Both the position numbers and the translations under genes were made by a program. The notes beneath the pieces are model-generated. The model was not told the origin of the DNA and made no database searches. It worked only from the letters and a program-made list of their open reading frames with translations. From Acidobacteriota bacterium (GTDB taxonomy: Bacteria; Acidobacteriota; Terriglobia; Acidiferrales; UBA7541): a DNA stretch of 64,000 bases. The stretch covers positions 1 to 64,000 of the forward strand of contig JAKASX010000001.1 of assembly GCA_021818865.1 (NCBI GenBank), given 5' to 3'. Shown here piece after piece: positions 1 through 64,000 of the stretch. Each line of letters starts with the position of its first letter. Position 1 is the first letter of the stretch.

Positions 1-1348
1 TGAGAAAGGGCGACTGGCTGAGCTGAACCAGGAGGGCCTGCTTCAGCGTACCGTCGAAAACGGCTTGCCCGGTTGTATTGGAGAAATCCGCCAGCACGAT
101 CGTATCTTTCGAAGTCAGCTTCGGGCCGCGGTTCAGATAGAACCACGCGCCGGCGCCAATGGCGCCGAGGACAATGATTGCAGCGGCGATGAGCGGCCAA
201 CGGCGCTTGGCGGTTGCGGACGCGGCGGGCACGGTGACGGACGATGGGGACGCGGCTGAACCATTTTCGGGATCCTTCACCCGCTGCGGCGGGTTCAGGA
301 TGACAGCGCCGGCGGGCGCGCTGGCCTCGCCCCTACTATCGGAGATGGGCGTCACAGGCGCGGAAGGCAGGATTACTGGAGAGGCCGGAGTCACCTGCGC
401 GGACGAGGGCGCGGGCGCGGCGGGCTGCGTCATGCTGATGGCGTGACGGCTGGATTCGGTATCGCGCTTCAGGCGCGCCAGATCGGCTCGCATCTCCGCC
501 GCGGCCTGGCAGCGCAAGCGGCGGTCCTTTTCGAGCGCCTTTGAGATGATTCGCTCAAGTTCAGCAGGCACGTCAGGATTCAGCCGCACCGGAGCGGTGG
601 GCGCACCGTGAAGGATCGCTTCGAAAATCGCGCCGGTGCCCTCGCCGCGGAACGGCAGGACGCCGGTGGCCATTTCGTAGAGGACCGCACCGAAGCTGAA
701 CAGATCGGTGCGGGCGTCAACCGGCTCGCTGCGCACCTGTTCAGGCGACATGTAGGCGACGGTGCCCACGGCCGTGCCGGGACTGGTGAGCAGAGTTTCG
801 CCGACGGTAGGGCCGGCGGCGTCGCGCGTCATCGTCGCGCCGGCCATTTCGCCGCCTTTTGCCGTCTGCTTCGCCAACCCGAAATCGAGGATTTTCGCGT
901 GGCCTTGCGTGGTAACGAAAATATTCGCCGGCTTGATATCGCGGTGAACGATGCCCTTCGCATGGGCGGCCTCGAGCCCTTCGGCGATTTCGACGCCGAG
1001 TTCAAGCAGCAGGTCGAGCGGCAATGGCCTGCCGTTGATGCGATGCTTCAGCGTGAAACCTTCCAGGCATTGCATCGCGATGAACGGACGGCCCTCGTAT
1101 TCGCCGATTTCGTAGATGGTGCAGATATTGGGATGGTCGAGCGCTGAGGCGGCGCGGGCTTCGCGCTCGAAACGATCGAGCGCGCGGTGATCGCGAGCCA
1201 AGTCGTCGGGAAGGAATTTCAGGGCGACGAAACGGCCAAGTTTCGTGTCCTCGGCTTTGTAGACCACACCCATCCGGCCGCCGCCGAGCCTTTCGACGAC
1301 GCGGTAGTGGGAAACCGACTTGCCAATCAGTGAAGAAGGGTCAGCCAC
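1..1348 (-). CDS. Serine/threonine protein kinase, receptor type (3' end outside window)
   Basis: This is a Hanks-type kinase whose coding sequence runs off the left edge. Translation from the GTG at 1348 gives a glycine-rich loop (LGGGRMGVV, near residue 20), the lysine strand VALKFL, the catalytic loop HRDIKPAN (near residue 135), DFGLAK and the [10 protein letters not shown] activation segment. A Pro/Ala/Ser-rich linker follows, then one membrane helix at about residues 377-400. The part beyond the helix begins with a [13 protein letters not shown]-like stretch, which is common after the membrane segment in acidobacterial kinases of this type. The usual GxG-G-G loop reads GRMG here. The sensory domain cannot be described because it lies outside the window. 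The linker carries a palindromic repeat (272-301). Confidence 0.9.
272..301. repeat. REP-like imperfect palindrome inside the kinase linker
   Basis: The arms ATCCTTCACCCGC (272-284) and GCGGGTTCAGGAT (289-301) pair at 11 of 13 positions around a 4-base loop. On the coding strand it is translated as part of a [12 protein letters not shown]-like segment of the disordered kinase linker. A related shorter palindrome lies at 59412-59432. A dispersed palindromic element that has been tolerated inside a coding sequence is the simplest reading. Confidence 0.55.
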
Positions 1349-1468
1349 GCCGGTGGAATATTAGGATGGGTACCCCGGCAAGTCAACGAGGATGCTGGTG
1401 TCAGGTGGTGATGGGCGCGGAGGGACGGGAGATTAATGGTGTGGCTGGAACGGGTCGTCCGCTCGCGG

Positions 1469-1954
1469 CTACATCTTATAGCGGCCGAGGTCCTCGTCGT
1501 CGAGGCCTTCGAGCCACTTGCGGTTTTCCTCGATGGCGGCCTTTTCCGTGCCGCCATTGGCTACGCGAGAGCTGGCGAGGACGTGTTCCTCGACGTAGAT
1601 GGGGCAGTCGAGGCGCAGAGCGAGGGCGAGGGCGTCGCTGGGACGGGAATCGATGGCGAAGATGTGGCCGTCGCGTTCCATCCAGATCAGCGCGTAAAAG
1701 GTGTCGTCTTTCAGGTCGCTGACGACGACTTTGTGGACGGCGACCTGGAGGCCGAGCAGGACGTTTTTCAGCAAGTCGTGCGTCATCGGCCGGGGAGTCT
1801 GGACCTTTTCGATTTCGAGCGCGATGGCGTTGGCTTCGTAGATGCCGACCCAAATGGGCAGAACGGAACCGCCGTCGGCGTCGCGCAGGACGACCACAGG
1901 CATGTTCGTCACCGGATCCATCATGAGCCCTCGGATTTTCATCTCGACTTCCAT
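1469..1954 (-). CDS. Bifunctional nuclease domain protein (DUF151 family)
   Basis: The 161-residue protein opens with the typical MEVEMKIRGLMMDPVTNMPV start and has the LRDADGGSVLPIWVG segment, which is the core of the bifunctional nuclease (BFN, DUF151) fold. Characterised family members have RNase and DNase activity, but the acidobacterial proteins are essentially untested, so only the family is called. It starts 15 bases after the miaB stop codon and is probably cotranscribed with it. The length is normal for the short one-domain form. Confidence 0.85.
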   Translation of the reverse strand: MEVEMKIRGLMMDPVTNMPVVVLRDADGGSVLPIWVGIYEANAIALEIEKVQTPRPMTHDLLKNVLLGLQVAVHKVVVSDLKDDTFYALIWMERDGHIFAIDSRPSDALALALRLDCPIYVEEHVLASSRVANGGTEKAAIEENRKWLEGLDDEDLGRYKM

Positions 1955-1969
1955 GGGCGCCTCCCGCGA

Positions 1970-3337
1970 CTACAAGATGTGTTCGCCGACGAGGCTGTTC
2001 GGGCCGGCCTGAGTGATCGCGATCTGAGCGTATTGTCCCAGAAGATCCAAAGCGGGTGAAGAGAAATTTACGACGCGGTTGCCGGAGGTGCGTCCGGTCC
2101 ATTGATTTCGGGCCTCGTGCCGGCCGTCAACGAGGACTTCGGCGGTTCGGCCGATCCACGCGGTGTTGCGCGCCACCTGGATTTCCCGTTGGCGTTCGAG
2201 AAGGAGGGCCAGGCGGCGGCTCTTTTCCTGCTCGGGGAGCTGATCGGGCCAAGCGAGCGCGGGGGTATTGGGACGGGGGGAATATTTGAAGGCGAAAACG
2301 CCGTCGTATTGAGCGCGATCGAGGAGGTCGAGCGTGAGAGCGAAGTCCTGCTCGGTTTCGCCGGGAAAGCCGACGATGACGTCGGTGGTGAGGCTGATCT
2401 GGCGGTGAGCGGAACGGATCAAGGCGACGGTTTCGAGATATTGCTCGCGGGTGTAATTGCGGCGCATGCGATCGAGAACGCGGGTCGAGCCGGATTGCAC
2501 CGGCAGATGGACGTGCTCGCAGAGCGCGGGGCAACGATCGATCGCCTGAACGATATCCGGACCGAAATCGCGCGGGTGCGAAGTGGTGAAGCGAACGCGG
2601 CGAATGCCCGGGACGTCGGCCGCGGCGAGGAGCAAATCGGCGAAGCAGAGCCCCGGCGGGCCGGGATCGCGCCAGGAATCGACGGTCTGGCCGAGGAATT
2701 GGACTTCGGTGTAGCCCGCCGCGGCGAGGCGCCGGACTTCGGCGAGGACGGAAGACGAAGCGCGGCTGCGCTCGGGGCCGCGCGTGGAAGGAACGACGCA
2801 GAAGGTGCAGCGCTTGTCGCAACCTTCGATGATGGTGACGTAGGCGCGGAAAGGATGGTCGCGGCGAGTGACTTCGGTTTCAAACGTCTCGTCGACGTCG
2901 AGGCCGAGGCCGGTGACGCGACGCTCGCCAGCTTCGAGGCGATCGAGGAACTCGGGCAGGCGGCGGTAACTGGCCGATCCGCAGACCAGACTGACCCAGG
3001 GCGCGCGGTCGAAGATCCGCTCGCCTTCCTGCTCGGCGACGCAACCGAGAACGGCCACGCGGCGATTTTCGCCGGCGGCTTTTTTGTGGCGGCCGAGATG
3101 GGCGAAAACCTTTTGCGCGGCCTTTTCGCGAATGCTACACGTGTTGTAGAGGACGAGATCGGCGCGATCGGGGTCGCTGGTGGGCCGATAACCGCGCGAA
3201 AGGAGCACGCCGGCGACTTTTTCCGAATCGTGCACGTTCATCTGGCAGCCGAAGGTTTCGAGGTAAAAGGTAGGGCCGGACGGGCGAGGGTCCGCCTGGG
3301 CGGCCGGCACGAGCGACGAAAGAGGGACATCCACCAT
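1970..3337 (-). CDS. miaB: tRNA-2-methylthio-N6-dimethylallyladenosine synthase (MiaB)
   Basis: This is a radical-SAM methylthiotransferase that adds the 2-methylthio group to i6A37 in tRNAs reading UNN codons. The N-terminal UPF0004 domain starts TFYLETFGCQMN and has further cluster cysteines in NTCSIREKA and LGCVAEQEG. The radical-SAM cluster motif is GCDKRCTFC (Cx3Cx2C). The tail is the TRAM region (VLVDGRH, GRTSGNRVV). At 455 residues it is a normal full-length enzyme. The ATG at 3337 precedes the conserved domain by about 20 residues and is the natural start. Confidence 0.95.
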   Translation of the reverse strand: MVDVPLSSLVPAAQADPRPSGPTFYLETFGCQMNVHDSEKVAGVLLSRGYRPTSDPDRADLVLYNTCSIREKAAQKVFAHLGRHKKAAGENRRVAVLGCVAEQEGERIFDRAPWVSLVCGSASYRRLPEFLDRLEAGERRVTGLGLDVDETFETEVTRRDHPFRAYVTIIEGCDKRCTFCVVPSTRGPERSRASSSVLAEVRRLAAAGYTEVQFLGQTVDSWRDPGPPGLCFADLLLAAADVPGIRRVRFTTSHPRDFGPDIVQAIDRCPALCEHVHLPVQSGSTRVLDRMRRNYTREQYLETVALIRSAHRQISLTTDVIVGFPGETEQDFALTLDLLDRAQYDGVFAFKYSPRPNTPALAWPDQLPEQEKSRRLALLLERQREIQVARNTAWIGRTAEVLVDGRHEARNQWTGRTSGNRVVNFSSPALDLLGQYAQIAITQAGPNSLVGEHIL

Positions 3338-3486
3338 GGAGCGATTCCGCGGTCATTTTAGCATAGCGGTTCGCGGGCGCAGGGAGCCGGGCGCGATTTG
3401 AGCGGGGCGGGCAGCACTGGAAGGATTCCTTGCGTCCAAATAAAGGGTGGACGTGTAGGATCACGAACAGGCGCGACGGATGACGT

Positions 3487-3515
3487 TTGACCGCGATGGA
3501 GGCATATGCTAATTT
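3487..3515 (+). promoter_or_regulatory. Putative sigma-70 promoter of the tol-pal operon
   Basis: TTGACC (3487-3492) and TAATTT (3510-3515) are separated by 17 bases, and the -10 box is extended by TG one base upstream. It lies about 60 bases before tolQ, in the gap between the divergent miaB and tol operons. Read by eye only. Confidence 0.5.
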
Positions 3516-3576
3516 CGTGCGGTTCCCGCTCTCCGCTGGCGCCAAGAGGGAGTGAGAAATTCTTACCCTGGTTGCT

Positions 3577-4245
3577 GTGTCACTGGCGAGCCCGCTGACC
3601 GGACTCTTCGAGCAGACGGGCTGGGTCGCCCGCATCGTCCTATTGATTCTCCTGCTGTTTTCCCTTTTCTCGTGGGCGGTGATTTTCGAGAAGTACAAGC
3701 TGTTTCGCCTGATCGAAACTCACACCGGGAATTTCCTGAAACTTTTCCGGGCTTCGCGCCAGTTGCCCGAACCCGCGGCGCTGCAGGCGATGGCTCCGGG
3801 GTCGCCGCTGGCGAGCGTATACATCGCCGGGCGCACCGAATGGGAACGGCAATCGGGCGGAGGCAATCCGCATCCGGGTCCCGTGAAAAATCCGCAAGCG
3901 GTCGCCGTGGAAATGCAGTTGGTGGCGGCGGAGGAAACGCGGCGGCTGGAGAAGTGGATGCCGTTTCTGGCCACCGCCGGGACGGTTTCGCCGTTCATCG
4001 GGCTGTTCGGGACGGTGTGGGGCGTGATGGACGCCTTTTCGCGCCTGGGCGAAACCAGCGCGACGAGCCTGCGCGCCACCGCTCCCGGGATCGCCGAAGC
4101 GCTCATCACCACCGCCGCCGGGCTGTTTGCCGCGATTCCGGCGGTGATCGCGTACAACCACTTTCTGAGCAAGATCCGCGATTTTTCAACGCGCATGGAT
4201 CATTTCATCGCGGAAGTGGTGACGCATATCGAATCGGCCGAGTAG
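3577..4245 (+). CDS. tolQ: TolQ, inner-membrane proton-channel subunit of the Tol-Pal system
   Basis: This is a MotA/TolQ/ExbB-family protein of 222 residues that forms the proton-conducting channel with TolR. The first helix is ARIVLLILLLFSLFSWAVIF, followed by a cytoplasmic region (EKYKLFR). The second and third helices include the signature GTVSPFIGLFGTVWGVMDAF and the segment EALITTAAGLFAAIPAVIAYN. It heads a six-gene cluster in canonical order. The GTG start at 3577 is preceded by an in-frame stop at 3553, so the true start lies within that short stretch; no strong ribosome site is close by. Confidence 0.92.
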   Translation: MSLASPLTGLFEQTGWVARIVLLILLLFSLFSWAVIFEKYKLFRLIETHTGNFLKLFRASRQLPEPAALQAMAPGSPLASVYIAGRTEWERQSGGGNPHPGPVKNPQAVAVEMQLVAAEETRRLEKWMPFLATAGTVSPFIGLFGTVWGVMDAFSRLGETSATSLRATAPGIAEALITTAAGLFAAIPAVIAYNHFLSKIRDFSTRMDHFIAEVVTHIESAE

Positions 4246-4307
4246 GCTTCGGCGCGCCGGCGAGCGAAGCCTACGACGAACGAAACAGGAAGTTTTGAGG
4301 TTTTGCC

Positions 4308-4733
4308 ATGCCCCAAGTGATGCGGCCAACCGGAAGCTCGCTTTCCGAAATCAATATGGTGCCGTTCATCGACGTGATGCTGGTGCTGCTGGTGATTTTC
4401 ATGATCACCGCGCCGATGCTGCAATCCGGCATCAAGGTGGATTTGCCGAAAACGAAGACGGTGAAGCAGATCAAACAGGCCCGGGTAATCATCACAATCG
4501 ACAAGGCCCAGCGCGTCTACCTGAACGACAAACCGGTGAATATTCACCTACTGGGACCCGAGGTGAAAGCCAAGGTGACCGATCCCGCGCACCAGCCGGT
4601 CTACATCCGCTGCGACGAAGGAGTGCCGTTCGGCAGCTTCGCGACGGTGGCCGACGAGTTGCAGGAATCGGGCATCCGGAACATCAGTGTCGTCACCGTA
4701 CCCATCACCGAAAGAGCTCGCGCCCGCTACTGA
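4308..4733 (+). CDS. tolR: TolR/ExbD-family biopolymer transport protein
   Basis: This 141-residue protein has a single N-terminal membrane helix. The segment INMVPFIDVMLVLLVIFM contains the conserved membrane aspartate (FIDVMLVLL) that couples proton flow in TolR/ExbD proteins. The periplasmic domain contains LPKTK and YIRCDEGVPFG. It follows tolQ after 62 bases and ends 7 bases before tolA. It partners with TolQ to energise TolA during outer-membrane constriction. Confidence 0.92.
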   Translation: MPQVMRPTGSSLSEINMVPFIDVMLVLLVIFMITAPMLQSGIKVDLPKTKTVKQIKQARVIITIDKAQRVYLNDKPVNIHLLGPEVKAKVTDPAHQPVYIRCDEGVPFGSFATVADELQESGIRNISVVTVPITERARARY

Positions 4734-4740
4734 GGGGACG

Positions 4741-5529
4741 ATGGGCGGAAAGCGTCCGGGCGAAAAGCTGGGGAATTCGCTCGCATGGTCGGGCGCGTTT
4801 CACGTCGCGCTGGCGGCGCTGTTCGTGGTGTCGGCGATGCTGTCGCATCGGGGCGAGATGTGGGGCGGATCGGGGGAAGGCACCCCGGTGCAGGTGTCGC
4901 TGGTGGGGAGCTTGCCGGCGGTGCCGCTGCCGGCGCCGAGCACGATCACCACGAGCAGAGTAGTGGATACGACGCACGGACTCTACAAATCCGAGCCGCC
5001 GCCGAAGGTGCCTTTCGAGCCGCAGGCGACGAAGCTGCCGGAATTCAACAAGGAAAAGCGGCCGATATGGAAATCGCCGCGGAAATCCCAGATTCTGAAA
5101 AACAAAGCGCAACCGCCCCCCAACGCGATCCCTTACGGACAGGGCGGACCACCGGCAGTTCCCTACTCTCCGTCGACGTTCAAGATGGGCCAGAACACGG
5201 CCGCGGGCATGAGCATGGGCGGGCCGGCGGGAGGGTTCGGGCAGCAATTTCCGTGGTATGTGGAGGCGGTGCAGCGGCGCGTGAGCAGCAACTGGCTGCA
5301 GGCGACGGTGGACCCGACGGTGCAATGGGCGCCACGCGCGGTGGTAGATTTTCAGATCCTGCACGACGGGACGATCGTCAACATTCAGGTCATGAAGTCG
5401 AGCGGATACCCCTCGGTGGATCAATCGGCGGTGCGGGCGATTCTGGCGTCGAGCCCGCTCAATCCGTTACCCGGGGCTTACACAGGCAACTTTGTGAACG
5501 TGGAATTCTGGTTTGATTTTCGCAGGTGA
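4741..5529 (+). CDS. tolA: TolA/TonB-type energy transducer
   Basis: The 262-residue protein has a short cytoplasmic start, one membrane helix (SLAWSGAFHVALAALFVVSA), a Pro-rich periplasmic linker and a TonB/TolA C-terminal domain (VDFQILHDGTIVNIQVMKSSG, then SAVRAILASSPLNPLP). The linker is short and proline-rich rather than the long helical domain of enterobacterial TolA. ATG 4741 is preferred over the upstream in-frame GTG (4687), because GAGGGG stands just before it and the upstream start would overlap tolR by 47 bases. Its position between tolR and tolB supports the Tol role. Confidence 0.85.
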   Translation: MGGKRPGEKLGNSLAWSGAFHVALAALFVVSAMLSHRGEMWGGSGEGTPVQVSLVGSLPAVPLPAPSTITTSRVVDTTHGLYKSEPPPKVPFEPQATKLPEFNKEKRPIWKSPRKSQILKNKAQPPPNAIPYGQGGPPAVPYSPSTFKMGQNTAAGMSMGGPAGGFGQQFPWYVEAVQRRVSSNWLQATVDPTVQWAPRAVVDFQILHDGTIVNIQVMKSSGYPSVDQSAVRAILASSPLNPLPGAYTGNFVNVEFWFDFRR

Positions 5530-5540
5530 AGGAAGCGCAG

Positions 5541-6905
5541 ATGAACGCAAAACGATGGTCGTTGGGAATAGCGGTGCTGGCGCTGGGTGCGCTCGGCGCG
5601 ATGGCGCTGGGAGCCGCGCCGACTCCGCAGGCGTGGTTCAAGACCGGGACCGGCATGGGCGTGCAGAAAGTGCGGCTAGCGCTGCCGGACTTCGGCGCGG
5701 CCGGGGCGACGGCGCAACCGCTGCAGCAGGTGTTCGACAAGGTGCTGTGGGACGATCTGGCCTATTCGGGCCTGATCGATATGGTCAGCAAGAGTTTTTA
5801 TCCGATTCCGTCGAGCTGGCCCTCGCAGCCGAGCCAGTTGCAGGGGCAACAGCAGCAATGGACGCAGGCGCCGGCGAGCGCCGCGATGATCGCCTTCGGA
5901 AACATGTCGGTTTCGGGCAAGACGCTTTCCGTTTCCGGCTGGCTGGAAGACCTGACGAATCCCGCCGCGCCGCCGATGCTTTCCAAAATCTATACGGGCG
6001 CGGCGACGGCGAAAGGGGCGCGGCTGCTGGCGCACGAAATGGCGGACGACATCGTGGAGCTGCTGAGCGGCGGTTCGCCGGGGATCGCCGAAACGCACAT
6101 CGTGTACAGTCATAAGACCGGGAACGTGGCCGAGCTGTGGGTGATGGATTACGACGGCGCGAACAAGCACCAGATCACCCACATGCGCACCGAAGCGATC
6201 ACGGCGCGATGGTCGCCGGACGCGGGCGAAATCGCGTTCACGTGCTTCGTGCCGTTTCGCGGGGTGGTTTCCGCGCAGATCTGCCTCTATTCGATGGCCG
6301 CCCACCGCGTACTCTATTTCCCGCGCTTTCCCGGAACGAATTACGCGCCGGATTGGTCGCCGAACGGGCGCGAATTGGCGTTTTCCTCGAGCATGCGGAA
6401 CGACCCGGAAATCTGGACGATCAATCGAGACGGCACGCATCCGCGGCAGCTCACCTTCACTCCGCGTTCGGTGAATACTTCGCCGGTGTGGAATCCGAAA
6501 ACGGGCAAACAGATCGTGTTCGTCAGCGATCGCGATGGATTGCCGGAACTTTTCATGATGAATTCGGACGGAACAAACGTGGTGAAAATCGAATTGCCCG
6601 GCATGGGATACGTGGTGGACCCGACGTGGTCGCCCAACGCGCAACTGCTCGCCTTCAGCTGGCGGCGGGTAAACGGCAATTACGACCTCTACTTGATGGA
6701 TATCGCCACGCATCAATTGCTGCAGCTCACGCGGGACGCCGGACGGAACGAACGGCCCAGCTGGGCGGCCGATGGGCGGCACTTGGTGTTCCAGTCCGAC
6801 CGGACGGGCGAGTGGGAGATCTGGACGATGCTCGCCGACGGCAGCGGATTGCGGCAGTTGACACATCACGGCAAGAATTTTTCGCCGAACTGGTCGTGGA
6901 AATAA
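5541..6905 (+). CDS. tolB: Tol-Pal system beta-propeller protein TolB
   Basis: The protein is about 454 residues, with a signal peptide (residues ~5-28, ending near LGAAP), an N-terminal alpha/beta domain and a C-terminal six-bladed propeller. The propeller shows repeated WSPDAGEIAF, WSPNGRELAFSS, DPEIWTINRDGT and SPNWSW blades typical of TolB. It is periplasmic and binds Pal. ATG 5541, with AAGGAAG upstream, is preferred to the in-frame GTG at 5526, which overlaps the tolA stop. Confidence 0.93.
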   Translation: MNAKRWSLGIAVLALGALGAMALGAAPTPQAWFKTGTGMGVQKVRLALPDFGAAGATAQPLQQVFDKVLWDDLAYSGLIDMVSKSFYPIPSSWPSQPSQLQGQQQQWTQAPASAAMIAFGNMSVSGKTLSVSGWLEDLTNPAAPPMLSKIYTGAATAKGARLLAHEMADDIVELLSGGSPGIAETHIVYSHKTGNVAELWVMDYDGANKHQITHMRTEAITARWSPDAGEIAFTCFVPFRGVVSAQICLYSMAAHRVLYFPRFPGTNYAPDWSPNGRELAFSSSMRNDPEIWTINRDGTHPRQLTFTPRSVNTSPVWNPKTGKQIVFVSDRDGLPELFMMNSDGTNVVKIELPGMGYVVDPTWSPNAQLLAFSWRRVNGNYDLYLMDIATHQLLQLTRDAGRNERPSWAADGRHLVFQSDRTGEWEIWTMLADGSGLRQLTHHGKNFSPNWSWK

Positions 6906-7030
6906 GCGCCCGGCAGGCGAAACGAGAAGAGCGGCGAGCTGTGGAGCGACGCGAATCGCTAGTGTTACGATAGACGACGTAGTCGCCCCGTTCACCGCTC
7001 CACCAGGGAGAAACGTTCAGGAGGAACCGC

Positions 7031-7807
7031 ATGGACAGTAGCAGCGCAAGCAGCACGAAAAGCAGATTTTTTCGGAAGTACGGCCTCATTGCATTGGTTG
7101 TTGCAGGTACGATCGCGGCGGGCGCTTGCCAGAAGAAAGTGACCGCAAAGCCGGCCGCACTGCCGCCGGCGCCGGCGGCCGCGCCGGCTCCGCCGACGGT
7201 GAAATTGTCGGCATCGCCCAACTTTATCAACCAGGGACAGCAATCGACGCTGAGCTGGACGTCGGAAAACGCGACGAAGCTGGATCTGGAGCCGGGCGTC
7301 GGGAGCGTCGAAGCGCAAGGCTCGACCCCGGTCAGCCCGAGCCAGTCCACCACCTACACGATTACCGCGAGCGGCCCGGGCGGCAACGCCGTGGACACGG
7401 TTCGCGTGACCGTTTCGCCGGCGGCGGCCCCGCAGCCGACGCAGGAGAGCGCCACGATCGAGGAACTGTTCGCCCGCGACGTGAAGGACGCTTTCTTCGA
7501 TTTCAACAAGGCCGACATTCGTCCCGATGCCCGGGTTGCTCTGACGCAGGACGCAGCGTTCCTCCGGTCGCATCCGAACGTCGCTGTGACGATCGAAGGG
7601 CACTGCGACGAGCGCGGGTCGCTCGAATACAACCTGGGTCTGGGACAGCGGCGTGCCGACGCGGCCAAGAATTTCCTGGTCGCGCTGGGCATCAGCGCCA
7701 ACCGGATGACCACGATGAGCTGGGGCAAGGAGCACCCCTTCTGCACCGAGCATAACGAGACCTGCTGGCAGGAAAACCGGCGGGCGCATTTCGTGATGGC
7801 TCACTAA
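7031..7807 (+). CDS. pal: Pal-type lipoprotein with an inserted Ig-like domain
   Basis: The N-terminus has a helix and lipobox (AGACQKK), so it should be a lipoprotein. A Pro/Ala linker leads to an Ig/PKD-like domain (residues ~55-135; motifs INQGQQSTLSWTSENA and STTYTITASGPGG), then an OmpA-type peptidoglycan-binding domain (FFDFNKADIRPDA, IEGHCDERGS, LGQRRADAAKNFL, ENRRAHFV). The OmpA domain and the position after tolB identify it as Pal. The extra Ig-like domain makes it longer (258 residues) than enterobacterial Pal (about 170). The CxE and CW cysteines near the C-terminus could form a disulfide. Confidence 0.9.
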   Translation: MDSSSASSTKSRFFRKYGLIALVVAGTIAAGACQKKVTAKPAALPPAPAAAPAPPTVKLSASPNFINQGQQSTLSWTSENATKLDLEPGVGSVEAQGSTPVSPSQSTTYTITASGPGGNAVDTVRVTVSPAAAPQPTQESATIEELFARDVKDAFFDFNKADIRPDARVALTQDAAFLRSHPNVAVTIEGHCDERGSLEYNLGLGQRRADAAKNFLVALGISANRMTTMSWGKEHPFCTEHNETCWQENRRAHFVMAH

Positions 7808-7894
7808 ATCTCGGGAACGCGCCGCGGACCGCGCTCCGGCCGCCCGCTTTTGCGGAAGGCCGGAGCCGGCCGCGGCAATCGAGGAGGAACGACA

Positions 7895-8845
7895 TTGCTT
7901 GGACGACGACTTGCGTTGGGCGGCGCGGCGACGGTGCTCGTCGGGCTGGTGCTGGGAGCGCTTCTATCGCCGCCCCCGGCCGAAGCGGTAGCCAAGGAAA
8001 TCATCCAGTTGCAGCAGCAGGTGGCGCTGCTCTATCAAAACCAGCAGGCGATGCAGAACCAGATGACGACGGGCTTCGCCGAATTGAAAACGCTGATCGG
8101 CCAGTCCGTCGATTCGCAGAATCAACTGGCCGGCACGCTGGGCGGGCTGCAGAAAAGCGTTCAGGACATGCAGGCGAATACGGGTTCGGAAATTTCCTCG
8201 ATGTCGAGCCAGGTGCAGGCGCTTTCCGGCAGCCTCGAAGACGTAGAAGCGAGAATCGGAAAACTTTCCGGCCAGGTGGCCACGGTGCAAAACAGCCTGC
8301 AAACGCTCGATGCCAAGGTTTCCGCGCTGGCGGCCGGCTCGACGCCGATGGGAACCGGCACAGGCCCCACCGGCACGGGAGCCCCGGGCGGAATGGGCAT
8401 GCCGGATGGTCCTGGGCAGCCGACCGCGGCCGCAGGACAGCAGCCGATGCCCGCGGGACCGGCGCCGCCGGCCGATTTGCTCTACACGAATGCGCTGCGC
8501 GACTTCACTTCCGGAAACTACTCGCTGGCCAATCAGGAATTCCGGCAGTATTTGCAGTACTACGGGAATACCGATCTGGCTTCGAACGCGTACTTTTATC
8601 TCGGCGAAATCGCCTACAACCAGGGCCGCTATCCCGATGCGATCGGCGAATACGACCAAGTGCTCAATAACTACCCGCACAGCTTCAAGCGCGCCGACGC
8701 GCGGCTGAAAAAGGCCTACGCACTGCTGAAACTGCATGAGAACGGCCCGGCGATCGCCGAACTGCGCCGCGTGATTCGCGAAAATCCCGGCACTGAGCAG
8801 GCGCGCAAGGCCGAAGCGCGCTTGCGCCTGCTGCACGTCCGCTGA
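7895..8845 (+). CDS. cpoB: CpoB/YbgF-type Tol-Pal accessory protein
   Basis: This is a secreted protein of about 316 residues with a signal peptide (LALGGAATVLVGLVLGALL), a coiled-coil Gln-rich region (IIQLQQQVALLYQNQQAMQNQ), a Gly/Pro-rich linker and C-terminal TPR repeats (LYTNALRDFTSGNYSLANQEF, YFYLGEIAYNQGRYPDAIGEY). CpoB coordinates peptidoglycan synthesis with Tol-driven constriction. The TTG start at 7895 is chosen because GAGGAGGAAC lies 4 bases upstream and it places the signal peptide at the N-terminus. An in-frame ATG at 7850 would add 15 Arg/Gly-rich residues. Confidence 0.85.
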   Translation: MLGRRLALGGAATVLVGLVLGALLSPPPAEAVAKEIIQLQQQVALLYQNQQAMQNQMTTGFAELKTLIGQSVDSQNQLAGTLGGLQKSVQDMQANTGSEISSMSSQVQALSGSLEDVEARIGKLSGQVATVQNSLQTLDAKVSALAAGSTPMGTGTGPTGTGAPGGMGMPDGPGQPTAAAGQQPMPAGPAPPADLLYTNALRDFTSGNYSLANQEFRQYLQYYGNTDLASNAYFYLGEIAYNQGRYPDAIGEYDQVLNNYPHSFKRADARLKKAYALLKLHENGPAIAELRRVIRENPGTEQARKAEARLRLLHVR

Positions 8846-9019
8846 CCGGCGCTCACTAACTGAGCGCGCGGGCGCTGACGGACGCGATTGCTGGTATGCG
8901 CGCCTCGGCAGTTCCGCGCCGAACGGTTCCCTTCTCCGCCGCGCCGGACGAACTTCCGTGCACGCCTCCGGTCTTTCGGTTATACTCGGGCCGAACTTTC
9001 GCCCCGAAGGTTACTGACG

Positions 9020-9475
9020 ATGTCCGTGAACAAGGTGATTCTGGTGGGACGGCTGGGCCGCGACCCGGAAACGCGGTACCTTCCGAGCGGCCAGCAGGTG
9101 TGCAATTTCTCTCTGGCTACGGACGAAACGTACAAGGACCGCGCGGGCGAACGCCAGAAGCGCACCGAATGGCACCGCATCACGATGTACGGCCGGCTGG
9201 CGGAAATCGCACAGCAGTATCTGAAGCGCGGATCGCTCGTCTACGTCGAAGGGCGATTGCAGACGCGGCAGTGGGATGACAAGACGACTGGCGCGAAACG
9301 CAGCGCCACGGACATCGTCGCCAACGTAATGAAGATGCTCGGGTCGCGTGGCGAAAGCGGTCCAGGCGAAGCACCCGCGAACCGCGCCGCCGAATCGCAC
9401 GGGGAATCCCAAATCCCCGAAATGGAAGAGCCGCAGCCAGGCTCCGGCATTTCCGACGAGGATATTCCTTTTTGA
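9020..9475 (+). CDS. ssb: Single-stranded DNA-binding protein
   Basis: This 151-residue protein has one OB fold. Motifs are [61 protein letters not shown], a disordered Pro/Glu-rich linker and the acidic tail DEDIPF that recruits replication and repair partners. ATG 9020 starts directly at the domain. A good -10-like TATACT lies at 8981-8986, about 33 bases upstream, so the gene probably has its own promoter apart from the tol operon. Confidence 0.95.
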
Positions 9476-9619
9476 CCCGATTACAACATCAGAAACTGAT
9501 CGCCAATTCCCTGCCGCAGCCCCCGTCAAAGAACGCCGAGGCGAAACCCAGCCTGTCAGCAAGTCGGGAGTCGCCGTGGGGACAAAATCCAATTTCGGCC
9601 GGCTGTGATCCTTGTCGCA

Positions 9620-11476
9620 TCAGCGCACGCCCGCACGGTTGGCCGCAACGCGAGGCGTTTTTCCGCCATAGAGTTTTCTTGGCACCATGATGTAGGAAGA
9701 CGGCCCGGTGGTCTCAAGAAAGGCGTTGCCGCGCAGATCGATTTTTGCCGCCACGAGTTTCCGGCCGTCGATGAAAGGCTGACGAACGGAGGCGGAGAGG
9801 ATCGTCCGGCAATGGCCTGCAACACCTTCGTAGAGCGCATCGTCGGCGACCCACCAGGATCGTCCCAAGAAGTCTTTCACCAGCGAAGACGGGGGCGGCG
9901 ATTCGCAACCCACCGGTGGCGCAAGCGGCGGCGCGAAAGGATTCGGCAACAAAGCGATGTAATTTGCCGGCGGCTTTCCGGCTGTGGGGTCCCATCCGGT
10001 CTGTGGTGTCCATTCCCAGGTCGTTTTCTGAACATCCAGGGCCAAGTGACCGGAGGAGCCGAAAAACGGCGGGATTGAGATGTCCCGGTTCGGCGGCGCG
10101 TCCCGTCCCTGGAATAGCCGCCAGACGGAACCGTCGAAGTAATTCACGCCCCAGCAGACACCCACGAAGACGATCTGCGAATCCGGTCCGTAGATGGGCC
10201 GTGTTCTGTCGTCGGCCGGGTGCAGGAATTGGACGTGATGACTGCGCTGCGAAAGGGCTGTCCGGTAACTCAAAAAGACGCTCCATCGGTCCGCAGCCGG
10301 ATTATAGAAACCCATCGGCCCAAGGTTGCAATCCGGGAAAAGCCAGACGCGCCCGCGCGTATCAACGTCGAGACCGCTGATGCGCGAAACCTTGATTACC
10401 TCTGGAAGCGGATGGTTGATCCACCGCGAACCGTCCCATTCCCCGAGAACGCGACCCGGCAGAAGTCCCCATAAGTTGTGATTGGGTCCCGGCTCGATTT
10501 TGGTGAGGGGATGCAGCACGGAAAGGCGCAAGTGCGGCGACCTCCGCCTCAGCACTGAGGCCGGGCGAAACTCCGCTGTGCGGCTTTCAAAGACCCGGCC
10601 ATAGGCCAGCACATTGCCATCAGGCAACCGAAAAAGCCGGCTGACACGACCAAACGGGACGCCCTGCCGCCAATCCACTCGTTTGGGCGGGCGGTTCAGT
10701 GGCGCAAATAAGAGGCCACTCTCGGACTTTGCCAGCCAGAACCCTCGCGGGGTCGCAAGGCCGACGCCGTCGGTATTCCCGACGTTCGCTACAACTTCCT
10801 TCCACTGGCCATCGTGAAAGCGCCACAGCGCATCGGTGAGTAAAGCCCTGAATTCCGGGCGGACACGGAACCTGGGGTTCGGGCCAAGGGTCAGAACGTA
10901 ATGGTCTCCGGCCGCGGTGAAGATTTTTCGGACAAAAAAGAATGCGCCGGGCTCGGGCTCGGGGAAATGTCGCGCTGCAAAGGTTGTGGTGTTGATGGTG
11001 AAAAGCCCGCTGCCAAAGGTTCCCGCAGCTAGGTGATTCTTGTCCCACACACCCAGCGTGGTCACGTGGAGAAACGGCATCGAAATAATCCGCCGGTGAT
11101 ACGCGACGGTTTTTCCGTCTGTCACCAGGAAGCCGGCAAAAGCTGCTCCGGGAGGGCCAGGGGGCCAGTTCCAGCCGCACCAGAGCCAGATCCTGCCTTG
11201 GGCGTCGCGCGTGGTGTGAAGCGGCAGGAAATAAGGTGGCCATTTCCTGAAAAGAAGGTATCTCAGGTATTGGTCCCGCGAGAAGGTATAAAGCGGAATT
11301 TCGCCACTGAGATTCCGCGGTGCGGCTGAGAATTTTCCCCGGAGAGAACTGATACGGGATCCTCGACGATGCAGTGCGCCGAGCTGTTCATCCCTTTGGG
11401 CACGGTTGCGGTGATGAGCGTCCAGGTCTGCCCGTAATTCGTGGTTTTGTGTGAAAAAAATGAAGTACCACGGCAA
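9620..11476 (-). CDS. Propeller-repeat protein of unknown function, 5' end probably replaced
   Basis: The open frame encodes up to 618 residues rich in Trp, Gly and Arg with repeated propeller-like blades (DAQGRIWLWCGW, DTRGRVWLFPD, NLWGLLPGRVLGEWDG). These resemble two-component-regulator or WD-type propellers, but I do not recognise the family. There is no signal peptide or helix at its start. The first ~45 codons are likely not native, because another frame over 11353-11460 reads as a clean BNR/sortilin-repeat fragment. The gene therefore looks like a 5'-truncated survivor in a decayed region. No partner genes suggest a role. Confidence 0.5.
   Translation of the reverse strand: MPWYFIFFTQNHELRADLDAHHRNRAQRDEQLGALHRRGSRISSLRGKFSAAPRNLSGEIPLYTFSRDQYLRYLLFRKWPPYFLPLHTTRDAQGRIWLWCGWNWPPGPPGAAFAGFLVTDGKTVAYHRRIISMPFLHVTTLGVWDKNHLAAGTFGSGLFTINTTTFAARHFPEPEPGAFFFVRKIFTAAGDHYVLTLGPNPRFRVRPEFRALLTDALWRFHDGQWKEVVANVGNTDGVGLATPRGFWLAKSESGLLFAPLNRPPKRVDWRQGVPFGRVSRLFRLPDGNVLAYGRVFESRTAEFRPASVLRRRSPHLRLSVLHPLTKIEPGPNHNLWGLLPGRVLGEWDGSRWINHPLPEVIKVSRISGLDVDTRGRVWLFPDCNLGPMGFYNPAADRWSVFLSYRTALSQRSHHVQFLHPADDRTRPIYGPDSQIVFVGVCWGVNYFDGSVWRLFQGRDAPPNRDISIPPFFGSSGHLALDVQKTTWEWTPQTGWDPTAGKPPANYIALLPNPFAPPLAPPVGCESPPPSSLVKDFLGRSWWVADDALYEGVAGHCRTILSASVRQPFIDGRKLVAAKIDLRGNAFLETTGPSSYIMVPRKLYGGKTPRVAANRAGVR
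11353..11460 (-). pseudogene. Fragment of a BNR/sortilin-type repeat protein
   Basis: In the frame different from the propeller gene, this stretch reads TTNYGQTWTLITATVPKG and then SSAHCIVEDPV. The pattern (T-x-Y-G-x-T-W-T, followed by I-x-E-D-P) is the asp-box/BNR repeat of WD40/YVTN/BNR-like secreted proteins. The match stops abruptly after EDPV, where the other frame becomes the convincing one. I read it as the junction of two gene remnants. Confidence 0.5.
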
Positions 11477-11564
11477 GCTCGCGTATTGACACCGGAACCT
11501 TTGGCTGTCTCTGAGCTTTTTCCTGTTCCAGGTTTTCTCGAATGGATCTGGACAGGCGCGTGGC

Positions 11565-12374
11565 TTAGGGTCGCCCCGGCGATGCTTCTTTCATGCCTGG
11601 CGGCGCTTTCCACGGAGCTTTGATCGAGAGCCTGCACGCAGCGCCTGTCGCGGTAATCTGAACCGTTCCTGCCAACTTGCCTTTTATGCCTGGGAGAACA
11701 TCAGTCCACCACGAACCATCGCTTCGTGCGGGGATCACCGCCTCGTGTACTTCACCCTCTGAATCCCCGACAAAAGAAACCTTCTCACCGGGACGAAATC
11801 CATCGCCATGTATCTCGTAACCTGTTCCGTACCTGCCGATCAATATGGCCCACAGGTGGCAGGGGCCGTCGCGTGCTTCGATCGGAATCGGAGTTACTTG
11901 TCCAAAACCGTTGGTGTTTTTCGCCAGTGTTGCTACGGCGAGTTGAAATGTCTCGCCGGGGCTCGGGCCGCCCAAAATAAGTGAATATTCTGAGCCATCT
12001 GCGTTGACAACTTTCCCGCTCTCATCGAGTTTGAAATTCCCGAGCAGCAAGGGCCGCGTGCCTGTAACGAGGTTCTGCACCATCAGCGTCACCGCGCTCT
12101 GCGCCGGAAAGCCCTTTGTCTGGACGGTGTAGTAGAAGACGCGAACGCCCTTGTAAGCGAAATCTTTCGATCTGACCAGCTGGACGTCGGCGCCAGGCGT
12201 CGAATACTTCTTCCACCACCCCGCCTGCGCCAGTGCGCTGCCGGCAAGAACGAGCGGAATTACGATTCCCGCTGCCACTCTTCTGGTTGGGAGTGAAAAC
12301 CGAACCGGCACTTCTATACCTCGCGGCCTGGGCGTACGCGAATCCAAGCATACGGCCAGAAATCGCAATTTCAC
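11565..12374 (-). CDS. Secreted protein of unknown function
   Basis: The protein is up to 269 residues. A basic stretch followed by AAGIVIPLVLAGSALAQA is a good signal peptide with AxA cleavage; the start may therefore be the internal GTG at 12311, giving about 248 residues. The mature part is Gly/Val-rich with alternating beta-type segments (VRVFYYTVQTKGFPAQ, AVTLMVQNLVTGTRPLLLG, GTGYEIHGDGFRPGEKVSF), including an IPT/Ig-like 'GxGF-PGE-V' motif. The upstream GTG at 12374 overlaps the stop of the methyltransferase remnant. Family not recognised; probably exported. Confidence 0.6.
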   Translation of the reverse strand: MKLRFLAVCLDSRTPRPRGIEVPVRFSLPTRRVAAGIVIPLVLAGSALAQAGWWKKYSTPGADVQLVRSKDFAYKGVRVFYYTVQTKGFPAQSAVTLMVQNLVTGTRPLLLGNFKLDESGKVVNADGSEYSLILGGPSPGETFQLAVATLAKNTNGFGQVTPIPIEARDGPCHLWAILIGRYGTGYEIHGDGFRPGEKVSFVGDSEGEVHEAVIPARSDGSWWTDVLPGIKGKLAGTVQITATGAACRLSIKAPWKAPPGMKEASPGRP

Positions 12375-12721
12375 CCTCGGAGGGCGCCAGGCGGCGTGTC
12401 GCCCTCTTGTAATTCAAAAACCATAAACAAGGGAGTGCGGCTATAGAGCAGATAGATATCCGCGTCTATTTTTTCCAGCGATGGCCGTGGTTTCGGTTCG
12501 AGAAAATCGGTCACCATAAATCCGGCGCTCCGAATTTCGCCAAATATCTCCGCGAGCGGCTTGTGATAGAAGCTCACCGCCATGTTCTCAAACCACACAT
12601 CACGGGCCGGATGCCGATGGTGGTAATCGCCGTGTATCCTCTTCACCAGGATTTCCTTTTTGCCACTCTCAGCCACGAAATTATACGCTCCCCTGGCTCG
12701 CCTGCAACGGAAATCCCTCAC
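12371..12721 (-). pseudogene. C-terminal remnant of a SAM-dependent methyltransferase
   Basis: The 116-residue frame ends with FYHKPLAEIFGEIRSAGF, then LEPKPRPS and SRTPLFMVFEL. This is the pattern (F-x-H-R-P-L ... L-x-x-A-G-F ... L-E-P-x-P ... R-x-P-x-F) of the C-terminal third of class I methyltransferases of the Methyltransf_11/25 type. The SAM-binding Rossmann half is absent and no upstream continuation is visible before the IS remnant. It is therefore a 5'-truncated gene that cannot be active. Confidence 0.6.
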
Positions 12722-12867
12722 CGCAGGGGCCAGCAGGCCATTCCGCTCCCGACCGCACTGCTTGGAGGTCAGCGGAGCCGGTACCTGGACCCGTTTCCCC
12801 TACGATTTCCCGGACACCTCGGCTTCCGCCGCTCCCCCTCTCAAAATTCTCTTCACCTGCAGTGGCG

Positions 12868-13760
12868 CTAACCCGTCGGCAGCGGCAGCAATTCGATCCA
12901 TCCCAGCATCGCCCCGAACAGCCGCCGCGTCAGGTGACTCTCGGCCAGGAGTAACCAGTAATAGCGGGCGTGCTTCAGAAGCCGCCCGCCCGTTTTCACC
13001 AACCGCTGCTGCAGGCTGCTCAAGCTCCAGTTCTTGACCCGCCGCGGCAGCACCAGCCGCCGACATAGGTTCCCGAGATTGTAGGCGATCACGCTCAGCC
13101 ACAGCCGTACCTCGTTCGACCGGAACCGGTGGCAACTCAGCCGGGTCATCTTCACCGCTTGCTTGCCCTCCTTGATCCACTGCTCGCAAGTGCCTCGTTT
13201 GTTGTAGAACCGTACTACGTCCCGACTCGGCAGACTCAGGTTTGTAACGAGGAAGCCCACGCGGGCGAACAGCTCCCCCGCGTGATGTTCGACCTTCGCC
13301 ACCACGTGCCGCGCCGTTTTCCAGCTCTCTGCTTGGTGGAGGAAGCCCTTGTACCAGACCACGGGGTCGTGGCTGGGCCGTCCCACCGGTCGCGTCAGCA
13401 ACTCCGAGATGTCCCGCAACAGAGCGTCGTTGGCGGGGATGCGAATCGCGTACTTCGCCCCTCGCTTCTCCAATGCCTCGTAGACCTCCGGCTGGGCAAA
13501 GGCAGCGTCGGCGCGAAACGTGACCTCTTTGCCCATCGCTTGCTGCCGCACGATCTCCGGCAGCAGCAACTCATCCCAACCTTCGGCGCTATGCACGTTG
13601 CCCGGGCGGAGCTTCGCCGCCAGGCAGTCACCTTCCCGATTGAACAACAGCAGCGGGTGATAGCAGGCGCTTCGAAGTGGCCGTTGTAGGCGCTCTGCTC
13701 CTGCTGGCCGTAGACCGGAATCTCGGTCGAATCTATGTCCAGCACCGCCCGCTGCGTTGA
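12868..13760 (-). mobile_element. IS1380-family transposase remnant with N-terminal truncation and a frameshift
   Basis: The DDE transposase begins at a catalytic-aspartate strand, RAVLDIDSTEIPVYGQQEQS (about 13757-13698), then loses frame near 13675. After AYNGHFE the other frame continues ACYHPLLLFNREGDCLAAKL to the end (EQWIKEGKQAVKMTRLSCH, VIAYNLGNL). Restoring one base (GAA AGC GCC TGC in place of GAAGCGCCTGC) rejoins the two parts. About 150 N-terminal residues expected for the family are missing. I could not define a terminal inverted-repeat pair. The element is dead on its own. Confidence 0.8.
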
Positions 13761-13885
13761 AGGAGAGCTGAAAGGGCCCATTTTGTGTATCACCCACTGG
13801 GTTTTCACCTCCGGAGCGTCATCATCGTTCTCGCACCCGCATGAATATTGATGATGACGAACATCAGAAGGTTTGCCAGGAAAGC

Positions 13886-14711
13886 TCAAAACGGAAATCC
13901 GGGTTCAGAGGTGCGGCACGGCCCCAGAGCCAACGCGGTGAAGGTGTAATTGCCCGCTCCGTTGAGCAGGCCGCCGATTCTTACTCCGTGCGCGTCGTCA
14001 TACGAGAACTCTCGTTGAAGTTTCGGCGGCAGCTTCTTGATGCCGGCCTCAATTTCAGGCCGCAGCGCGGCATACTCGGCGGGCGAAATCGCCATGCGGC
14101 GGGTATTGCGCAGGGCGGCGCCCATGGCGGCACAGACCGGCTCGGAATTGTTCCTCTCGGTGCAATCCGTCGGGCTCGCCTGCACAAACTTCTTGTTAGC
14201 GTAGTGAAACAGTGCGGCAAACGACTCGCGGGCCGACACGTTCGAATAAAAGGCGATGTTCGGCACAGGACCGCCGGAGGGGAGCAGCGCATAGCCCCAC
14301 CCGCCGGCGCTGATGGCCCTGCGATACCCAGCAGAAGTGCGCACATAAACCGCCATCGGACAGTTGCCGGTGGCGCCGCACTCGGGAGAGTGGCCGAAGT
14401 AAACGACCAAGGCCTCGCCCAGCGAACCCAGATGGAGCCGTGTGGCCGTGATGTGAGTAAAGTTCGTACCCAAAGCCGGGCCGCTTTCGAGAACCCCGGC
14501 CTTTTCCCGTTCCCAGTTTTCCTTGATCGCCAGCAGAAGCCGCGCGTATTCGCCGGGAGTAACCGCCCGGCCCAAGGGGAACATTTTTCGAGGAATTCGA
14601 AAACCCGCGGGGTCTGATCCGAGTGTAGGCGGCGGGAGGGGGCAGCAGAAACGCGAGAAAAAGAACGGCGGCGATCAGGAAGCCGCAAAAGGAAAGGCGA
14701 GGACCGCGCAC
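13886..14711 (-). pseudogene. Secreted protein of unknown function, probable frameshift
   Basis: Two frames join. The ATG at 14711 gives a clear signal peptide (LSFCGFLIAAVLFLAFLLPPP), but the body is in another frame (SDPAGFRIPRKMFPLGRAV and onward to 13886), readable upstream only to a CCPLPPPTLG stretch. The switch falls near 14640-14655 in a C-rich run (ctgccccctccc), where a one-base slip or sequencing error is easy. The body (about 230 residues; motifs TPGEYARLLLAIKENWE, RSISAGGWGYALLPSGG-like) has no recognised family. An internal ATG at 14584 would give an unexported protein. Confidence 0.5.
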
Positions 14712-15198
14712 TCACTCACCTCCGTGATGAATTGTTCTTACCGCAAAGAACGGCCCTGAATTCACGTCCTGGATTCCGCCCGGGCATCAACATACGCCAG
14801 AGTGACCCCAAAGGCAATCTCCGGCGACGCTTTACAGCGAGCTGCCTTGGCGATGGAATAGACGGTCCTTCCTCGCGCGCATTCGACGCAAATCAAACCC
14901 CGTACTTCCCTCACCCTGTCATACGTAGCGCAGGGACGATTCGGAAAATGATTATCGTGGGAACGCGAGAGCCCGGAGTGATGGGCGGCACTTTTCACAC
15001 GTTGCTGGTACGCTCACCGACTACGAAGCCCATCCACACCCTCGGGGCGAGCGCCGGCATTACTGCGGTCGTCGCGGAAGAATGTTTCGGGATTCGTCGC
15101 CGCGCGGAGTCTGAGCTTCGCTTCGTTGCTTCAACAGGAGCCGGCACCGTGGGCCTCGCCCGCGGTTGTCACACGAGACGGTCAATTTGCAAACGGAA
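14712..15198. other. Non-coding stretch without a recognised feature
   Basis: Between the frameshifted secreted gene and the Spy-like gene I see no convincing gene, tRNA or repeat. Short open frames on both strands (for example 14762-14998, minus) have no recognisable motifs and overlap each other. Confidence 0.5.
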
Positions 15199-15636
15199 TC
15201 AGTGGTTTTGCGGCTGCGGCCCGCTCTGCGGCCTGGGCGGACGAGGGGGACCTTGCTGCTCGCGGGCTTTGCGCTCGGCGTCGATCTGCTTCAGGAACGC
15301 GTCGAATTTCGGCTGCTGCTCGGGCGTGAGCAGAGCGCGGATGCGCGCGCGGATATCGTTGCGCACGGCTTCATACTGGGGGCGCGCCTGCTCCTGGCTC
15401 TGGCGGTAAACGGCCTCAAAACGCTGGTGGCCGTCAGCCAAAATCGCTTCAACCTGTTTTTGCTGCGCGGGAGTCAACTGCACCTGTTCGGTCAGCCGGT
15501 CGAAGATGCGCTGCCGCCGATGACCGTTGCGCATGTGCCCGGCGAGGTATGTGCCCAGACAGCCCAGAACGCCGCCGAGGACAAAAACAGCCAGGAGCAG
15601 AACGATGGCTTTTCCGCTGGGACGTTTATCGGCCAT
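15199..15636 (-). CDS. Spy/CpxP-like periplasmic protein
   Basis: This protein of about 145 residues has one N-terminal helix (IVLLLAVFVLGGVLGCLGTYL) and a helical domain with the LTxxQ motif twice (VQLTPAQQKQVEAIL and LLTPEQQPKFDAFL), as in Spy/CpxP and periplasmic heavy-metal-sensor proteins. The tail is Pro/Gln-rich. It starts inside the end of the anti-sigma gene, so it is the third gene of the sigma / anti-sigma operon. A role in envelope stress sensing or chaperoning is inferred from family and operon. The ATG at 15645 is an alternative start. Confidence 0.75.
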   Translation of the reverse strand: MADKRPSGKAIVLLLAVFVLGGVLGCLGTYLAGHMRNGHRRQRIFDRLTEQVQLTPAQQKQVEAILADGHQRFEAVYRQSQEQARPQYEAVRNDIRARIRALLTPEQQPKFDAFLKQIDAERKAREQQGPPRPPRPQSGPQPQNH

Positions 15637-16108
15637 TGTCGCCACTGGAAACGAGCAGGAAAGAATCGTCCTGGAACGCCGGCTGCTGGGGCGCCGAAAC
15701 GCTCACGAGCGCTTGCACCTGGCTCTGCTCCGGCGCAGGCGAGATCGGCTGGATCCGCTGCAAATGGAGCAGGAACGCCGCCAGGATGAGGACGGCCGCG
15801 GTAGCCACCCAGCACAATCGCCAAGCGGCGCGCTCGACCGGTTTCCAAGCGTCTTGTTCGCCGCGAACCGCGGCCATCACGCGCGCGACGAAATAGGGAC
15901 CCGGCTGCGCTTCCGGGCGCGCGCGAAGAGCGCCGAGCAGAGGCACGCTGGCCCCGGCCGCTTCGAGCGCGGCGGCGCAGCGTGCGCACGACCGCGCGTG
16001 AGTTTCCACCTCCGCCGCTTCGTCGGCGGAGAGACGCCGCTCGACGTAGTCCTCGAGCCGCGCTTCCCGGGCCGGACAAGCGGTTGCGCCAATGCGTTTC
16101 CCAAACAT
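15626..16108 (-). CDS. Zinc-finger anti-sigma factor, membrane-anchored
   Basis: The 160-residue protein has the putative zinc-finger signature of ZAS anti-sigma factors (H-x3-C-x2-C in THARSCARCAAAL, with an upstream region LEDYVERRLSADEAAEVE) and a single membrane helix (LCWVATAAVLILAAFLLHL). The periplasmic tail is short and lacks a recognised sensor domain. It begins 6 bases after the ECF sigma stop, the usual arrangement for a sigma factor and its cognate inhibitor. Confidence 0.85.
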   Translation of the reverse strand: MFGKRIGATACPAREARLEDYVERRLSADEAAEVETHARSCARCAAALEAAGASVPLLGALRARPEAQPGPYFVARVMAAVRGEQDAWKPVERAAWRLCWVATAAVLILAAFLLHLQRIQPISPAPEQSQVQALVSVSAPQQPAFQDDSFLLVSSGDNGR

Positions 16109-16114
16109 TGTCGT

Positions 16115-16741
16115 CTAGCCTCGCTTCGCCGCTGGCCGCGAAGGGTTCAGCCGGCGGCGGTAAAGTTCCATCAATTTTCCACGAGCGCGAAAGAGTCTCA
16201 CTTTCACCGTGTTGGGATTCAATTCCAGCACTTCGGCGATTTCATCGATCGAAAATCCCTGGGCTTCCTTCAGCTCCAGCATCATCCGGTCCTTGGGGTC
16301 GAGCTGGCCGAGCAACCACTCCACCAAATCCTGCTGACGAGCCGCTTCCTCGGGATCCACCATGCCCGATCGCTGCGCCGCTCCCTGATAGCGTTCGCTC
16401 TGCTCCTCGCTGAGATCGGCTTCGTAAACGAGCGGACGAGCCTTTTTCTTTCGTAAATGGTTCCAGCATTCGTTGACGGCGATCTTGTAAAGCCAGGTGG
16501 AGAATTTGGATCGCAGATCGAAACTGCGCAACGAGAAATAGGCCTTGACGAAAACCTGTTGAGCGACGTCCTCGGCTTCCTGCGATCCGCGAAGCAGCCG
16601 GCTGGCAATCGCCACCACTCGGTGCTGGTGCGTGCGCACCAACTCCTCGTAGGCGGCCTCGTCGCCCGATTGGGCCCGACGGACCAATTGCCGTTCGTCC
16701 GCAACTTCGCTCCGCTGACCTTCCCCTGCAGACCGCGTCAT
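16115..16741 (-). CDS. ECF-type RNA polymerase sigma factor
   Basis: This 208-residue sigma-70-family factor contains only regions 2 and 4. Region 2 includes EAEDVAQQVFVKAYFSLRSF and KFSTWLYKIAVNECWNHLRKKK. Region 4 includes LDPKDRMMLELKEAQGFSIDEIAEVLELNPNTVKVRLFRARGKL. It resembles RpoE-like ECF factors. The next genes encode a zinc-finger anti-sigma factor and a Spy-like protein, suggesting an envelope-stress regulon. Confidence 0.93.
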   Translation of the reverse strand: MTRSAGEGQRSEVADERQLVRRAQSGDEAAYEELVRTHQHRVVAIASRLLRGSQEAEDVAQQVFVKAYFSLRSFDLRSKFSTWLYKIAVNECWNHLRKKKARPLVYEADLSEEQSERYQGAAQRSGMVDPEEAARQQDLVEWLLGQLDPKDRMMLELKEAQGFSIDEIAEVLELNPNTVKVRLFRARGKLMELYRRRLNPSRPAAKRG

Positions 16742-17019
16742 CGCTTTCGTGGTCAGCCGCTTAGAAGGACGCGCGAGCGGCTGCTTCGGTTACATCTTCC
16801 TACGAGCGGGCACCCCGCGCAACGCGGAGGTGCGGGACGCAGGATGGGAATGGCGGGAGCGCGGGGCGGATTTTGGCCGCGGGGGCGGTTCTGTGTGTTG
16901 ACTGGAAAGGTACTAAAACCTGCGCCGTACTGGAACAGCTTGCGTTCTTTTGGGGCAATATCTTCGCTATTTTTCCCTCTTGATACCCTTGAGGCAATTA
17001 TGGAAGAATTAGTGGCATC

Positions 17020-17391
17020 ATGGTTATCGGAGAACGTCTCAGAGCCTTGCGTGAGACAAAAACTTTGTCGCAAGGCGAAATCGAGAAGCGCACTGGTCTG
17101 CTGCGCTGCTACATCTCGAGAGTAGAGAACGGCCACACGGTCCCGTCCATCGAGACGTTGGAGAAGCTGGCTCGCGCACTGGAGGTGCCGCTTTACCAGC
17201 TCTTCTACGATGGAGAGGAACCGCCAGAAGTGCCGGCTCTACCCGAGAGGAAGTCGGCAGACGAGATCGCATGGGGTAGCTCGCCTGAGGAATCGCGTTT
17301 TCTCAATCGCATGGCACGGTTGCTGGAGCGATTGACGGAAAACGATCGCCGTCTGCTGCTGCACATGGCGCAGCGGATGGCCGAGCGATAG
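17020..17391 (+). CDS. XRE-family transcriptional regulator
   Basis: The 123-residue protein has a Cro/CI helix-turn-helix over residues 5-60 (LRALRETKTLSQGEIEKRTG, YISRVENGHTVPSIETLEKLARAL). A C-terminal helical segment (ESRFLNRMARLLERLTENDRRLLLHMAQRM) probably mediates dimerisation. It stands alone, convergent with guaA and divergent from the sigma operon, so no target can be inferred. Small XRE proteins of this layout are frequent in Acidobacteriota. Confidence 0.9.
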   Translation: MVIGERLRALRETKTLSQGEIEKRTGLLRCYISRVENGHTVPSIETLEKLARALEVPLYQLFYDGEEPPEVPALPERKSADEIAWGSSPEESRFLNRMARLLERLTENDRRLLLHMAQRMAER

Positions 17392-17438
17392 CTCGGGTTT
17401 CGGGGCAAGCTTCGCGGGGAAGCTGAGGGTGACTGCGG

Positions 17439-19010
17439 TCACTCCCATTCGATCGTTGCCGGTGGCTTCGAGCTGATGTCGTAGACGACTCGGCTGATAC
17501 CGCGCGTCTCGTTAACGATTCTCGCGGAGATGCGTTCGAGTACGTCCGCGGGCAGACGCGCCCAGTCGGCAGTCATTGCATCCTCTGATGTGACTGCACG
17601 AACGGCCACGGTGAGGCCGTAGCTACGAGCGTCTCCCATCACGCCAACGCTGCGAGCCGGCAGGATGACCGCAAAGGCTTGCCAGAGCGATTCGTACAGC
17701 CCCGCGCGGCGAATCTCCTGATCGATAACGGCGTCGGCTTGCCGCGCCATCTGAAGCTTTTCCTCGGTGACTTCCCCGAGCACCCGCACGGCCAGGCCAG
17801 GCCCTGGGAACGGGTGTTTGCGCAGCATCTCTTCCGGCAAGCCCAGTTCCCTGCCCACTTCGCGCACTTCGTCCTTGAACAGATCGCGCAACGGTTCGAT
17901 CAGCTCGAACGGCATCACTTCGGGCAGTCCGCCGACATTGTGATGCGTTTTGATCGTGGCAGACGGACCGCGCACGGAAACCGATTCGATCACATCAGGA
18001 TAAAGCGTGCCTTGGACCAGAAACCGCACCGGCCGGCCGGTGTGCCGTTCGAGCTGGCGCGCCTGCTCGGCGAAGACGGCGATGAATTCCTCGCCGATGT
18101 GGCGGCGTTTCAGCTCCGGTTCGGTGACGCCATGCAACCGACTGAGGAAGCGGTCCGCGGCACGGACGCCGATGACGTTGAGGCCGATCCGTTGCTGGAG
18201 CAGTTCCATCGTCTCTTCGAATTCGTTCAAGCGGAGCAGGCCGGTATCCACGAAAACGTTGGTGAGACGCGCGCCGATGGCTCGGTGGACGAGGGTCGCG
18301 ACAACGGCCGAATCCACACCGCCGCTCAGGGCGCAAATGGCCTGCTCTTCGCCGACGCGCTCGCGAATCGCCTGGGTGGTTTCAGCGATGAAACCGGCGC
18401 TCGTCCAGTTCTGTTCCGCTCCGCAGATGCCGAAGACGAAATTGCGCAGGATTTCGCGGCCGAATTCCGTATGCCGGACTTCGGGATGGAATTGCACCGC
18501 GAAAACGCGACGGGCCGGATTTTCCACGGCCGCGAGCACGTTTCCGCTGCGGCCGACGGCACGGAAGCCTTCGGGCAGCACCGCGACTTCATCGCCGTGG
18601 CTCATCCAGATTTTCTGGCGCGGGGGAAGGCCATCGAGCAGCGCGGAACTGGCGGTTACATCGAGATCGGCCGGGCCAAATTCGCGATTTGCCGCCGGGC
18701 GCACGTCCCCGCCGAGCGTGAAGGAGAGCCATTGCAGGCCGTAGCAGATGCCGAGGACGGGCACGCCGAGACCGAGAACGGCGGGATCGCAGACGGGCGC
18801 GCCGGCGTCGTAGACGGAACTCGGGCCGCCGGAAAGCACGAGGCCGGCCGGATCGAGGGCGCGAATGGCATCGACCGGAGTCGAGCAGGGCAAAACGACG
18901 CTATAGACGTGCTGCTCGCGGATGCGGCGAGCGATAAGCTGCGTGGTTTGCGAGCCGAAATCGAGAACGACGATTCCGCGCGCCGGTTTTTTGCGAATGG
19001 TTTCGGCCAT
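17439..19010 (-). CDS. guaA: GMP synthase (glutamine-hydrolysing)
   Basis: This enzyme converts XMP to GMP using glutamine and ATP. The N-terminal class I amidotransferase domain has IVVLDFGSQ, the nucleophile elbow GICYGLQ and FHPEVRHTEFG. The ATP-pyrophosphatase domain has SGGVDSAVVATL. The dimerisation domain ends with RIVNETRGISRVVYDISSKPPATIEWE-type sequence at the C-terminus. At 523 residues it is full length. It starts 5 bases after leuS and is the last gene of an nfo-leuS-guaA unit. Confidence 0.97.
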   Translation of the reverse strand: MAETIRKKPARGIVVLDFGSQTTQLIARRIREQHVYSVVLPCSTPVDAIRALDPAGLVLSGGPSSVYDAGAPVCDPAVLGLGVPVLGICYGLQWLSFTLGGDVRPAANREFGPADLDVTASSALLDGLPPRQKIWMSHGDEVAVLPEGFRAVGRSGNVLAAVENPARRVFAVQFHPEVRHTEFGREILRNFVFGICGAEQNWTSAGFIAETTQAIRERVGEEQAICALSGGVDSAVVATLVHRAIGARLTNVFVDTGLLRLNEFEETMELLQQRIGLNVIGVRAADRFLSRLHGVTEPELKRRHIGEEFIAVFAEQARQLERHTGRPVRFLVQGTLYPDVIESVSVRGPSATIKTHHNVGGLPEVMPFELIEPLRDLFKDEVREVGRELGLPEEMLRKHPFPGPGLAVRVLGEVTEEKLQMARQADAVIDQEIRRAGLYESLWQAFAVILPARSVGVMGDARSYGLTVAVRAVTSEDAMTADWARLPADVLERISARIVNETRGISRVVYDISSKPPATIEWE

Positions 19011-19015
19011 GACGC

Positions 19016-21514
19016 TCAGCGCACCACCAGATTGACCAGACGGTTCGGCACCACCACGGTTTTCACGATCGTTTTCCCCTCCAGAAACGGCACGACCTTG
19101 GGGTCCTCAAGCGCCCGGCGCAGAACTTCCTGTTCGCCGAGTCCCGCCTCGGCAAACACGCGGCCGCGCACGCGCCCGTTGATTTGAACGACGATTTCGT
19201 ATTCGTCCTCGCGCGCAAGCTCGGGATCGAAGCCCGGCCAGCGCACGGCGGCGAGCCCGTCACCATGGCCGAGCCGTTCCCACAATTCCTCGGCGAGGTG
19301 AGGCGCGAGCGGCGAGAGCAGGCAGACGAGGCGGTCGAGGCAATCCTTCACGATCGCGGGGCGGGCGTCCTCCTCGAGCGGCTCGCGCGCGTAGAGTTCG
19401 TTGACCAACTCCATGATCGCCGCGATCGACGTATTGAAATGCCAGCGGATTTCGAAATCGTCGGTGACGCGCTTGATCGTCTGATGCGTTTTGCGCAGGA
19501 GCGCGCGCTCCTTTTCGCTGAGCGATGCGGGATCGGCGCCGGCGGCGTTTTCGGCCTGGACGACGGCGAGGCGCTCGCCGTGGCGCTCGACCAGGCGAAA
19601 GACGCGGGCGAGGAAACGCGAACAACCTTCGATGCCCTGCTCGCTCCATTCGAGATCTTTTTCGGGCGGCGCGGCGAACAGCATGTAGGCGCGGCCGGTG
19701 TCGCAACCGTAGCGGTCGGCGACGTCCATCGCCGCGACCACGTTTCCGCGCGATTTCGACATGGCGACGCCGCCCTTTTGCACCATACCCTGCGAAAATA
19801 GGCGGCTGACCGGCTCGGCGTGGTCCACCAGTTTCAGATCGCGCATCACTTTGCAGAAAAAGCGGCTGTAAATCAGATGAAGGATCGCGTGCTCGATTCC
19901 ACCGATGTACTGGTCGATGGGGAACCAATACGCCACTTTCGCGGGATCGAAAGGAGCGCGGTCGTTTTGCGCGTCGGCGTAGCGATAGAAATACCAGGAG
20001 GAATCGACGAACGTATCCATCGTGTCGGTTTCGCGCCGGGCGCGGCCGCCGCAGCGGGGACAGGTGGCGTTCACGAATTCCGGGACGCCAGCGAGCGGCG
20101 AGCTTCCCTGCCCGGTGATTGCGACGTTTGCCGGCAGCCGCACGGGCAACTCGTTTTCCGGAACGGGCACGACGCCGCATTTTTCGCAGTAGAGAATCGG
20201 GATGGGGGTGCCCCAGTAGCGCTGGCGGGAGATGCCCCAGTCGCGGAGCCGGAAAATCGTTTCGGCAATTCCGAAGCCACGCGATTCCGCATCGTTCGCC
20301 ATTTTGACGAGCGCTTCTTCCGAGCCCAGGCCGGTGTACGGTCCGGAATTCACCAGGCGGCCGTAATCGGCGGCGGCGCTTTCGAGCGCGTCGGCGGAAA
20401 TCTGATCCCCGTTTTCCGGCTGGATGACCACGCGAATCGGCAGTTCGTATTTCCGGCAGAATTCGAAATCGCGCTGATCGTGGGCGGGCACGCACATCAC
20501 CGCGCCGGTGCCGTATTCCGAAAGAACGAAATTCGCGGCCCAGATGGGCATCGGCTCGCCGGAAAAGGGATTTTCGACGTACCGGCCGGTGAAAAATCCG
20601 CGCTTTTCGGCTGCCATTTCGGCTGGGCGCAGGATGTGGCGGCGCAGATCGCTTGCTTGTGCTTCGAGAGCGGCGCGATTGGGCTGGCCCTCGAAAAGCT
20701 TCGGGAGCAGCGAATGATCGGGCGCGAGGAGCAGCGCCGTGGCGCCGTAGATGGTGTCGATTCGCGTGGTGAAAACTTCGATCGAGACGTTCGGTTCGCC
20801 AGCCAGGCGGAATCGCACGCGCGCACCGGCTGATTTTCCGATCCAGTTGCGCTGCATGATGAGGACGCGCTCGGGCCAGCCGTCTTCGAGCAGCTTCATA
20901 TCGTCGAGCAGAGCGTCGGCGTAGGAGGTTGTGCGGAGGAACCACTGTTCGAGGTCTTTCGCTTCAACGGGTGTGGTATCGTGCCGCCAGCAGCAGCCGT
21001 CCACCACCTGCTCGTTCGCCAGCACGGTCTGGCATTTCGGGCACCAGTTGACGCGCGAGCGTTTCCGATAAGCGAGGCCGCGCTCGAACATTTTCAGGAA
21101 AAACCATTGATTCCACCGGTAGTATTCGGGTTCGCAGGTGGAAATTTCGCGGCGCCAATCGTAGCTGAAACCGAAGCGACGGCAGACGGCCTTCATCTGC
21201 GCGATGTTGGCGTTGGTCCACTCGCGCGGATGGATGTTGTGCTGCATCGCGGCGTTTTCCGCGGGCAAACCGAACGAATCCCAACCGAGGGGGTGCAGCA
21301 CGTTGAAACCGCGCATGCGCTTGTAGCGGGCGACGGCGTCGCCAATGGTGTAGTTGCGCATGTGGCCCATGTGGAGGGTGCCGGAGGGGTACGGCAGCAT
21401 TTCCAGGACGTAATATTTCGGGCGTCCCGGCTCGGCGTCGGCGTCGAAGGCGCCGGCACGCTCCCAGATTTCCTGCCACTTTCGCTCGATCGCTTGCGGA
21501 TCGTATTCCGCCAC
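19016..21514 (-). CDS. leuS: Leucyl-tRNA synthetase
   Basis: This class I aminoacyl-tRNA synthetase of about 832 residues carries the HIGH variant HMGH ([16 protein letters not shown]), the CP1 editing domain ([19 protein letters not shown]), paired zinc-type cysteines (CPKC, CEKCG) and the KMSKS variant AMSKSRGN. The GTG start at 21514 is preferred: it follows GAGGTGAAG, begins the conserved [13 protein letters not shown] segment and lies 8 bases after the nfo stop. The frame stays open further upstream to 21658, inside nfo, but that part is not conserved. Confidence 0.96.
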
Positions 21515-21522
21515 GGTTCGCT

Positions 21523-22620
21523 TCACCTCGTTTGCGATTGCACGGCACGCGCCACGCGGCGCCGCGCCGGGAAGCCGTCCGACTGGGTTGCCGGGGCGCC
21601 CGCGGGGCGCTTCCATTGAACTCCCGCGAGCCGCCAGAGTGCGCGCACGTTGCGCCAATCGTCTCCCGGCCGGTCAATCGGTGTTTCCAAAATAAAGGCG
21701 CGGCCGGCGAGCGCGGGATGGTTGACCACGCGGCCCATCGCTTCGAGCCCGATCTGGCCGAGGCCCAGGTGCTCGTGCCGATCCACGCGGCTGCCAAAGG
21801 CGGCTTTGCTATCGTTGACGTGGACCACGCGAACGCGATCCATGCCGATTTCTCGCCCGATCGCTTCCATCGTTCGGTCCAGGCCTTCTTGCGTTTGAAT
21901 CGGGTAGCCCGCGGCGAACAGATGGGCGGTATCCAGGCAAACGCCCATCGGCAACGGCGCGCACGCTTTGAGGATCTCGCGCAATTCCTCGATGCGCGAG
22001 CCGACCGCGCTGCCCTGTCCGGCGGTAATTTCCACCAGAATGAGCAGCGAGCCCAAATCCAGGCCGCGCGCCGCTTGTTCCATTGAACTGGCAATCCGAT
22101 CGATGGCGGCTTCGATCGGGCTTTCGCGGCGGCTGCCGGGATGCACGACCAGGAAATCGGCGCCGAGCGCGGCCGCGCGTTCGAGTTCACCGCGAAATCC
22201 CGCCACCGAAAGCGCGCGCGTTCGGTCGTCCGGCGCCGCGAGATTAATCAGGTAATTCGCGTGGATGACGAGCGGGGCGAGCCCCAACTCCTCGCGCCGA
22301 AGGCGAAATTCGCTCGCTTCGGCTGAATCGACCTTTCGACCCGGACCCGCCCACATGCGCGGGCTGGCGGAGAAAATCTGGAGCGCGGTCGAGCGCAGGC
22401 GCCGCGCCAGTTCGAGCGATTCGGGGAATCCTCGGGCGATGGACATGTGCGCGCCGATCGCCCAGCGAGCCGGGGGATCCGGCGAGGCCGCGGCCGGTGG
22501 TGCGGCTGCAAACCGCACGGGAACGGGCGTGCTGCTCCTTGCCGGCGTTTTTGGCTGCACCCGTGGCTTTGTCGCGCGCATCTCGGAATCACTTGACCGG
22601 AAAATTTCGACCGGCGCCAA
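21523..22620 (-). CDS. nfo: Deoxyribonuclease IV (AP endonuclease, Nfo family)
   Basis: This zinc-dependent TIM-barrel endonuclease cleaves at abasic sites. Metal-ligand and core motifs are visible: [46 protein letters not shown] and [22 protein letters not shown]. The N-terminus has a Pro/Ala-rich extension of about 50 residues before GAHMS; the start may be the internal ATG at 22581. It heads the nfo-leuS-guaA cluster. Confidence 0.93.
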
Positions 22621-22695
22621 ACGCTAGGAAATCATTCTACTGGAGGCGCTGGCGGGAACCAAGTCCGGAGGCGTGGCCAGGACAGGCCACCTTTT

Positions 22696-22725
22696 TTGCT
22701 TGCCTACTGCCGCAGCGGTTAAACT
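22696..22725 (+). promoter_or_regulatory. Putative promoter of the CHAD gene
   Basis: TTGCTT (22696-22701) and TAAACT (22720-22725) are spaced by 18 bases, about 40 bases before the GTG start at 22765, which has AGAGGG just upstream. Read by eye only. Confidence 0.4.
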
Positions 22726-22764
22726 ACAGTCTTCCGGCAGTTACCCTCGTCCCAGAGGGTTTCC

Positions 22765-24213
22765 GTGGACGCGAAACCGAAAGAACCGCATTCCCAAACC
22801 GACACGCGCTTTGCCCAATGGATGGCCGCGGTGCTCGATCAGCACATCGAGGCCGGAAAGGCGCTCGAAGCCGAGGCGATCCATGACCTTCGCGTGGCTT
22901 TGCGCCGGTCGCTGGCGATGGCCGAAGCCTTTGTCGCGCTCGACCCCGGTCCCGCGTGGCGCGACATGCGGCGTCAGGGGCGACGGCTGTTCAAACCGCT
23001 GGGCCGGCTACGCGACGTGCAAGTGCTGGAAGAATGGGTGAAACGGATCGATCCGGCGGAGGGCCCGCTGGCGCGCACCGTGCTCGCGCAGCTCGAAGAG
23101 AGCGAGGGCAACCAGCAGCGGGCGGTGCGGAAAGCGCTGGGACGTTTCAGCCGCAGGCGCTGGAAGCTGTGGGCCGAACATCTGCCCACGCGCGCCAGGC
23201 GGCTGCCGCTCGACGGCGCGGCGGCAGAATACCTGGCGGTCGAGCAATGGGAACGCGCCTACGCGCTGCACCGGAAGGCCGCGCGAAGCGGATCGCTCGC
23301 CTCGTTTCATCGCGCGCGGATCGGACTGAAGAAATTCCGGTACACGGTGGAAAATTTCCTGCCGGCGCGCTCGTCCGAGTGGCTGGAAACGCTGAAAGCG
23401 ATGCAGGACGCGCTGGGCGAAGTCCACGATCTGGATCTGCTACGGCGGATGGCGCTTTCGCGGTCGATAGCGGCTGCCGCGGAGGAACGGCGCAAGTGGA
23501 AACGGCAGATTGCCGCGCTTACCTCCGAACGCATCCGCGCGTATCGCGCGAAGATGTCTGGCCGGCGCTCGCAATGGCTGGCGTGGCGCAAGACGCTGCC
23601 GCAAAATTCCGAATTGGCCGCGGCAGCGCTGGCGTGGCTCGAACTGTGGGCCTCGTTCCTGACGCCCGATCCGGCGCACGCGCGCCACGTGGCGAAACTT
23701 TCCCTGGAACTTTACGACCAGATCGCCGCCGCCGGGCTGAGCGGGGCGCAGCCGGGCGAGCGCATGCGGCGCGTGCTGGAAATTGCCGCGCTGGCGCACG
23801 ACGTTGGCCGGGCGCGCGGCGCACGGTCGCACCACAAACGTTCCTATCGCATGATTTCCGGGCTGAAAACGCCGCTGGGGTGGTCGCGGGAGGAAATCCA
23901 GCTGGCGGCGCTGGTGGCGCGCTACCATCGCCGCGCGCTGCCACAAATCAATCAGGCTGCTTTCGCCCGCTTGCGGCCGGACCGGCGGCAGAAAGTGATT
24001 CTGCTCGCGGGAATCCTGCGGCTGGCCAACGCGTTCGATCGGCGGCACGACGCTTCGGTGCGCAGCCTGCGCGCCCACATTGGCAGCGACGCCATCGAAA
24101 TTCGCGCGGGCGGTTATACCGGCGCCGAGCCCGGGGCCTCGCGCATCGCCAGTGCGCGCCATCTTTTCGAAATCGCGTGCAAGCGGCCGGTGGCCGTCAT
24201 TCCCGGCACATAA
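22765..24213 (+). CDS. CHAD domain protein fused to a Ppx/GppA-type HD domain
   Basis: This is a 482-residue protein. Residues ~10-270 form a CHAD domain: conserved His/Arg/Lys helices such as EAIHDLRVALRRSLAMAEAF, LFKPLGRLRDVQVLEEW, RARIGLKKFRYTVENF and MQDALGEVHDLDLLRRM. CHAD domains bind inorganic polyphosphate. Residues ~310-475 resemble the C-terminal HD-like domain of Ppx/GppA (EIAALAHDVGRARGA-RSHHKRSYRMI, LAALVARYHRRALP, LLAGILRLANAFDRRHD). The actin-fold catalytic domains of Ppx are absent. It converges on sixA-ppx. Polyphosphate binding or signalling is inferred from both domains and the neighbourhood. Confidence 0.8.
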   Translation: MDAKPKEPHSQTDTRFAQWMAAVLDQHIEAGKALEAEAIHDLRVALRRSLAMAEAFVALDPGPAWRDMRRQGRRLFKPLGRLRDVQVLEEWVKRIDPAEGPLARTVLAQLEESEGNQQRAVRKALGRFSRRRWKLWAEHLPTRARRLPLDGAAAEYLAVEQWERAYALHRKAARSGSLASFHRARIGLKKFRYTVENFLPARSSEWLETLKAMQDALGEVHDLDLLRRMALSRSIAAAAEERRKWKRQIAALTSERIRAYRAKMSGRRSQWLAWRKTLPQNSELAAAALAWLELWASFLTPDPAHARHVAKLSLELYDQIAAAGLSGAQPGERMRRVLEIAALAHDVGRARGARSHHKRSYRMISGLKTPLGWSREEIQLAALVARYHRRALPQINQAAFARLRPDRRQKVILLAGILRLANAFDRRHDASVRSLRAHIGSDAIEIRAGGYTGAEPGASRIASARHLFEIACKRPVAVIPGT

Positions 24214-24320
24214 CGGCTGGCCGCGACTCCATCCAGACGAATGCCGCCCTCCCGATCGCATCAGATCAGACTCCGGGCGGCGCTACGCCGGTGGGGCCCT
24301 TCCCGGCTGAAAGACACGGG

Positions 24321-24818
24321 CTAACGAGCGATTTTGCGGAGCAGTTTCGGCGTATAGAGGAAGCCGAGCAAGGCTCGGGGAGGGTCCACGCTTTCGAATT
24401 CGAGCAGCGCGACGCCTGCTTTTTTCAGCCGCGTGAACGCCGCCCCGCGGCCGGTGGCCGTGGAAATCACTTCGTCGAGATGCGGCGCGTGGCCGAAACA
24501 CATCACGGCGTGCGCCCTGTGCCGCGCGAGTTCGCCGAAGAGAAGCGCGGGTTTACTTTCGGGCAGCAGGCTATCGGTTTGCCGCAGGCGCGTAACGGGA
24601 AAATTCAGGGCTTCGCAGAAAATTTCCGCCGTTTCGACGGCCCGCAGGAGCGGGCTGGTCATCATCACTGACGGCCGCTCGACCAGCTTCGCCAGTCCAC
24701 GGGCCACTTCGGTGGTTTTGGCGACGCCGCGCGGCGTGAGCGGGCGCGTTCGGTCGGCGGGACTCGATGGGTCGGTATTGTTGGCCGCGATTCCGTGCCG
24801 CACCAGATAGACGAGCAT
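24321..24818 (-). CDS. sixA: SixA-type histidine phosphatase
   Basis: This is a 165-residue histidine-phosphatase-superfamily protein. The catalytic RHG motif is at the start (MLVYLVRHGIAA), and the second conserved histidine is in MCFGHAPHLDEV; SPLLRAVETAEIF is also typical. SixA dephosphorylates phosphohistidine proteins, but relatives are often linked to CHAD and polyphosphate genes. The start at ATG 24818 places RHG at residue 8, as in other SixA proteins. It follows ppx by 38 bases in the same operon. Confidence 0.88.
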   Translation of the reverse strand: MLVYLVRHGIAANNTDPSSPADRTRPLTPRGVAKTTEVARGLAKLVERPSVMMTSPLLRAVETAEIFCEALNFPVTRLRQTDSLLPESKPALLFGELARHRAHAVMCFGHAPHLDEVISTATGRGAAFTRLKKAGVALLEFESVDPPRALLGFLYTPKLLRKIAR

Positions 24819-24856
24819 TCGGTCTCCCCCTCTTTTCCCCTCGCGCAGGAAAGCGG

Positions 24857-26416
24857 CTACGCACGCCGCGCCGAAGAGGCGCGGAAATGAGCTTGCCTGC
24901 CGAATTCCTGCTCGAATAAGCCGGCGCGACGGCCCGCCAGGAGCAAACGCTTGGCCAGGTGCTCGCCGCCCGAAGCTGAAAAAATCACTTCGCTGGCGTT
25001 GACGCGCGCCGATACGGTGGTGGCACTCTTCCCTGCTCCGTCGCCGAGCGCGACGGCGAGGCGCAAGAGCGACGCGAGGGATCGCACCTGGCTGCGCTCG
25101 CGCGGGCTGAAAGACGAGTAGAGTTTGTGGCGCATCGTCGGCTCGATCGTATCCTGATAGCGCACCAGACACGCGACCAGTTCGCGCTCCGAGGCGCGAA
25201 AACCGGGTAAACGGCCGTGGCGGACGAGATACTCGCCGTGCTTCTGCCTGCCGGCAGGATTTACCGCCGAACCCACATCGTGCAACAGCGCGGCGAGTTC
25301 GAGCGGCAGGCGCAACTGCACCGGCAAGCCGTGGAGCGGCGCCAACTGATCGAACAGGGAGGCGGCAAGCGCCCGCGCGTGCTCGGCTGCCTTGCGATCG
25401 GCGTGAAACGCGGCGGAAAACCGCCGGCCGCGATCGAGCAGCATTTCCGTGCGGCGGCGTTCGGTGGCGGGAGGGCGACGCCGCGCCAAAGACGCGGCGA
25501 GATCGAGGAGCAAACCCTCGCGCACGCCCACGCCGGGAACCAGGACGCTGCGCAAATGCAGCCATTCGGCCAAGGTGGTGAAGATCACAGCGGCGACCGC
25601 CATGACGTCGGCGCGGTCGGAACGTGCGCCGAACTGCTTCATCCGGCCGCGCAAATCGAGTTCCAGGATTTCGCGCAGCCGGCGTTTCAATTGCCCGAGA
25701 TGCAGCACGGGCACGCCGCGGAAAGGCGAGCCGGAGGTGATGCGCGCGAGAGCTTCGGCGTTTCCACCACAGCCCGCAACCACGCTATCGGTCAAATCGG
25801 GAGGGTCGGGCCAGGCGGAAACCAGCGTGGCGAGCACGTGATCGTGCAAGGCGCGCTGCTGGTCGCGCGTCATTCGCTCCCCGTAACCGAAAGTTTCCAT
25901 GAGGCGAACGGTGCCGAGGGGCAGCGCGAACGAGCGCTCGACGCCCTCGGCGCCGAGCAAGGTGATTTCCAGGCTGCCGCCGCCGAGATCGAAAATCAGC
26001 CGAGGGGCCATGCGTTCGCCCAGGGCGTGAGCGACGGCGTGGCGCACCAACCGCGCCTCTTCACCCGAACCGATGACTTCCAGGCGGATTCCCGCAGCGC
26101 GAGCGACGCGTCGCACGAGCAGCTGGCGGTTTCGCGCTTCGCGGGCGGCGCTGGTGGCCACGGCACGATAAGCCTTCACTTCGTAATGGTCGAGGACGCG
26201 GCGGAAATGGCGGAAGGCCTCGACCGCGCGGCCAATCGTTGCCTGGTCGAACCGGCGTTCGAGAAAGACGCGATGACCCAGGCGCACGGGCGCGCGCTCG
26301 GTTTCCACAACCACGAGCCCGGCGCCCGAACGGGCCTCGGCAATCGCCAAGCGAATGGCGTTCGAGCCGGCATCGATGGCGGCCAGCCGAACGGGAGAGC
26401 CCCACTCTAACGCCAT
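24857..26416 (-). CDS. ppx: Exopolyphosphatase / pppGpp phosphohydrolase (Ppx/GppA family)
   Basis: This 519-residue protein has the ASKHA fold and HD domain of the family. Motifs are AAIDAGSNAIRLAI (phosphate 1), RAVATSAAREARN, RLIFDLGGGSLEITLL (phosphate 2), GCGGNAEAL and VPGVGVREGLLLDL. A C-terminal HD domain follows (LELAALLHDVGSAVNPAGRQKHGEYL). Family members hydrolyse long-chain polyphosphate and/or pppGpp; the substrate cannot be settled by eye. The ATG at 26416 overlaps the upstream kinase-like gene by 10 bases, indicating translational coupling. Confidence 0.92.
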   Translation of the reverse strand: MALEWGSPVRLAAIDAGSNAIRLAIAEARSGAGLVVVETERAPVRLGHRVFLERRFDQATIGRAVEAFRHFRRVLDHYEVKAYRAVATSAAREARNRQLLVRRVARAAGIRLEVIGSGEEARLVRHAVAHALGERMAPRLIFDLGGGSLEITLLGAEGVERSFALPLGTVRLMETFGYGERMTRDQQRALHDHVLATLVSAWPDPPDLTDSVVAGCGGNAEALARITSGSPFRGVPVLHLGQLKRRLREILELDLRGRMKQFGARSDRADVMAVAAVIFTTLAEWLHLRSVLVPGVGVREGLLLDLAASLARRRPPATERRRTEMLLDRGRRFSAAFHADRKAAEHARALAASLFDQLAPLHGLPVQLRLPLELAALLHDVGSAVNPAGRQKHGEYLVRHGRLPGFRASERELVACLVRYQDTIEPTMRHKLYSSFSPRERSQVRSLASLLRLAVALGDGAGKSATTVSARVNASEVIFSASGGEHLAKRLLLAGRRAGLFEQEFGRQAHFRASSARRA

Positions 26417-27207
26417 AGATGGACCAAGGCCTGAGAGGGCTGGTAGCGCACGCTGCGAATGCCCAGATGCTCGGCGATGCGGCGGCGCAGATCGGCGTTC
26501 ACCGAGCGCACCGAGCCCTCGCCGCTGAATGTGACAAATTTGTGGCGGCTGGCCAGATGCACGAACTCTTTGCGCATCATGCTCTGGTATTGGATGAAGG
26601 ATTCGTAGAGGTCGTCGGAGAGATGCATGTCGCGCCCGGCTTCCCAGTAGCTGATCGCGGGCGACTTCTTGAATTCGCGGGTGAAGGCGATCTCCGGGCG
26701 CACATTGAGGAAAAACGTAAGGTCGGGCCGCGGCGCGAGCGAGTAGAGGCCGTGGGCGTATTCGCGGTCGATGCCGCGGACAACGGCGCGGACGATCAGG
26801 GTGTAGAAGTAGCGGTCGGCGAGCACGACCATCCCCGAGCGCAACGCGGGGATGATGCGCGTTTCGAGCTGGTCGTAGAAATCGGTGGCGTACATCAGCG
26901 CCAGCGTGTAACGCGTGACGACGTTGCGGGCGAGCAGCGCGTCGATATCCTTTCCGATCAGCGCCGAGCGGCGCAGGCCCATCGCCTGCACGGCGAAGCC
27001 CTGCGATTCGAGCCACTCGGTCAGCAGCTCGATTTGGGTCGAACGGCCCGAGCCGTCGCCGCCTTCGATGACGATCAGATGGCCTTCGAGCTCCTCGCGG
27101 CGCATTTTCGGGAGCGTCAGCGAGGCGAGCGGGCTCGGCGCTTCTTCCGGCGCCGGGGCCTTCCCGCCATTTCCCGTTGTTTTCGGTGCTTCCGGGGCTT
27201 CGCTCAT
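26407..27207 (-). CDS. Thymidylate-kinase-like P-loop kinase, copy 1
   Basis: The 266-residue protein has a ~40-residue Pro/Glu-rich N-terminal tail, then a P-loop (IEGGDGSGRSTQIELL), a DRY motif (VLADRYFYTL) and the overall Tmk-family length. It lacks two hallmarks of true dTMP kinases: the TREPGG segment after the second strand (here GLRRSALIGKDIDAL) and the DSSxAYQG segment after DRY. The phosphate acceptor is therefore uncertain. It overlaps its paralogue by 4 bases and ppx by 10 bases. Annotation pipelines would likely call it dTMP kinase; I regard the true substrate as unknown. Confidence 0.75.
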   Translation of the reverse strand: MSEAPEAPKTTGNGGKAPAPEEAPSPLASLTLPKMRREELEGHLIVIEGGDGSGRSTQIELLTEWLESQGFAVQAMGLRRSALIGKDIDALLARNVVTRYTLALMYATDFYDQLETRIIPALRSGMVVLADRYFYTLIVRAVVRGIDREYAHGLYSLAPRPDLTFFLNVRPEIAFTREFKKSPAISYWEAGRDMHLSDDLYESFIQYQSMMRKEFVHLASRHKFVTFSGEGSVRSVNADLRRRIAEHLGIRSVRYQPSQALVHLWR

Positions 27208-27929
27208 GAGGTTGCAAACCGCTTCAAGTCGATCCTTGCCGAAACAATCTCGCGCATCTGCTCCTGCAGCTTGTGGACGGCCAGCGTCCCGTCCATCAGG
27301 ACGAACCCTTCCGATTCGATCATCCGATCGTAGCGATCGAGGATCATTCCCTGGAAAATCCGGAAACTTTCCAGACGGTCGAGTGAAAGCCCGAGATCGG
27401 CGCCAGCTTCGTAGTATTTCAGCCGCGGGCGTCCGCTGAGAATCCGCCCCATGGCAATTTCAAGCGGAGCGCGGTAATAAAAGGCGATATCGGGCGGCGT
27501 GGCAAAGCGATAGAGGTTGCGCAGCCATGCTTCCGGGCAGCCACGGGCGCCGTCGCGAGCATATGCCGTATAGACGTAACGATCGGCCAAGACCAGGTGA
27601 CCGCTGCGCAGGAGCGGCAGAATCTGGCGCTCGTAGCGGTCCGCGAAATCCGCCGCGTGGATCAAGGAAAAGGTGACGGGCGTGAGCAGGCGGCGCTTTT
27701 TGCCGCGCTTGGTGGCCGCGGCAACCAAGGGCGAGGAGTTCCATTCGGTGAAATGAGTGCGGTAGCCGCCGACTTCGAGCCAACGCTTCAGGAGATGGAG
27801 CTGGGTGCTTTTCCCCGAACCGTCTATTCCTTCGACCACCACCAAAGCTCCGGGATAGTTTCGGGAAGGGGTTTTTGCGGGCTTGCTTTCGGTCGTGATC
27901 TCGGCAACCGGCGCAGGGCTCATAGGCAC
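27204..27929 (-). CDS. Thymidylate-kinase-like P-loop kinase, copy 2
   Basis: The 241-residue protein has a canonical P-loop (VVEGIDGSGKSTQLHLL) and a DRY motif (LVLADRYVYTAYARDGARG). Like copy 1, it lacks TREPGG (here TEWNSSPLVAAATKRGKKRRLL, with an unusual basic cluster) and lacks the usual thymidine-binding segment after DRY. The two copies share architecture but little exact sequence, so the duplication is old. It is the first gene of the kinase-kinase-ppx-sixA operon and overlaps copy 1 by an ATGA. Confidence 0.75.
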   Translation of the reverse strand: MPMSPAPVAEITTESKPAKTPSRNYPGALVVVEGIDGSGKSTQLHLLKRWLEVGGYRTHFTEWNSSPLVAAATKRGKKRRLLTPVTFSLIHAADFADRYERQILPLLRSGHLVLADRYVYTAYARDGARGCPEAWLRNLYRFATPPDIAFYYRAPLEIAMGRILSGRPRLKYYEAGADLGLSLDRLESFRIFQGMILDRYDRMIESEGFVLMDGTLAVHKLQEQMREIVSARIDLKRFATS

Positions 27930-28228
27930 GAATTCCCAGCGAAATAGATAGGCACGTATGATAACCCCCTCATGAGGCCCAGGTAAAATTCCTGTTACAG
28001 CTGCAAAGAGCCCTTTTACGGGGTCGGGAGCCAGGCAGGCGGCTGTGGAAATCGTGTGGATATAGCTGGGCCTTTAACCGGATATTCACATTTCCACCCT
28101 CCCCCGGGTGTACACTCACTTTCCGCCTTTGCCGGCCGCAAACCGGCAGAGGACCGCGGGGCTCCCGCGGAACCCTGTGGCGAGCTTTCCCGCTGGGAAG
28201 GCGTGCGCTGCGCAGTGGGGGAAAATAC
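27930..28228. other. Divergent intergenic region with possible structured leader
   Basis: This 299-base gap separates two divergent genes. AGGCCCAG (27975-27982) pairs perfectly with CTGGGCCT (28066-28073). Further right, short GC hairpins (for example TGCCGG...CCGGCA and CCGCGGG...CCCGCGG around 28130-28175) precede the zinc-ribbon gene. I could not match it to a known riboswitch or RNA family. Promoters for both genes should lie here. Confidence 0.3.
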
Positions 28229-28477
28229 ATGACGCAGACGATCGTAACGCAACGTCCGTGGGGAGTTGCTTGCCTGCACTGCGGCGAAGTTTTTCCAGTC
28301 CCGTTTGAACCGGCGCCCGCTTCCGATTCGGAGCATGAACTGGAGGAGCGGGGCTCCGGGCGTGTTTTTCTGGCTTGGTGCCCGACCTGCGATCGCGAAG
28401 CGCCGTATTCCACCGAACAAATGGTGAGATTCGAATCTGCCCGCCGAGGCGCGGCGGCTGCTGCCGGGGCTCTCTAA
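28229..28477 (+). CDS. Small zinc-ribbon protein of unknown function
   Basis: The 82-residue protein has two CxxC knuckles (ACLHCGEVF near residue 15 and AWCPTCDRE near residue 49), consistent with one zinc ribbon. A Glu-rich segment lies between and the C-terminus is Ala-rich. It stands alone between the kinase operon and aroF with no informative partners. The ATG follows GTGGGGGAAAATAC. Function not assigned. Confidence 0.65.
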   Translation: MTQTIVTQRPWGVACLHCGEVFPVPFEPAPASDSEHELEERGSGRVFLAWCPTCDREAPYSTEQMVRFESARRGAAAAAGAL

Positions 28478-28611
28478 CCCATCTTCCTTCCGTCGTTTCC
28501 GGAGTTCCTCGAAGACCTTTTGCCAGCGCGTCATTTGGCCAGCGGTTTGCGGCGGCTGCGCAGATGGGGTAGACTCGCATCCTTCATGGGGTTTTCCCTT
28601 CGGAGAAACTG

Positions 28612-29640
28612 ATGCTGGTCGTAATGCAAGCCAATGCCACTGAGGAGCAGATTCGCGCGGTTTGCGAGCGAATCGAATCGCTCGGACTGCGGGCGCACCC
28701 GATTCCGGGAGCGATGCGCACCGCAATTGGAATTACGGGAAATAAAGACGCGGTAGACCTGGGAACGCTCGAGAGCCTGGCGGGCGTGGCCGAGTGCATC
28801 CCGGTCAGCAAGCCCTACAAACTGGTCGGCAGGGAAATGAAGCCGGAGGACAGCGTCATTACGATCCCGACGCCGGCCGGCGAGGTAAAAGTAGGCGGAG
28901 GGAACGTAGCCATAATCGCCGGACCCTGCGCCGTGGAGACGCGCGAACAGACCTTTGCCGCGGCCGAACGCGTGCGCGCGGCAGGGGCGCGGCTGTTTCG
29001 CGGCGGCGCGTACAAGCCGCGGACGTCGCCCTACAGCTTTCAGGGTCTGGGCCTGGAGGGCCTGAAAATCCTGGCGGAAGCGCGCGAAAAGTACGGGCTG
29101 GGCATCGTGACGGAAGCGGTGGACAACGAGTGCCTGGATCTGGTGGAAGAATACGCCGACGTCATCCAGATCGGCGCGCGAAACATGCAGAATTTCTCGC
29201 TGCTGAGACGCGCGGGCCGCGCGCGGAAGCCGGTGCTGCTGAAGCGCGGCATGTCGGCCACGCTCGACGAATGGCTGATGGCCGCCGAATACGTACTTTC
29301 CGAAGGTAATTATCAGGTGATGCTGTGCGAACGCGGCGTGCGGACGTTTTCCGATCACACGCGAAACACGCTGGATTTGAGCGTGGTTCCGGCGGCGCAG
29401 CGCGCCAGCCATCTGCCGATTCTCGTCGATCCGAGCCACGGCACCGGCCGTCGGCAAAAGGTGCGGGCGCTTTCGCGCGCCGCGGTCGCCGTCGGCGCCG
29501 ACGGGCTCATCATCGAAGTGCATCACGATCCCGACCGCGCGCTTTCCGACGGCATGCAGTCCATCGCGCCCGAGGAATTCCAACGCCTGATGGCGGAAGT
29601 GCGGGAAATCGCCCGGGTGCTGGACCGCACGGTGAATTGA
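28612..29640 (+). CDS. aroF: 3-deoxy-7-phosphoheptulonate (DAHP) synthase
   Basis: This enzyme is the first step of the shikimate pathway, joining PEP and erythrose 4-phosphate. The 342-residue protein has an N-terminal ferredoxin-like regulatory domain (residues 1-70, [17 protein letters not shown]) and a barrel of the short type I-beta class: [78 protein letters not shown] and [15 protein letters not shown]. The N-terminal domain suggests feedback control, as in related enzymes. Confidence 0.95.
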
Positions 29641-29776
29641 GCCAGCGTGTCACGGCGCCGATGCTTTCCGAAACGAGCGTTTCGGCGGCCGAGCGCGGCG
29701 CGGGATGAATCCCGAGTACGCAGTTCCCTTCCTCAATGAACGACCCTTTCCGGCAACGGCGAGCGGATGGCAAAGG

Positions 29777-30901
29777 ATGAAATTCCGGCCGAATCCACGG
29801 CTGATCGTCGCGCTGGTGGCGCTCGCGATCGCGGGCACGATCGAAGTGCTGCGCGAAAAAGAACCCACATTTTTGCGTCCTGGACTTCACCTCTACGCCT
29901 ACGTCGCCAATTCCGCCGACGGAACGGTGACGGCGGTCGATCTGGTGAAGCTCCAGCCGGTGGCAACGATTCCCGTGGGACCCGAGCCCGGATGGGTGAC
30001 GGCGGCGCCAGCGCGCAAGCAGGTTTGGGGAGTGAGCACGGGCGGAGGGTACGTTTGGGTGATAGACGCGCCGAAAGGGACGGTGCAGCGCATCCCCGTC
30101 TGCCAGGATCCAGTTTCGCTGGCGTTTTCCCCGAATGGGCAACGAGCGTACGTGGCCTGCGCGGCGTCGGGAACCGTCGCGGCGATCGATTGCGAGACGC
30201 GGCAAGTGGTGGCGCGAGGACGAGCGGGACTGCCAGGCGGCGAAACGACGGAGGCGGTGACGCCGAATGGCAAATGGCTGCTGGTCGCGAACCGTGCCGA
30301 TGCGAGCGTGAGCCTGCTGGACGCGGCGACGCTGCGGGAGAAAGCGGCGCTGCCCGTGGCGCCCAATCCCAATACCATCGTCGTGCTTCCGGACAGTTCG
30401 AAGGCGTTCGTCGGCTCGGCGACCACCGATTTCGTTTCCGTGCTTCGGCTCGATCCGCCGGCGGTGGTCACGCGGCTGGATACAGGAGGACGCACCAGCG
30501 CACTGGTGCTCAAACCGGACGGAGGGGAAATCTACGTCTTGTCGCCCGATACGCACGGGATGACGGTGATCAATACGTGGACGAATGAAGTGGGGGATTT
30601 TCTGCAGCTGGGCGCCGACCCGGCGGCAGGGGTGGTCACGCGCGACGGCGCGACGCTCTACGCGTGCGACGCGGGCGGACAGCGCGTCGACGTGGTGAAC
30701 CTCACCTACCGTGAACTCGAAGGCTCGGCGCCGACCGGGCAGCATCCGGTGGCGTGCGTGCTGGGACTCGATCAGAAACTGCTGCTCGTGGCCGACAGCG
30801 CCTCGAACGATCTGGCTGTGATCGCGCGCCAAGGGCCGAATCTGGTCACATTGGTGCCCGTGGGAAAGCAACCGGATTCGTTGGCGGTGGAACTATTTTA
30901 G
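29777..30901 (+). CDS. YncE/YVTN-type seven-bladed beta-propeller protein
   Basis: The protein is about 374 residues from ATG 29777. One N-terminal helix (LIVALVALAIAGTIEVL) acts as signal or anchor, followed by repeated YVTN-type blades (AYVANSADGTVTAVDLVKLQPVATIPVG, SLAFSPNGQRAYVAC, KWLLVANRADASVSLLD, LLLVADSASNDLAVI). Such propellers are periplasmic or secreted and of varied function. An in-frame ATG at 29705 would add 24 residues, but 29777 puts the helix at the N-terminus and has AAAGG just before it. Confidence 0.75.
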   Translation: MKFRPNPRLIVALVALAIAGTIEVLREKEPTFLRPGLHLYAYVANSADGTVTAVDLVKLQPVATIPVGPEPGWVTAAPARKQVWGVSTGGGYVWVIDAPKGTVQRIPVCQDPVSLAFSPNGQRAYVACAASGTVAAIDCETRQVVARGRAGLPGGETTEAVTPNGKWLLVANRADASVSLLDAATLREKAALPVAPNPNTIVVLPDSSKAFVGSATTDFVSVLRLDPPAVVTRLDTGGRTSALVLKPDGGEIYVLSPDTHGMTVINTWTNEVGDFLQLGADPAAGVVTRDGATLYACDAGGQRVDVVNLTYRELEGSAPTGQHPVACVLGLDQKLLLVADSASNDLAVIARQGPNLVTLVPVGKQPDSLAVELF

Positions 30902-30959
30902 CCGAGCGATGATCGAGGGCGAGGGGGTTCGGCGCGATGGGTTTCACCATCCTCAAGTG

Positions 30960-30979
30960 ATCCTTGATCATGCAAGGAT
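30960..30979. repeat. Perfect 7-bp inverted repeat between two genes
   Basis: ATCCTTG (30960-30966) and CAAGGAT (30973-30979) flank a 6-base loop, 60 bases after the YncE-like gene. It could act in transcription termination or as a binding site; no T-run follows. Confidence 0.3.
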
Positions 30980-31126
30980 AGATGCAGGGGAACGCGAAGA
31001 AGCGGGTAAGGGACCGCGATATTCGGGCGGGTGCGTGAGCCAAACCAGGACCAGATGAACGCGACTCATCACGTTTTGCCTTCGAGCGAGCGGCCGGGCC
31101 GCGTGTTAGAATGGCGGTCCATACGG

Positions 31127-33418
31127 ATGCGGCTGCTCAACCGGTACATTTTTCGGGAACTCGCTTCCCACGCCTTGCTCGGGCTGGCCGTTTTCACGTT
31201 CGTCTTTTTCGTTCCCAAACTCGTGCAGTTGATGGATCTGGTGGTGCGCCACTGGACGCACCTGGGATCGGTGCTGCTTCTGGTAGCCTGCGCGCTGCCG
31301 GCCGTGCTCACGTTTTCGCTGCCCATCGCCGTGCTGGTGGGCGCGCTGATCGGGCTGGGGCGGCTGGGCGCCGATAGCGAAATCATCGCGCTGAATTCGG
31401 TGGGAATCGGGCGGCGGCATCTGCTGATTCCAGTGGGGCTGTTCGCGTTGGCGGGCACGCTGATCACACTCGGCAACACGCTGTGGCTCGTTCCGCACTC
31501 GCTTGACGAGATGACCCGCATCGAGCATCGCTTGATGGCTTCGGAGAGCTCGCTTGAGATCGAGCCACGCGTGTTTCAGGAGGAATTTCAGCACCTAATC
31601 CTTTACATTCAGGACGCGAGCGCATCGGGCCGGAGGTGGCGCGGCGTTTTCCTGGCGGATACGGGACTGAAGGGAACGAGCGAAGTCACCCTGGCGCGCA
31701 GCGCCGAACTGGTGCCGCTCCCGGGCACCGGCACTCTGCAAATTCACCTGGAAGACGGCTCGACACAAACCTACGAGACGGCTGAGCCCAGCCACTACAG
31801 TGTCGCCACGTTCGCAGCGAGCGATCTTGCGCTGAGACTTTCGCGAACAGCCAGCGAGACGGCGTCCGCGCCGGTTCCCGCTCGCGAATCCATCAGCCAA
31901 CTGCTCGCCACGCGGGGCAAGGACCGGCTGGAAGCTCAAGTGGAACTTGAGAGGCGGCTTGCGTTTCCCGCGGCATGCCTCGTTTTCGGCTTGCTGGCGA
32001 TTGGCGTGGGCGCACGGCCACGCCAAACCAGCCGCGCGATGGGGTTCGTGCTCACGCTCGCGCTGCTGGCCGGTTATTACCTCGTCTTCGTCATTGGCGT
32101 GGGAAAAGCGCGGCAAGGAGTCCTGGCGCCGTGGCTGGGCGTGTGGCTGGCGAATATTGCCTGCGCCGGCATCGGGGCGGGTCTGATGGCCGGAATCGAC
32201 AGCGTGCGCTGCGGGCGCTGCTTCGAGTGGATCGCGGAACGGATGGCGGAACTCTCTCGCAAGCGGACCGCGGCAGCCGAAACGTCGACCGAGGAACGAG
32301 TGGCGCCGCACCGGCGGTTGCTGCGTTTCCCGCTGCTGGTGGATCTGTATCTGCTGCGCAGCTTTGTGCTCTATTTCGCCCTCACGCTCGCCGGCTTCGT
32401 TTTGCTGTTCGAGGTGTTCACGTTTTTCGAGCTACTGAACGACATTTCGAGCCATCACATCGCCTTTGCCGTGGTGGCCAATTATTTCCGGTATCTGGCG
32501 CCGTTGCTGCTGTACGAGCTGACGCCGCTTGCCGCACTGATCGCCACGCTCGTCACGCTCGCGGTGATGAGCAAATACAACGAAGTCATCGCGTTCAAGG
32601 CTTCCGGCGTCAGCCTGTACCGGCTTTCCGTTCCTCTGCTCATTGCCGGGCTGGCCATTTCCTGCGGCCTTTTCGCCATGGACGCGCATTTCCTGCCCTT
32701 CGCCAACCGGAAGCAGGACGCATTGCGCAACGAGATCAAGGGTCTGCCAGCGCAAACATTTTTCCAGCCGCGGCTGCGCTGGATTTTCGGCCAGGGCGAC
32801 AAAATCTATAACTACGAACTCTACGACGCCGACCACCAGACGTTTGCCGGGCTCAACGTTTTCGAACTCGATCCGAAAACGTTCGCGCTGCGCCGACGCA
32901 TCTTCGCCAAGCGGGCGCAATGGGAACCGGCGATCGGCGGCTGGGTGCTCGAACGGGGATGGGTGCGGGATTTCCGCGATGAACGAGTGGTGAACTACCG
33001 GCCTTTCACCGTGGATTCGTTTCCGGAGATGCGCGAGGGCCCGGACTATTTCCGCCGGCAAGTGCTCCAGTCCTATCAGATGAACTGGCAGCAACTGGGC
33101 CGGTATATCGCGCAATTGCGACAAGCCGGTTTCGACGTGGCATCGCTATCCGTCCAGTGGCAACGGAAATTTGCGTTTCCCCTGCTTGCCGCGATCATCA
33201 TTCTGATCAGCATTCCCTTCCCGTTTCTGCTGGGAACGCGCAGCGCGGTAGGAGGGCTGGCGGCCGGCGTGGGTATCGGCATCGTCTATTGGGCCACTTC
33301 GGCGCTGTTCGAGGCGATGGGAGCGGTGGGGCAATTGCCGCCGGTGGTTGCAGGATGGGCGCCGGATGCGATATTTCTGTTTGCAGGGCTCTACTTTTTC
33401 CTGAAGATGCCGACCTGA
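31127..33418 (+). CDS. LptF-LptG fused LPS-export permease
   Basis: This 763-residue protein contains two complete YjgP/YjgQ (LptF/LptG) permease units in one chain. Unit 1 (residues ~1-370) begins MRLLNRYIFRELASHALLGL; unit 2 (from ~400) begins LLVDLYLLRSFVLYFALTLAGF and includes MSKYNEVIAFKASGVSLYRL. Each has the N-terminal helix pair, a periplasmic jellyroll-like insert and a C-terminal helix group. LptF and LptG with LptB extract LPS from the inner membrane. A -10-like TAGAAT lies at 31107-31112. Starts further upstream (31031) are possible but add an unconserved tail. Confidence 0.92.
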   Translation: MRLLNRYIFRELASHALLGLAVFTFVFFVPKLVQLMDLVVRHWTHLGSVLLLVACALPAVLTFSLPIAVLVGALIGLGRLGADSEIIALNSVGIGRRHLLIPVGLFALAGTLITLGNTLWLVPHSLDEMTRIEHRLMASESSLEIEPRVFQEEFQHLILYIQDASASGRRWRGVFLADTGLKGTSEVTLARSAELVPLPGTGTLQIHLEDGSTQTYETAEPSHYSVATFAASDLALRLSRTASETASAPVPARESISQLLATRGKDRLEAQVELERRLAFPAACLVFGLLAIGVGARPRQTSRAMGFVLTLALLAGYYLVFVIGVGKARQGVLAPWLGVWLANIACAGIGAGLMAGIDSVRCGRCFEWIAERMAELSRKRTAAAETSTEERVAPHRRLLRFPLLVDLYLLRSFVLYFALTLAGFVLLFEVFTFFELLNDISSHHIAFAVVANYFRYLAPLLLYELTPLAALIATLVTLAVMSKYNEVIAFKASGVSLYRLSVPLLIAGLAISCGLFAMDAHFLPFANRKQDALRNEIKGLPAQTFFQPRLRWIFGQGDKIYNYELYDADHQTFAGLNVFELDPKTFALRRRIFAKRAQWEPAIGGWVLERGWVRDFRDERVVNYRPFTVDSFPEMREGPDYFRRQVLQSYQMNWQQLGRYIAQLRQAGFDVASLSVQWQRKFAFPLLAAIIILISIPFPFLLGTRSAVGGLAAGVGIGIVYWATSALFEAMGAVGQLPPVVAGWAPDAIFLFAGLYFFLKMPT

Positions 33419-33564
33419 CGATCTGTCGGCCAATGGCGATTGCTGCAGCGCCTTCGGAGGCCAGGGTCCGGCTGATGGCAGCGCGCCGGCGCACGAGCGA
33501 ATCCCCGGCCCCCGACGACAAGTGCAACTTCCTTGCGGTCAAGCCGGACTTTGGCGCAGCGTCG

Positions 33565-34029
33565 TCATTCCTTGTCGTACACCGCCATACTATGGAACTT
33601 CTTCCCCGATGAGTCGGTTCCGTGGACGGTGACCGTGCGGGTTTTTCCGTCGGCAGACACCACGATTCGGCCTGACAACATGAGCTTCTTACCCTTCCTT
33701 TGCCGGATGACGATCGTGCGACTGCCCGATCGCGTGAGCGACATCGTTTCCGCAAGTGGATTGCCGGAGATCGGGTAGTAGCGGCCGTCCAGTTTCCCCG
33801 TCCATTCGGTGTGCGTGGGATTGCCGGCGGCATCGACGCCGTCCGTGGTCAGTTTGACGTCCTCGCCCACGGTTTCCCAAACAGCCTTGGTGATTTTCCC
33901 CGAGGAAGGGCTGAACTTCGACTTTGCCTCGTTCAGCGTCCAACTGCCCATGAAGGGGCTTTGGGCAAAACAGACCACCGCTCCGAGAAAGCACAACGCT
34001 AGCGTCAGTGCCGCCGTTCTTGCTTTCAT
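33565..34029 (-). CDS. Small secreted beta-rich protein ('LNEAKSKF' family)
   Basis: This 154-residue protein has a clear signal peptide (LTLALCFLGAVVCFAQ). The mature part has the motifs GSWTLNEAKSKFSP, TTDGVDAAGNPTHTEW, GKLDGRYYPISGNP, GRIVVSADGKTRTVTVHGT and a YDKE end. I recognise this layout from many uncharacterised secreted proteins of Acidobacteriota, but no function is known to me. It stands alone between lptFG and ppdK. Confidence 0.8.
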   Translation of the reverse strand: MKARTAALTLALCFLGAVVCFAQSPFMGSWTLNEAKSKFSPSSGKITKAVWETVGEDVKLTTDGVDAAGNPTHTEWTGKLDGRYYPISGNPLAETMSLTRSGSRTIVIRQRKGKKLMLSGRIVVSADGKTRTVTVHGTDSSGKKFHSMAVYDKE

Positions 34030-34212
34030 ATCTCCTCCTGATCGAGAAGCGGTACGTAAGGCTGTTGGGGTTGAAAGTGTTGGTTGAGAATCTTTTTTTG
34101 GGCTTCTCCGTTGCGCAGAACTCTAGCCTGTCCGCAATGCTCTGTCAATTGCAGGAGAGCCAGCGTCAAGCCGAACGTGAATTGCAATCAAGGACGACTG
34201 CAGGAAGTGGGA

Positions 34213-34253
34213 GGGAGCGTTCGCAGAGCGCAAGCGCCTGTCGCAACGCTCCC
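34213..34253. terminator. Hairpin downstream of ppdK
   Basis: GGGAGCGTT (34213-34221) pairs perfectly with AACGCTCCC (34245-34253). It lies 20 bases beyond the ppdK stop on the minus strand. There is no T-run, so it may be a factor-dependent terminator or transcript-end hairpin. Confidence 0.4.
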
Positions 34254-34272
34254 TTCAAGCAGGACTCGAAGC

Positions 34273-36993
34273 CTACTGCGCGACCGGGCGTTCCTTAGCT
34301 CCTGCCCGGCCTTTGGCCTTTCGCTTTTCCTCTTCAATCACGGCATGAGCCGCGGCGAGGCGAGCAATCGGCACGCGGAACGGCGAACAACTCACGTAGT
34401 TCATGCCGACTTCGTGGCAGAAGCGCACGCTGTCGGGATCGCCGCCGTGTTCGCCGCAAATGCCCACTTTCAGGCCGCGGCGCGTGGAACGTCCGCGTTC
34501 GATCGCCCAACGGATGAGCAACCCCACGCCCTCGGTGTCGAGGGATTGGAACGGATCGGCCTTGAAGATACCGGCCTTGTTTTCGTTCACGTAGTCGGGA
34601 AGGAAGCGGCCCGCATCGTCGCGGGAGAGCCCCATCACCGTCTGGGTCAAGTCGTTCGTGCCGAAGGAGAAAAATTCGGCCACTTCGGCGATCCGATCGG
34701 CGAGCAGGGCCGCGCGCGGCAGTTCGATCATCGTGCCCACGGTGTAGTTGATTTTCGCGTTTGCCTGCTTCAGCACGTCGTCGGCAACGCGGCGCGTGGC
34801 GTCGGTGAGGATGCCCAGTTCCTTCTTGTCCATCGTGAGCGGGATCATGACCTCAGGAAACACTTGAACGCCGCGTTTTTTGCAATCCACCGCCGCCTCG
34901 AAAATAGCGCGCACCTGCATTTCCAGAATCTCCGGATAGGTGATCGCCAGACGGCAGCCGCGATGGCCAAGCATCGGATTCGCCTCGTGCAGCTGCTCGA
35001 CGCGCTTGGCGACGAATTCCGCGCTGACGCCGATTTTCTCCGCCAGTTCCCGCTGCCGCTCGGCTTCGTGCGGGACGAATTCGTGTAGGGGCGGATCCAC
35101 CAGGCGAATCGTGACGGGCAGGCCCTTCATCGCTTCGAAAATCCCGATGAAATCGCGGCGCTGGAACGGGAGCAGCTTATCGAGCGCGCGGCGCCGCGCT
35201 TCGGGCGTTTCGGCCAGGATCATTTCCTGAATGGCGAATTGGCGATCGGCGCTGCGCTCGGGCTGTTCGAAATCCTTGAAGAACATATGCTCGGTTCGGC
35301 AGAGGCCGATGCCTTCCGCGCCCATTTCCCGCGCCTTGCGGGCGTCGTGCGGCGTATCGGCGTTGGTGCGCACGCCCAGCTTGCGGATTTCATCGGCCCA
35401 ACCGAGCAACGTGAAATACGCGCCAGGCAGGCGGGGCATGGCCACCGGAATCTGCCCTTCGTAAACGAGGCCTTCGTTTCCGTCGAGCGTGATCCAATCG
35501 CCCTGCGCGACGGTGCGGCCGTTCACGCTGAGCCGCTGATTTCCATAATCCACTTGGAGCGCCTCGCAGCCGACGATGCAGCATTTGCCCCAGCCTCGCG
35601 CCACGACAGCGGCGTGGCTGGTCTTTCCGCCCGTGGCCGTCAGAATGCCCTGGGCCACGTACATGCCACCCACGTCCTCCGGGCTCGTTTCACGGCGGAC
35701 CAGAATCACTTTCTCTCCGCGCGAAGCCCATTCTTCGGCTTCCTGCGCGGTGAAGACGGCGCGACCCACGGCAGCGCCGGGAACCGCGTTGATGCCGCTG
35801 GCGAGCTTTGCCTTCTCAAGTTTTTCTTGAGAAAAATCCGGATCGATCACGGGATAAAAGAGCCGCTCGATATCGTGAGGCTTGATTCGCGCGACCGCTT
35901 CCTTTCTCGCGATCAGCTTTTCCTTCGCAAAATCCACGGCGATGCGAAACGCCGCGGCCGGAGTGCGCTTTCCCGAGCGGGTCTGGAGGATGTAGAGCTT
36001 GCGCTGCTGCACGGTGAATTCGACGTCCTGCATATCGTGGTAGTGCTTTTCGAGCCGCTTCCTCGCCTGATCGAGCTGTGCGTACATTTCCGGAAAGCGC
36101 TTCTTCAATTCGGAAAGAGGCAGCGGCGTACGGATGCCGGCGACGACGTCCTCGCCCTGCGCGTTTTGCAGGAAATCGCCGTAGAAGTGCGGCTCTCCGG
36201 TCGAAGGGTCGCGCGTGAAGCAGACGCCGGTGCCGGAATCTTCGCCCCAGTTTCCGAAAACCATCTGCACCACACTGACGGCCGTGCCGAGCAGGCCGTT
36301 GATTTTCTCGACGCGGCGATAGGTGACCGCTTTTTCCGCCATCCAGGAGCGGAAGACGGCGCGGATTGCGCCCCAAAGCTGTTCTTCGGGATCCTGCGGG
36401 AAATCGTGGCCGGTGTGTTCGCGGTAAACCTGCTTGAAATGGCTGACCACTTCCTGCCAACCCTCAACCGGCACTTTCGTATCATCGGCGGCGCCAAAGC
36501 GTTTGCGCGTCGCGGTAATCTGCTCTTCGAAATCGTGCTTAGCCAGATTTTCCACCACGCTCGAATACATCTGAATGAACCGGCGATAGGCGTCCCAGGC
36601 AAAGCGAGGATTGGCGGTTGCTTCGGAGAGGCCGCTGACCGCAGTGTCGTTCAAGCCGAGATTGAGAACCGTTTCCATCATGCCGGGCATGGAAATGGCC
36701 GCGCCGGAGCGAACGCTGACGAGCAACGGATCGCGGCGATCGCCGAAGCGCTTGCCGGTGGCCTTTTCGAGGTGCTTCATCGCGGCGCGCACCTGCGGAG
36801 TCAGCTCGCGCGGCACCTGCTGCTTGTGCTTGAAGTAGTAGGCGCAGGCTTCGGTGGTGATGGTAAAGCCGGCGGGAACGGGCAGGCCGATGCGGGTCAT
36901 TTCCGCGAGGCCGGCTCCCTTGCCTCCCAACAGCTCGCGCAGTGCGGCCGAGCCTTCGGCTTTGCCACCGCCAAAAACGTAGACGTATTTCAT
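34273..36993 (-). CDS. ppdK: Pyruvate, phosphate dikinase
   Basis: This enzyme interconverts pyruvate + ATP + Pi and PEP + AMP + PPi. The 906-residue protein has the ATP-grasp domain (ELLGGKGAGLAEMTRIGLPVPAGFTITTEAC), the phosphohistidine swivel domain (ATGGKTSHAAVVARGWGKCCIVG) and the PEP/pyruvate barrel (GAEGIGLCRTEHMFF, FSFGTNDLTQTVMGLSRDD, VGICGEHGGDP). It is full length. It follows glyS by 62 bases on the same strand, so recO-glyQ-glyS-ppdK may be one unit. Confidence 0.96.
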   Translation of the reverse strand: MKYVYVFGGGKAEGSAALRELLGGKGAGLAEMTRIGLPVPAGFTITTEACAYYFKHKQQVPRELTPQVRAAMKHLEKATGKRFGDRRDPLLVSVRSGAAISMPGMMETVLNLGLNDTAVSGLSEATANPRFAWDAYRRFIQMYSSVVENLAKHDFEEQITATRKRFGAADDTKVPVEGWQEVVSHFKQVYREHTGHDFPQDPEEQLWGAIRAVFRSWMAEKAVTYRRVEKINGLLGTAVSVVQMVFGNWGEDSGTGVCFTRDPSTGEPHFYGDFLQNAQGEDVVAGIRTPLPLSELKKRFPEMYAQLDQARKRLEKHYHDMQDVEFTVQQRKLYILQTRSGKRTPAAAFRIAVDFAKEKLIARKEAVARIKPHDIERLFYPVIDPDFSQEKLEKAKLASGINAVPGAAVGRAVFTAQEAEEWASRGEKVILVRRETSPEDVGGMYVAQGILTATGGKTSHAAVVARGWGKCCIVGCEALQVDYGNQRLSVNGRTVAQGDWITLDGNEGLVYEGQIPVAMPRLPGAYFTLLGWADEIRKLGVRTNADTPHDARKAREMGAEGIGLCRTEHMFFKDFEQPERSADRQFAIQEMILAETPEARRRALDKLLPFQRRDFIGIFEAMKGLPVTIRLVDPPLHEFVPHEAERQRELAEKIGVSAEFVAKRVEQLHEANPMLGHRGCRLAITYPEILEMQVRAIFEAAVDCKKRGVQVFPEVMIPLTMDKKELGILTDATRRVADDVLKQANAKINYTVGTMIELPRAALLADRIAEVAEFFSFGTNDLTQTVMGLSRDDAGRFLPDYVNENKAGIFKADPFQSLDTEGVGLLIRWAIERGRSTRRGLKVGICGEHGGDPDSVRFCHEVGMNYVSCSPFRVPIARLAAAHAVIEEEKRKAKGRAGAKERPVAQ

Positions 36994-37055
36994 GGATCGA
37001 TCCCTTCTTTCCTTGGTCGGCGCGTCGACGTTGCGCTGCTTCCGCGTGAGCGGTT

Positions 37056-39269
37056 TCAGCGCGCGGCGCTTTCCGTTTGAATTTCGGAAAAATCCGCTAT
37101 ATCGGAAAACTCCCGGAGCAATTCGGCGAGCAGCGTCAGCCGGTTTCGCCGCACGGCGTCGTCTTCAGCCATCACGAGAACGTCGTCGAAGAAGCGGTCC
37201 ACCACCGGCCGTAATCCCGCCACCTGTTCGAGCGCTTCGCGATAGCGCCCGGCGCGTTTCAGCCGGGCCGATTCCTTCGCCACTTTTTCCGCCGACGCAT
37301 GCAGTTCGCGCTCGGCCGCATCCGCGAGCAAGTCCGTGCGAACCGATTCCATTCGCCAACCCTCCGGCGGTCCGGCCTTTTCGAGAATCTTACGGATTCG
37401 CTTGAACGCCACCGCCAGCGGCTCGAAATTTTTCGATCGCCGCACCGCGCGCAGGGCCGAAATTCTCTGCTCCGCATCCACCAGGTCGTCGGCACCGGCC
37501 GCGAGCACAGCGTCGATCTCATCGTAAGCAAAATTGTAGCGCTCGTGGAAGACGTATCGGATGCGATCCTGCAAAAAGATTCGAACCTGGCTTTCCACTT
37601 GGGGCGGAACGTCGAGTTTCGGCGCGAGTTCGCGCAGCAGGCGGGCGGAAGTGGCCACGGCGGCGGAAAGCGAAAGCGGCAGCCTGCGCTCGAGCAGGAT
37701 TTTCACCACGCCGAGCGCCGCGCGGCGCAGACCAAAAGCGTCGCTCGATCCCGAAGGCACGAGGCCCACGGCGAAACAACCGACGAGCGAATCCATGCGG
37801 TCGGCCAAAGCCAGAGCGCAACCGGGGAGATTGCGCGGGATCCGATCATCAAGACCGGCGGGACGATACTGATCGTAAATCGCGGCAGCGACCGTTTCCG
37901 GTTCGCCCTGCTCGGCGGCGTAGAGACCACCAACGATTCCCTCGAGTTCGGGCAGTTCGCGAACCATCTCGGTGACGAGATCGCATTTGGCGAGTTCGGC
38001 GGCGCGATCGGTGGAGGCGATATCGGCTTCGAGATGGCCGGAGTGGAACCAGCCTTCGGCGATAGAACGCGCGAGCCAACGCACGCGTTCGACTTTGTCG
38101 AGGTAGCTGCCGAGACGCGATTCGTAGGTGACGCCCGCGAGCCCGGGCAGATAGTCGGCGAGCCGACATTTCTGATCCGTGTCCCAGAAAAAGCGCGCAT
38201 CGGAAAAACGCGCGCGCAAGACGCGTTCGTGTCCCGAGCGAATCGTGCCCGAAGCATCGCCGTTGCTATTGATGATGGCGGCGAAATAAGGAGCGAGACG
38301 GCCGTTGCGGTCTTCGAGCGCGAAATACTTCTGATGGCCGCGCATGACGGTCACCAGAATTTCCTCGGGCAGCGCCAGGTAGCTGGCGTCGAAGCCGCCC
38401 AGAATCGCTGCGGGGTATTCATTCAGGTAGACGACCTCGTCGAGCAGAGCCGGGTCGGGACGCAAGCGCAGGCGATGCTGCATGCCGATTCGCGAGAGTT
38501 CCTTCTCGATTCGTTCCTTGCGCTCCTCCGGCCGCGCCAGCACGAACTGCTGACGGAGGGCGCGCACGTAGTCGCCCGCTTGCGCGATCGGAACGCGAAA
38601 CTGGCGAGCGAGGAAGCGGTGCCCGCGGGAAACGCGTCCCGAGGCGATTTCGCCCATCGAAAACGGGATAATTTTGTCGCCGAGAAGCGCGACGATCCAG
38701 CGAATCGGGCGCACGAACCTGGGGCCTGAGCTGCGGGTCCAATACATGCTGCGCGGAAAGGAAAGTTCGAGCACGGCGCGCGGCAGGATTTCGGCCAGGA
38801 TTTCGCGCGCCGGTTTTCCTGGAACGAGTTTTCGAGCGACGACGTATTCGCCCCGCGGCGTGGAAGTCACTTCGAGCGCGGTGACGGCAACGCCCTGCTT
38901 CGCCGCGAAACTTTCGGCGGCTTTTGTCGGCCGGCCGACATCATCGAACGCGACAGCTTTCGGCGGACCGAGCGTTTCCGTTTTGCGGTCCGGCTGCCGC
39001 AGCCTGAGCGCGGGGATCGAAGCGGTCAGGCGCCGGGGCGCGCCCCACGTTTCGATCGCTTCGGGCGCGGCGAGTTCGTATGCGGTCAGGTATTTGCCCA
39101 GCAGAATGCGTAGCTCGGTTGCCGCGCGCGCGACCATCCGCGCGGGGATCTCTTCGCAGCCGATTTCCAAGAGGAAGGAAGCGGACGGTTCCGGCGCCGC
39201 GGCAGCTTTGGCGGAAGCGACAGAGGCCCTTCCCTGCCGCGCCGTCGGCTTCCTGGTTTTTGCGCTCAT
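37056..39269 (-). CDS. glyS: Glycyl-tRNA synthetase beta subunit
   Basis: This is a 737-residue subunit of the bacterial alpha2beta2 glycyl-tRNA synthetase. It shows [15 protein letters not shown] near the N-terminus, after a ~27-residue basic/Ala extension, then [40 protein letters not shown]-like and [16 protein letters not shown] segments. The tail contains the DALR-type anticodon region ([22 protein letters not shown]). Its ATG overlaps the glyQ stop by 4 bases. Confidence 0.96.
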
Positions 39270-40216
39270 CGCCGCGCCTCGGTTTCCAGCGCTTCAGCCA
39301 GTTGGCCGCGCTGAGCCAGATACGCCTGTGCGACCCGGCAGGCGAGGGCGCGAATTCTGCCAATCACCGCGGCTCGTTCGGTGGTGGAAATGGCTCGCCG
39401 GGAATCGAGCACGTTGAAAAGGTGGGAGCATTTCAGGCACAGGTCGTAGGCGGCCAGCACGGGAAAACGCTCGCGTTGGAGGTCGTCCTCGGCGGCTCCC
39501 GGGAAACGGCCGAGCAGGACGGCTGCCTCTTCCTCGTACATCTCGAAATGGCGGCGGGTGAAGTCCACGTCGGCGGCCTCGAAACTGTAAGCGGAAAATT
39601 GCCGCTCTTCGGCCAGGCGTACCTGGCCGTAGGTGGTGTCGTCCGACCATCGCAGATCGAAGATGCTCGGGACTTCCTGCAAGAACGAAGCGATGCGCTC
39701 AAGACCGTAGGTCAGTTCGACCGAAGGCGGATCGAGGTCGAGCCCGCCGCACTGCTGGAAATAGGTGTACTGGGTGATTTCAAGTCCGTCTAGAAGCACC
39801 TGCCAACCAATTCCCCAGGCCCCCAGCGTCGGCGCCTCCCAGTTGTCTTCCTCGAACCGAATATCATGGCGGCGCAGATCGATGCCGATGGCGTGAAGAC
39901 TTTCGAGATAAATGGTCTGGATGTCGTCGGGGATTGGTTTAAGTACAACTTGAAGTTGCGAGTGTTTGTAGAGGCGGTTGGGGTTTTCGCCATAGCGGCC
40001 GTCGGTGGGCCGACGGGACGGCTGAACGTAGGCCACGCGGTACGGATCCGGCCCCAAGACGCGGAGAAAGGTTTCCGGGTGCATCGTGCCGGCGCCTACC
40101 TCGACGTCGTATGGCTGTTGCAGGATGCAACCGCGGTCGCTCCAGTATTTCTGGAGGTTGAAGATGAGCTGCTGAAACGTCAGCCCTTGGGGCTTTTCTG
40201 CTTTTTTCGTTTTCAT
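39266..40216 (-). CDS. glyQ: Glycyl-tRNA synthetase alpha subunit
   Basis: This is the 316-residue class II catalytic subunit. Characteristic segments are [64 protein letters not shown] and [15 protein letters not shown]. Its ATG shares one base with the recO stop (TGATG), and its own stop overlaps the glyS start, giving tight coupling. Confidence 0.97.
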
Positions 40217-40956
40217 CAGGGTTCCAGTTCGAACATGGGCCGAACCTGGAGCTTTTTCTCCGTATGCCGCTCGACGAGGTCGAGCAGGAAGTCCGTCAAT
40301 TCCCTGGGCGGAGCGCCGATTCCTCCCGCCTCCAGCTTCTCGAGCGATTCCCGAAGCATCGGCCGGGCAGCCGCTCGCGCTTCAACGGACAGCGACCGCG
40401 TGCCCGATGGCCGGCACTTGGCGCAAAAGACGCCCGAACCGTCCTCGCTGGCCCAAGCCGGCAAAGCCGAAATGTCGCGCCCGCAGGCCGAGCAGCGGTC
40501 GAACTGCGGCAGCCAACCGCCCAAACGCACGGTCCAGAGCGCGAAATAGGTCACCGGCAGCGCAACGCGGCCGGTGCGATCGATCGCTCGGCACGTCGCA
40601 AGCACCAAACGAAACATGGTATCGGAGGGCTCGCGTTCGGGCAATACGCTTTCGCTGATTTCCGCGATTAAAGAGAGGGCCATGCTCGCGCCGTAGCTGC
40701 GTTGGGCGCCCCAAAAGGATTCGATGATTTCCGCCTGGCTGATTCGGGCGAGCGGACGAGTTTCGCGCTCGTAAAAAACGATTCGCACATGGGAAAGCGG
40801 CTCGAGGGCGGATCCGAAGCGGCTCTTTGGCTTCCTTGCACCCGCGGCCACGCCGCGAAGCTTGCCCTCGCTACGGCTGAGAAAACTGACGAGACGATCC
40901 CCTTCCCCGAGGGGGTAGGTGCGCAGAATGATGGCCTCCGATTCGCGAACAGGCAT
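40216..40956 (-). CDS. recO: DNA repair protein RecO
   Basis: This 246-residue recombination mediator loads RecA with RecR. The N-terminal OB fold starts [24 protein letters not shown] and continues [12 protein letters not shown]. The C-terminal helical domain contains a four-cysteine zinc site (CSACGRD and CAKC). It heads the recO-glyQ-glyS group. Confidence 0.93.
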
Positions 40957-41285
40957 AGGGCGCGCGACGCGACAGGCGAGCGTGAAGCACTACTTAACAC
41001 AGCCGCGCAAACGAAGCAAACCGCGTGCGTGAACCAGCGCTGAAAAATCCCTGCGCGCTTCGCGGAAGCGGCGACCGGGCCAGCGCAGCGAGTCTAACCT
41101 TCCATGGCGATATGTTTTTTGTTTTCAGTTATTCGGCATACCCGCAGAATTATGTTAACGGCAAAATTAAAGACAGGAATATTATCGGACGCGCCTGCGA
41201 CTCGCGTGCCAAAGTGCGGCCCCGGCTCCGCGCAGGGGCGGTTCACCTTGCAAATTCTTCCTGCTGTCGTTTAATACAGTTGCCG
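40957..41285. other. Divergent intergenic region between recO and pfkB
   Basis: The 329 bases contain an AT-rich island (about 41110-41190) that is unusual in this GC-rich window and the pfkB promoter at the right end. I see no gene or RNA. Confidence 0.5.
41248..41277 (+). promoter_or_regulatory. Putative near-leaderless promoter of the PfkB-family kinase
   Basis: TTGCAA (41248-41253) and TAATAC (41272-41277) are separated by 18 bases. The -10 box ends only 8 bases before the ATG at 41286, so transcription should begin at or next to the start codon. No ribosome-binding sequence is present upstream, which fits a leaderless mRNA. Confidence 0.5.
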
Positions 41286-42260
41286 ATGATCCGAGAGCGC
41301 GAGGTCGTGGATGTGGTTGGCGTCGGGCTCAATGCCACCGACACGGTCCTGCTGCTTCCCCACTTCCCCGCTTTCGATTCCAAGGTGCGAGTCACGTCGG
41401 TCGCTCGGCATGCGGGCGGGCAAACGGCTAGCGCGGTGGTTGCGTGCAGGCGCTGGGGTTTGAGCGCGCGGTACGTTGGGACGATTGGCGACGACGAAGC
41501 CGGCGAGTTCCAGCGGCGCGAACTGGAACGGGAGGGCGTGGAAGCGCATTGGATCGAAATTCCGGGAGCGGACAGCCAGTTCGCCTACATCCTTGTGGAT
41601 CGGCAATCCGGCGAGCGGACGATTCTGTGGGGACGCGACGACGCGCTGGCCCTCCCGCCCGAACGGATCGAGTGCAGATGGATCGAGCGGGCGCGCCTGC
41701 TGCACGTGGACGGTCACGACGTTCCGGCCGCGACGCAGGCGGCGAAATGGGCACGGGCGGCGGGGATTCCGGTGACGGCCGATCTGGATAACATCTACCC
41801 GGGCGTCGAAACGCTGCTGCCGAACGTGGACCACCTGCTCGTTTCGGCCGAGTTCCCTACCCGATTGCTGGGAGAGAAAGATCCGCTGGTGGCGCTGCCG
41901 ACGCTCGCCCGGCGTTTCGGCTGCGGCGTGACGGGAGCGACGCTGGGCGCGCGAGGGGCAATCGCGTGGGATGGCGAGCGATTCCATTACGCGCCGGCGT
42001 GGGTTGTGGAAACGGTGGACACGACGGGAGCGGGAGACATTTTCCACGGCGGCTATATTTTTGGGCTTCTGGCTGGATGGCCCATGGCCCAAAGGCTCGA
42101 TTTCGCCTGCGCGGCGGCGGCGCTGAACTGCACGCGGATAGGCGCGCGGGGCGGAATCGCTCCGGTCGAAGAGATTGAACGGTTTCAGCGAACGGGCCGT
42201 CGGCGCGAGGCCGTTTTTGGGCCGGATGAACTGGAGCGGGCGGCGGCGGTGGCGCGATGA
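41286..42260 (+). CDS. PfkB-family carbohydrate kinase
   Basis: This 324-residue kinase of the ribokinase/PfkB family has an N-terminal VDVVGVGLNATDTVL, the glycine-rich GGQTASAVVACRRWG and the C-terminal signature DTTGAGDIFHGGYIFGL with the catalytic Asp. A NIYPGVETLLPNVDHLLVS segment precedes it. The sugar or nucleoside substrate cannot be assigned. It overlaps the rhomboid gene by 4 bases. The ATG at 41286 matches the domain start. Confidence 0.88.
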   Translation: MIREREVVDVVGVGLNATDTVLLLPHFPAFDSKVRVTSVARHAGGQTASAVVACRRWGLSARYVGTIGDDEAGEFQRRELEREGVEAHWIEIPGADSQFAYILVDRQSGERTILWGRDDALALPPERIECRWIERARLLHVDGHDVPAATQAAKWARAAGIPVTADLDNIYPGVETLLPNVDHLLVSAEFPTRLLGEKDPLVALPTLARRFGCGVTGATLGARGAIAWDGERFHYAPAWVVETVDTTGAGDIFHGGYIFGLLAGWPMAQRLDFACAAAALNCTRIGARGGIAPVEEIERFQRTGRRREAVFGPDELERAAAVAR

Positions 42261-42946
42261 TCCCGCTGAAAGTGCTGCTGGGACGGCGGAACGTTCCGGT
42301 GGTGACGATCCTGCTGATTGCCGCGAATTTTATCGTTTTCGTTCACGAACTCGAATTGCCGCCGCACGCGCTCGACGCCTTTTTCCTGCACTACGGGCTG
42401 GTTCCCGGTGTTTATGCGCTGGCGACGGCCGGGCATCGCGTGCCGTTTTCGCAGCTCGTCTGGCCGCTGTTCAGCAGCCAATTCATTCACGGCGGCTGGA
42501 TGCACATCCTGGGAAACATGTGGTTTTTGTGGGTATTTGGGGGCGCGGTGGAAGACGCGATCGGGCCTTCGGGCTATCTGGCTTTTTACATCGTTTGCGG
42601 CCTGGCGGCCGGGATCACGCAGACGATGTTTTCGTGGGGCTCGATGATTCCGACGATCGGCGCGAGCGGGGCAATCAGCGGAGTGATGGGCGCGTACCTG
42701 ATTCTGTATCCGCGGTCGAAAGTTTTAACGCTGGTGCCGCTGATTATTTTCTTTTTCACGATGCGGCTGCCCGCGCTCGTGATGATCGGCTACTGGTTTT
42801 TGATCCAATTCCTGAGCGGAATTGCTTCGCTCGGCGCGGCGCAAGCCGGCGGAGGGGTCGCTTTCTGGGCGCACGTGGGAGGGTTTCTGCTGGGCGCGGC
42901 GATCGCGGTGCCCTTTCGCAGCCGCATCGAGTGGTATCCGGCGTAG
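42257..42946 (+). CDS. Rhomboid-family intramembrane serine protease
   Basis: This 229-residue polytopic protein has six predicted helices. The L1/TM2 segment is HGGWMHILGNMWFLWVFGG, the catalytic serine lies in GASGAISGVMGAYL, and the catalytic histidine in AHVGGFLLG. It is therefore a competent rhomboid protease cleaving membrane proteins. Its start overlaps the kinase stop (ATGA), implying co-translation. Confidence 0.93.
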   Translation: MIPLKVLLGRRNVPVVTILLIAANFIVFVHELELPPHALDAFFLHYGLVPGVYALATAGHRVPFSQLVWPLFSSQFIHGGWMHILGNMWFLWVFGGAVEDAIGPSGYLAFYIVCGLAAGITQTMFSWGSMIPTIGASGAISGVMGAYLILYPRSKVLTLVPLIIFFFTMRLPALVMIGYWFLIQFLSGIASLGAAQAGGGVAFWAHVGGFLLGAAIAVPFRSRIEWYPA

Positions 42947-42994
42947 TGGCGCCAGGAAAGGCGCTTCCGCGCGCCTTCCGGCAAGGGGCAAATG

Positions 42995-44098
42995 CTACTT
43001 GCCCGGAACGCCGTGGCGCGCGACGCGATCGGCGAGCCAATCGCCGACTTCGCGCGTGCCCATGGCTCCGCCCAGATCGCTCGTCGTCTTCCCGTCCCTC
43101 ACCGACGCCTCGACGGCGCGGCGGATCGCTTCGGCTTCGGCCGGGCAACCGATTTCCTCGAGCATCATCGCGGAGGAAAGCACCGAGCCGACGGGATTCG
43201 CCAGATTTTTTCCGGCGATTTTGGGCGCCGAACCGTGCACCGGTTCGAACAGGCCGATTTTTCGGGGATGAATGTTTCCCGAGGGAGCAACACCCATGCC
43301 GCCGACGAGCTGCGCGCCGAGATCGCTGAGGATGTCGCCGAGCAGATTCGGCGCGACGATCACCTGGAATTGCGAGGGGTCGCGAACCATTTCGGCGGCG
43401 AGCGCGTCCACGTAGAGATGCCGGGATTCGATTCCCGGATATTCGGCGCGCAACTGGGCGAAAACGCGTTGCCAGAGGCCGTGGCCGTGCGGAATCGCGT
43501 TGGATTTGTCGGTCATGCAGAGGCGCGAAAGCTTTTTTCGGCGGGCGTATTCGTAGCCGTAGCGCAGAATCCGCTCGACGCCCTTGCGCGTATTCATCTG
43601 CTCCTGAATGGCGACTTCGTCGGGCGTATCGCGCTTAAAAACGCCGCCGATATTGACGTAGAGGTCCTCGGTATTTTCGCGAAAGATGATGAAATCCAAA
43701 TCGCGCTCGGCGCGGTCGCGCAGGGGCGTGAGGCGCGCGTCGAGCAATTGGCAGGGACGCGCGTTCACGTACAGATCGAGCTGAAAGCGCAAGCCGAGCA
43801 GGATATCGGCCGCATGGCGATTGTCCTTGACGCGCGGATCGCCGAGAGCGCCAAAGAGAATTGCGTCGAATTTTTCCGGCAGCATCTTCGCCGCGCCTTC
43901 CGGCAGCGTAGTGCCATCGCGCAGGTACCGGTCGGCCGACCAATCGAAATGTTCGAGTTCGAGGGCGAGGCCGGAAGCGGCGCTCGCGGCGCGCAAAACC
44001 TTGACCGCTTCGGTCGTGACGTCGACGCCGGCGCCGTCGCCGGGGATCACAGCTATGCGTTTCTTGCTGGCTGCTTGCGCTTCGGTGGTTTTTGTCAT
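42995..44098 (-). CDS. Isocitrate/isopropylmalate dehydrogenase family enzyme
   Basis: The protein of about 367 residues is an NAD(P)-dependent beta-decarboxylating dehydrogenase. Motifs are IAVIPGDGAGVDVT, FRENTEDLYVNIGG, the family signature NLLGDILSDLGAQLVGGMGVAPSGNI and EPVHGSAPKIAGKNLANPVG. It could be 3-isopropylmalate dehydrogenase (LeuB), but the ENTEDLY and KSNAIPHGHGLWQ segments are also compatible with isocitrate, homoisocitrate or tartrate enzymes. No leu genes lie nearby. ATG 44098 matches the domain start. Confidence 0.85.
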   Translation of the reverse strand: MTKTTEAQAASKKRIAVIPGDGAGVDVTTEAVKVLRAASAASGLALELEHFDWSADRYLRDGTTLPEGAAKMLPEKFDAILFGALGDPRVKDNRHAADILLGLRFQLDLYVNARPCQLLDARLTPLRDRAERDLDFIIFRENTEDLYVNIGGVFKRDTPDEVAIQEQMNTRKGVERILRYGYEYARRKKLSRLCMTDKSNAIPHGHGLWQRVFAQLRAEYPGIESRHLYVDALAAEMVRDPSQFQVIVAPNLLGDILSDLGAQLVGGMGVAPSGNIHPRKIGLFEPVHGSAPKIAGKNLANPVGSVLSSAMMLEEIGCPAEAEAIRRAVEASVRDGKTTSDLGGAMGTREVGDWLADRVARHGVPGK

Positions 44099-44236
44099 TG
44101 CGCCCGGAACGTAGCACGGGCGGGCTTCGCCGAGCAAGTGCACACCATCAGCTACCTCGACGCGAAGCGACCGGGCAGAAGCCCGCGGCCCGGAGCCACC
44201 GACTGGCGCCACGACCTTCGCAAGCAGGAGCGAGTC

Positions 44237-44473
44237 TTAGCGGCGGCGCAGTGCGCGGCCGAGGATCATCCCGGCGATAAATCCTACGCCGATGCCTGCT
44301 AGCACCATTTGCACGGGGCGGCGCCGGATGGTGTGCCTCGCGTCGTTGAGCGCGTCTTCTGCGGCGTTTTCCGCGCGGCGAGCCATGTGCTTGGCGGCAT
44401 CGATGCCATCGCCCACCGCATCTGTGATTCGTTCTCCCACTTTTTCAAAGGTTTCGTTGATCGCTTGAACCAT
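44237..44473 (-). CDS. Small glycine-zipper membrane protein (DUF883/ElaB-like)
   Basis: This 78-residue protein has an amphipathic helical N-terminal part (FEKVGERITDAVGDGIDAAKH, RRAENAAEDALNDARH) followed by one C-terminal helix with a glycine zipper (MVLAGIGVGFIAGMILG) ending in RALRRR. This layout matches ElaB/YqjD/DUF883 proteins, which in enterobacteria tether ribosomes to the membrane. The role here is not known. Confidence 0.7.
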   Translation of the reverse strand: MVQAINETFEKVGERITDAVGDGIDAAKHMARRAENAAEDALNDARHTIRRRPVQMVLAGIGVGFIAGMILGRALRRR

Positions 44474-44623
44474 GGTCAGACCCTCCCTCCGTCAGGGACC
44501 CTCTATGGAGTGGGACGGCGGAGAATGCCTCCGGGGTTGGAAGGGCGTTGGGCACAGATGGGCGAGCGCGGCGACTGGCACCGGAGGCGGATGGGCAAAA
44601 ACGGCTATTCGCTGAAAAATCGG

Positions 44624-45349
44624 TTACGGGCGCGGGCGGACGGACGCGTCGGCGCGCTCGTCGCGATCGGCTGGAGCGGGGCGATCGAGGCGAGCCGGAT
44701 GGTCCGTGCGCGCGGCCACGGCAGCGCGGGCTTGCAGTTCGGCAACGTAACTCGTGTAGTTGGGATAGACCATCACGTGGAAGCAGGGCTCCTCGAATTC
44801 CTCGATGGCGTAGAGAAAACCCTCCTGCCGCAAGTGGAACAGGACGCGGCGCATCCACTCCTCACCTTGCCAGGACATGAAGCGCTTGGAAATATCGAGC
44901 GCGGCGCCGGTGAGATGCGCGGAACGGTCGGGGCCGGTGGCCTCGGCGGCGTTGGGGTCCCAGCGCGCGAGGCGCAACTGTTCGCCGACGCTGCGGATGA
45001 GGCTCGTGACGCGGAGCGGTTGACGGAAGCGCTCGAAATATTCCTCGCTCAGACGATCGAGGAAAAGCTTCGTCCACGGGCGAAGGAAGCGGTAGGGCGG
45101 AGCGATTCCGTCGAGATAATAGTAGGAGGTGCGGATGGGAACCGCATCGAGGTAGCCGGCCCGGTAAAAGCGCCAGATCATGGCGCGGTTTTGCATGCGC
45201 GAGAGGTGATAGGCGTCGGCGCGGTCGTTTTGAATTTCCTGGGAATAGGCGTTGGCGACGAGCAGCGAACGCGGGGCGTATCCTCGCGGAGGCACAGCCG
45301 CAGCGAGGGGCATGACGGCGAAAAAGAAAATGGCGAATAGTTTTTTCAT
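44624..45349 (-). CDS. DUF5715-like secreted protein with an M15-type metal site
   Basis: The 241-residue protein has a signal peptide (LFAIFFFAVMPLAAAVP). The C-terminal half contains RSAHLTGAALDIS (H-x6-D) and EEPCFHVMVYPNY (second His), together resembling the zinc ligands of M15/VanY peptidoglycan peptidases, with a nearby Glu. LRVTSLIRSVGEQLRL also fits that fold. The product is probably a periplasmic murein endopeptidase or carboxypeptidase; activity is inferred. Confidence 0.75.
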   Translation of the reverse strand: MKKLFAIFFFAVMPLAAAVPPRGYAPRSLLVANAYSQEIQNDRADAYHLSRMQNRAMIWRFYRAGYLDAVPIRTSYYYLDGIAPPYRFLRPWTKLFLDRLSEEYFERFRQPLRVTSLIRSVGEQLRLARWDPNAAEATGPDRSAHLTGAALDISKRFMSWQGEEWMRRVLFHLRQEGFLYAIEEFEEPCFHVMVYPNYTSYVAELQARAAVAARTDHPARLDRPAPADRDERADASVRPRP

Positions 45350-45482
45350 GGCAACCCAAAGCCAGACTAGAACCTCGCCCGGCAGTTTTTCAACCGGAAT
45401 TCACACAAATTTTCCAGAACGAAACTAGTCGCGAGCACAAACGGCGCTCCGGAACGAATTCTTTTCGCGTCGCGGCGGCGAT

Positions 45483-46412
45483 TCAGCCCGCTGCCACCGC
45501 CTGGCGCCGAGCGCGCTCGGCGAGCCACACGCCGACGGCGATCATCGAGGCCGGCAACGCGAAATAGGGGCTCATCGGCTCGTGGAGCAAGACCACGCCC
45601 AAAAGGATGCCGATGACTGGAAGCAGGAAATTGAGCGAAGCGACCTGCGAGGCTTCGAGGCGGCGAATCAAGCGGTAAAAAATCACGTACGCGACGACCG
45701 ACGACACAATTGCCATATAGAACATTCCGGCCCAGCCCTGCCACGGCGTCGCCGACCAATTCAGTCGCCGTGCTTCGATCACCGCAAGCGGCAGCGCCAC
45801 CACTCCGCCAATCACGCCCGCGTAAGAGGCCACCGTCAGCGGATCGTAACCGCCGGCAACGCGTTTCGAGCTGACGGTGAAGAGCGCGAGGCCGGTGGTG
45901 GAGCACAGTGCGAGCAGATCGCCAGATAACGCTCCCGACTGCCCGCTCAGGCCTTCGTGCGCTGTGAGCGCGGCCATGCCGCCAAACGCGATCGCCATCC
46001 CGGCGACTTTTGCCACCGTGAGCGATTCAAGGCCGCTGACCCACGCCATCAGCAACACCATCACGGGCCCGCAAGCGGCAATGAGGGCGACCTGCGGCAC
46101 GCTGGCGTCCTTGAGCGAGAGCGTGAACCCTCCCTGATTGGCCACCACGCCAGTGAGTCCGAGAAGCAGGAAGGCGGGAAGATCGGCGCGACCCAAGCGC
46201 GGCAGGCGATCGCGCCGCGCGAGGAGCATTGCGGTGAAAATCGCGCCGGCCACGACGAGCCGAAACGACGCGGCGGCCATCGCGGGCATGTGCTCGACCG
46301 CGACCTTTCCGGCAACGTAGTTGAACGACCACGCCACCACCATGGTCATCGCGAGCAGGATGGTTCCCGCGCGGCGCGGCGGAGCGGGCGCGAGACTAAT
46401 CGAAGACGGCAC
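45483..46412 (-). CDS. EamA/DMT-family metabolite exporter
   Basis: This 309-residue protein has about ten hydrophobic helices in two EamA repeats (first: TILLAMTMVVAWSFNYVAGKV; second: GDLLALCSTTGLALFTVSSKR). Internal repeats end with typical PxxxxLLGVVLLHEP. Family members export amino acids and other small metabolites. Its start overlaps the enolase-superfamily gene by 17 bases, so it may export or import a product of that pathway. Confidence 0.88.
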   Translation of the reverse strand: MPSSISLAPAPPRRAGTILLAMTMVVAWSFNYVAGKVAVEHMPAMAAASFRLVVAGAIFTAMLLARRDRLPRLGRADLPAFLLLGLTGVVANQGGFTLSLKDASVPQVALIAACGPVMVLLMAWVSGLESLTVAKVAGMAIAFGGMAALTAHEGLSGQSGALSGDLLALCSTTGLALFTVSSKRVAGGYDPLTVASYAGVIGGVVALPLAVIEARRLNWSATPWQGWAGMFYMAIVSSVVAYVIFYRLIRRLEASQVASLNFLLPVIGILLGVVLLHEPMSPYFALPASMIAVGVWLAERARRQAVAAG

Positions 46413-47517
46413 GGGCGACCGTCAACCGCTCGATCAGGGGAAGTTTCGGCGCGTAGCCGATGCCGGGACCCTCGGGCACGCGGATCGTGCCTTGCGGCGT
46501 AACTTCGACGGCCGGCTCGATGATGTCCTCGGGCCAGTATCGCTTGCTGGCGGAAACGTCGCCCGGCAGAACGAAATTGGGCAGGGTGGACATGGCGATA
46601 TTGTGCGCGCGGCCGATGCCCGATTCGAGCATCCCGCCGCACCAGACGGGAATGGCGTGGCGTTGCGCCAGGTCGTGCATGGCGCGGGCGTTGCGGTGGC
46701 CGCCGACGCGGCCCAGTTTTATGTTGATGATGCGGCACGCGCCGAGCTCGATGGCGGCGCGGGCGTGATGCAGTTCGTGGATGCATTCATCGAGGCAGAT
46801 GGAGGTAGCGATTTCGCGCTGGAGCAGTGCGTGGGCGTAAATATCGTCCCAATCGAGCGGCTGCTCGATCATCATCAGATCGAACCGATCCATCTGCCGC
46901 AGGAGCGGGAGATCTTCGAGCGAATAGGCGGAATTGGCGTCGGCCATCAGCCGGATTTTCGGGAAACGCGCGCGAACCGCTTCGAGCGCGGGCAAATCGC
47001 GGCCCGGCGCGATTTTGATTTTGATCCGCTGATAACCTGCGGCCAATTCCTTTTCGATTTTTTCGAGAAGTTTCTGGTGCGAGTCCTGGATGCCGATCGA
47101 AACGCCGCAGGGGATTTCCATGAGCGTTCCGCCGATCAGTTTGTGGAGCGGCACGTTCTTTTGTTTCGCTTCGGCGTCCCAAACCGCCGTTTCGAGGCCG
47201 GCTTTGGCCATGTTGTGACCGCGTACGCGATCCATCAGAACGCCGAAATCGGCGGCCGAGGCGAATTCCTTGCCGCGCACCGCCGGCCAGAGGAAATCGG
47301 CGAGGATGTGGCGCGCGGTGTCGGTGGTTTCCGGGCTGTAGCCGGGCGTTTCTCCGGCCGTGACTTCTCCCCAGCCGGTCGCCCCGTCGCATTCGGCTTC
47401 GATGAGCAAGATGCGGCGCTCCTCGGTGCGGCCGAAACTGGTCTCGAAAGGAGCGAGCAGCTTCATGTGAATTTCGCGAAGTGTCATCCGACGGATTCGC
47501 ATCGTTTTCATCCCCAA
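46396..47517 (-). CDS. o-Succinylbenzoate synthase / N-succinylamino acid racemase family
   Basis: This 373-residue enolase-superfamily enzyme of the MLE subgroup has a capping domain (LLAPFETSFGRTEERRILLIEAE) and a barrel with catalytic KIK (YQRIKIKIAPG), metal ligands in MADANSAYSL, MIEQPL and CLDECI, and the second lysine in NIKLGRVGG. The family includes OSBS (MenC, menaquinone synthesis) and N-succinylamino acid racemase. The adjacent GNAT gene favours the racemase role, since that pair is known from the D- to L-amino acid route in Geobacillus. No men genes are in the window. Confidence 0.88.
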   Translation of the reverse strand: MGMKTMRIRRMTLREIHMKLLAPFETSFGRTEERRILLIEAECDGATGWGEVTAGETPGYSPETTDTARHILADFLWPAVRGKEFASAADFGVLMDRVRGHNMAKAGLETAVWDAEAKQKNVPLHKLIGGTLMEIPCGVSIGIQDSHQKLLEKIEKELAAGYQRIKIKIAPGRDLPALEAVRARFPKIRLMADANSAYSLEDLPLLRQMDRFDLMMIEQPLDWDDIYAHALLQREIATSICLDECIHELHHARAAIELGACRIINIKLGRVGGHRNARAMHDLAQRHAIPVWCGGMLESGIGRAHNIAMSTLPNFVLPGDVSASKRYWPEDIIEPAVEVTPQGTIRVPEGPGIGYAPKLPLIERLTVARAVFD

Positions 47518-47589
47518 ACCAAAAATTGCGCGGCCTCTCGCGCGACTGGGCGCCGGCGTCGGGGCCGAAATTGCGGCTGCGGCTGTTGC

Positions 47590-48357
47590 CTACGCTTCGC
47601 CCTCCGGTTCCAGCACGTAATTCGCGGCGCCGTTTCCCGTTTCAATCGCGACCACGGCATAGCCGCGGCGAAACCATCCTTCGAGCGACTCGCGAATGCG
47701 CGTTTGCGCCTCGCGCGCCGCTCCGGTGTCGCTGCGCCTCCAGTCCGCGAGTTGCTTTGGCACGGACACGCGCTCGGCGCGCGAACTAAAGTTCTCGACG
47801 GGAGGGAGATCGCGCAGACAGCGCTCGACGCGCTCGGAACGCAGGTCCCATTCCGCCACCAGGCGGTCGGTGGGCAATCCCGAGTGGAGCGGACTGGCCG
47901 TTATGCCATAGCAATCGGGAATCAGACGCCGGACGACCGCGCCCAGACGCATCAGGTTGAAATAGGCGTTTTTCACTTCGAGCGGATCGAAGGTCCATTC
48001 GATGCGCTCGATGCCGCGCTCAAGCGCGTCCGTGCGCTGGAAGAGCTTCAGCCCGCGGCCGATGCCGCGATCCCGCGCATCGGGCAGAACGGCGGCCATG
48101 TGCGAATGCAGATAGGGCTTTCCGTCATGCAGACCGGCAAACGCAAACGTGAACCCGACCATCCGCTCGCCTTCAAACGCCCCGATCACCTGCCCGCCCG
48201 TTTCCACCGCGACGACGTAGAGCGTGAACGGAACTTCCATTTCCGGATCGCTCCAGACGGCGCGCTCGACGGCCTGGCAGGCGTGAAATTCCTGATGAGT
48301 GCGACAATGGCGGTATTCGATTTTCACTTCTGCTCGAAGCGTTTCGCCCGATTCCAC
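47590..48357 (-). CDS. GNAT-family acyltransferase (COG3375-like)
   Basis: This 255-residue GNAT protein has the acyl-CoA core AAVLPDARDRGIGRGLKLFQR and MVGFTFAFAGLHDGKPYLHSHM. The C-terminal half contains FDPLEVKNAYFNLMRLGA, typical of the predicted GNAT superfamily COG3375, which is often encoded beside N-acyl/succinylamino acid racemases and can act as the N-succinyltransferase. Here it lies between mazG (34-base overlap) and the racemase-like gene (72-base gap), fitting that pathway. Confidence 0.82.
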   Translation of the reverse strand: MESGETLRAEVKIEYRHCRTHQEFHACQAVERAVWSDPEMEVPFTLYVVAVETGGQVIGAFEGERMVGFTFAFAGLHDGKPYLHSHMAAVLPDARDRGIGRGLKLFQRTDALERGIERIEWTFDPLEVKNAYFNLMRLGAVVRRLIPDCYGITASPLHSGLPTDRLVAEWDLRSERVERCLRDLPPVENFSSRAERVSVPKQLADWRRSDTGAAREAQTRIRESLEGWFRRGYAVVAIETGNGAANYVLEPEGEA

Positions 48358-49196
48358 AGTTTGTCCAATTCCTCCAATTGTAGTTCTTCCAACCGGCGGC
48401 CTTTCCGCTCGGCCTGCTGTTCGATATGGCGGAAGCGGCGCTCGAATTTGCGATTCGCCTTCTTCAGCGCGATTTCGGGATCGAGGCCGAGGAAGCGAGC
48501 AACGTTGGCGGCGGCGAACAGCAAATCGCCCGCTTCTTCCTCGACTTTGCGATGATCGATCGCATGCCTCGCGCGTCCGCGCCGCTTTCCGCGCTTCCCT
48601 GCCCTACGCGCGGCGCGGCGCAGTTCGCCGAGTTCTTCCTCGATTTTGTCCGCAACGCCGTCGAGGTCTTTCCAATCGAAGCCGACATTGGCCGCGCGCC
48701 GGGAAAGCTGAAAGGCCTCGGCGAGAGCGGGAAGGCGGCGGTTGACGCCGTCGAGCACCGATCGCCGTTCCGGCTCGCCTTCCGCGCGCCGTTCCTCGGC
48801 CTTGAGTTCTTCCCATCGTTTCAGGACTTCAGCGGAGGTTCGCGCGCGTCCCGCGGCGAAAACGTGCGGATGTCGCCGGACCAGCTTTTCGCGAATTGCC
48901 CGCGGGACGGCGGCCGCGTCGAAACGCTTCGTTTCCGCGGCGATTTGCGCGTGGAAAACCACCTGGAGCAACAGATCGCCAAGTTCGGAAACCAGTTTGC
49001 GGTCGTCGCCCGAATCGAGGGCTTCGAGCACTTCGTAGGTTTCCTCGAGGAGGAACGGTTTCAGGGATTCGTGGGTTTGCTCGCGATCCCACGGACAGCC
49101 GCGTGGCGCGCGCAGGCGCTGCTGCACTTCCACCAATTTTGCGAATTCCCGCCCGGCGCGCGTGGCGACCGAGCGAACGGCTTTTCTCCCCGGCAT
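48324..49196 (-). CDS. mazG: Nucleoside triphosphate pyrophosphohydrolase MazG
   Basis: The enzyme of about 290 residues has two MazG domains. Domain 1 includes LRAPRGCPWDREQTHESLKPF, EETYEVLEALDSGD and ELGDLLLQVVFHAQIA. Domain 2 includes VGFDWKDLDGVADKIEEE and EEEAGDLLFAAANVARFLG. It hydrolyses NTPs to NMPs and PPi, cleaning up non-canonical nucleotides. A basic insert (RRAGKRGKRRGRARH) lies in domain 2. ATG 49196 is chosen because the frame upstream lacks conservation. Confidence 0.92.
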   Translation of the reverse strand: MPGRKAVRSVATRAGREFAKLVEVQQRLRAPRGCPWDREQTHESLKPFLLEETYEVLEALDSGDDRKLVSELGDLLLQVVFHAQIAAETKRFDAAAVPRAIREKLVRRHPHVFAAGRARTSAEVLKRWEELKAEERRAEGEPERRSVLDGVNRRLPALAEAFQLSRRAANVGFDWKDLDGVADKIEEELGELRRAARRAGKRGKRRGRARHAIDHRKVEEEAGDLLFAAANVARFLGLDPEIALKKANRKFERRFRHIEQQAERKGRRLEELQLEELDKLWNRAKRFEQK

Positions 49197-49769
49197 AAGC
49201 GGCAAACGATGCGAGACGCCCACTGTACGGCATGGCGCGCGGCGCGCGCAAGCCGCGCACGTTTGTGAGGAGCGATCAACGGGGCTGCAAATTCGTGACG
49301 ATTTCGGAAATCGCGTGGGTGTCACTGGTGTGGCCGGGTACAGCAATGTCGCGAGGTTTTGCACGCATGTCATGATGGCGCCAGGGTAAGAGCGAGATCA
49401 TGGCCACGCAAGGGATGGGTCTACGTGGGGGGCGAGCGCAGTTCACGCCGCGCGGCGGGTCAGGGGGGAGGAGCCGTCGAACGCGCACCGCCGTCGGCGC
49501 GTAACCGAGTAGATAGAAACCGCGTTCCCGCAACTCGCTGGAGGTGCGGCGTCGTTCGAGCCGGTTAGGCATGGCCAGGTTCGGCGCCCGCGCTCTCCAT
49601 GCGAGCATTGGAGCGTCCGCGACGACAGCTCAAGCGCTGCCTCTTCGCCGGATGGCCCGCCCACAGCTTGGGAGGGGCGCGAGGCGCCCGCCCGCGCCAA
49701 GCGTGAAAGGCTATCGCCGAGCGCCGCTCGATCGCTCGCAGGCCCAGGGCCGGCCGGAGGGGCCAGCCC
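49197..49769. other. Gene-poor stretch at the left edge of the accessory island
   Basis: In 573 bases I find no supportable gene. A minus-strand open frame (49276-49608) has no recognised motif and overlaps others. Composition is GC-rich with short inverted repeats such as GGGCGC-GAG-GCGCCC near 49675. Confidence 0.45.
49746..49768. terminator. Hairpin just after the DAC-domain gene
   Basis: GGGCCGGCC (49746-49754) pairs with GGCCAGCCC (49760-49768) at 8 of 9 positions. It begins 1 base past the stop of the minus-strand gene. No T-run is present. Confidence 0.4.
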
Positions 49770-51551
49770 TCATTCATTCACGTAGTAAAGGGCTGGATTC
49801 ATGGCGGGGTCTGGCACGAAGGGGGACCGGTCGATCCAGATCGTGGTTTGGTCTTGGCGCCGGATCCGCTCCTCCAAGCCGTCCACCAGTTCATTGAGGG
49901 TCTTGCAATCAGCTTCTGTAAGGTAGAACCGATGGGCATCAAGCCACTCGAGGTTCTGGCGGTAGAGCTTTCTCTCGATTCTCTCGGCGCTCGCCATCCC
50001 GACAATTGTCCCGATTGCTGAGTCAATTAGCGAGCGGCGGATTGCAGGCCGGGGGTCGGGTACAAAGTCGACGCCGCCGTCAGAGGAAACGATGACTATT
50101 ATGCAGGGTGCGTCTAAGGACTCGTAGTACCGTATCGCCGAATTGTATCGGGCTCCGCGGCTCGGGTCGCCATGATCTGTCGCTCTCCCGTCTAGAATCG
50201 TGCCAATCGCGTGGCAGACCCCCGAGGGTTCCAGGATGATCGCGCCGTCAATCGGCGTCAGATTTCTAAGGATTGTCTCATTTAAGGAGAAGGGTCTAAC
50301 GGACGTCGCCTGGCGCGCGAGGCGCGAGGCCTCGTCTGCGGCTGCTTCCGTCACAACGAGCATGGTGCCGTGGCTTTCCTCTTCAGCGACTCGAGCAAGA
50401 GCGACGAGCCTCTCGACCTCAACGGAGGTGATTCCGCAGAAAATCCTTGGGAGGTCCGTGCGGAGTTTGTCCTCATCAAATGGAAGTTTCGGTAGCGACG
50501 GTAGTCCGTACCGGACCGTCATGAGGGTTTGGCCCCCGTGCTTGAGTTCCCAACGATGGTGGTCGACGATCCGAACTTCGAAAAGGTCCTCTTCGTCCGC
50601 GCTATATCCTCGCTCCTGGGCCAAACCGTAAATTTGATCGGGATCGCAGTAGAGGGGCAGTTCGTCAGACGCGAGTTCGAGAAGTTTTCTCGCGGATCTG
50701 TAAGAGGTCAGCTTCACCGGCGCGGCAAGTGACACTTTCTCTGATACTGCGGGGTGACACTTCCTCGCAATCAGGACCCTCCCCGCTCCGGCCCCCTTTT
50801 CGTACCGCAGTGAAGAGATCGTCGTCAGGGTGCGGAAGAGGCCATACATTCCCTCCAGGGAGTTTTGGTCAACTCTCCACACCATTCCTGTCGTGAGTCT
50901 GTCTCCGGCAGTGCGGAGGAAATCGTCTGGGTCCCCGTGTGAAAGGCGTGCTCCCGGGTCTGGGCCACGCAGGTCCCGCTGGGCTGCCTCCAGAAACGCT
51001 TCCGCGGCAGCCTCGATGAGAGAGGTGGGGACTCTAACGTGCCGGTGTTCGTGCATTGCGACGGATGCTCGCTGCAGCCGTGGGTACGCGCTCATCACCG
51101 CGTGCTGCAACCCGAGGGCAACGCACACCCAATAGGATTCCACTTTCTCCGGATACGAGACGCGGAACTCCATATCCGACGGCTTCGAGTCGTGGGCCTC
51201 GATGGCTTGCCGGACGGCGTCTTGGATCGAGCGCTTGAATAGATTCTCATCCTGTCTCTGTTGGGCTATCGGATGGGACTGAAACATGGCAGCCTCAGGG
51301 TACGTCTTGCGTAGGCCCTCGGCTATCCGGGGAACCCCGTTGAGATCCTCGGACTGAATCCAAAACTCGTCCTCGGGTTCGATACAAACGTGGAACTTGT
51401 CGGGTACATCATCCGCAAGAATGCCAACGAGAAATACTTCGGGCTTAAGCCTTGCGTCCAGGCGTTCGAACAGACGCGCGGCCGTGGATTCTTGGCCGAC
51501 TCTGAAGTGGGGCTGGTAGCCCCACATGAAGTGTTTTATCACGTGCATCAT
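49770..51551 (-). CDS. Diadenylate-cyclase-type (DisA_N-like) protein with large N-terminal sensor region
   Basis: This is a 593-residue soluble protein. Residues ~425-505 resemble the DAC/DisA_N catalytic domain: TPIDGAIILEPSGVCHAIG holds the conserved DGA (435-437), and RGARYNSAIRYYE aligns with the GTRHR motif but reads R-Y-N (468-470). VIVSSDGGVDFVP follows as in DAC domains. The ~420-residue N-terminal part has no membrane segment and matches in layout the 'DACNV' sensor-type proteins described from comparative genomics of nucleotide signalling. The product would be c-di-AMP or a variant nucleotide, if active. It is monocistronic and its base composition is less GC-rich than its neighbours. 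Confidence 0.7.
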   Translation of the reverse strand: MMHVIKHFMWGYQPHFRVGQESTAARLFERLDARLKPEVFLVGILADDVPDKFHVCIEPEDEFWIQSEDLNGVPRIAEGLRKTYPEAAMFQSHPIAQQRQDENLFKRSIQDAVRQAIEAHDSKPSDMEFRVSYPEKVESYWVCVALGLQHAVMSAYPRLQRASVAMHEHRHVRVPTSLIEAAAEAFLEAAQRDLRGPDPGARLSHGDPDDFLRTAGDRLTTGMVWRVDQNSLEGMYGLFRTLTTISSLRYEKGAGAGRVLIARKCHPAVSEKVSLAAPVKLTSYRSARKLLELASDELPLYCDPDQIYGLAQERGYSADEEDLFEVRIVDHHRWELKHGGQTLMTVRYGLPSLPKLPFDEDKLRTDLPRIFCGITSVEVERLVALARVAEEESHGTMLVVTEAAADEASRLARQATSVRPFSLNETILRNLTPIDGAIILEPSGVCHAIGTILDGRATDHGDPSRGARYNSAIRYYESLDAPCIIVIVSSDGGVDFVPDPRPAIRRSLIDSAIGTIVGMASAERIERKLYRQNLEWLDAHRFYLTEADCKTLNELVDGLEERIRRQDQTTIWIDRSPFVPDPAMNPALYYVNE

Positions 51552-52038
51552 GGAGGCTCCAGACTAGCGGCGTGCCTATCCAGAATCAAGTGGCTAGTAC
51601 GCGGTGGTGTGGATGAAACTTAGCGGGTTCTTCCGACATCTTGGGCCCGAGGACTGGGCCGGGACGCGACGCATCGCCGGTGCAGACCACACGAGGACCG
51701 GACACACGCTCCCGAGCCGTACACAAGCTCCGGGCCTTGCGGGCGAGACCGGAAGAGCGTGGTGCCCAAACTTCGAGCCGGATTTGCCGGCTTCGGCCAA
51801 ACCCGATGTTGTTTGATGTGCGGGCCTCCGCAGGCGCGGAGTATGGTTCCGCAAAAGCCCTCCCCGAAAATGGGTCAACGGCACGGCATCCACGAAGCGC
51901 GCGCGGATGCAAAGGGCAAGGAAGGCGTGATGGGCGTGGCCAAGGAGCGCGAAGGCGCGCAAAAGTCGCTCGAGGACGGGCAGCCTGCCGGATGTATTGT
52001 CTATGGCTCGGTGGTAGTGGAAGTTCGCCGTGCTTTTC
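51552..52038. other. Stretch without a recognised gene
   Basis: The 487 bases between the DAC gene and the YdeI/OmdA gene contain only overlapping short open frames on both strands with Arg/Pro/Ala-rich, unrecognised translations. It may hold decayed sequence. Confidence 0.45.
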
Positions 52039-52290
52039 TCAGCGGTGAGGGCAGCCGGGCCAGCAACAGGGGCGGCGCATACCTTCCTTGAGTTCCGTGC
52101 GTATGCGCTCGACGTGCTGCCTTCTGGTTTCCGGTTTCTTGACGGAGATGGCCCAGCAGATCCACTCATTGCGCGCGAGTGGCGTAATGTCTTCCCATTT
52201 TTCCAGCGCCGCGGGGTCGGAAATGAGAACTTTGCGTAAATCCGCCGGTACGCTGTGTACCGCGCCGGGTGAGATTGCTTTCTTGGACAT
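52039..52290 (-). CDS. YdeI/OmdA-family small protein
   Basis: This 83-residue protein matches the bacteriocin-protection YdeI/OmpD-associated family (OmdA, PF13376 type): VPADLRKVLISDPAALEKWEDITPLARNEW, then a TRRQHVERIRTELKEGMRRPCCWPGC ending. Molecular function is unknown. It comprises only the conserved C-terminal module and lacks the DUF1905 domain found in longer members. ATG 52290 is preferred; an ATG at 52299 is also in frame. Confidence 0.85.
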   Translation of the reverse strand: MSKKAISPGAVHSVPADLRKVLISDPAALEKWEDITPLARNEWICWAISVKKPETRRQHVERIRTELKEGMRRPCCWPGCPHR

Positions 52291-52797
52291 GGGTCTCATT
52301 CTACATTTTGCGCAACCGGATGGGGAATCGTCGGACGCAGATGCGGATTATTTCTGGGGAGCAACGCTGGTGAGTATTGGAGCGGCGCGAGAGCACGTCC
52401 TTCCCGGTTGGGCTATCCACAGCCAGGGATGGCTGTGCCACCTGGGGCGGCTCGCGTGCGGCTAGGCGGGACGTGCGGGCACGTTGCAACGTGCCTCTAC
52501 CGAAGGCAGGGGTGGTCGCACTGCGGCAGCCCGCACGGGCACGAGTGCCCGTGCCACTGGAGGCGGCGACGGACGAAAGACGCCGGCTGGAAGCCGGCGC
52601 TACAACAGCCCGGAGATGGTTGCGACGGCGAGGGCGGGTTGGCCGGCGACGGGGCGCGATGGTAAACTCGCCGAAGACGGGCGAAAAACGGCGGATTTCG
52701 GGCGACAAAGGCTCAGCGGGTCCGACGACGGTCAAAACCCCTCGAACCGAAAGCGGCCTTGCCGAGTGCCGCGCCCGGCGCGCTGGAGAGCAACCCA
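52291..52797. other. Intergenic region carrying a hairpin cluster
   Basis: The 507 bases separate divergent genes. No gene is supportable; the main content is four different short palindromes at 52418-52599. Confidence 0.6.
52418..52599. repeat. Cluster of four distinct perfect hairpins
   Basis: Four perfect inverted repeats follow each other: CACAGCCA-ggga-TGGCTGTG (52418-52437), GGCACGTTG-CAACGTGCC (52478-52495), GCACGGGCAC-ga-GTGCCCGTGC (52533-52554) and CGCCGGCT-gga-AGCCGGCG (52581-52599). Stems are 8-10 bp with loops of 0-4 bases and spacing of 27-40 bases. Similar sequences are typical of dispersed intergenic REP-like elements. Confidence 0.75.
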
Positions 52798-53286
52798 ATG
52801 GCGGAACAAAACCAGAACGACGACACGTTTCGCGTAATCGATCGCAGGCTGTTCAACACCGAAGGCGAATTGCGCGAAGACGCACGCGAGCAGATCGAAC
52901 AGGAAAAGAAAGTCGAACCGGCGAAACCGGAGAAGAAAGGCGCCGGCGACGGACGAGAACGCGCGGCAGCTGCGCCGGAAGCCGGGCCGGCGCCAACCCG
53001 CTCACCCGCGTTTGAGATGCTGATCGATCTGGTGGCGCGCAACGCGGTCGCCCTGCTGGGTGGCATGGCCGACCCGCGCACCGGACAGCCGATGGTGGAT
53101 CTGGAGGGCGCGCGCGAGGTGGTGGACATGCTGGACGCGCTGCGGGAAAAAACGCGCGGGAACCTGGCCCAGGAAGAAGAACAGCTTTTGCTGGACGTGA
53201 TCGGCAGCCTGAAAATGAGCTATCTGGAAATGTCGAAGGCCGCCGCGGCAGCCGCCGCGCGCGAGAGGGGACGGGGCAAGCTCTGA
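52798..53286 (+). CDS. DUF1844 domain protein
   Basis: This 162-residue protein has a charged N-terminal part (FRVIDRRLFNTEGELRED, then a Lys/Glu-rich and Ala/Pro-rich linker) and a helical DUF1844 domain (FEMLIDLVARNAVALLGGMADPRTGQP, DLEGAREVVDMLDALREKTRGNL, EEQLLLDVIGSLKMSYLEM). Function is unknown. It precedes the MBL-fold gene by 3 bases and is likely cotranscribed with it and ribF. ATG 52798 is the natural start. Confidence 0.88.
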   Translation: MAEQNQNDDTFRVIDRRLFNTEGELREDAREQIEQEKKVEPAKPEKKGAGDGRERAAAAPEAGPAPTRSPAFEMLIDLVARNAVALLGGMADPRTGQPMVDLEGAREVVDMLDALREKTRGNLAQEEEQLLLDVIGSLKMSYLEMSKAAAAAAARERGRGKL

Positions 53287-53289
53287 GCG

Positions 53290-54078
53290 ATGGCGTCGTT
53301 GCGGCTGACCGTACTCGGCTCGGGGACTTCGATGGGGGTGCCGACGCTGGGCTGCGCCTGCCGCGTTTGCCGTTCGAGCGATCCGCGCGACCGCCGCACG
53401 CGCTCTTCCGTTCTGCTGTCCCACGGCGGGCGGAACGCGGTGATAGATACGTCCACCGATTTCCGCGCCCAGGCGCTGCGCGAAGGGGTTTCCCGGCTCG
53501 ATGCGGTGATTTACACGCACGCCCACGCCGATCACATCCTGGGCCTCGACGACATTCGCCCGTACAACATGAAGCAGAAAAGCCGGATTCCGCTCTACGG
53601 ATCGGGCGACACGCTGGCGGTGCTGCGGCGGACGTTCGCTTACATTTTCGAACCCGCCGAATACAGCACCGTTCCTTCCATCCAGATGCAGGAAATCGCG
53701 GGCCCGTTCGACCCTTTCCAAATCGAGGGCCAGCCCGTTTCGATGACGCCGATCCCAGCGCGGCACGGCCCGATTCCGGTGCTCGGTTACCGTTTCGGCC
53801 GCGCGGCTTACCTGACCGATTTCAGCCTGGTACCGGAGGAATCGAAGCCGCTGCTCGAAGACCTGGACGATCTGGTGCTCGACGCGCTGCGCCACACGCC
53901 GCATCCGATGCACTCGACGGTGGAACAGTCGCTGGCGCTGGTGGAAGAGGTTCGGCCGCGCCGCGCCTGGTTCACGCACATCGCGCACGAATTGCCGCAT
54001 GAGGAAACGAACCGGCGGCTGCCGGATCACGTGAAGCTCGCCTACGACGGTTTGAGCTTCGAGGTTCAGCTCGCGTGA
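53290..54078 (+). CDS. MBL-fold metal-dependent hydrolase (PhnP-like)
   Basis: The 262-residue protein begins LTVLGSGTSMGVPTLGCACRVCRS and has the metal-binding THAHADHILGLDD motif, further histidines in IPARHGPIPVLG and HPMHSTVEQ, and a final WFTHIAHE. The CxCxxC start segment and overall size match PhnP-like cyclic phosphodiesterases; the true substrate is unknown. It overlaps ribF by 4 bases. Confidence 0.88.
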   Translation: MASLRLTVLGSGTSMGVPTLGCACRVCRSSDPRDRRTRSSVLLSHGGRNAVIDTSTDFRAQALREGVSRLDAVIYTHAHADHILGLDDIRPYNMKQKSRIPLYGSGDTLAVLRRTFAYIFEPAEYSTVPSIQMQEIAGPFDPFQIEGQPVSMTPIPARHGPIPVLGYRFGRAAYLTDFSLVPEESKPLLEDLDDLVLDALRHTPHPMHSTVEQSLALVEEVRPRRAWFTHIAHELPHEETNRRLPDHVKLAYDGLSFEVQLA

Positions 54079-55049
54079 CGCTGCGCGTAGTGCGCTCGGC
54101 CGAGGACTGGCTGCGGGAAGCGGCCGGGGAACCCGCGATCGCGGCGATCGGCAATTTCGACGGACTGCACCGCGGACATCAGCAAATTCTGGCTCGCGTC
54201 ACCGAGCGCGCCCACTCGACCGGCCGGCGCTCGGTGGTCACCACATTCGATCCGCATCCGACCCGCGTGCTGCGGGCCGAATCCGCGCCGCCGCTGATCG
54301 TGACGATCGAACAGCGGCTGGCGCTTTTCGAGGCAGCCGGGGTCGACGCGGCGCTGGTACTTCCCTTCACGCCGGAATTCGCGCGGCTCTCGCCGCAGGA
54401 TTTCGCGGCCCGGATCCTGGTCGAGACGCTTCATGCTTCGGACGTTTTCGTCGGCGAAAATTTCCGTTTCGGCCACCGGCAACAGGGCGACGCGGCCACG
54501 CTGGCGGAATTGGGTGCACGGTTGGGTTTCGCCGTGGACATCGTTCCCTCGGTGCGGCTGCGCGGGCACGTGGTTTCGAGCACGCTGGTGAGGCAGGCAG
54601 TCGCCGCCGGGCGCGTGGAATTCGCCGCCAGGATGCTGGGCCGGCCGTTTTCGCTGAGCGGGAAAATCCGGCCCGGTGAAGGCCAAGGCCGCAAGCTGGT
54701 GGTGCCGACGCTGAATCTGGCGTGGGAACAGGAACTCGTTCCCGGACGAGGCGTTTACGCGACGGAAGCGGCGATCGCGGATGGCCGGTATCAGGCGGCG
54801 ACAAACGTGGGCATTCGTCCCACGTTCGACGGCGCGCGATTGACCATCGAGAGTCACCTGCTCGATTTTTCCAGCGAACTCACCGAAGGCCTTTTGGAGG
54901 TGCGATTCTGCAAGCGCCTGCGCCCGGAGAAGAAATTCGCTTCGCCGGCCGAACTGCGCGAGCAGGTGCTTCGCGATATCGACCGCGCCCGCACGTTTTT
55001 CGCGCGGCTCAGCCGCGCGCGCTTAAGATCGCGGCCGCGCTCGGGCTGA
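54075..55049 (+). CDS. ribF: Bifunctional riboflavin kinase / FAD synthetase
   Basis: This 324-residue enzyme converts riboflavin to FMN and FAD. The FAD-synthetase nucleotidyltransferase domain has AAIGNFDGLHRGHQQIL and FGHRQQGDAATL. The kinase domain has GRPFSLSGKIRPGEGQGRKLVVPTLNL and NVGIRPTF. The GTG at 54075 overlaps the MBL gene (GTGA) and is the plausible start. Confidence 0.95.
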   Translation: MTLRVVRSAEDWLREAAGEPAIAAIGNFDGLHRGHQQILARVTERAHSTGRRSVVTTFDPHPTRVLRAESAPPLIVTIEQRLALFEAAGVDAALVLPFTPEFARLSPQDFAARILVETLHASDVFVGENFRFGHRQQGDAATLAELGARLGFAVDIVPSVRLRGHVVSSTLVRQAVAAGRVEFAARMLGRPFSLSGKIRPGEGQGRKLVVPTLNLAWEQELVPGRGVYATEAAIADGRYQAATNVGIRPTFDGARLTIESHLLDFSSELTEGLLEVRFCKRLRPEKKFASPAELREQVLRDIDRARTFFARLSRARLRSRPRSG

Positions 55050-55127
55050 GCGGCCGCCGTTCCACGCCCACAAACCCCGCGGCAATCCAACTCTTCCGTG
55101 CCGGAAACTCGGGACTGTGAGAGGCGA

Positions 55128-55988
55128 TCAGGCCTGGGCTTTGGCGCGATGCGCGAAGCCAGTTTCGGGTTCGGGTGACAAACCGGAATCCGTCAGGGCG
55201 GCCTTTCCCAAAGCGTAATTCACGGCGGCGGAGCAGACGACCAGAGCGAATTTCGCGTCGTCGAATTGCGCTTCTTCTCTCTCGGCGTCCCGCCTTTGGC
55301 CGGGGGCCGACCAGATGCGCGACTGGCGCGATGGCTTCCGCGACCGCTCGACGGAGGGAAGACCCGCCACGACCGCATCGGCCATTCTGCGCAGAAATTC
55401 CGGCGCGCGTTCGCCGAGAGTGCGTTCGAGCGCGGCCAAAGCTTGGAGCGATTCCCGAACGGAAGCTTCGTAGTCCGGCGCATGGCGGTCGGCCAGCAGA
55501 GCGAGGGCGCGATGCAGCCTCTCGCTCACCCCGTCGAGAGGATGGGCGCTCGCGAGCGCCTGTTCGATCGCCTCGAATTCCTCGCTGGAACTCACGCGGA
55601 CCAGCCGCTGGCCGAGGAAGCGATACGGCGCGAGTTCCTGCACGAACACCGCGTTGGCGCGCGCCATGAACCGGGCGTTCAGGTCGGCCGAGGGAAAGGC
55701 GCCGGCGCAGAATTCGAGGAAGTCGTACACCTGGTTCCATTCGGCGTGAAAGTAATAGTCGCGAATCGTCTGCAAGACCGTGGCGTAAGGGATGGAATCC
55801 TGCGGCCATTTGAAATATTCGTCCCACAGGCGCTCGACGAACGCGTTGAGTTCCGGACTCCAGGCGGCGGAGCTGAAGTAGGAGGAGCGAATGACGTTCC
55901 ACAAGCGATTGCGCAGACTCGGCTCGAGCGCATCGGCCGAGAGAGCCTTGAGCGACTGAAGCCCGGCTCGTTCGGAGAACGACCTCAT
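55128..55988 (-). CDS. AbiJ-NTD4-like protein (possible phage-defence related)
   Basis: The 286-residue protein starts MRSFSERAGLQ, continues LEPSLRNRLWNVI, LWDEYFKWPQDSIPY and WNQVYDFLEF, matching the N-terminal domain 4 found in AbiJ-like proteins. The C-terminal half is helical (RALALLADRHAPDYEASVRESLQALAALERTLG, FALVVCSAAVNYALGKA), like the C-terminal region of those proteins. The expected GIRH motif before the last helix is not seen (the region reads PGQRRDAEREE). GGAGG lies upstream of ATG 55988. No partner gene is present. A defence role is inferred from family only. Confidence 0.7.
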   Translation of the reverse strand: MRSFSERAGLQSLKALSADALEPSLRNRLWNVIRSSYFSSAAWSPELNAFVERLWDEYFKWPQDSIPYATVLQTIRDYYFHAEWNQVYDFLEFCAGAFPSADLNARFMARANAVFVQELAPYRFLGQRLVRVSSSEEFEAIEQALASAHPLDGVSERLHRALALLADRHAPDYEASVRESLQALAALERTLGERAPEFLRRMADAVVAGLPSVERSRKPSRQSRIWSAPGQRRDAEREEAQFDDAKFALVVCSAAVNYALGKAALTDSGLSPEPETGFAHRAKAQA

Positions 55989-56196
55989 CGAGGCCTCCGT
56001 TTCTCCAACGTGTCGCTCATGTACCAAATTCGGAGGCGGTCGTTCAAGAAAAAAATGCGCGGCCCGTTTTTCCTTGTCCTGGGCGTCGCCTGTTTCCCGA
56101 CGCGGACGAGTCTCGGGAAAAGGTTGCGGAGTGCCGGTCCGCAAGGCCGCAGGAGGTCGTCCTGGGAGCGGCTTTTGAATCCCGGTTCTCGCGCCT

Positions 56197-58830
56197 TTAC
56201 TCGAACCGGAGGGTTTGGACGGGATCCACGCGAGCGGCCTGACGCGCGGGGACGTAGCTGGCCAAAAGGGCTGCCGCGGCCAGCACGACGGCCGCAGAGC
56301 CAAAAGCGATCGGATCGGTAGCCTTGACGCCGACGATCAGCCTGGCGAGCACACGCGCGAGGCCATAGGCCAACGGGAGGCCGAGGGCGAGACCTATGCC
56401 GAGCAGCCGTGCGCCGCGCCGCAGCAAGAGGCCAAGCACGCTGGCAGAGCTTGCCCCCAGCGACATGCGGACGCCGATTTCGTGACGTCGTTCGGCCACC
56501 GAATACGCCATCACGCTATACACGCCGGTTGCGGCCAGTCCGAACGCGATGAGACCCAAGGCGCTCATAAAGCCGGCGATGAGCCCGATCCCGCCCATGG
56601 AATCGTGAATCGCCTGCCGCAGGGTTTCGGGATGCCTTTCCATATCGCCGGTGACGGGCAGGTCGGGATCGATGGTGGCAACGACCTGGCGAACGGAGGG
56701 AGCCAGTGAAATGGGACCGGCGGAGCTGCGAATCGCGAAAAATGAGTCCGATGGCGGCGCCTGCTGTAAAGGACGGAAAATCGCGTTTTCCGGCGTCTGG
56801 TCCGTCCAATCCCACAGCACGGTTCCGACGACGCCGACAACCGTCAGCCAGCGGCCGGGCTTGCCCGAGCGCACCAGACGGATCTGGCTGCCGATTGCGC
56901 CTCCCTGAGGCCAGTAGCGCCGGGCGAGGTTGCGGCTGACGATGGCAACGGGCAAGGATGCGGCGGAGTCGGCGGACGTGAAATCGCGGCCGGCAACGAG
57001 CGGGACGTGCATCATCGCGAAAAAGCCGGGGCTGATGCTCTGAGCGTCAGCCCAAGGCAACGATTTCAGGCTCCTCTGATTGTTTCCGGCTACCTGGAAA
57101 TCGCGGCCCACGCCACCACCGTTGCTCATCGGGAAAGTGGTGAACGCGGATACGAATCGGGCGCCGGGAATGGCGCGAAGTTTTTGAAGGGCCTGCTCGT
57201 AAAAAGCCGCGCGCTCGTCTGATTGGTTGTAACGCGCCTTGGGGAGGGCGACGTGAAAGAGCAGCACGCTCGACGGCGCAAATTGCTTTTGCCGGGCCAG
57301 CATATCCTGAAAGCCGTCCACCAGCAGCCCCGTCCCAACGAGCAGCACCAATGCCATCGCCATCTGCGCGACAACCAGCGCTCCCTGCAGCCAGCGGTGC
57401 GCGCGACCGGGCGTCTGCGTCCGGCCGCCCTCTTTGAGCGTTCCGATCAAATCAGGTTTCGAAGCGTAGAGAGCGGGCAGGATGCCGGAAACAATCCCGG
57501 CAGCGACGGCAATGCTCATCGTGAACGCCAGGGCGAGGGGGCTTAGCCGGATTCGGTTCCAACCGGAAATCAACTGAGCGACAGCCCTCGGCATTCCCGC
57601 CGCGGCCAGGTGGATCCAGATGACCGCGAGCAGCAACCCGCCGGCAGCGCCCAGCAGCGCCGTCAGGATGCTTTCGACCATCAGTTGCCGCACGACCCTG
57701 CGGCGCGTGGCGCCGAGCGATGCGCGCACGGCGATTTCCCTTCGCCGCGAAGTTCCTCGGGCCAATTGCAGATTGGTCACGTTGGCGCAGGCGATCAGTA
57801 AAACCAGACCCAGCGCCACGGCGAACATCAGACCCCAGTAGTAGCTGAGATTTCCGTTGATGTACACACGGAGCGAGCGCAGGAGGACGGAAAGGCCGCG
57901 ATTGCTTTCGGGAAAAGATTTGGCGAGGCCGGCGGCGAGCGTCCTCAATTCCGCCTGCGCCTGGGCCATCGAGACGCCAGGCTTCAAGAGGCCGAGCACG
58001 GTCAGGTTGTGAGCGCTGCGATCCGCGCGTTCGGCGGGAGAAAGAGCCAGAGGAACGCAGATGTCGGTGTGCGGATACTCGATGGCGCGCGGCATCACGC
58101 CGACGATCGTATAGGCGGCATGATCCAGCTCGATCGTCCTGCCAACGGCATGCGGGTCTCCCGCGAACTCGCTCTGCCAATAGCGATACGACAGAAGTGC
58201 GACGTGGCCGCGGCCCGGTCGGGATTCACCGGAAGAAAACGAACGGCCGAGGAACGGCCTGGCGCCGAGCACTTGATAAAAGTCGGGAGTGATCGCCACG
58301 GCGGCCACCATCCCGGCGGGTCCTTCGCCGGTGCGGTCGAACTGCCGGTAGCGAAGGGCGGCGAGGCCTTCGAAAGACCGCGCGTGGCTTTGCCAATCGA
58401 GATAATCGGCGTAGGAGACGCCGGTCCAGCTGCGCGTTTTTTTCCGCCAACCATTGATCAATACCAACCGGCCGAAATCCCTTACGGGGATGGCATGCCA
58501 AACGATCGCGTCGAAGATGCTGAAATTCGCCGCGTTCGCGCCGATTCCCACCGCCAACGCGACGATGGCCGCAAACGCGAAGGCGGGATTGCGGCGCAAT
58601 TGCCGTGCGGCGTAGCGGACGTCTTGCCAAAGCTCTTCGAGCCAGAGAATGGTCCACACGGCCCGTGTGTCTTCCCTTGCCAACGCCACGTTCCCGAATT
58701 TGAGCATCGCCGCGCGCCGCGCCTGCTCCGGCTTCATTCCGCGTTCGATGTTCTGCTGCATTTCCCGCTCGATGTGCGCGCGAATCTCCTCGTCGAGCGC
58801 CTCCAGCATCCGCTTGCGGCGCCATTTCAC
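56197..58830 (-). CDS. ADOP-family (MacB/FtsX-type) permease
   Basis: This protein of about 877 residues is of the acidobacterial duplicated orphan permease type. An N-terminal permease-prefix domain ([29 protein letters not shown]) is followed by a helix, a MacB periplasmic core domain, an FtsX helix group ([33 protein letters not shown]), a second periplasmic domain and a second FtsX group ([23 protein letters not shown]). No ATPase gene is adjacent, as is usual for this family. The GTG at 58830 overlaps the padR stop by 4 bases and is chosen over an upstream in-frame ATG (58893) inside padR. Confidence 0.92.
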
Positions 58831-59189
58831 GATTTGCTCTCCTGCCGGGCCGGTCGCAGGATTCGGGCAATCGCTTGCGAGAACCTGTCCCACTTTCCGG
58901 TCTCGGCGACCAGCTGGCGCCGGCCCTTGGGAGTCAGCCGGTAGAACATGGCCCGGCGATTGTTTTCGGAGACGCCTTTCTCGGCGGAGATCCAGCCACG
59001 CTTGATCAGCCGGTGGAGGGCTGGATAGAGCGATCCCTGTTCGACTTGGAGCACGTCGTCGGAGTTGACTTCAATGGCCCTGGCGACCTGATGGCCGTGC
59101 GCCGGCCCAAGTAGCAGCGTACGCAGAATCAGCAGGTCGAGGGTTCCCTGCAGGAGTTCGAGGCGTTTCTTGCGTTCTTGTGTAGACAT
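58827..59189 (-). CDS. PadR-family transcriptional regulator
   Basis: This 120-residue winged-helix regulator has [47 protein letters not shown] and [13 protein letters not shown], the typical PadR-like core. It is translationally coupled to the ADOP permease (GTGA overlap), the standard arrangement for this pair. A large inverted repeat overlapping its own promoter and start codon (59185-59227) is a probable autoregulatory operator. Confidence 0.93.
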
Positions 59190-59227
59190 TCTAGGCGAAC
59201 AGACTATAGGGCTTCACCTAGAATGTC
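59185..59227 (-). promoter_or_regulatory. padR promoter with overlapping 15-bp operator dyad
   Basis: GACATTCTAGGCGAA (59185-59199) and TTCACCTAGAATGTC (59213-59227) form an inverted repeat matching at 14 of 15 positions around 13 bases. On the minus strand, TTGACA (59224-59229) and TATAGT (59203-59208) form a promoter with a 15-base spacer inside the dyad. The start codon (59189-59187) is in the left arm and only 13 bases beyond the -10 box, so the mRNA has almost no leader. Confidence 0.7.
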
Positions 59228-59411
59228 AAGGGGGCACTGAGCTGGGCTATCAGAAGATAAATTTACGCCGAGGAGTATCGCAAAGCCGGCGAGAACAATT
59301 GGGATGCGGAGACCGCGCCAGAGGCTTTGCATCGGCTTTGCGCGGGCGGGACGCGGAAAGTAGATGGCGTAAATCCAGCGGTGCTGGCTGGAATGTCTCA
59401 AGCGCATCGGG

Positions 59412-59432
59412 ATGCTTCACTTCGTTCAGCAT
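59412..59432. repeat. Short palindrome related to the kinase-linker repeat
   Basis: ATGCTTCAC-ttc-GTTCAGCAT pairs at 7 of 9 positions and is followed by GACA. The core resembles the palindrome at 272-301. It sits in the 319-base gap between padR and fur, which otherwise contains only the padR promoter and operator. Confidence 0.45.
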
Positions 59433-59508
59433 GACAGTGCCTTCGGTTTTTGCGGGGGAGTCGGGTGCGGGAAGATTGGGATGCGAAGAGCGCTCGAGAG
59501 GAGCCGCG

Positions 59509-59997
59509 TCAGGCTTTGCGGCGGCAGGCGGCGCAATAGCCGCCGATTTCGGTGCGGGCGACGGTGATTTCGATGTCGCAATCGCGGGCGATCTGCTGTT
59601 TCAAGCGATCGAACAGCCCGCTTTCGACTTCGCGCACCTTGCCGCAACCGAGGCAGGCGACGTGGATGTGATCGCGCGGACCGCGGGTTTCGTAATAGTG
59701 CTGATGGCCGCGCAGGTGGAGCAGGTCGAGTTCGTCGACAAGGCCGTGGCGCTTCAATAGATCGAGCGTGCGGTAAACCGTCACGCGGTTCAGGCGGGGA
59801 TCGGCACGTTGCGCCTTTTCGAGCAAGACTTCGACGTTCAGGTGCTCGGGAGCCGTATCGATGATGCGCAAGAGCGTGCGCCGCTGCCGGGTCAGCCGAA
59901 TCCCGCGCCGCGCCAACTCGTTTTCCAGCCGGCCCGGCTCCGAAGTGATATTGATGCGTTCCCCGCTCGAAACGCGATGCGGAGGGCTGAGCGCCAT
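59509..59997 (-). CDS. Fur-family metal-responsive transcriptional regulator
   Basis: The protein of about 162 residues has a winged helix (RRGIRLTRQRRTLLRIIDTA, LNRVTVYRTLDLLKRHGLV) and a metal-binding dimerisation domain (RGHQHYYETRGPRDHIHVACLGCGKVREVE) with a final CAAC zinc pair. The specific subtype (Fur, PerR or Zur) is not clear. ATG 59997 is preferred because GGGGAGGAACG precedes it; the frame stays open to 60117 without conservation. Confidence 0.92.
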   Translation of the reverse strand: MALSPPHRVSSGERINITSEPGRLENELARRGIRLTRQRRTLLRIIDTAPEHLNVEVLLEKAQRADPRLNRVTVYRTLDLLKRHGLVDELDLLHLRGHQHYYETRGPRDHIHVACLGCGKVREVESGLFDRLKQQIARDCDIEITVARTEIGGYCAACRRKA

Positions 59998-60364
59998 CGT
60001 TCCTCCCCGTTTCCCGCGCCGAAGAAGACCCGGCAAATCCCCGTTGGCCGCCGATCCCACCCCGATGCGCCGATCCGGAGCCGAGCGGGACATGCCGCGA
60101 CGGGGCCAAAAATTCATTTTACACGAGCCCGCCGTTTGAGCGTCGTACTGCTACTAACAGCGCCCACCGCGAGACCCGAAGTGTGCAGCGCTTTTCACAG
60201 GAGGAGTGGGAGGGGAACCGGTGAGATGCAGGTTGACTGGGAAAATCGGAAATGGCGATGGGTGCAACTGGCACGGCGTTTGCACTGAGCACTGTGAAAC
60301 TTCGTGCGCCAGACAGGCCGAGGGACGAATCGTACTGGGCCGGCGGATGGGAACGAGGAGGGTC
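59998..60364. other. Divergent intergenic region between fur and the PilZ-like gene
   Basis: The 367 bases hold the promoters of both genes, and ribosome sites at both ends (GGGGAGGAACG for fur, AGGAGGGTC for the PilZ-like gene). A TAAAAT -10-like box preceded by TG on the minus strand lies at 60116-60121, but I see no convincing -35. No gene is supportable. Confidence 0.4.
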
Positions 60365-61666
60365 ATGGCAACCGCAACGCGCCGCGAACTGCGCCTGGGA
60401 GTGGATTCGCTCGTCGCGATCGATCTGGAACCGGATAACGGCGGCATCGTGTTGGGGATGAGCGAAAGCGGCATGAGGATCAGCGTCGCCTACCCTCTGG
60501 TCAAGCAAACGAAAGTGCGCTTTACACTTCATCTTTCGCCGAAACAGAAGATTTCCGGCACGGGGTTCGTCCAGTCCGTCTCGAGCAGCGGGCGAAGCGC
60601 GGAAGTGGAAATTCTGGATCTAGATGAGGATTCGCGTGCGGAATTCGGTTGCTGGCTAAGCGGATCGCCCGCCGAAGCCGATGCGCGCGAACTTCCAAAA
60701 CCGCCGGAATCGCCAGCCCTGGCAGTTGAGCCCGAAGCGGTCCCTGCCGTACCCGTTCTGGAAATGGAGCAGCCCGCTCTGGTCCTGGATTCGCCTCTCC
60801 AGGAGGCCATTGCCGAGGCCGCCACGGCTCTTGCGCCTGCTGAGGAACACGCGGTAAAAGCGGAGAGCCGGGGACAGTTGGAGATTCCATCCGCAGCGGC
60901 GGAGACGGCCGAATGGGCAGCACCAAGTGAGGCACTTGCGCCAGCGGCGACCCTCGGACAGAATCACACAGCGCTGCCAGAGCCCCTCTCGACTGCGCAG
61001 CCATCCTTTGTGCTACCGGAGCCGATACCAGTAAAGCCGCTGAGCGATGGCGCTGCGGTTTTCCCAGTCCTGCTCGACGGCGTAACGGATGCCGCAGCTG
61101 GATACGTTGCCTTGGGACCGGCATTGCTCGATAGCGCGGAGCCGGACGCTTCGCAGAAGACCGTTCTGAGCGTCCAATCCGCGGTTGCGCCACGGGGCGA
61201 ATTGCGCGGGAATGTTTTGGAAAATCCCGTCAAGCGCGTGGTTCCCTTTGCCGCGAGCGTCCCCGCCCGGCCCGCCACCGAGCCGGAACCGGGAGAGAAA
61301 GACGATTTCGCCGCTCCCGCGCCGGAGCTCGTTGCGATCGAGGAGGGGCGAATGGCCGGTGCGCTCTATTTGCCCAATTACAACGTCGAGGGGATCACCG
61401 CTTGCGGAACCGACTGGCGCTGGAAAGTGCACTTGTATTCGCATCCGCTGATGACCCTAGAGATTGCAGCCGAGAAATTCGAGGAGTTCGGCTGGAGTCT
61501 GGAACGCGACTGGCACATCTGGGTTGCGCTGGCGACGATCGGCGCGGGGTTTCTGCCGCTCGTGACGAAGCCGCCGCTCGTTCCGGTGACGCTCGTTCTG
61601 TGGCTGATTGGAGGCCGCGTGGCGATACGGAGACGCCAGCCGGAACGCGCCGGCGAACGCAGTTGA
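60365..61666 (+). CDS. PilZ-like domain protein with C-terminal membrane helices
   Basis: The protein is about 433 residues. Residues 1-100 resemble a PilZ-type beta-barrel (RRELRLGVDSLVAIDLE, GIVLGMSESGMRISVAYPLVK, VQSVSSSGRSAEVEILDLDEDSRAEF), though the canonical RxxxR reads RRELR and the D/NxSxxG motif is modified (MSESGMR), so c-di-GMP binding is uncertain. A long Ala/Glu/Pro-rich linker (~110-370) leads to two hydrophobic segments (WVALATIGAGFLPLV, PLVPVTLVLWLIGGRVAI). AGGAGG precedes ATG 60365. Cellular role unknown. Confidence 0.65.
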   Translation: MATATRRELRLGVDSLVAIDLEPDNGGIVLGMSESGMRISVAYPLVKQTKVRFTLHLSPKQKISGTGFVQSVSSSGRSAEVEILDLDEDSRAEFGCWLSGSPAEADARELPKPPESPALAVEPEAVPAVPVLEMEQPALVLDSPLQEAIAEAATALAPAEEHAVKAESRGQLEIPSAAAETAEWAAPSEALAPAATLGQNHTALPEPLSTAQPSFVLPEPIPVKPLSDGAAVFPVLLDGVTDAAAGYVALGPALLDSAEPDASQKTVLSVQSAVAPRGELRGNVLENPVKRVVPFAASVPARPATEPEPGEKDDFAAPAPELVAIEEGRMAGALYLPNYNVEGITACGTDWRWKVHLYSHPLMTLEIAAEKFEEFGWSLERDWHIWVALATIGAGFLPLVTKPPLVPVTLVLWLIGGRVAIRRRQPERAGERS

Positions 61667-61714
61667 TTCGCGAAAGCGGCCGATGGACTGGCTGCCGAGG
61701 GGCGAGAAACTCGC

Positions 61715-63037
61715 TCAGTGCGAGGGCATGACGAGCTTCAGAATGTCGTTGTAGGTGACGATCAGAATCAATAAGAGCAGGAACACCACGCCCACCTGCA
61801 TCGCGCGCTCTTTCACCGCCAAGCTCAGATCGCGCCGGATCGTGCCTTCGACGCCGAGCGTGAGCAGGTGCCAGCCATCGAGAATCGGGATGGGCAGCAG
61901 GTTCAGAATGCCCAGGTTCAAGCTGATCACCGCCATAATGCTGAGGAACGCGAATGGTCCTTCGCGCGCCGCCTGACCGGAGGCTTTGGCGATGCCCACC
62001 GGCCCGGACAACTGTTTCAGCTTGTCCTTGTGTTCCACCAGCTTGACCACCGTATCCACAATCTGCGCGGTCAGCATCACGCTGTAACGCACGCCGCCAC
62101 GAACGGCGGAGGAAAAGCGGTTTGTGCGGGTGGATGGAGGGGGCTGGTATCGAACGCCGATGTACCACATCGACTCGCCGTCCAGCTTGCCGTAGACGGG
62201 GTGCAACGTAAGCGACAGAATTTTGCCCTGTCGCTCGATCGCAATCTGCACGGGTTTGCCTGCAGAGTCCTGAACCGTCTGGCCGAGGAGAAACCGGCTC
62301 ACCGCTTCATTTCCATCGATCGACACGATGCGATCGCCGCCTTGGATGCCGTCCTTCGCGGCCGGCGTACCCGGCATGACTGACTTCACAAGGACGTTCT
62401 CCACAGGGTAGCCGAGGAGATCGCCGAGAGCGTCATCGGCGGAAGTGGGGACGCTCAAGGGAATCCGTTGGCCGGCGCGATCCACCACCAGGTGCAGGCG
62501 CGCGTTGGCTGGAACGAACATGGCATGCCAGATCGCATCGTCCCACGTGCGTACGGGCTTGCCGTTCACCGAAACGATCAAGTCGCCCGAGCGCAAGCCG
62601 GCCTTTGCCGCCGGCGTGCCAGACATAACGAGGGAAACCTGCGGCCGTTGGCGGTAAAACGCCGGCTGGGCTCTGCCGCTCATGAACATCCCGGTGGCAA
62701 TCACAAAGGCCAGCAGGATGTTCATCGTTGGCCCGGCGAGAATGATCAGCGCGCGCTGCCAGCGTTTTTTGGAGAGGAATTCGTCGGGCGCGCCGGTGCG
62801 TTCTTCGGCGGGGTTTTCGCCCGCCATGCGCACGTAGCCGCCGATCGGCAACGCGCTCAACCGGTAATCGGTGGGTCCGCGCTTCACTCCCCACAGGCGC
62901 GGTCCCATGCCTACAGAAAAGACCTCGACGCGCACTCCGCACAGGCGGGCCACGATGAAATGGCCCCATTCGTGAGCGACGATCATCACGCCGAGCAGGA
63001 AAATGACGGAGACGACGCTGATGAGGAAATCGTTCAT
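61715..63037 (-). CDS. rseP: RIP metalloprotease RseP
   Basis: This 440-residue site-2-type intramembrane protease has the zinc motif VAHEWGHF in the first helix, then GPRLWG, RLSALPIGGYVRMAGE and a double PDZ insert (GTPAAKAGLRSGDLIVSVNGKPV; GTPAAKDGIQGGDRIVSIDG). The third conserved helix has LNLLPIPILDGWHLL (usually LDGGH; here LDGWH). It overlaps dxr by 4 bases in the classic dxr-rseP order. It may release sigma or anti-sigma factors such as the zinc-finger protein at 15.6 kb. Confidence 0.95.
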   Translation of the reverse strand: MNDFLISVVSVIFLLGVMIVAHEWGHFIVARLCGVRVEVFSVGMGPRLWGVKRGPTDYRLSALPIGGYVRMAGENPAEERTGAPDEFLSKKRWQRALIILAGPTMNILLAFVIATGMFMSGRAQPAFYRQRPQVSLVMSGTPAAKAGLRSGDLIVSVNGKPVRTWDDAIWHAMFVPANARLHLVVDRAGQRIPLSVPTSADDALGDLLGYPVENVLVKSVMPGTPAAKDGIQGGDRIVSIDGNEAVSRFLLGQTVQDSAGKPVQIAIERQGKILSLTLHPVYGKLDGESMWYIGVRYQPPPSTRTNRFSSAVRGGVRYSVMLTAQIVDTVVKLVEHKDKLKQLSGPVGIAKASGQAAREGPFAFLSIMAVISLNLGILNLLPIPILDGWHLLTLGVEGTIRRDLSLAVKERAMQVGVVFLLLLILIVTYNDILKLVMPSH

Positions 63038-64000
63038 GAAACTCTGGCCTCTCTCCGGCTCACTTCTTCGGCCGCTAGGCGTCGAGCTTCCCCGTCGGCT
63101 TCGAGCACGTCTTCGATCCGTTCGAACCTCATGCGGGGCATACGATCGAGCACCTGCTCGATCACCTGCGCGATGCCGGGAAACGGCAGCCGGCGATCGA
63201 GAAACGCCGCAACGGCGATTTCATCGGCCGCATTCAAAGCGCAGGGCAACGGGCCGCCGGCGCGGAGCGCGTGGCGAGCCAGGCCCAGGCACGGGAATTT
63301 TTCCGCCGGCACGGGTTCGAAATCGAGCCGCATCCGCGTCCAGTCGAGCGAGAAACCGCTGGCGGGCAGCCGATCGGGAAACGTGAGCGCGTATTGGATG
63401 GGTATCCGCATGTCGGGAGGGCCCAATTGCGCCACGACCGACCCATCCAGAAATTCCACCATGGAGTGAATGGTGGACTGGGGATGGATCACCACGTCAA
63501 TCTGGTCGGGAGCCGCGTCGAACAGCCAGCGCGCCTCGATCACCTCGAAACCCTTGTTCGTCAGCGTGGCCGAATCCACGGTGATGCGCCGGCCCATCCT
63601 CCAATTAGGATGCGCCAGCGCCTGGTCCGGCGTCACGGCGTCCAGATCCTCAATCGGCGTGCGGCGAAACGGCCCGCCCGAAGCGGTCAAGACGAGACGG
63701 CGCAATTCCTTTCGCTGGCCCGCGCGCAAGCATTGATGAATGGCGCTGTGCTCGCTGTCGATCGGCAACATTGGCACGCCGGCGCGGCGCGCGGCCTTCG
63801 TCACCACTTCCCCGGCGGCGACCAGAACTTCCTTGTTGGCGAGCGCGATCGTTTTTCCTTGCTCGATGGCCTTGTAGGTCGCGGGAAGGCCGACCACACC
63901 CACCGCGGCGGAAATCAGCAGATCGGCTTCGGGATCGGTCGCGACGCGTTCGATGCCTTCCGTGCCCCAGACGATTTCCGGCAGCGGATCGAGGCGCGCG
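63034..64000 (-). CDS. dxr: 1-deoxy-D-xylulose 5-phosphate reductoisomerase (5' end outside window)
   Basis: This is the second enzyme of the MEP isoprenoid pathway. The visible 322 residues include SAAVGVVGLPATYKAIEQGKTIALANKEVLV, MLPIDSEHSAIHQCL, SGGPFRRTPIEDLDAVTP, NWRMGRRITVDSATLTNKGFEVIEARWLF and VIHPQSTIHSMVEFLDGS, all diagnostic of Dxr. The N-terminal NADPH-binding part lies beyond the right edge. Its stop overlaps the rseP start by 4 bases. Confidence 0.96.
   Translation of the reverse strand, partial: ARLDPLPEIVWGTEGIERVATDPEADLLISAAVGVVGLPATYKAIEQGKTIALANKEVLVAAGEVVTKAARRAGVPMLPIDSEHSAIHQCLRAGQRKELRRLVLTASGGPFRRTPIEDLDAVTPDQALAHPNWRMGRRITVDSATLTNKGFEVIEARWLFDAAPDQIDVVIHPQSTIHSMVEFLDGSVVAQLGPPDMRIPIQYALTFPDRLPASGFSLDWTRMRLDFEPVPAEKFPCLGLARHALRAGGPLPCALNAADEIAVAAFLDRRLPFPGIAQVIEQVLDRMPRMRFERIEDVLEADGEARRLAAEEVSRREARVS

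Follow-up and report, generated by a model that had tools for sequence, protein, structure and literature searches.

A solo RYN-bearing DACNG-DACNH-DAC protein of the DS-2C family encoded within an insertion in an Acidobacteriota genome

Background

Diadenylate cyclases (DACs) have been tied experimentally to phage defence only recently, through DS-2. DeWeirdt et al. (PMC13092281) describe DS-2 as a three-gene E. coli defence system comprising a patatin phospholipase, a CD-NTase and a DAC, which was validated in the DefensePredictor study and which lost defence when two predicted catalytic DAC residues were mutated. In the same study, 15 of 30 homologs of the DS-2 DAC are located with CBASS; within the DS-2C family, anti-phage activity has been demonstrated solely for the system of E. 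coli (PMC13092281). We equate with DS-2 an E. coli locus annotated ‘anti-phage phospholipase / nucleotidyltransferase / protein’, an assignment based on how its genes are ordered and on the family name given by NCBI; its DAC (DS-2C) scores 819 bits to NCBIfam NF053872 (DS2_3_antiphage, ‘anti-phage protein’) and carries the segment GSRYNSG. NF053872 takes its name from DS-2C, the third gene of DS-2. An RYN-bearing DAC is thereby already linked to defence by experiment.

The RYN segment lies at the place of the RHR motif. Replacing RHR by AAA inactivates both DacA of M. tuberculosis and CdaS of B. thuringiensis (PMC3328451, PMC4568413), so enzymes with RYN are possibly not diadenylate cyclases. 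Since RHR is essential in the tested DACs, RYN enzymes would use other residues, make another product, or only bind. A literature search found no report of the product or exact role of a DAC in phage defence, and to our knowledge no product is known for any RYN DAC.

Results and discussion

Domains and predicted fold

We analysed a 64-kb stretch of DNA, referred to as the window, which contains an ORF for a 593-aa protein (Table 1) with an ATG start, no internal stops and codon-position GC values (0.64/0.43/0.68) that fit coding sequence. No promoter or terminator was detected in a scan around the gene and no RNA families across the window. The encoded protein matches three Pfam domains above their cut-offs, DACNG, DACNH and DAC, the last with 38.3 bits relative to a curated cut-off of 27. 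The initial annotation, made from sequence alone, had described a DAC-like protein with a large sensor-like N-terminal region of DACNV type; the first two points are borne out, while the DACNV assignment is ruled out by Pfam, which finds DACNG and DACNH in its place.

Table 1 Features of the DAC locus in the window
Feature	Position	Strand	Basis
DACNG-DACNH-DAC protein gene, DS-2C-like, 593 aa	49770..51551	-	ORF translation, Pfam, NCBIfam, Foldseek
DACNG probable sensor domain, residues 9-219	50895..51527	-	Pfam PF21752, E=2e-49
DACNH probable sensor domain, residues 236-338	50538..50846	-	Pfam PF21750, E=3e-24
DAC catalytic-type domain, residues 390-492	50076..50384	-	Pfam PF02457, E=1.1e-9; Foldseek to CdaA/DisA
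DGA motif D435-G436-A437, in TPIDGAII	50241..50249	-	Translation; DG invariant in aligned homologs
RYN motif R468-Y469-N470, in SRGARYNSA, at RHR place	50142..50150	-	Translation, homolog alignment
~2.6 kb insertion, sole gene DAC	49429..52038		45 bp in sister genome G003

A structural comparison with DisA and CdaA, proposed in the same annotation, supports a DAC fold at the level of AF2 models. Foldseek pairs the whole-protein model with DisA of M. tuberculosis at E=3.8e-5 and a probability of 1.00. A model of the DAC domain only (mean pLDDT 77.7, pTM 0.77) resembles CdaA/DacA with probability 1.00 and TM 0.58-0.60, and TM reaches 0.60 among its matches to the solved enzymes CdaA/DacA/CdaM and DisA, the loop directly preceding RYN being of low confidence. 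Over both models, Foldseek probabilities to DisA and CdaA are 0.99-1.00. Both the profile match and the predicted fold place the protein in the DAC superfamily.

Relationship to DS-2C and to canonical DACs

NF053872 matches the window protein with 561.1 bits over residues 5-586 and model positions 1-574 of 576; as the equivalog cut-off is 630 bits, the protein is a homolog of this family and not an equivalog by NCBI’s rule. It has the DS-2C architecture of DACNG, DACNH and an RYN-type DAC, and shares with DS-2C all three domains at full length, the RYN motif, a conserved C-terminal extension and an accessory distribution. It differs from DS-2C in sequence (31 % identity), in its score of 561 against the cut-off of 630, and in the absence of a linked patatin phospholipase and CD-NTase, its neighbours being of housekeeping type. 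PADLOC 2.0.0 (2023) profiles gave no match to the protein. With CdaA, DisA and CdaS it has in common the DAC fold as predicted, the DG(A) motif, the first R of RHR and the S and acidic residue of S-E-E/S-E-D, whereas Y-N stands for H-R of RHR, an invariant ILDG motif is added, and DACNG/DACNH replace the membrane or DNA-binding parts of those enzymes. The DACNH-DAC proteins of Priestia plasmids (L020-L022) likewise combine DACNH with a DAC carrying RYN or RFN, but DACNG was not detected in them and their identity of ~33-35 % to the window protein covers the shared half only.

RYN had been flagged in the initial annotation as a substitution for RHR in this protein. The position stands; the reading as a change particular to this protein does not, and a private mutation is ruled out by the occurrence of RYN across the homolog family. 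R and N are kept in 22 of 22 homologs (L001-L013, L016-L022, L026 and L027), 19 of which have RYN, with RFN in two and RLN in one. RYN thus characterises, as a fixed trait, a widely distributed subfamily to which the E. coli DS-2 DAC also belongs. RHR, the hallmark of canonical c-di-AMP synthases, was present in all 30 canonical DACs examined from the same phylum. The residues R468, Y469, N470, D435, G436, D454, G455 and D491 are invariant in an alignment of 14 sequences, which argues for a selected active site. ILDG is invariant in DS-2C-like homologs and missing from CdaA proteins; the third letter of DGA varies among homologs (A, S, T, G, C), and at position 490, near-invariantly E, the window protein carries S, beside the invariant D491.

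A second RHR-less DAC branch occurs in the same phylum, represented by L066:4399-5796 (-) with GARSAAA and L067:4564-6021 (-) with GARTTAA. Both proteins have divergent N-termini, and that of L066 is the sole DAC found in its genome.

Gene neighbourhoods of homologs

A link to conflict systems had also been suggested initially, and is upheld. Several homologs lie within CBASS operons, and CBASS genes adjoin L004, L005, L016 and L017, the last two having the DS-2 trio. L004 follows a type II-like CBASS (patatin, DncV-like, E1/E2, Cap15), L005 comes immediately after a CD-NTase and Cap15, and L020 has an annotated nucleotidyltransferase nearby. Other homologs have nuclease-type neighbours. These include L003 (PLD), L007:7116-12115, where the DAC homolog is preceded at 22 bp by an Mrr_cat gene and followed closely by a Septu PtuA-like ATPase, and L008:7079-10715, where a DUF6602/NucC-like nuclease gene precedes the DAC homolog by 83 bp and an Mrr-type gene follows it in what is possibly a DAC plus nuclease operon. 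L001, L002, L009, L011 and L012 appear solo amid ordinary genes, and a search for DS-2-type CD-NTases in the genomes of L001, L002, L009 and L011 found none.

In E. coli (L027:6064-15741) the DS-2 trio adjoins a type II CBASS followed by Panoptes-like Cap15-type and mCpol genes, forming a run of cyclic-nucleotide defence genes. In genome G366 of the same phylum as the window, one DS-2C homolog is apparently split over two contigs (L024 and L026); a transposase-like frame, read as IS3-type, and shared sequence at the break make interruption by an insertion element likely.

Insertion site and genome context

The gene is the only one in its insertion (Table 1). The sister genome G003 (~86-87 % DNA identity) has the same flanks with ~45 bp between them, a clean empty site, and G004 and G002 gave no DNA match to the inserted stretch. 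A search of 60 relatives for the gene found none (1/61 counting its own genome), and any match to the DS-2C-like family occurred in 3 of 396 genomes of the phylum; in E. coli the family is found in 20 of 5,426 genomes, and DS-2C-like homologs also occur on plasmids. The GC content of the gene is 58.4 % versus 63-64 % in the flanks, in agreement with the lower-GC island noted initially, and the best match found is from a Desulfobulbaceae MAG (49 %). Taken together, the sequence comparisons are most simply read as a recent horizontal acquisition. Short direct or inverted repeats of the region were not found at both ends of the insertion, and a phage origin was discounted after tblastn against 50,697 phage records returned no match.

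The insertion is flanked by mazG (48324-49373, -) and by DUF1844, MBL and ribF genes (52759 onward, +), consistent with the earlier remark that no effector gene is adjacent. The DAC gene shares its strand with mazG; it is not part of a conserved mazG operon because it lies in an insertion missing from the sister. A gene for a 391-aa AbiJ_NTD4 (Pfam) protein at 55128-56303 (-), ~3.6 kb from the DAC gene, matches the PADLOC candidate defence family PDC-S32 (4e-58); several opposite-strand genes lie in between, and a link to the DAC was rejected.

The single DAC match in the host genome (95 % complete) is the window gene, and the search for a canonical cdaA that the initial annotation had advised detected none. 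DACs above cut-off are present in 305 of 396 genomes of the phylum, mostly with CdaA-typical E-values, and the four other genomes of the host genus have neither a DAC above cut-off nor a homolog of the window gene. No SMODS-type CD-NTase was found in the host genome (valid control), nor a DS-2-type CD-NTase with a profile that recovered positives in two control records and does not extend to the DncV-like clade present at L004. A search of the host genome for Cap15-like genes, run without a positive control, was empty. At the locus itself no CD-NTase shares an operon with a cyclic-nucleotide-activated effector, as it would in CBASS, and we found no indication of the protein supplying a known c-di-AMP network or a CBASS linked to it. 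With no adjacent effector, and no SMODS- or DS-2-type CD-NTase found in the genome, it cannot operate together with a CBASS pair of its own in the way proposed for DS-2.

Possible roles of the window protein

We consider it probable that the window protein was acquired horizontally as a solo representative of the DS-2C family and synthesises a nucleotide second messenger in anti-phage defence. The DACNG/DACNH half would sense an infection cue, and the DAC domain, paired head-to-head with that of a second copy as in known DACs, would make a cyclic dinucleotide from two NTPs (most likely ATP) that would act on an unlinked effector or be sensed by the very protein that makes it. The residues Y and N in RYN would take over the nucleotide or metal contacts of H and R, possibly aided by the invariant I-L-D-G motif. 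Against a synthase stand the loss of activity on exchange of RHR for AAA in tested DACs, the lack of an adjacent effector and of a detected SMODS- or DS-2-type CD-NTase, the score below the equivalog cut-off, the 31 % identity to DS-2C and the S at E490.

A catalytically changed or inactive DAC, in which RYN still supports binding of a nucleotide but not its cyclisation and the protein would regulate defence by nucleotide sensing, is the less likely but still appreciable alternative. It draws on the requirement for RHR in tested DACs (PMC3328451, PMC4568413), the drift of the third DGA position and the other RHR-less branch of the phylum, but has to account for R, N, DG, ILDG and the D of SED being invariant or nearly so in homologs at ~30 % identity. 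The loss of defence in predicted catalytic mutants of DS-2C (PMC13092281) also speaks against it, although such mutations could equally hit binding.

More speculatively, and with rather low probability, RYN DACs may constitute a separate class of defence cyclases whose product is not 3′,3′-c-di-AMP, the solo form being a one-gene system in which DACNG/DACNH both senses and effects.

The Cap15-type genes beside L004 and L005 and the CBASS, Cap15 and mCpol genes adjoining E. coli DS-2 recall Panoptes, which uses 2′,3′-c-di-AMP and a Cap15-like effector (PMC12657218). A similar guard, with a DAC that continuously supplies a cyclic dinucleotide as decoy and an effector triggered once phage proteins soak it up, is improbable for the window protein, next to which no Cap15-like gene lies and in whose genome the search described above found none. 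That the gene replaces a housekeeping c-di-AMP synthase in a lineage that lost CdaA is very improbable. In its favour, a DAC above cut-off is present in 305 of 396 genomes of the phylum and none was found in the host genus besides the window gene. Against it, the insertion is recent and present in a single genome, and the four other genomes of the genus, lacking both CdaA and this gene, do without such a function.

Conclusions

The window protein adds a solo member to a known and recently validated defence family that has RYN as a shared trait. With neither a canonical DAC nor an SMODS- or DS-2-type CD-NTase found in its genome, this solo RYN DAC offers a clean test case both for the product of RYN DACs and for whether such a protein may confer defence alone.
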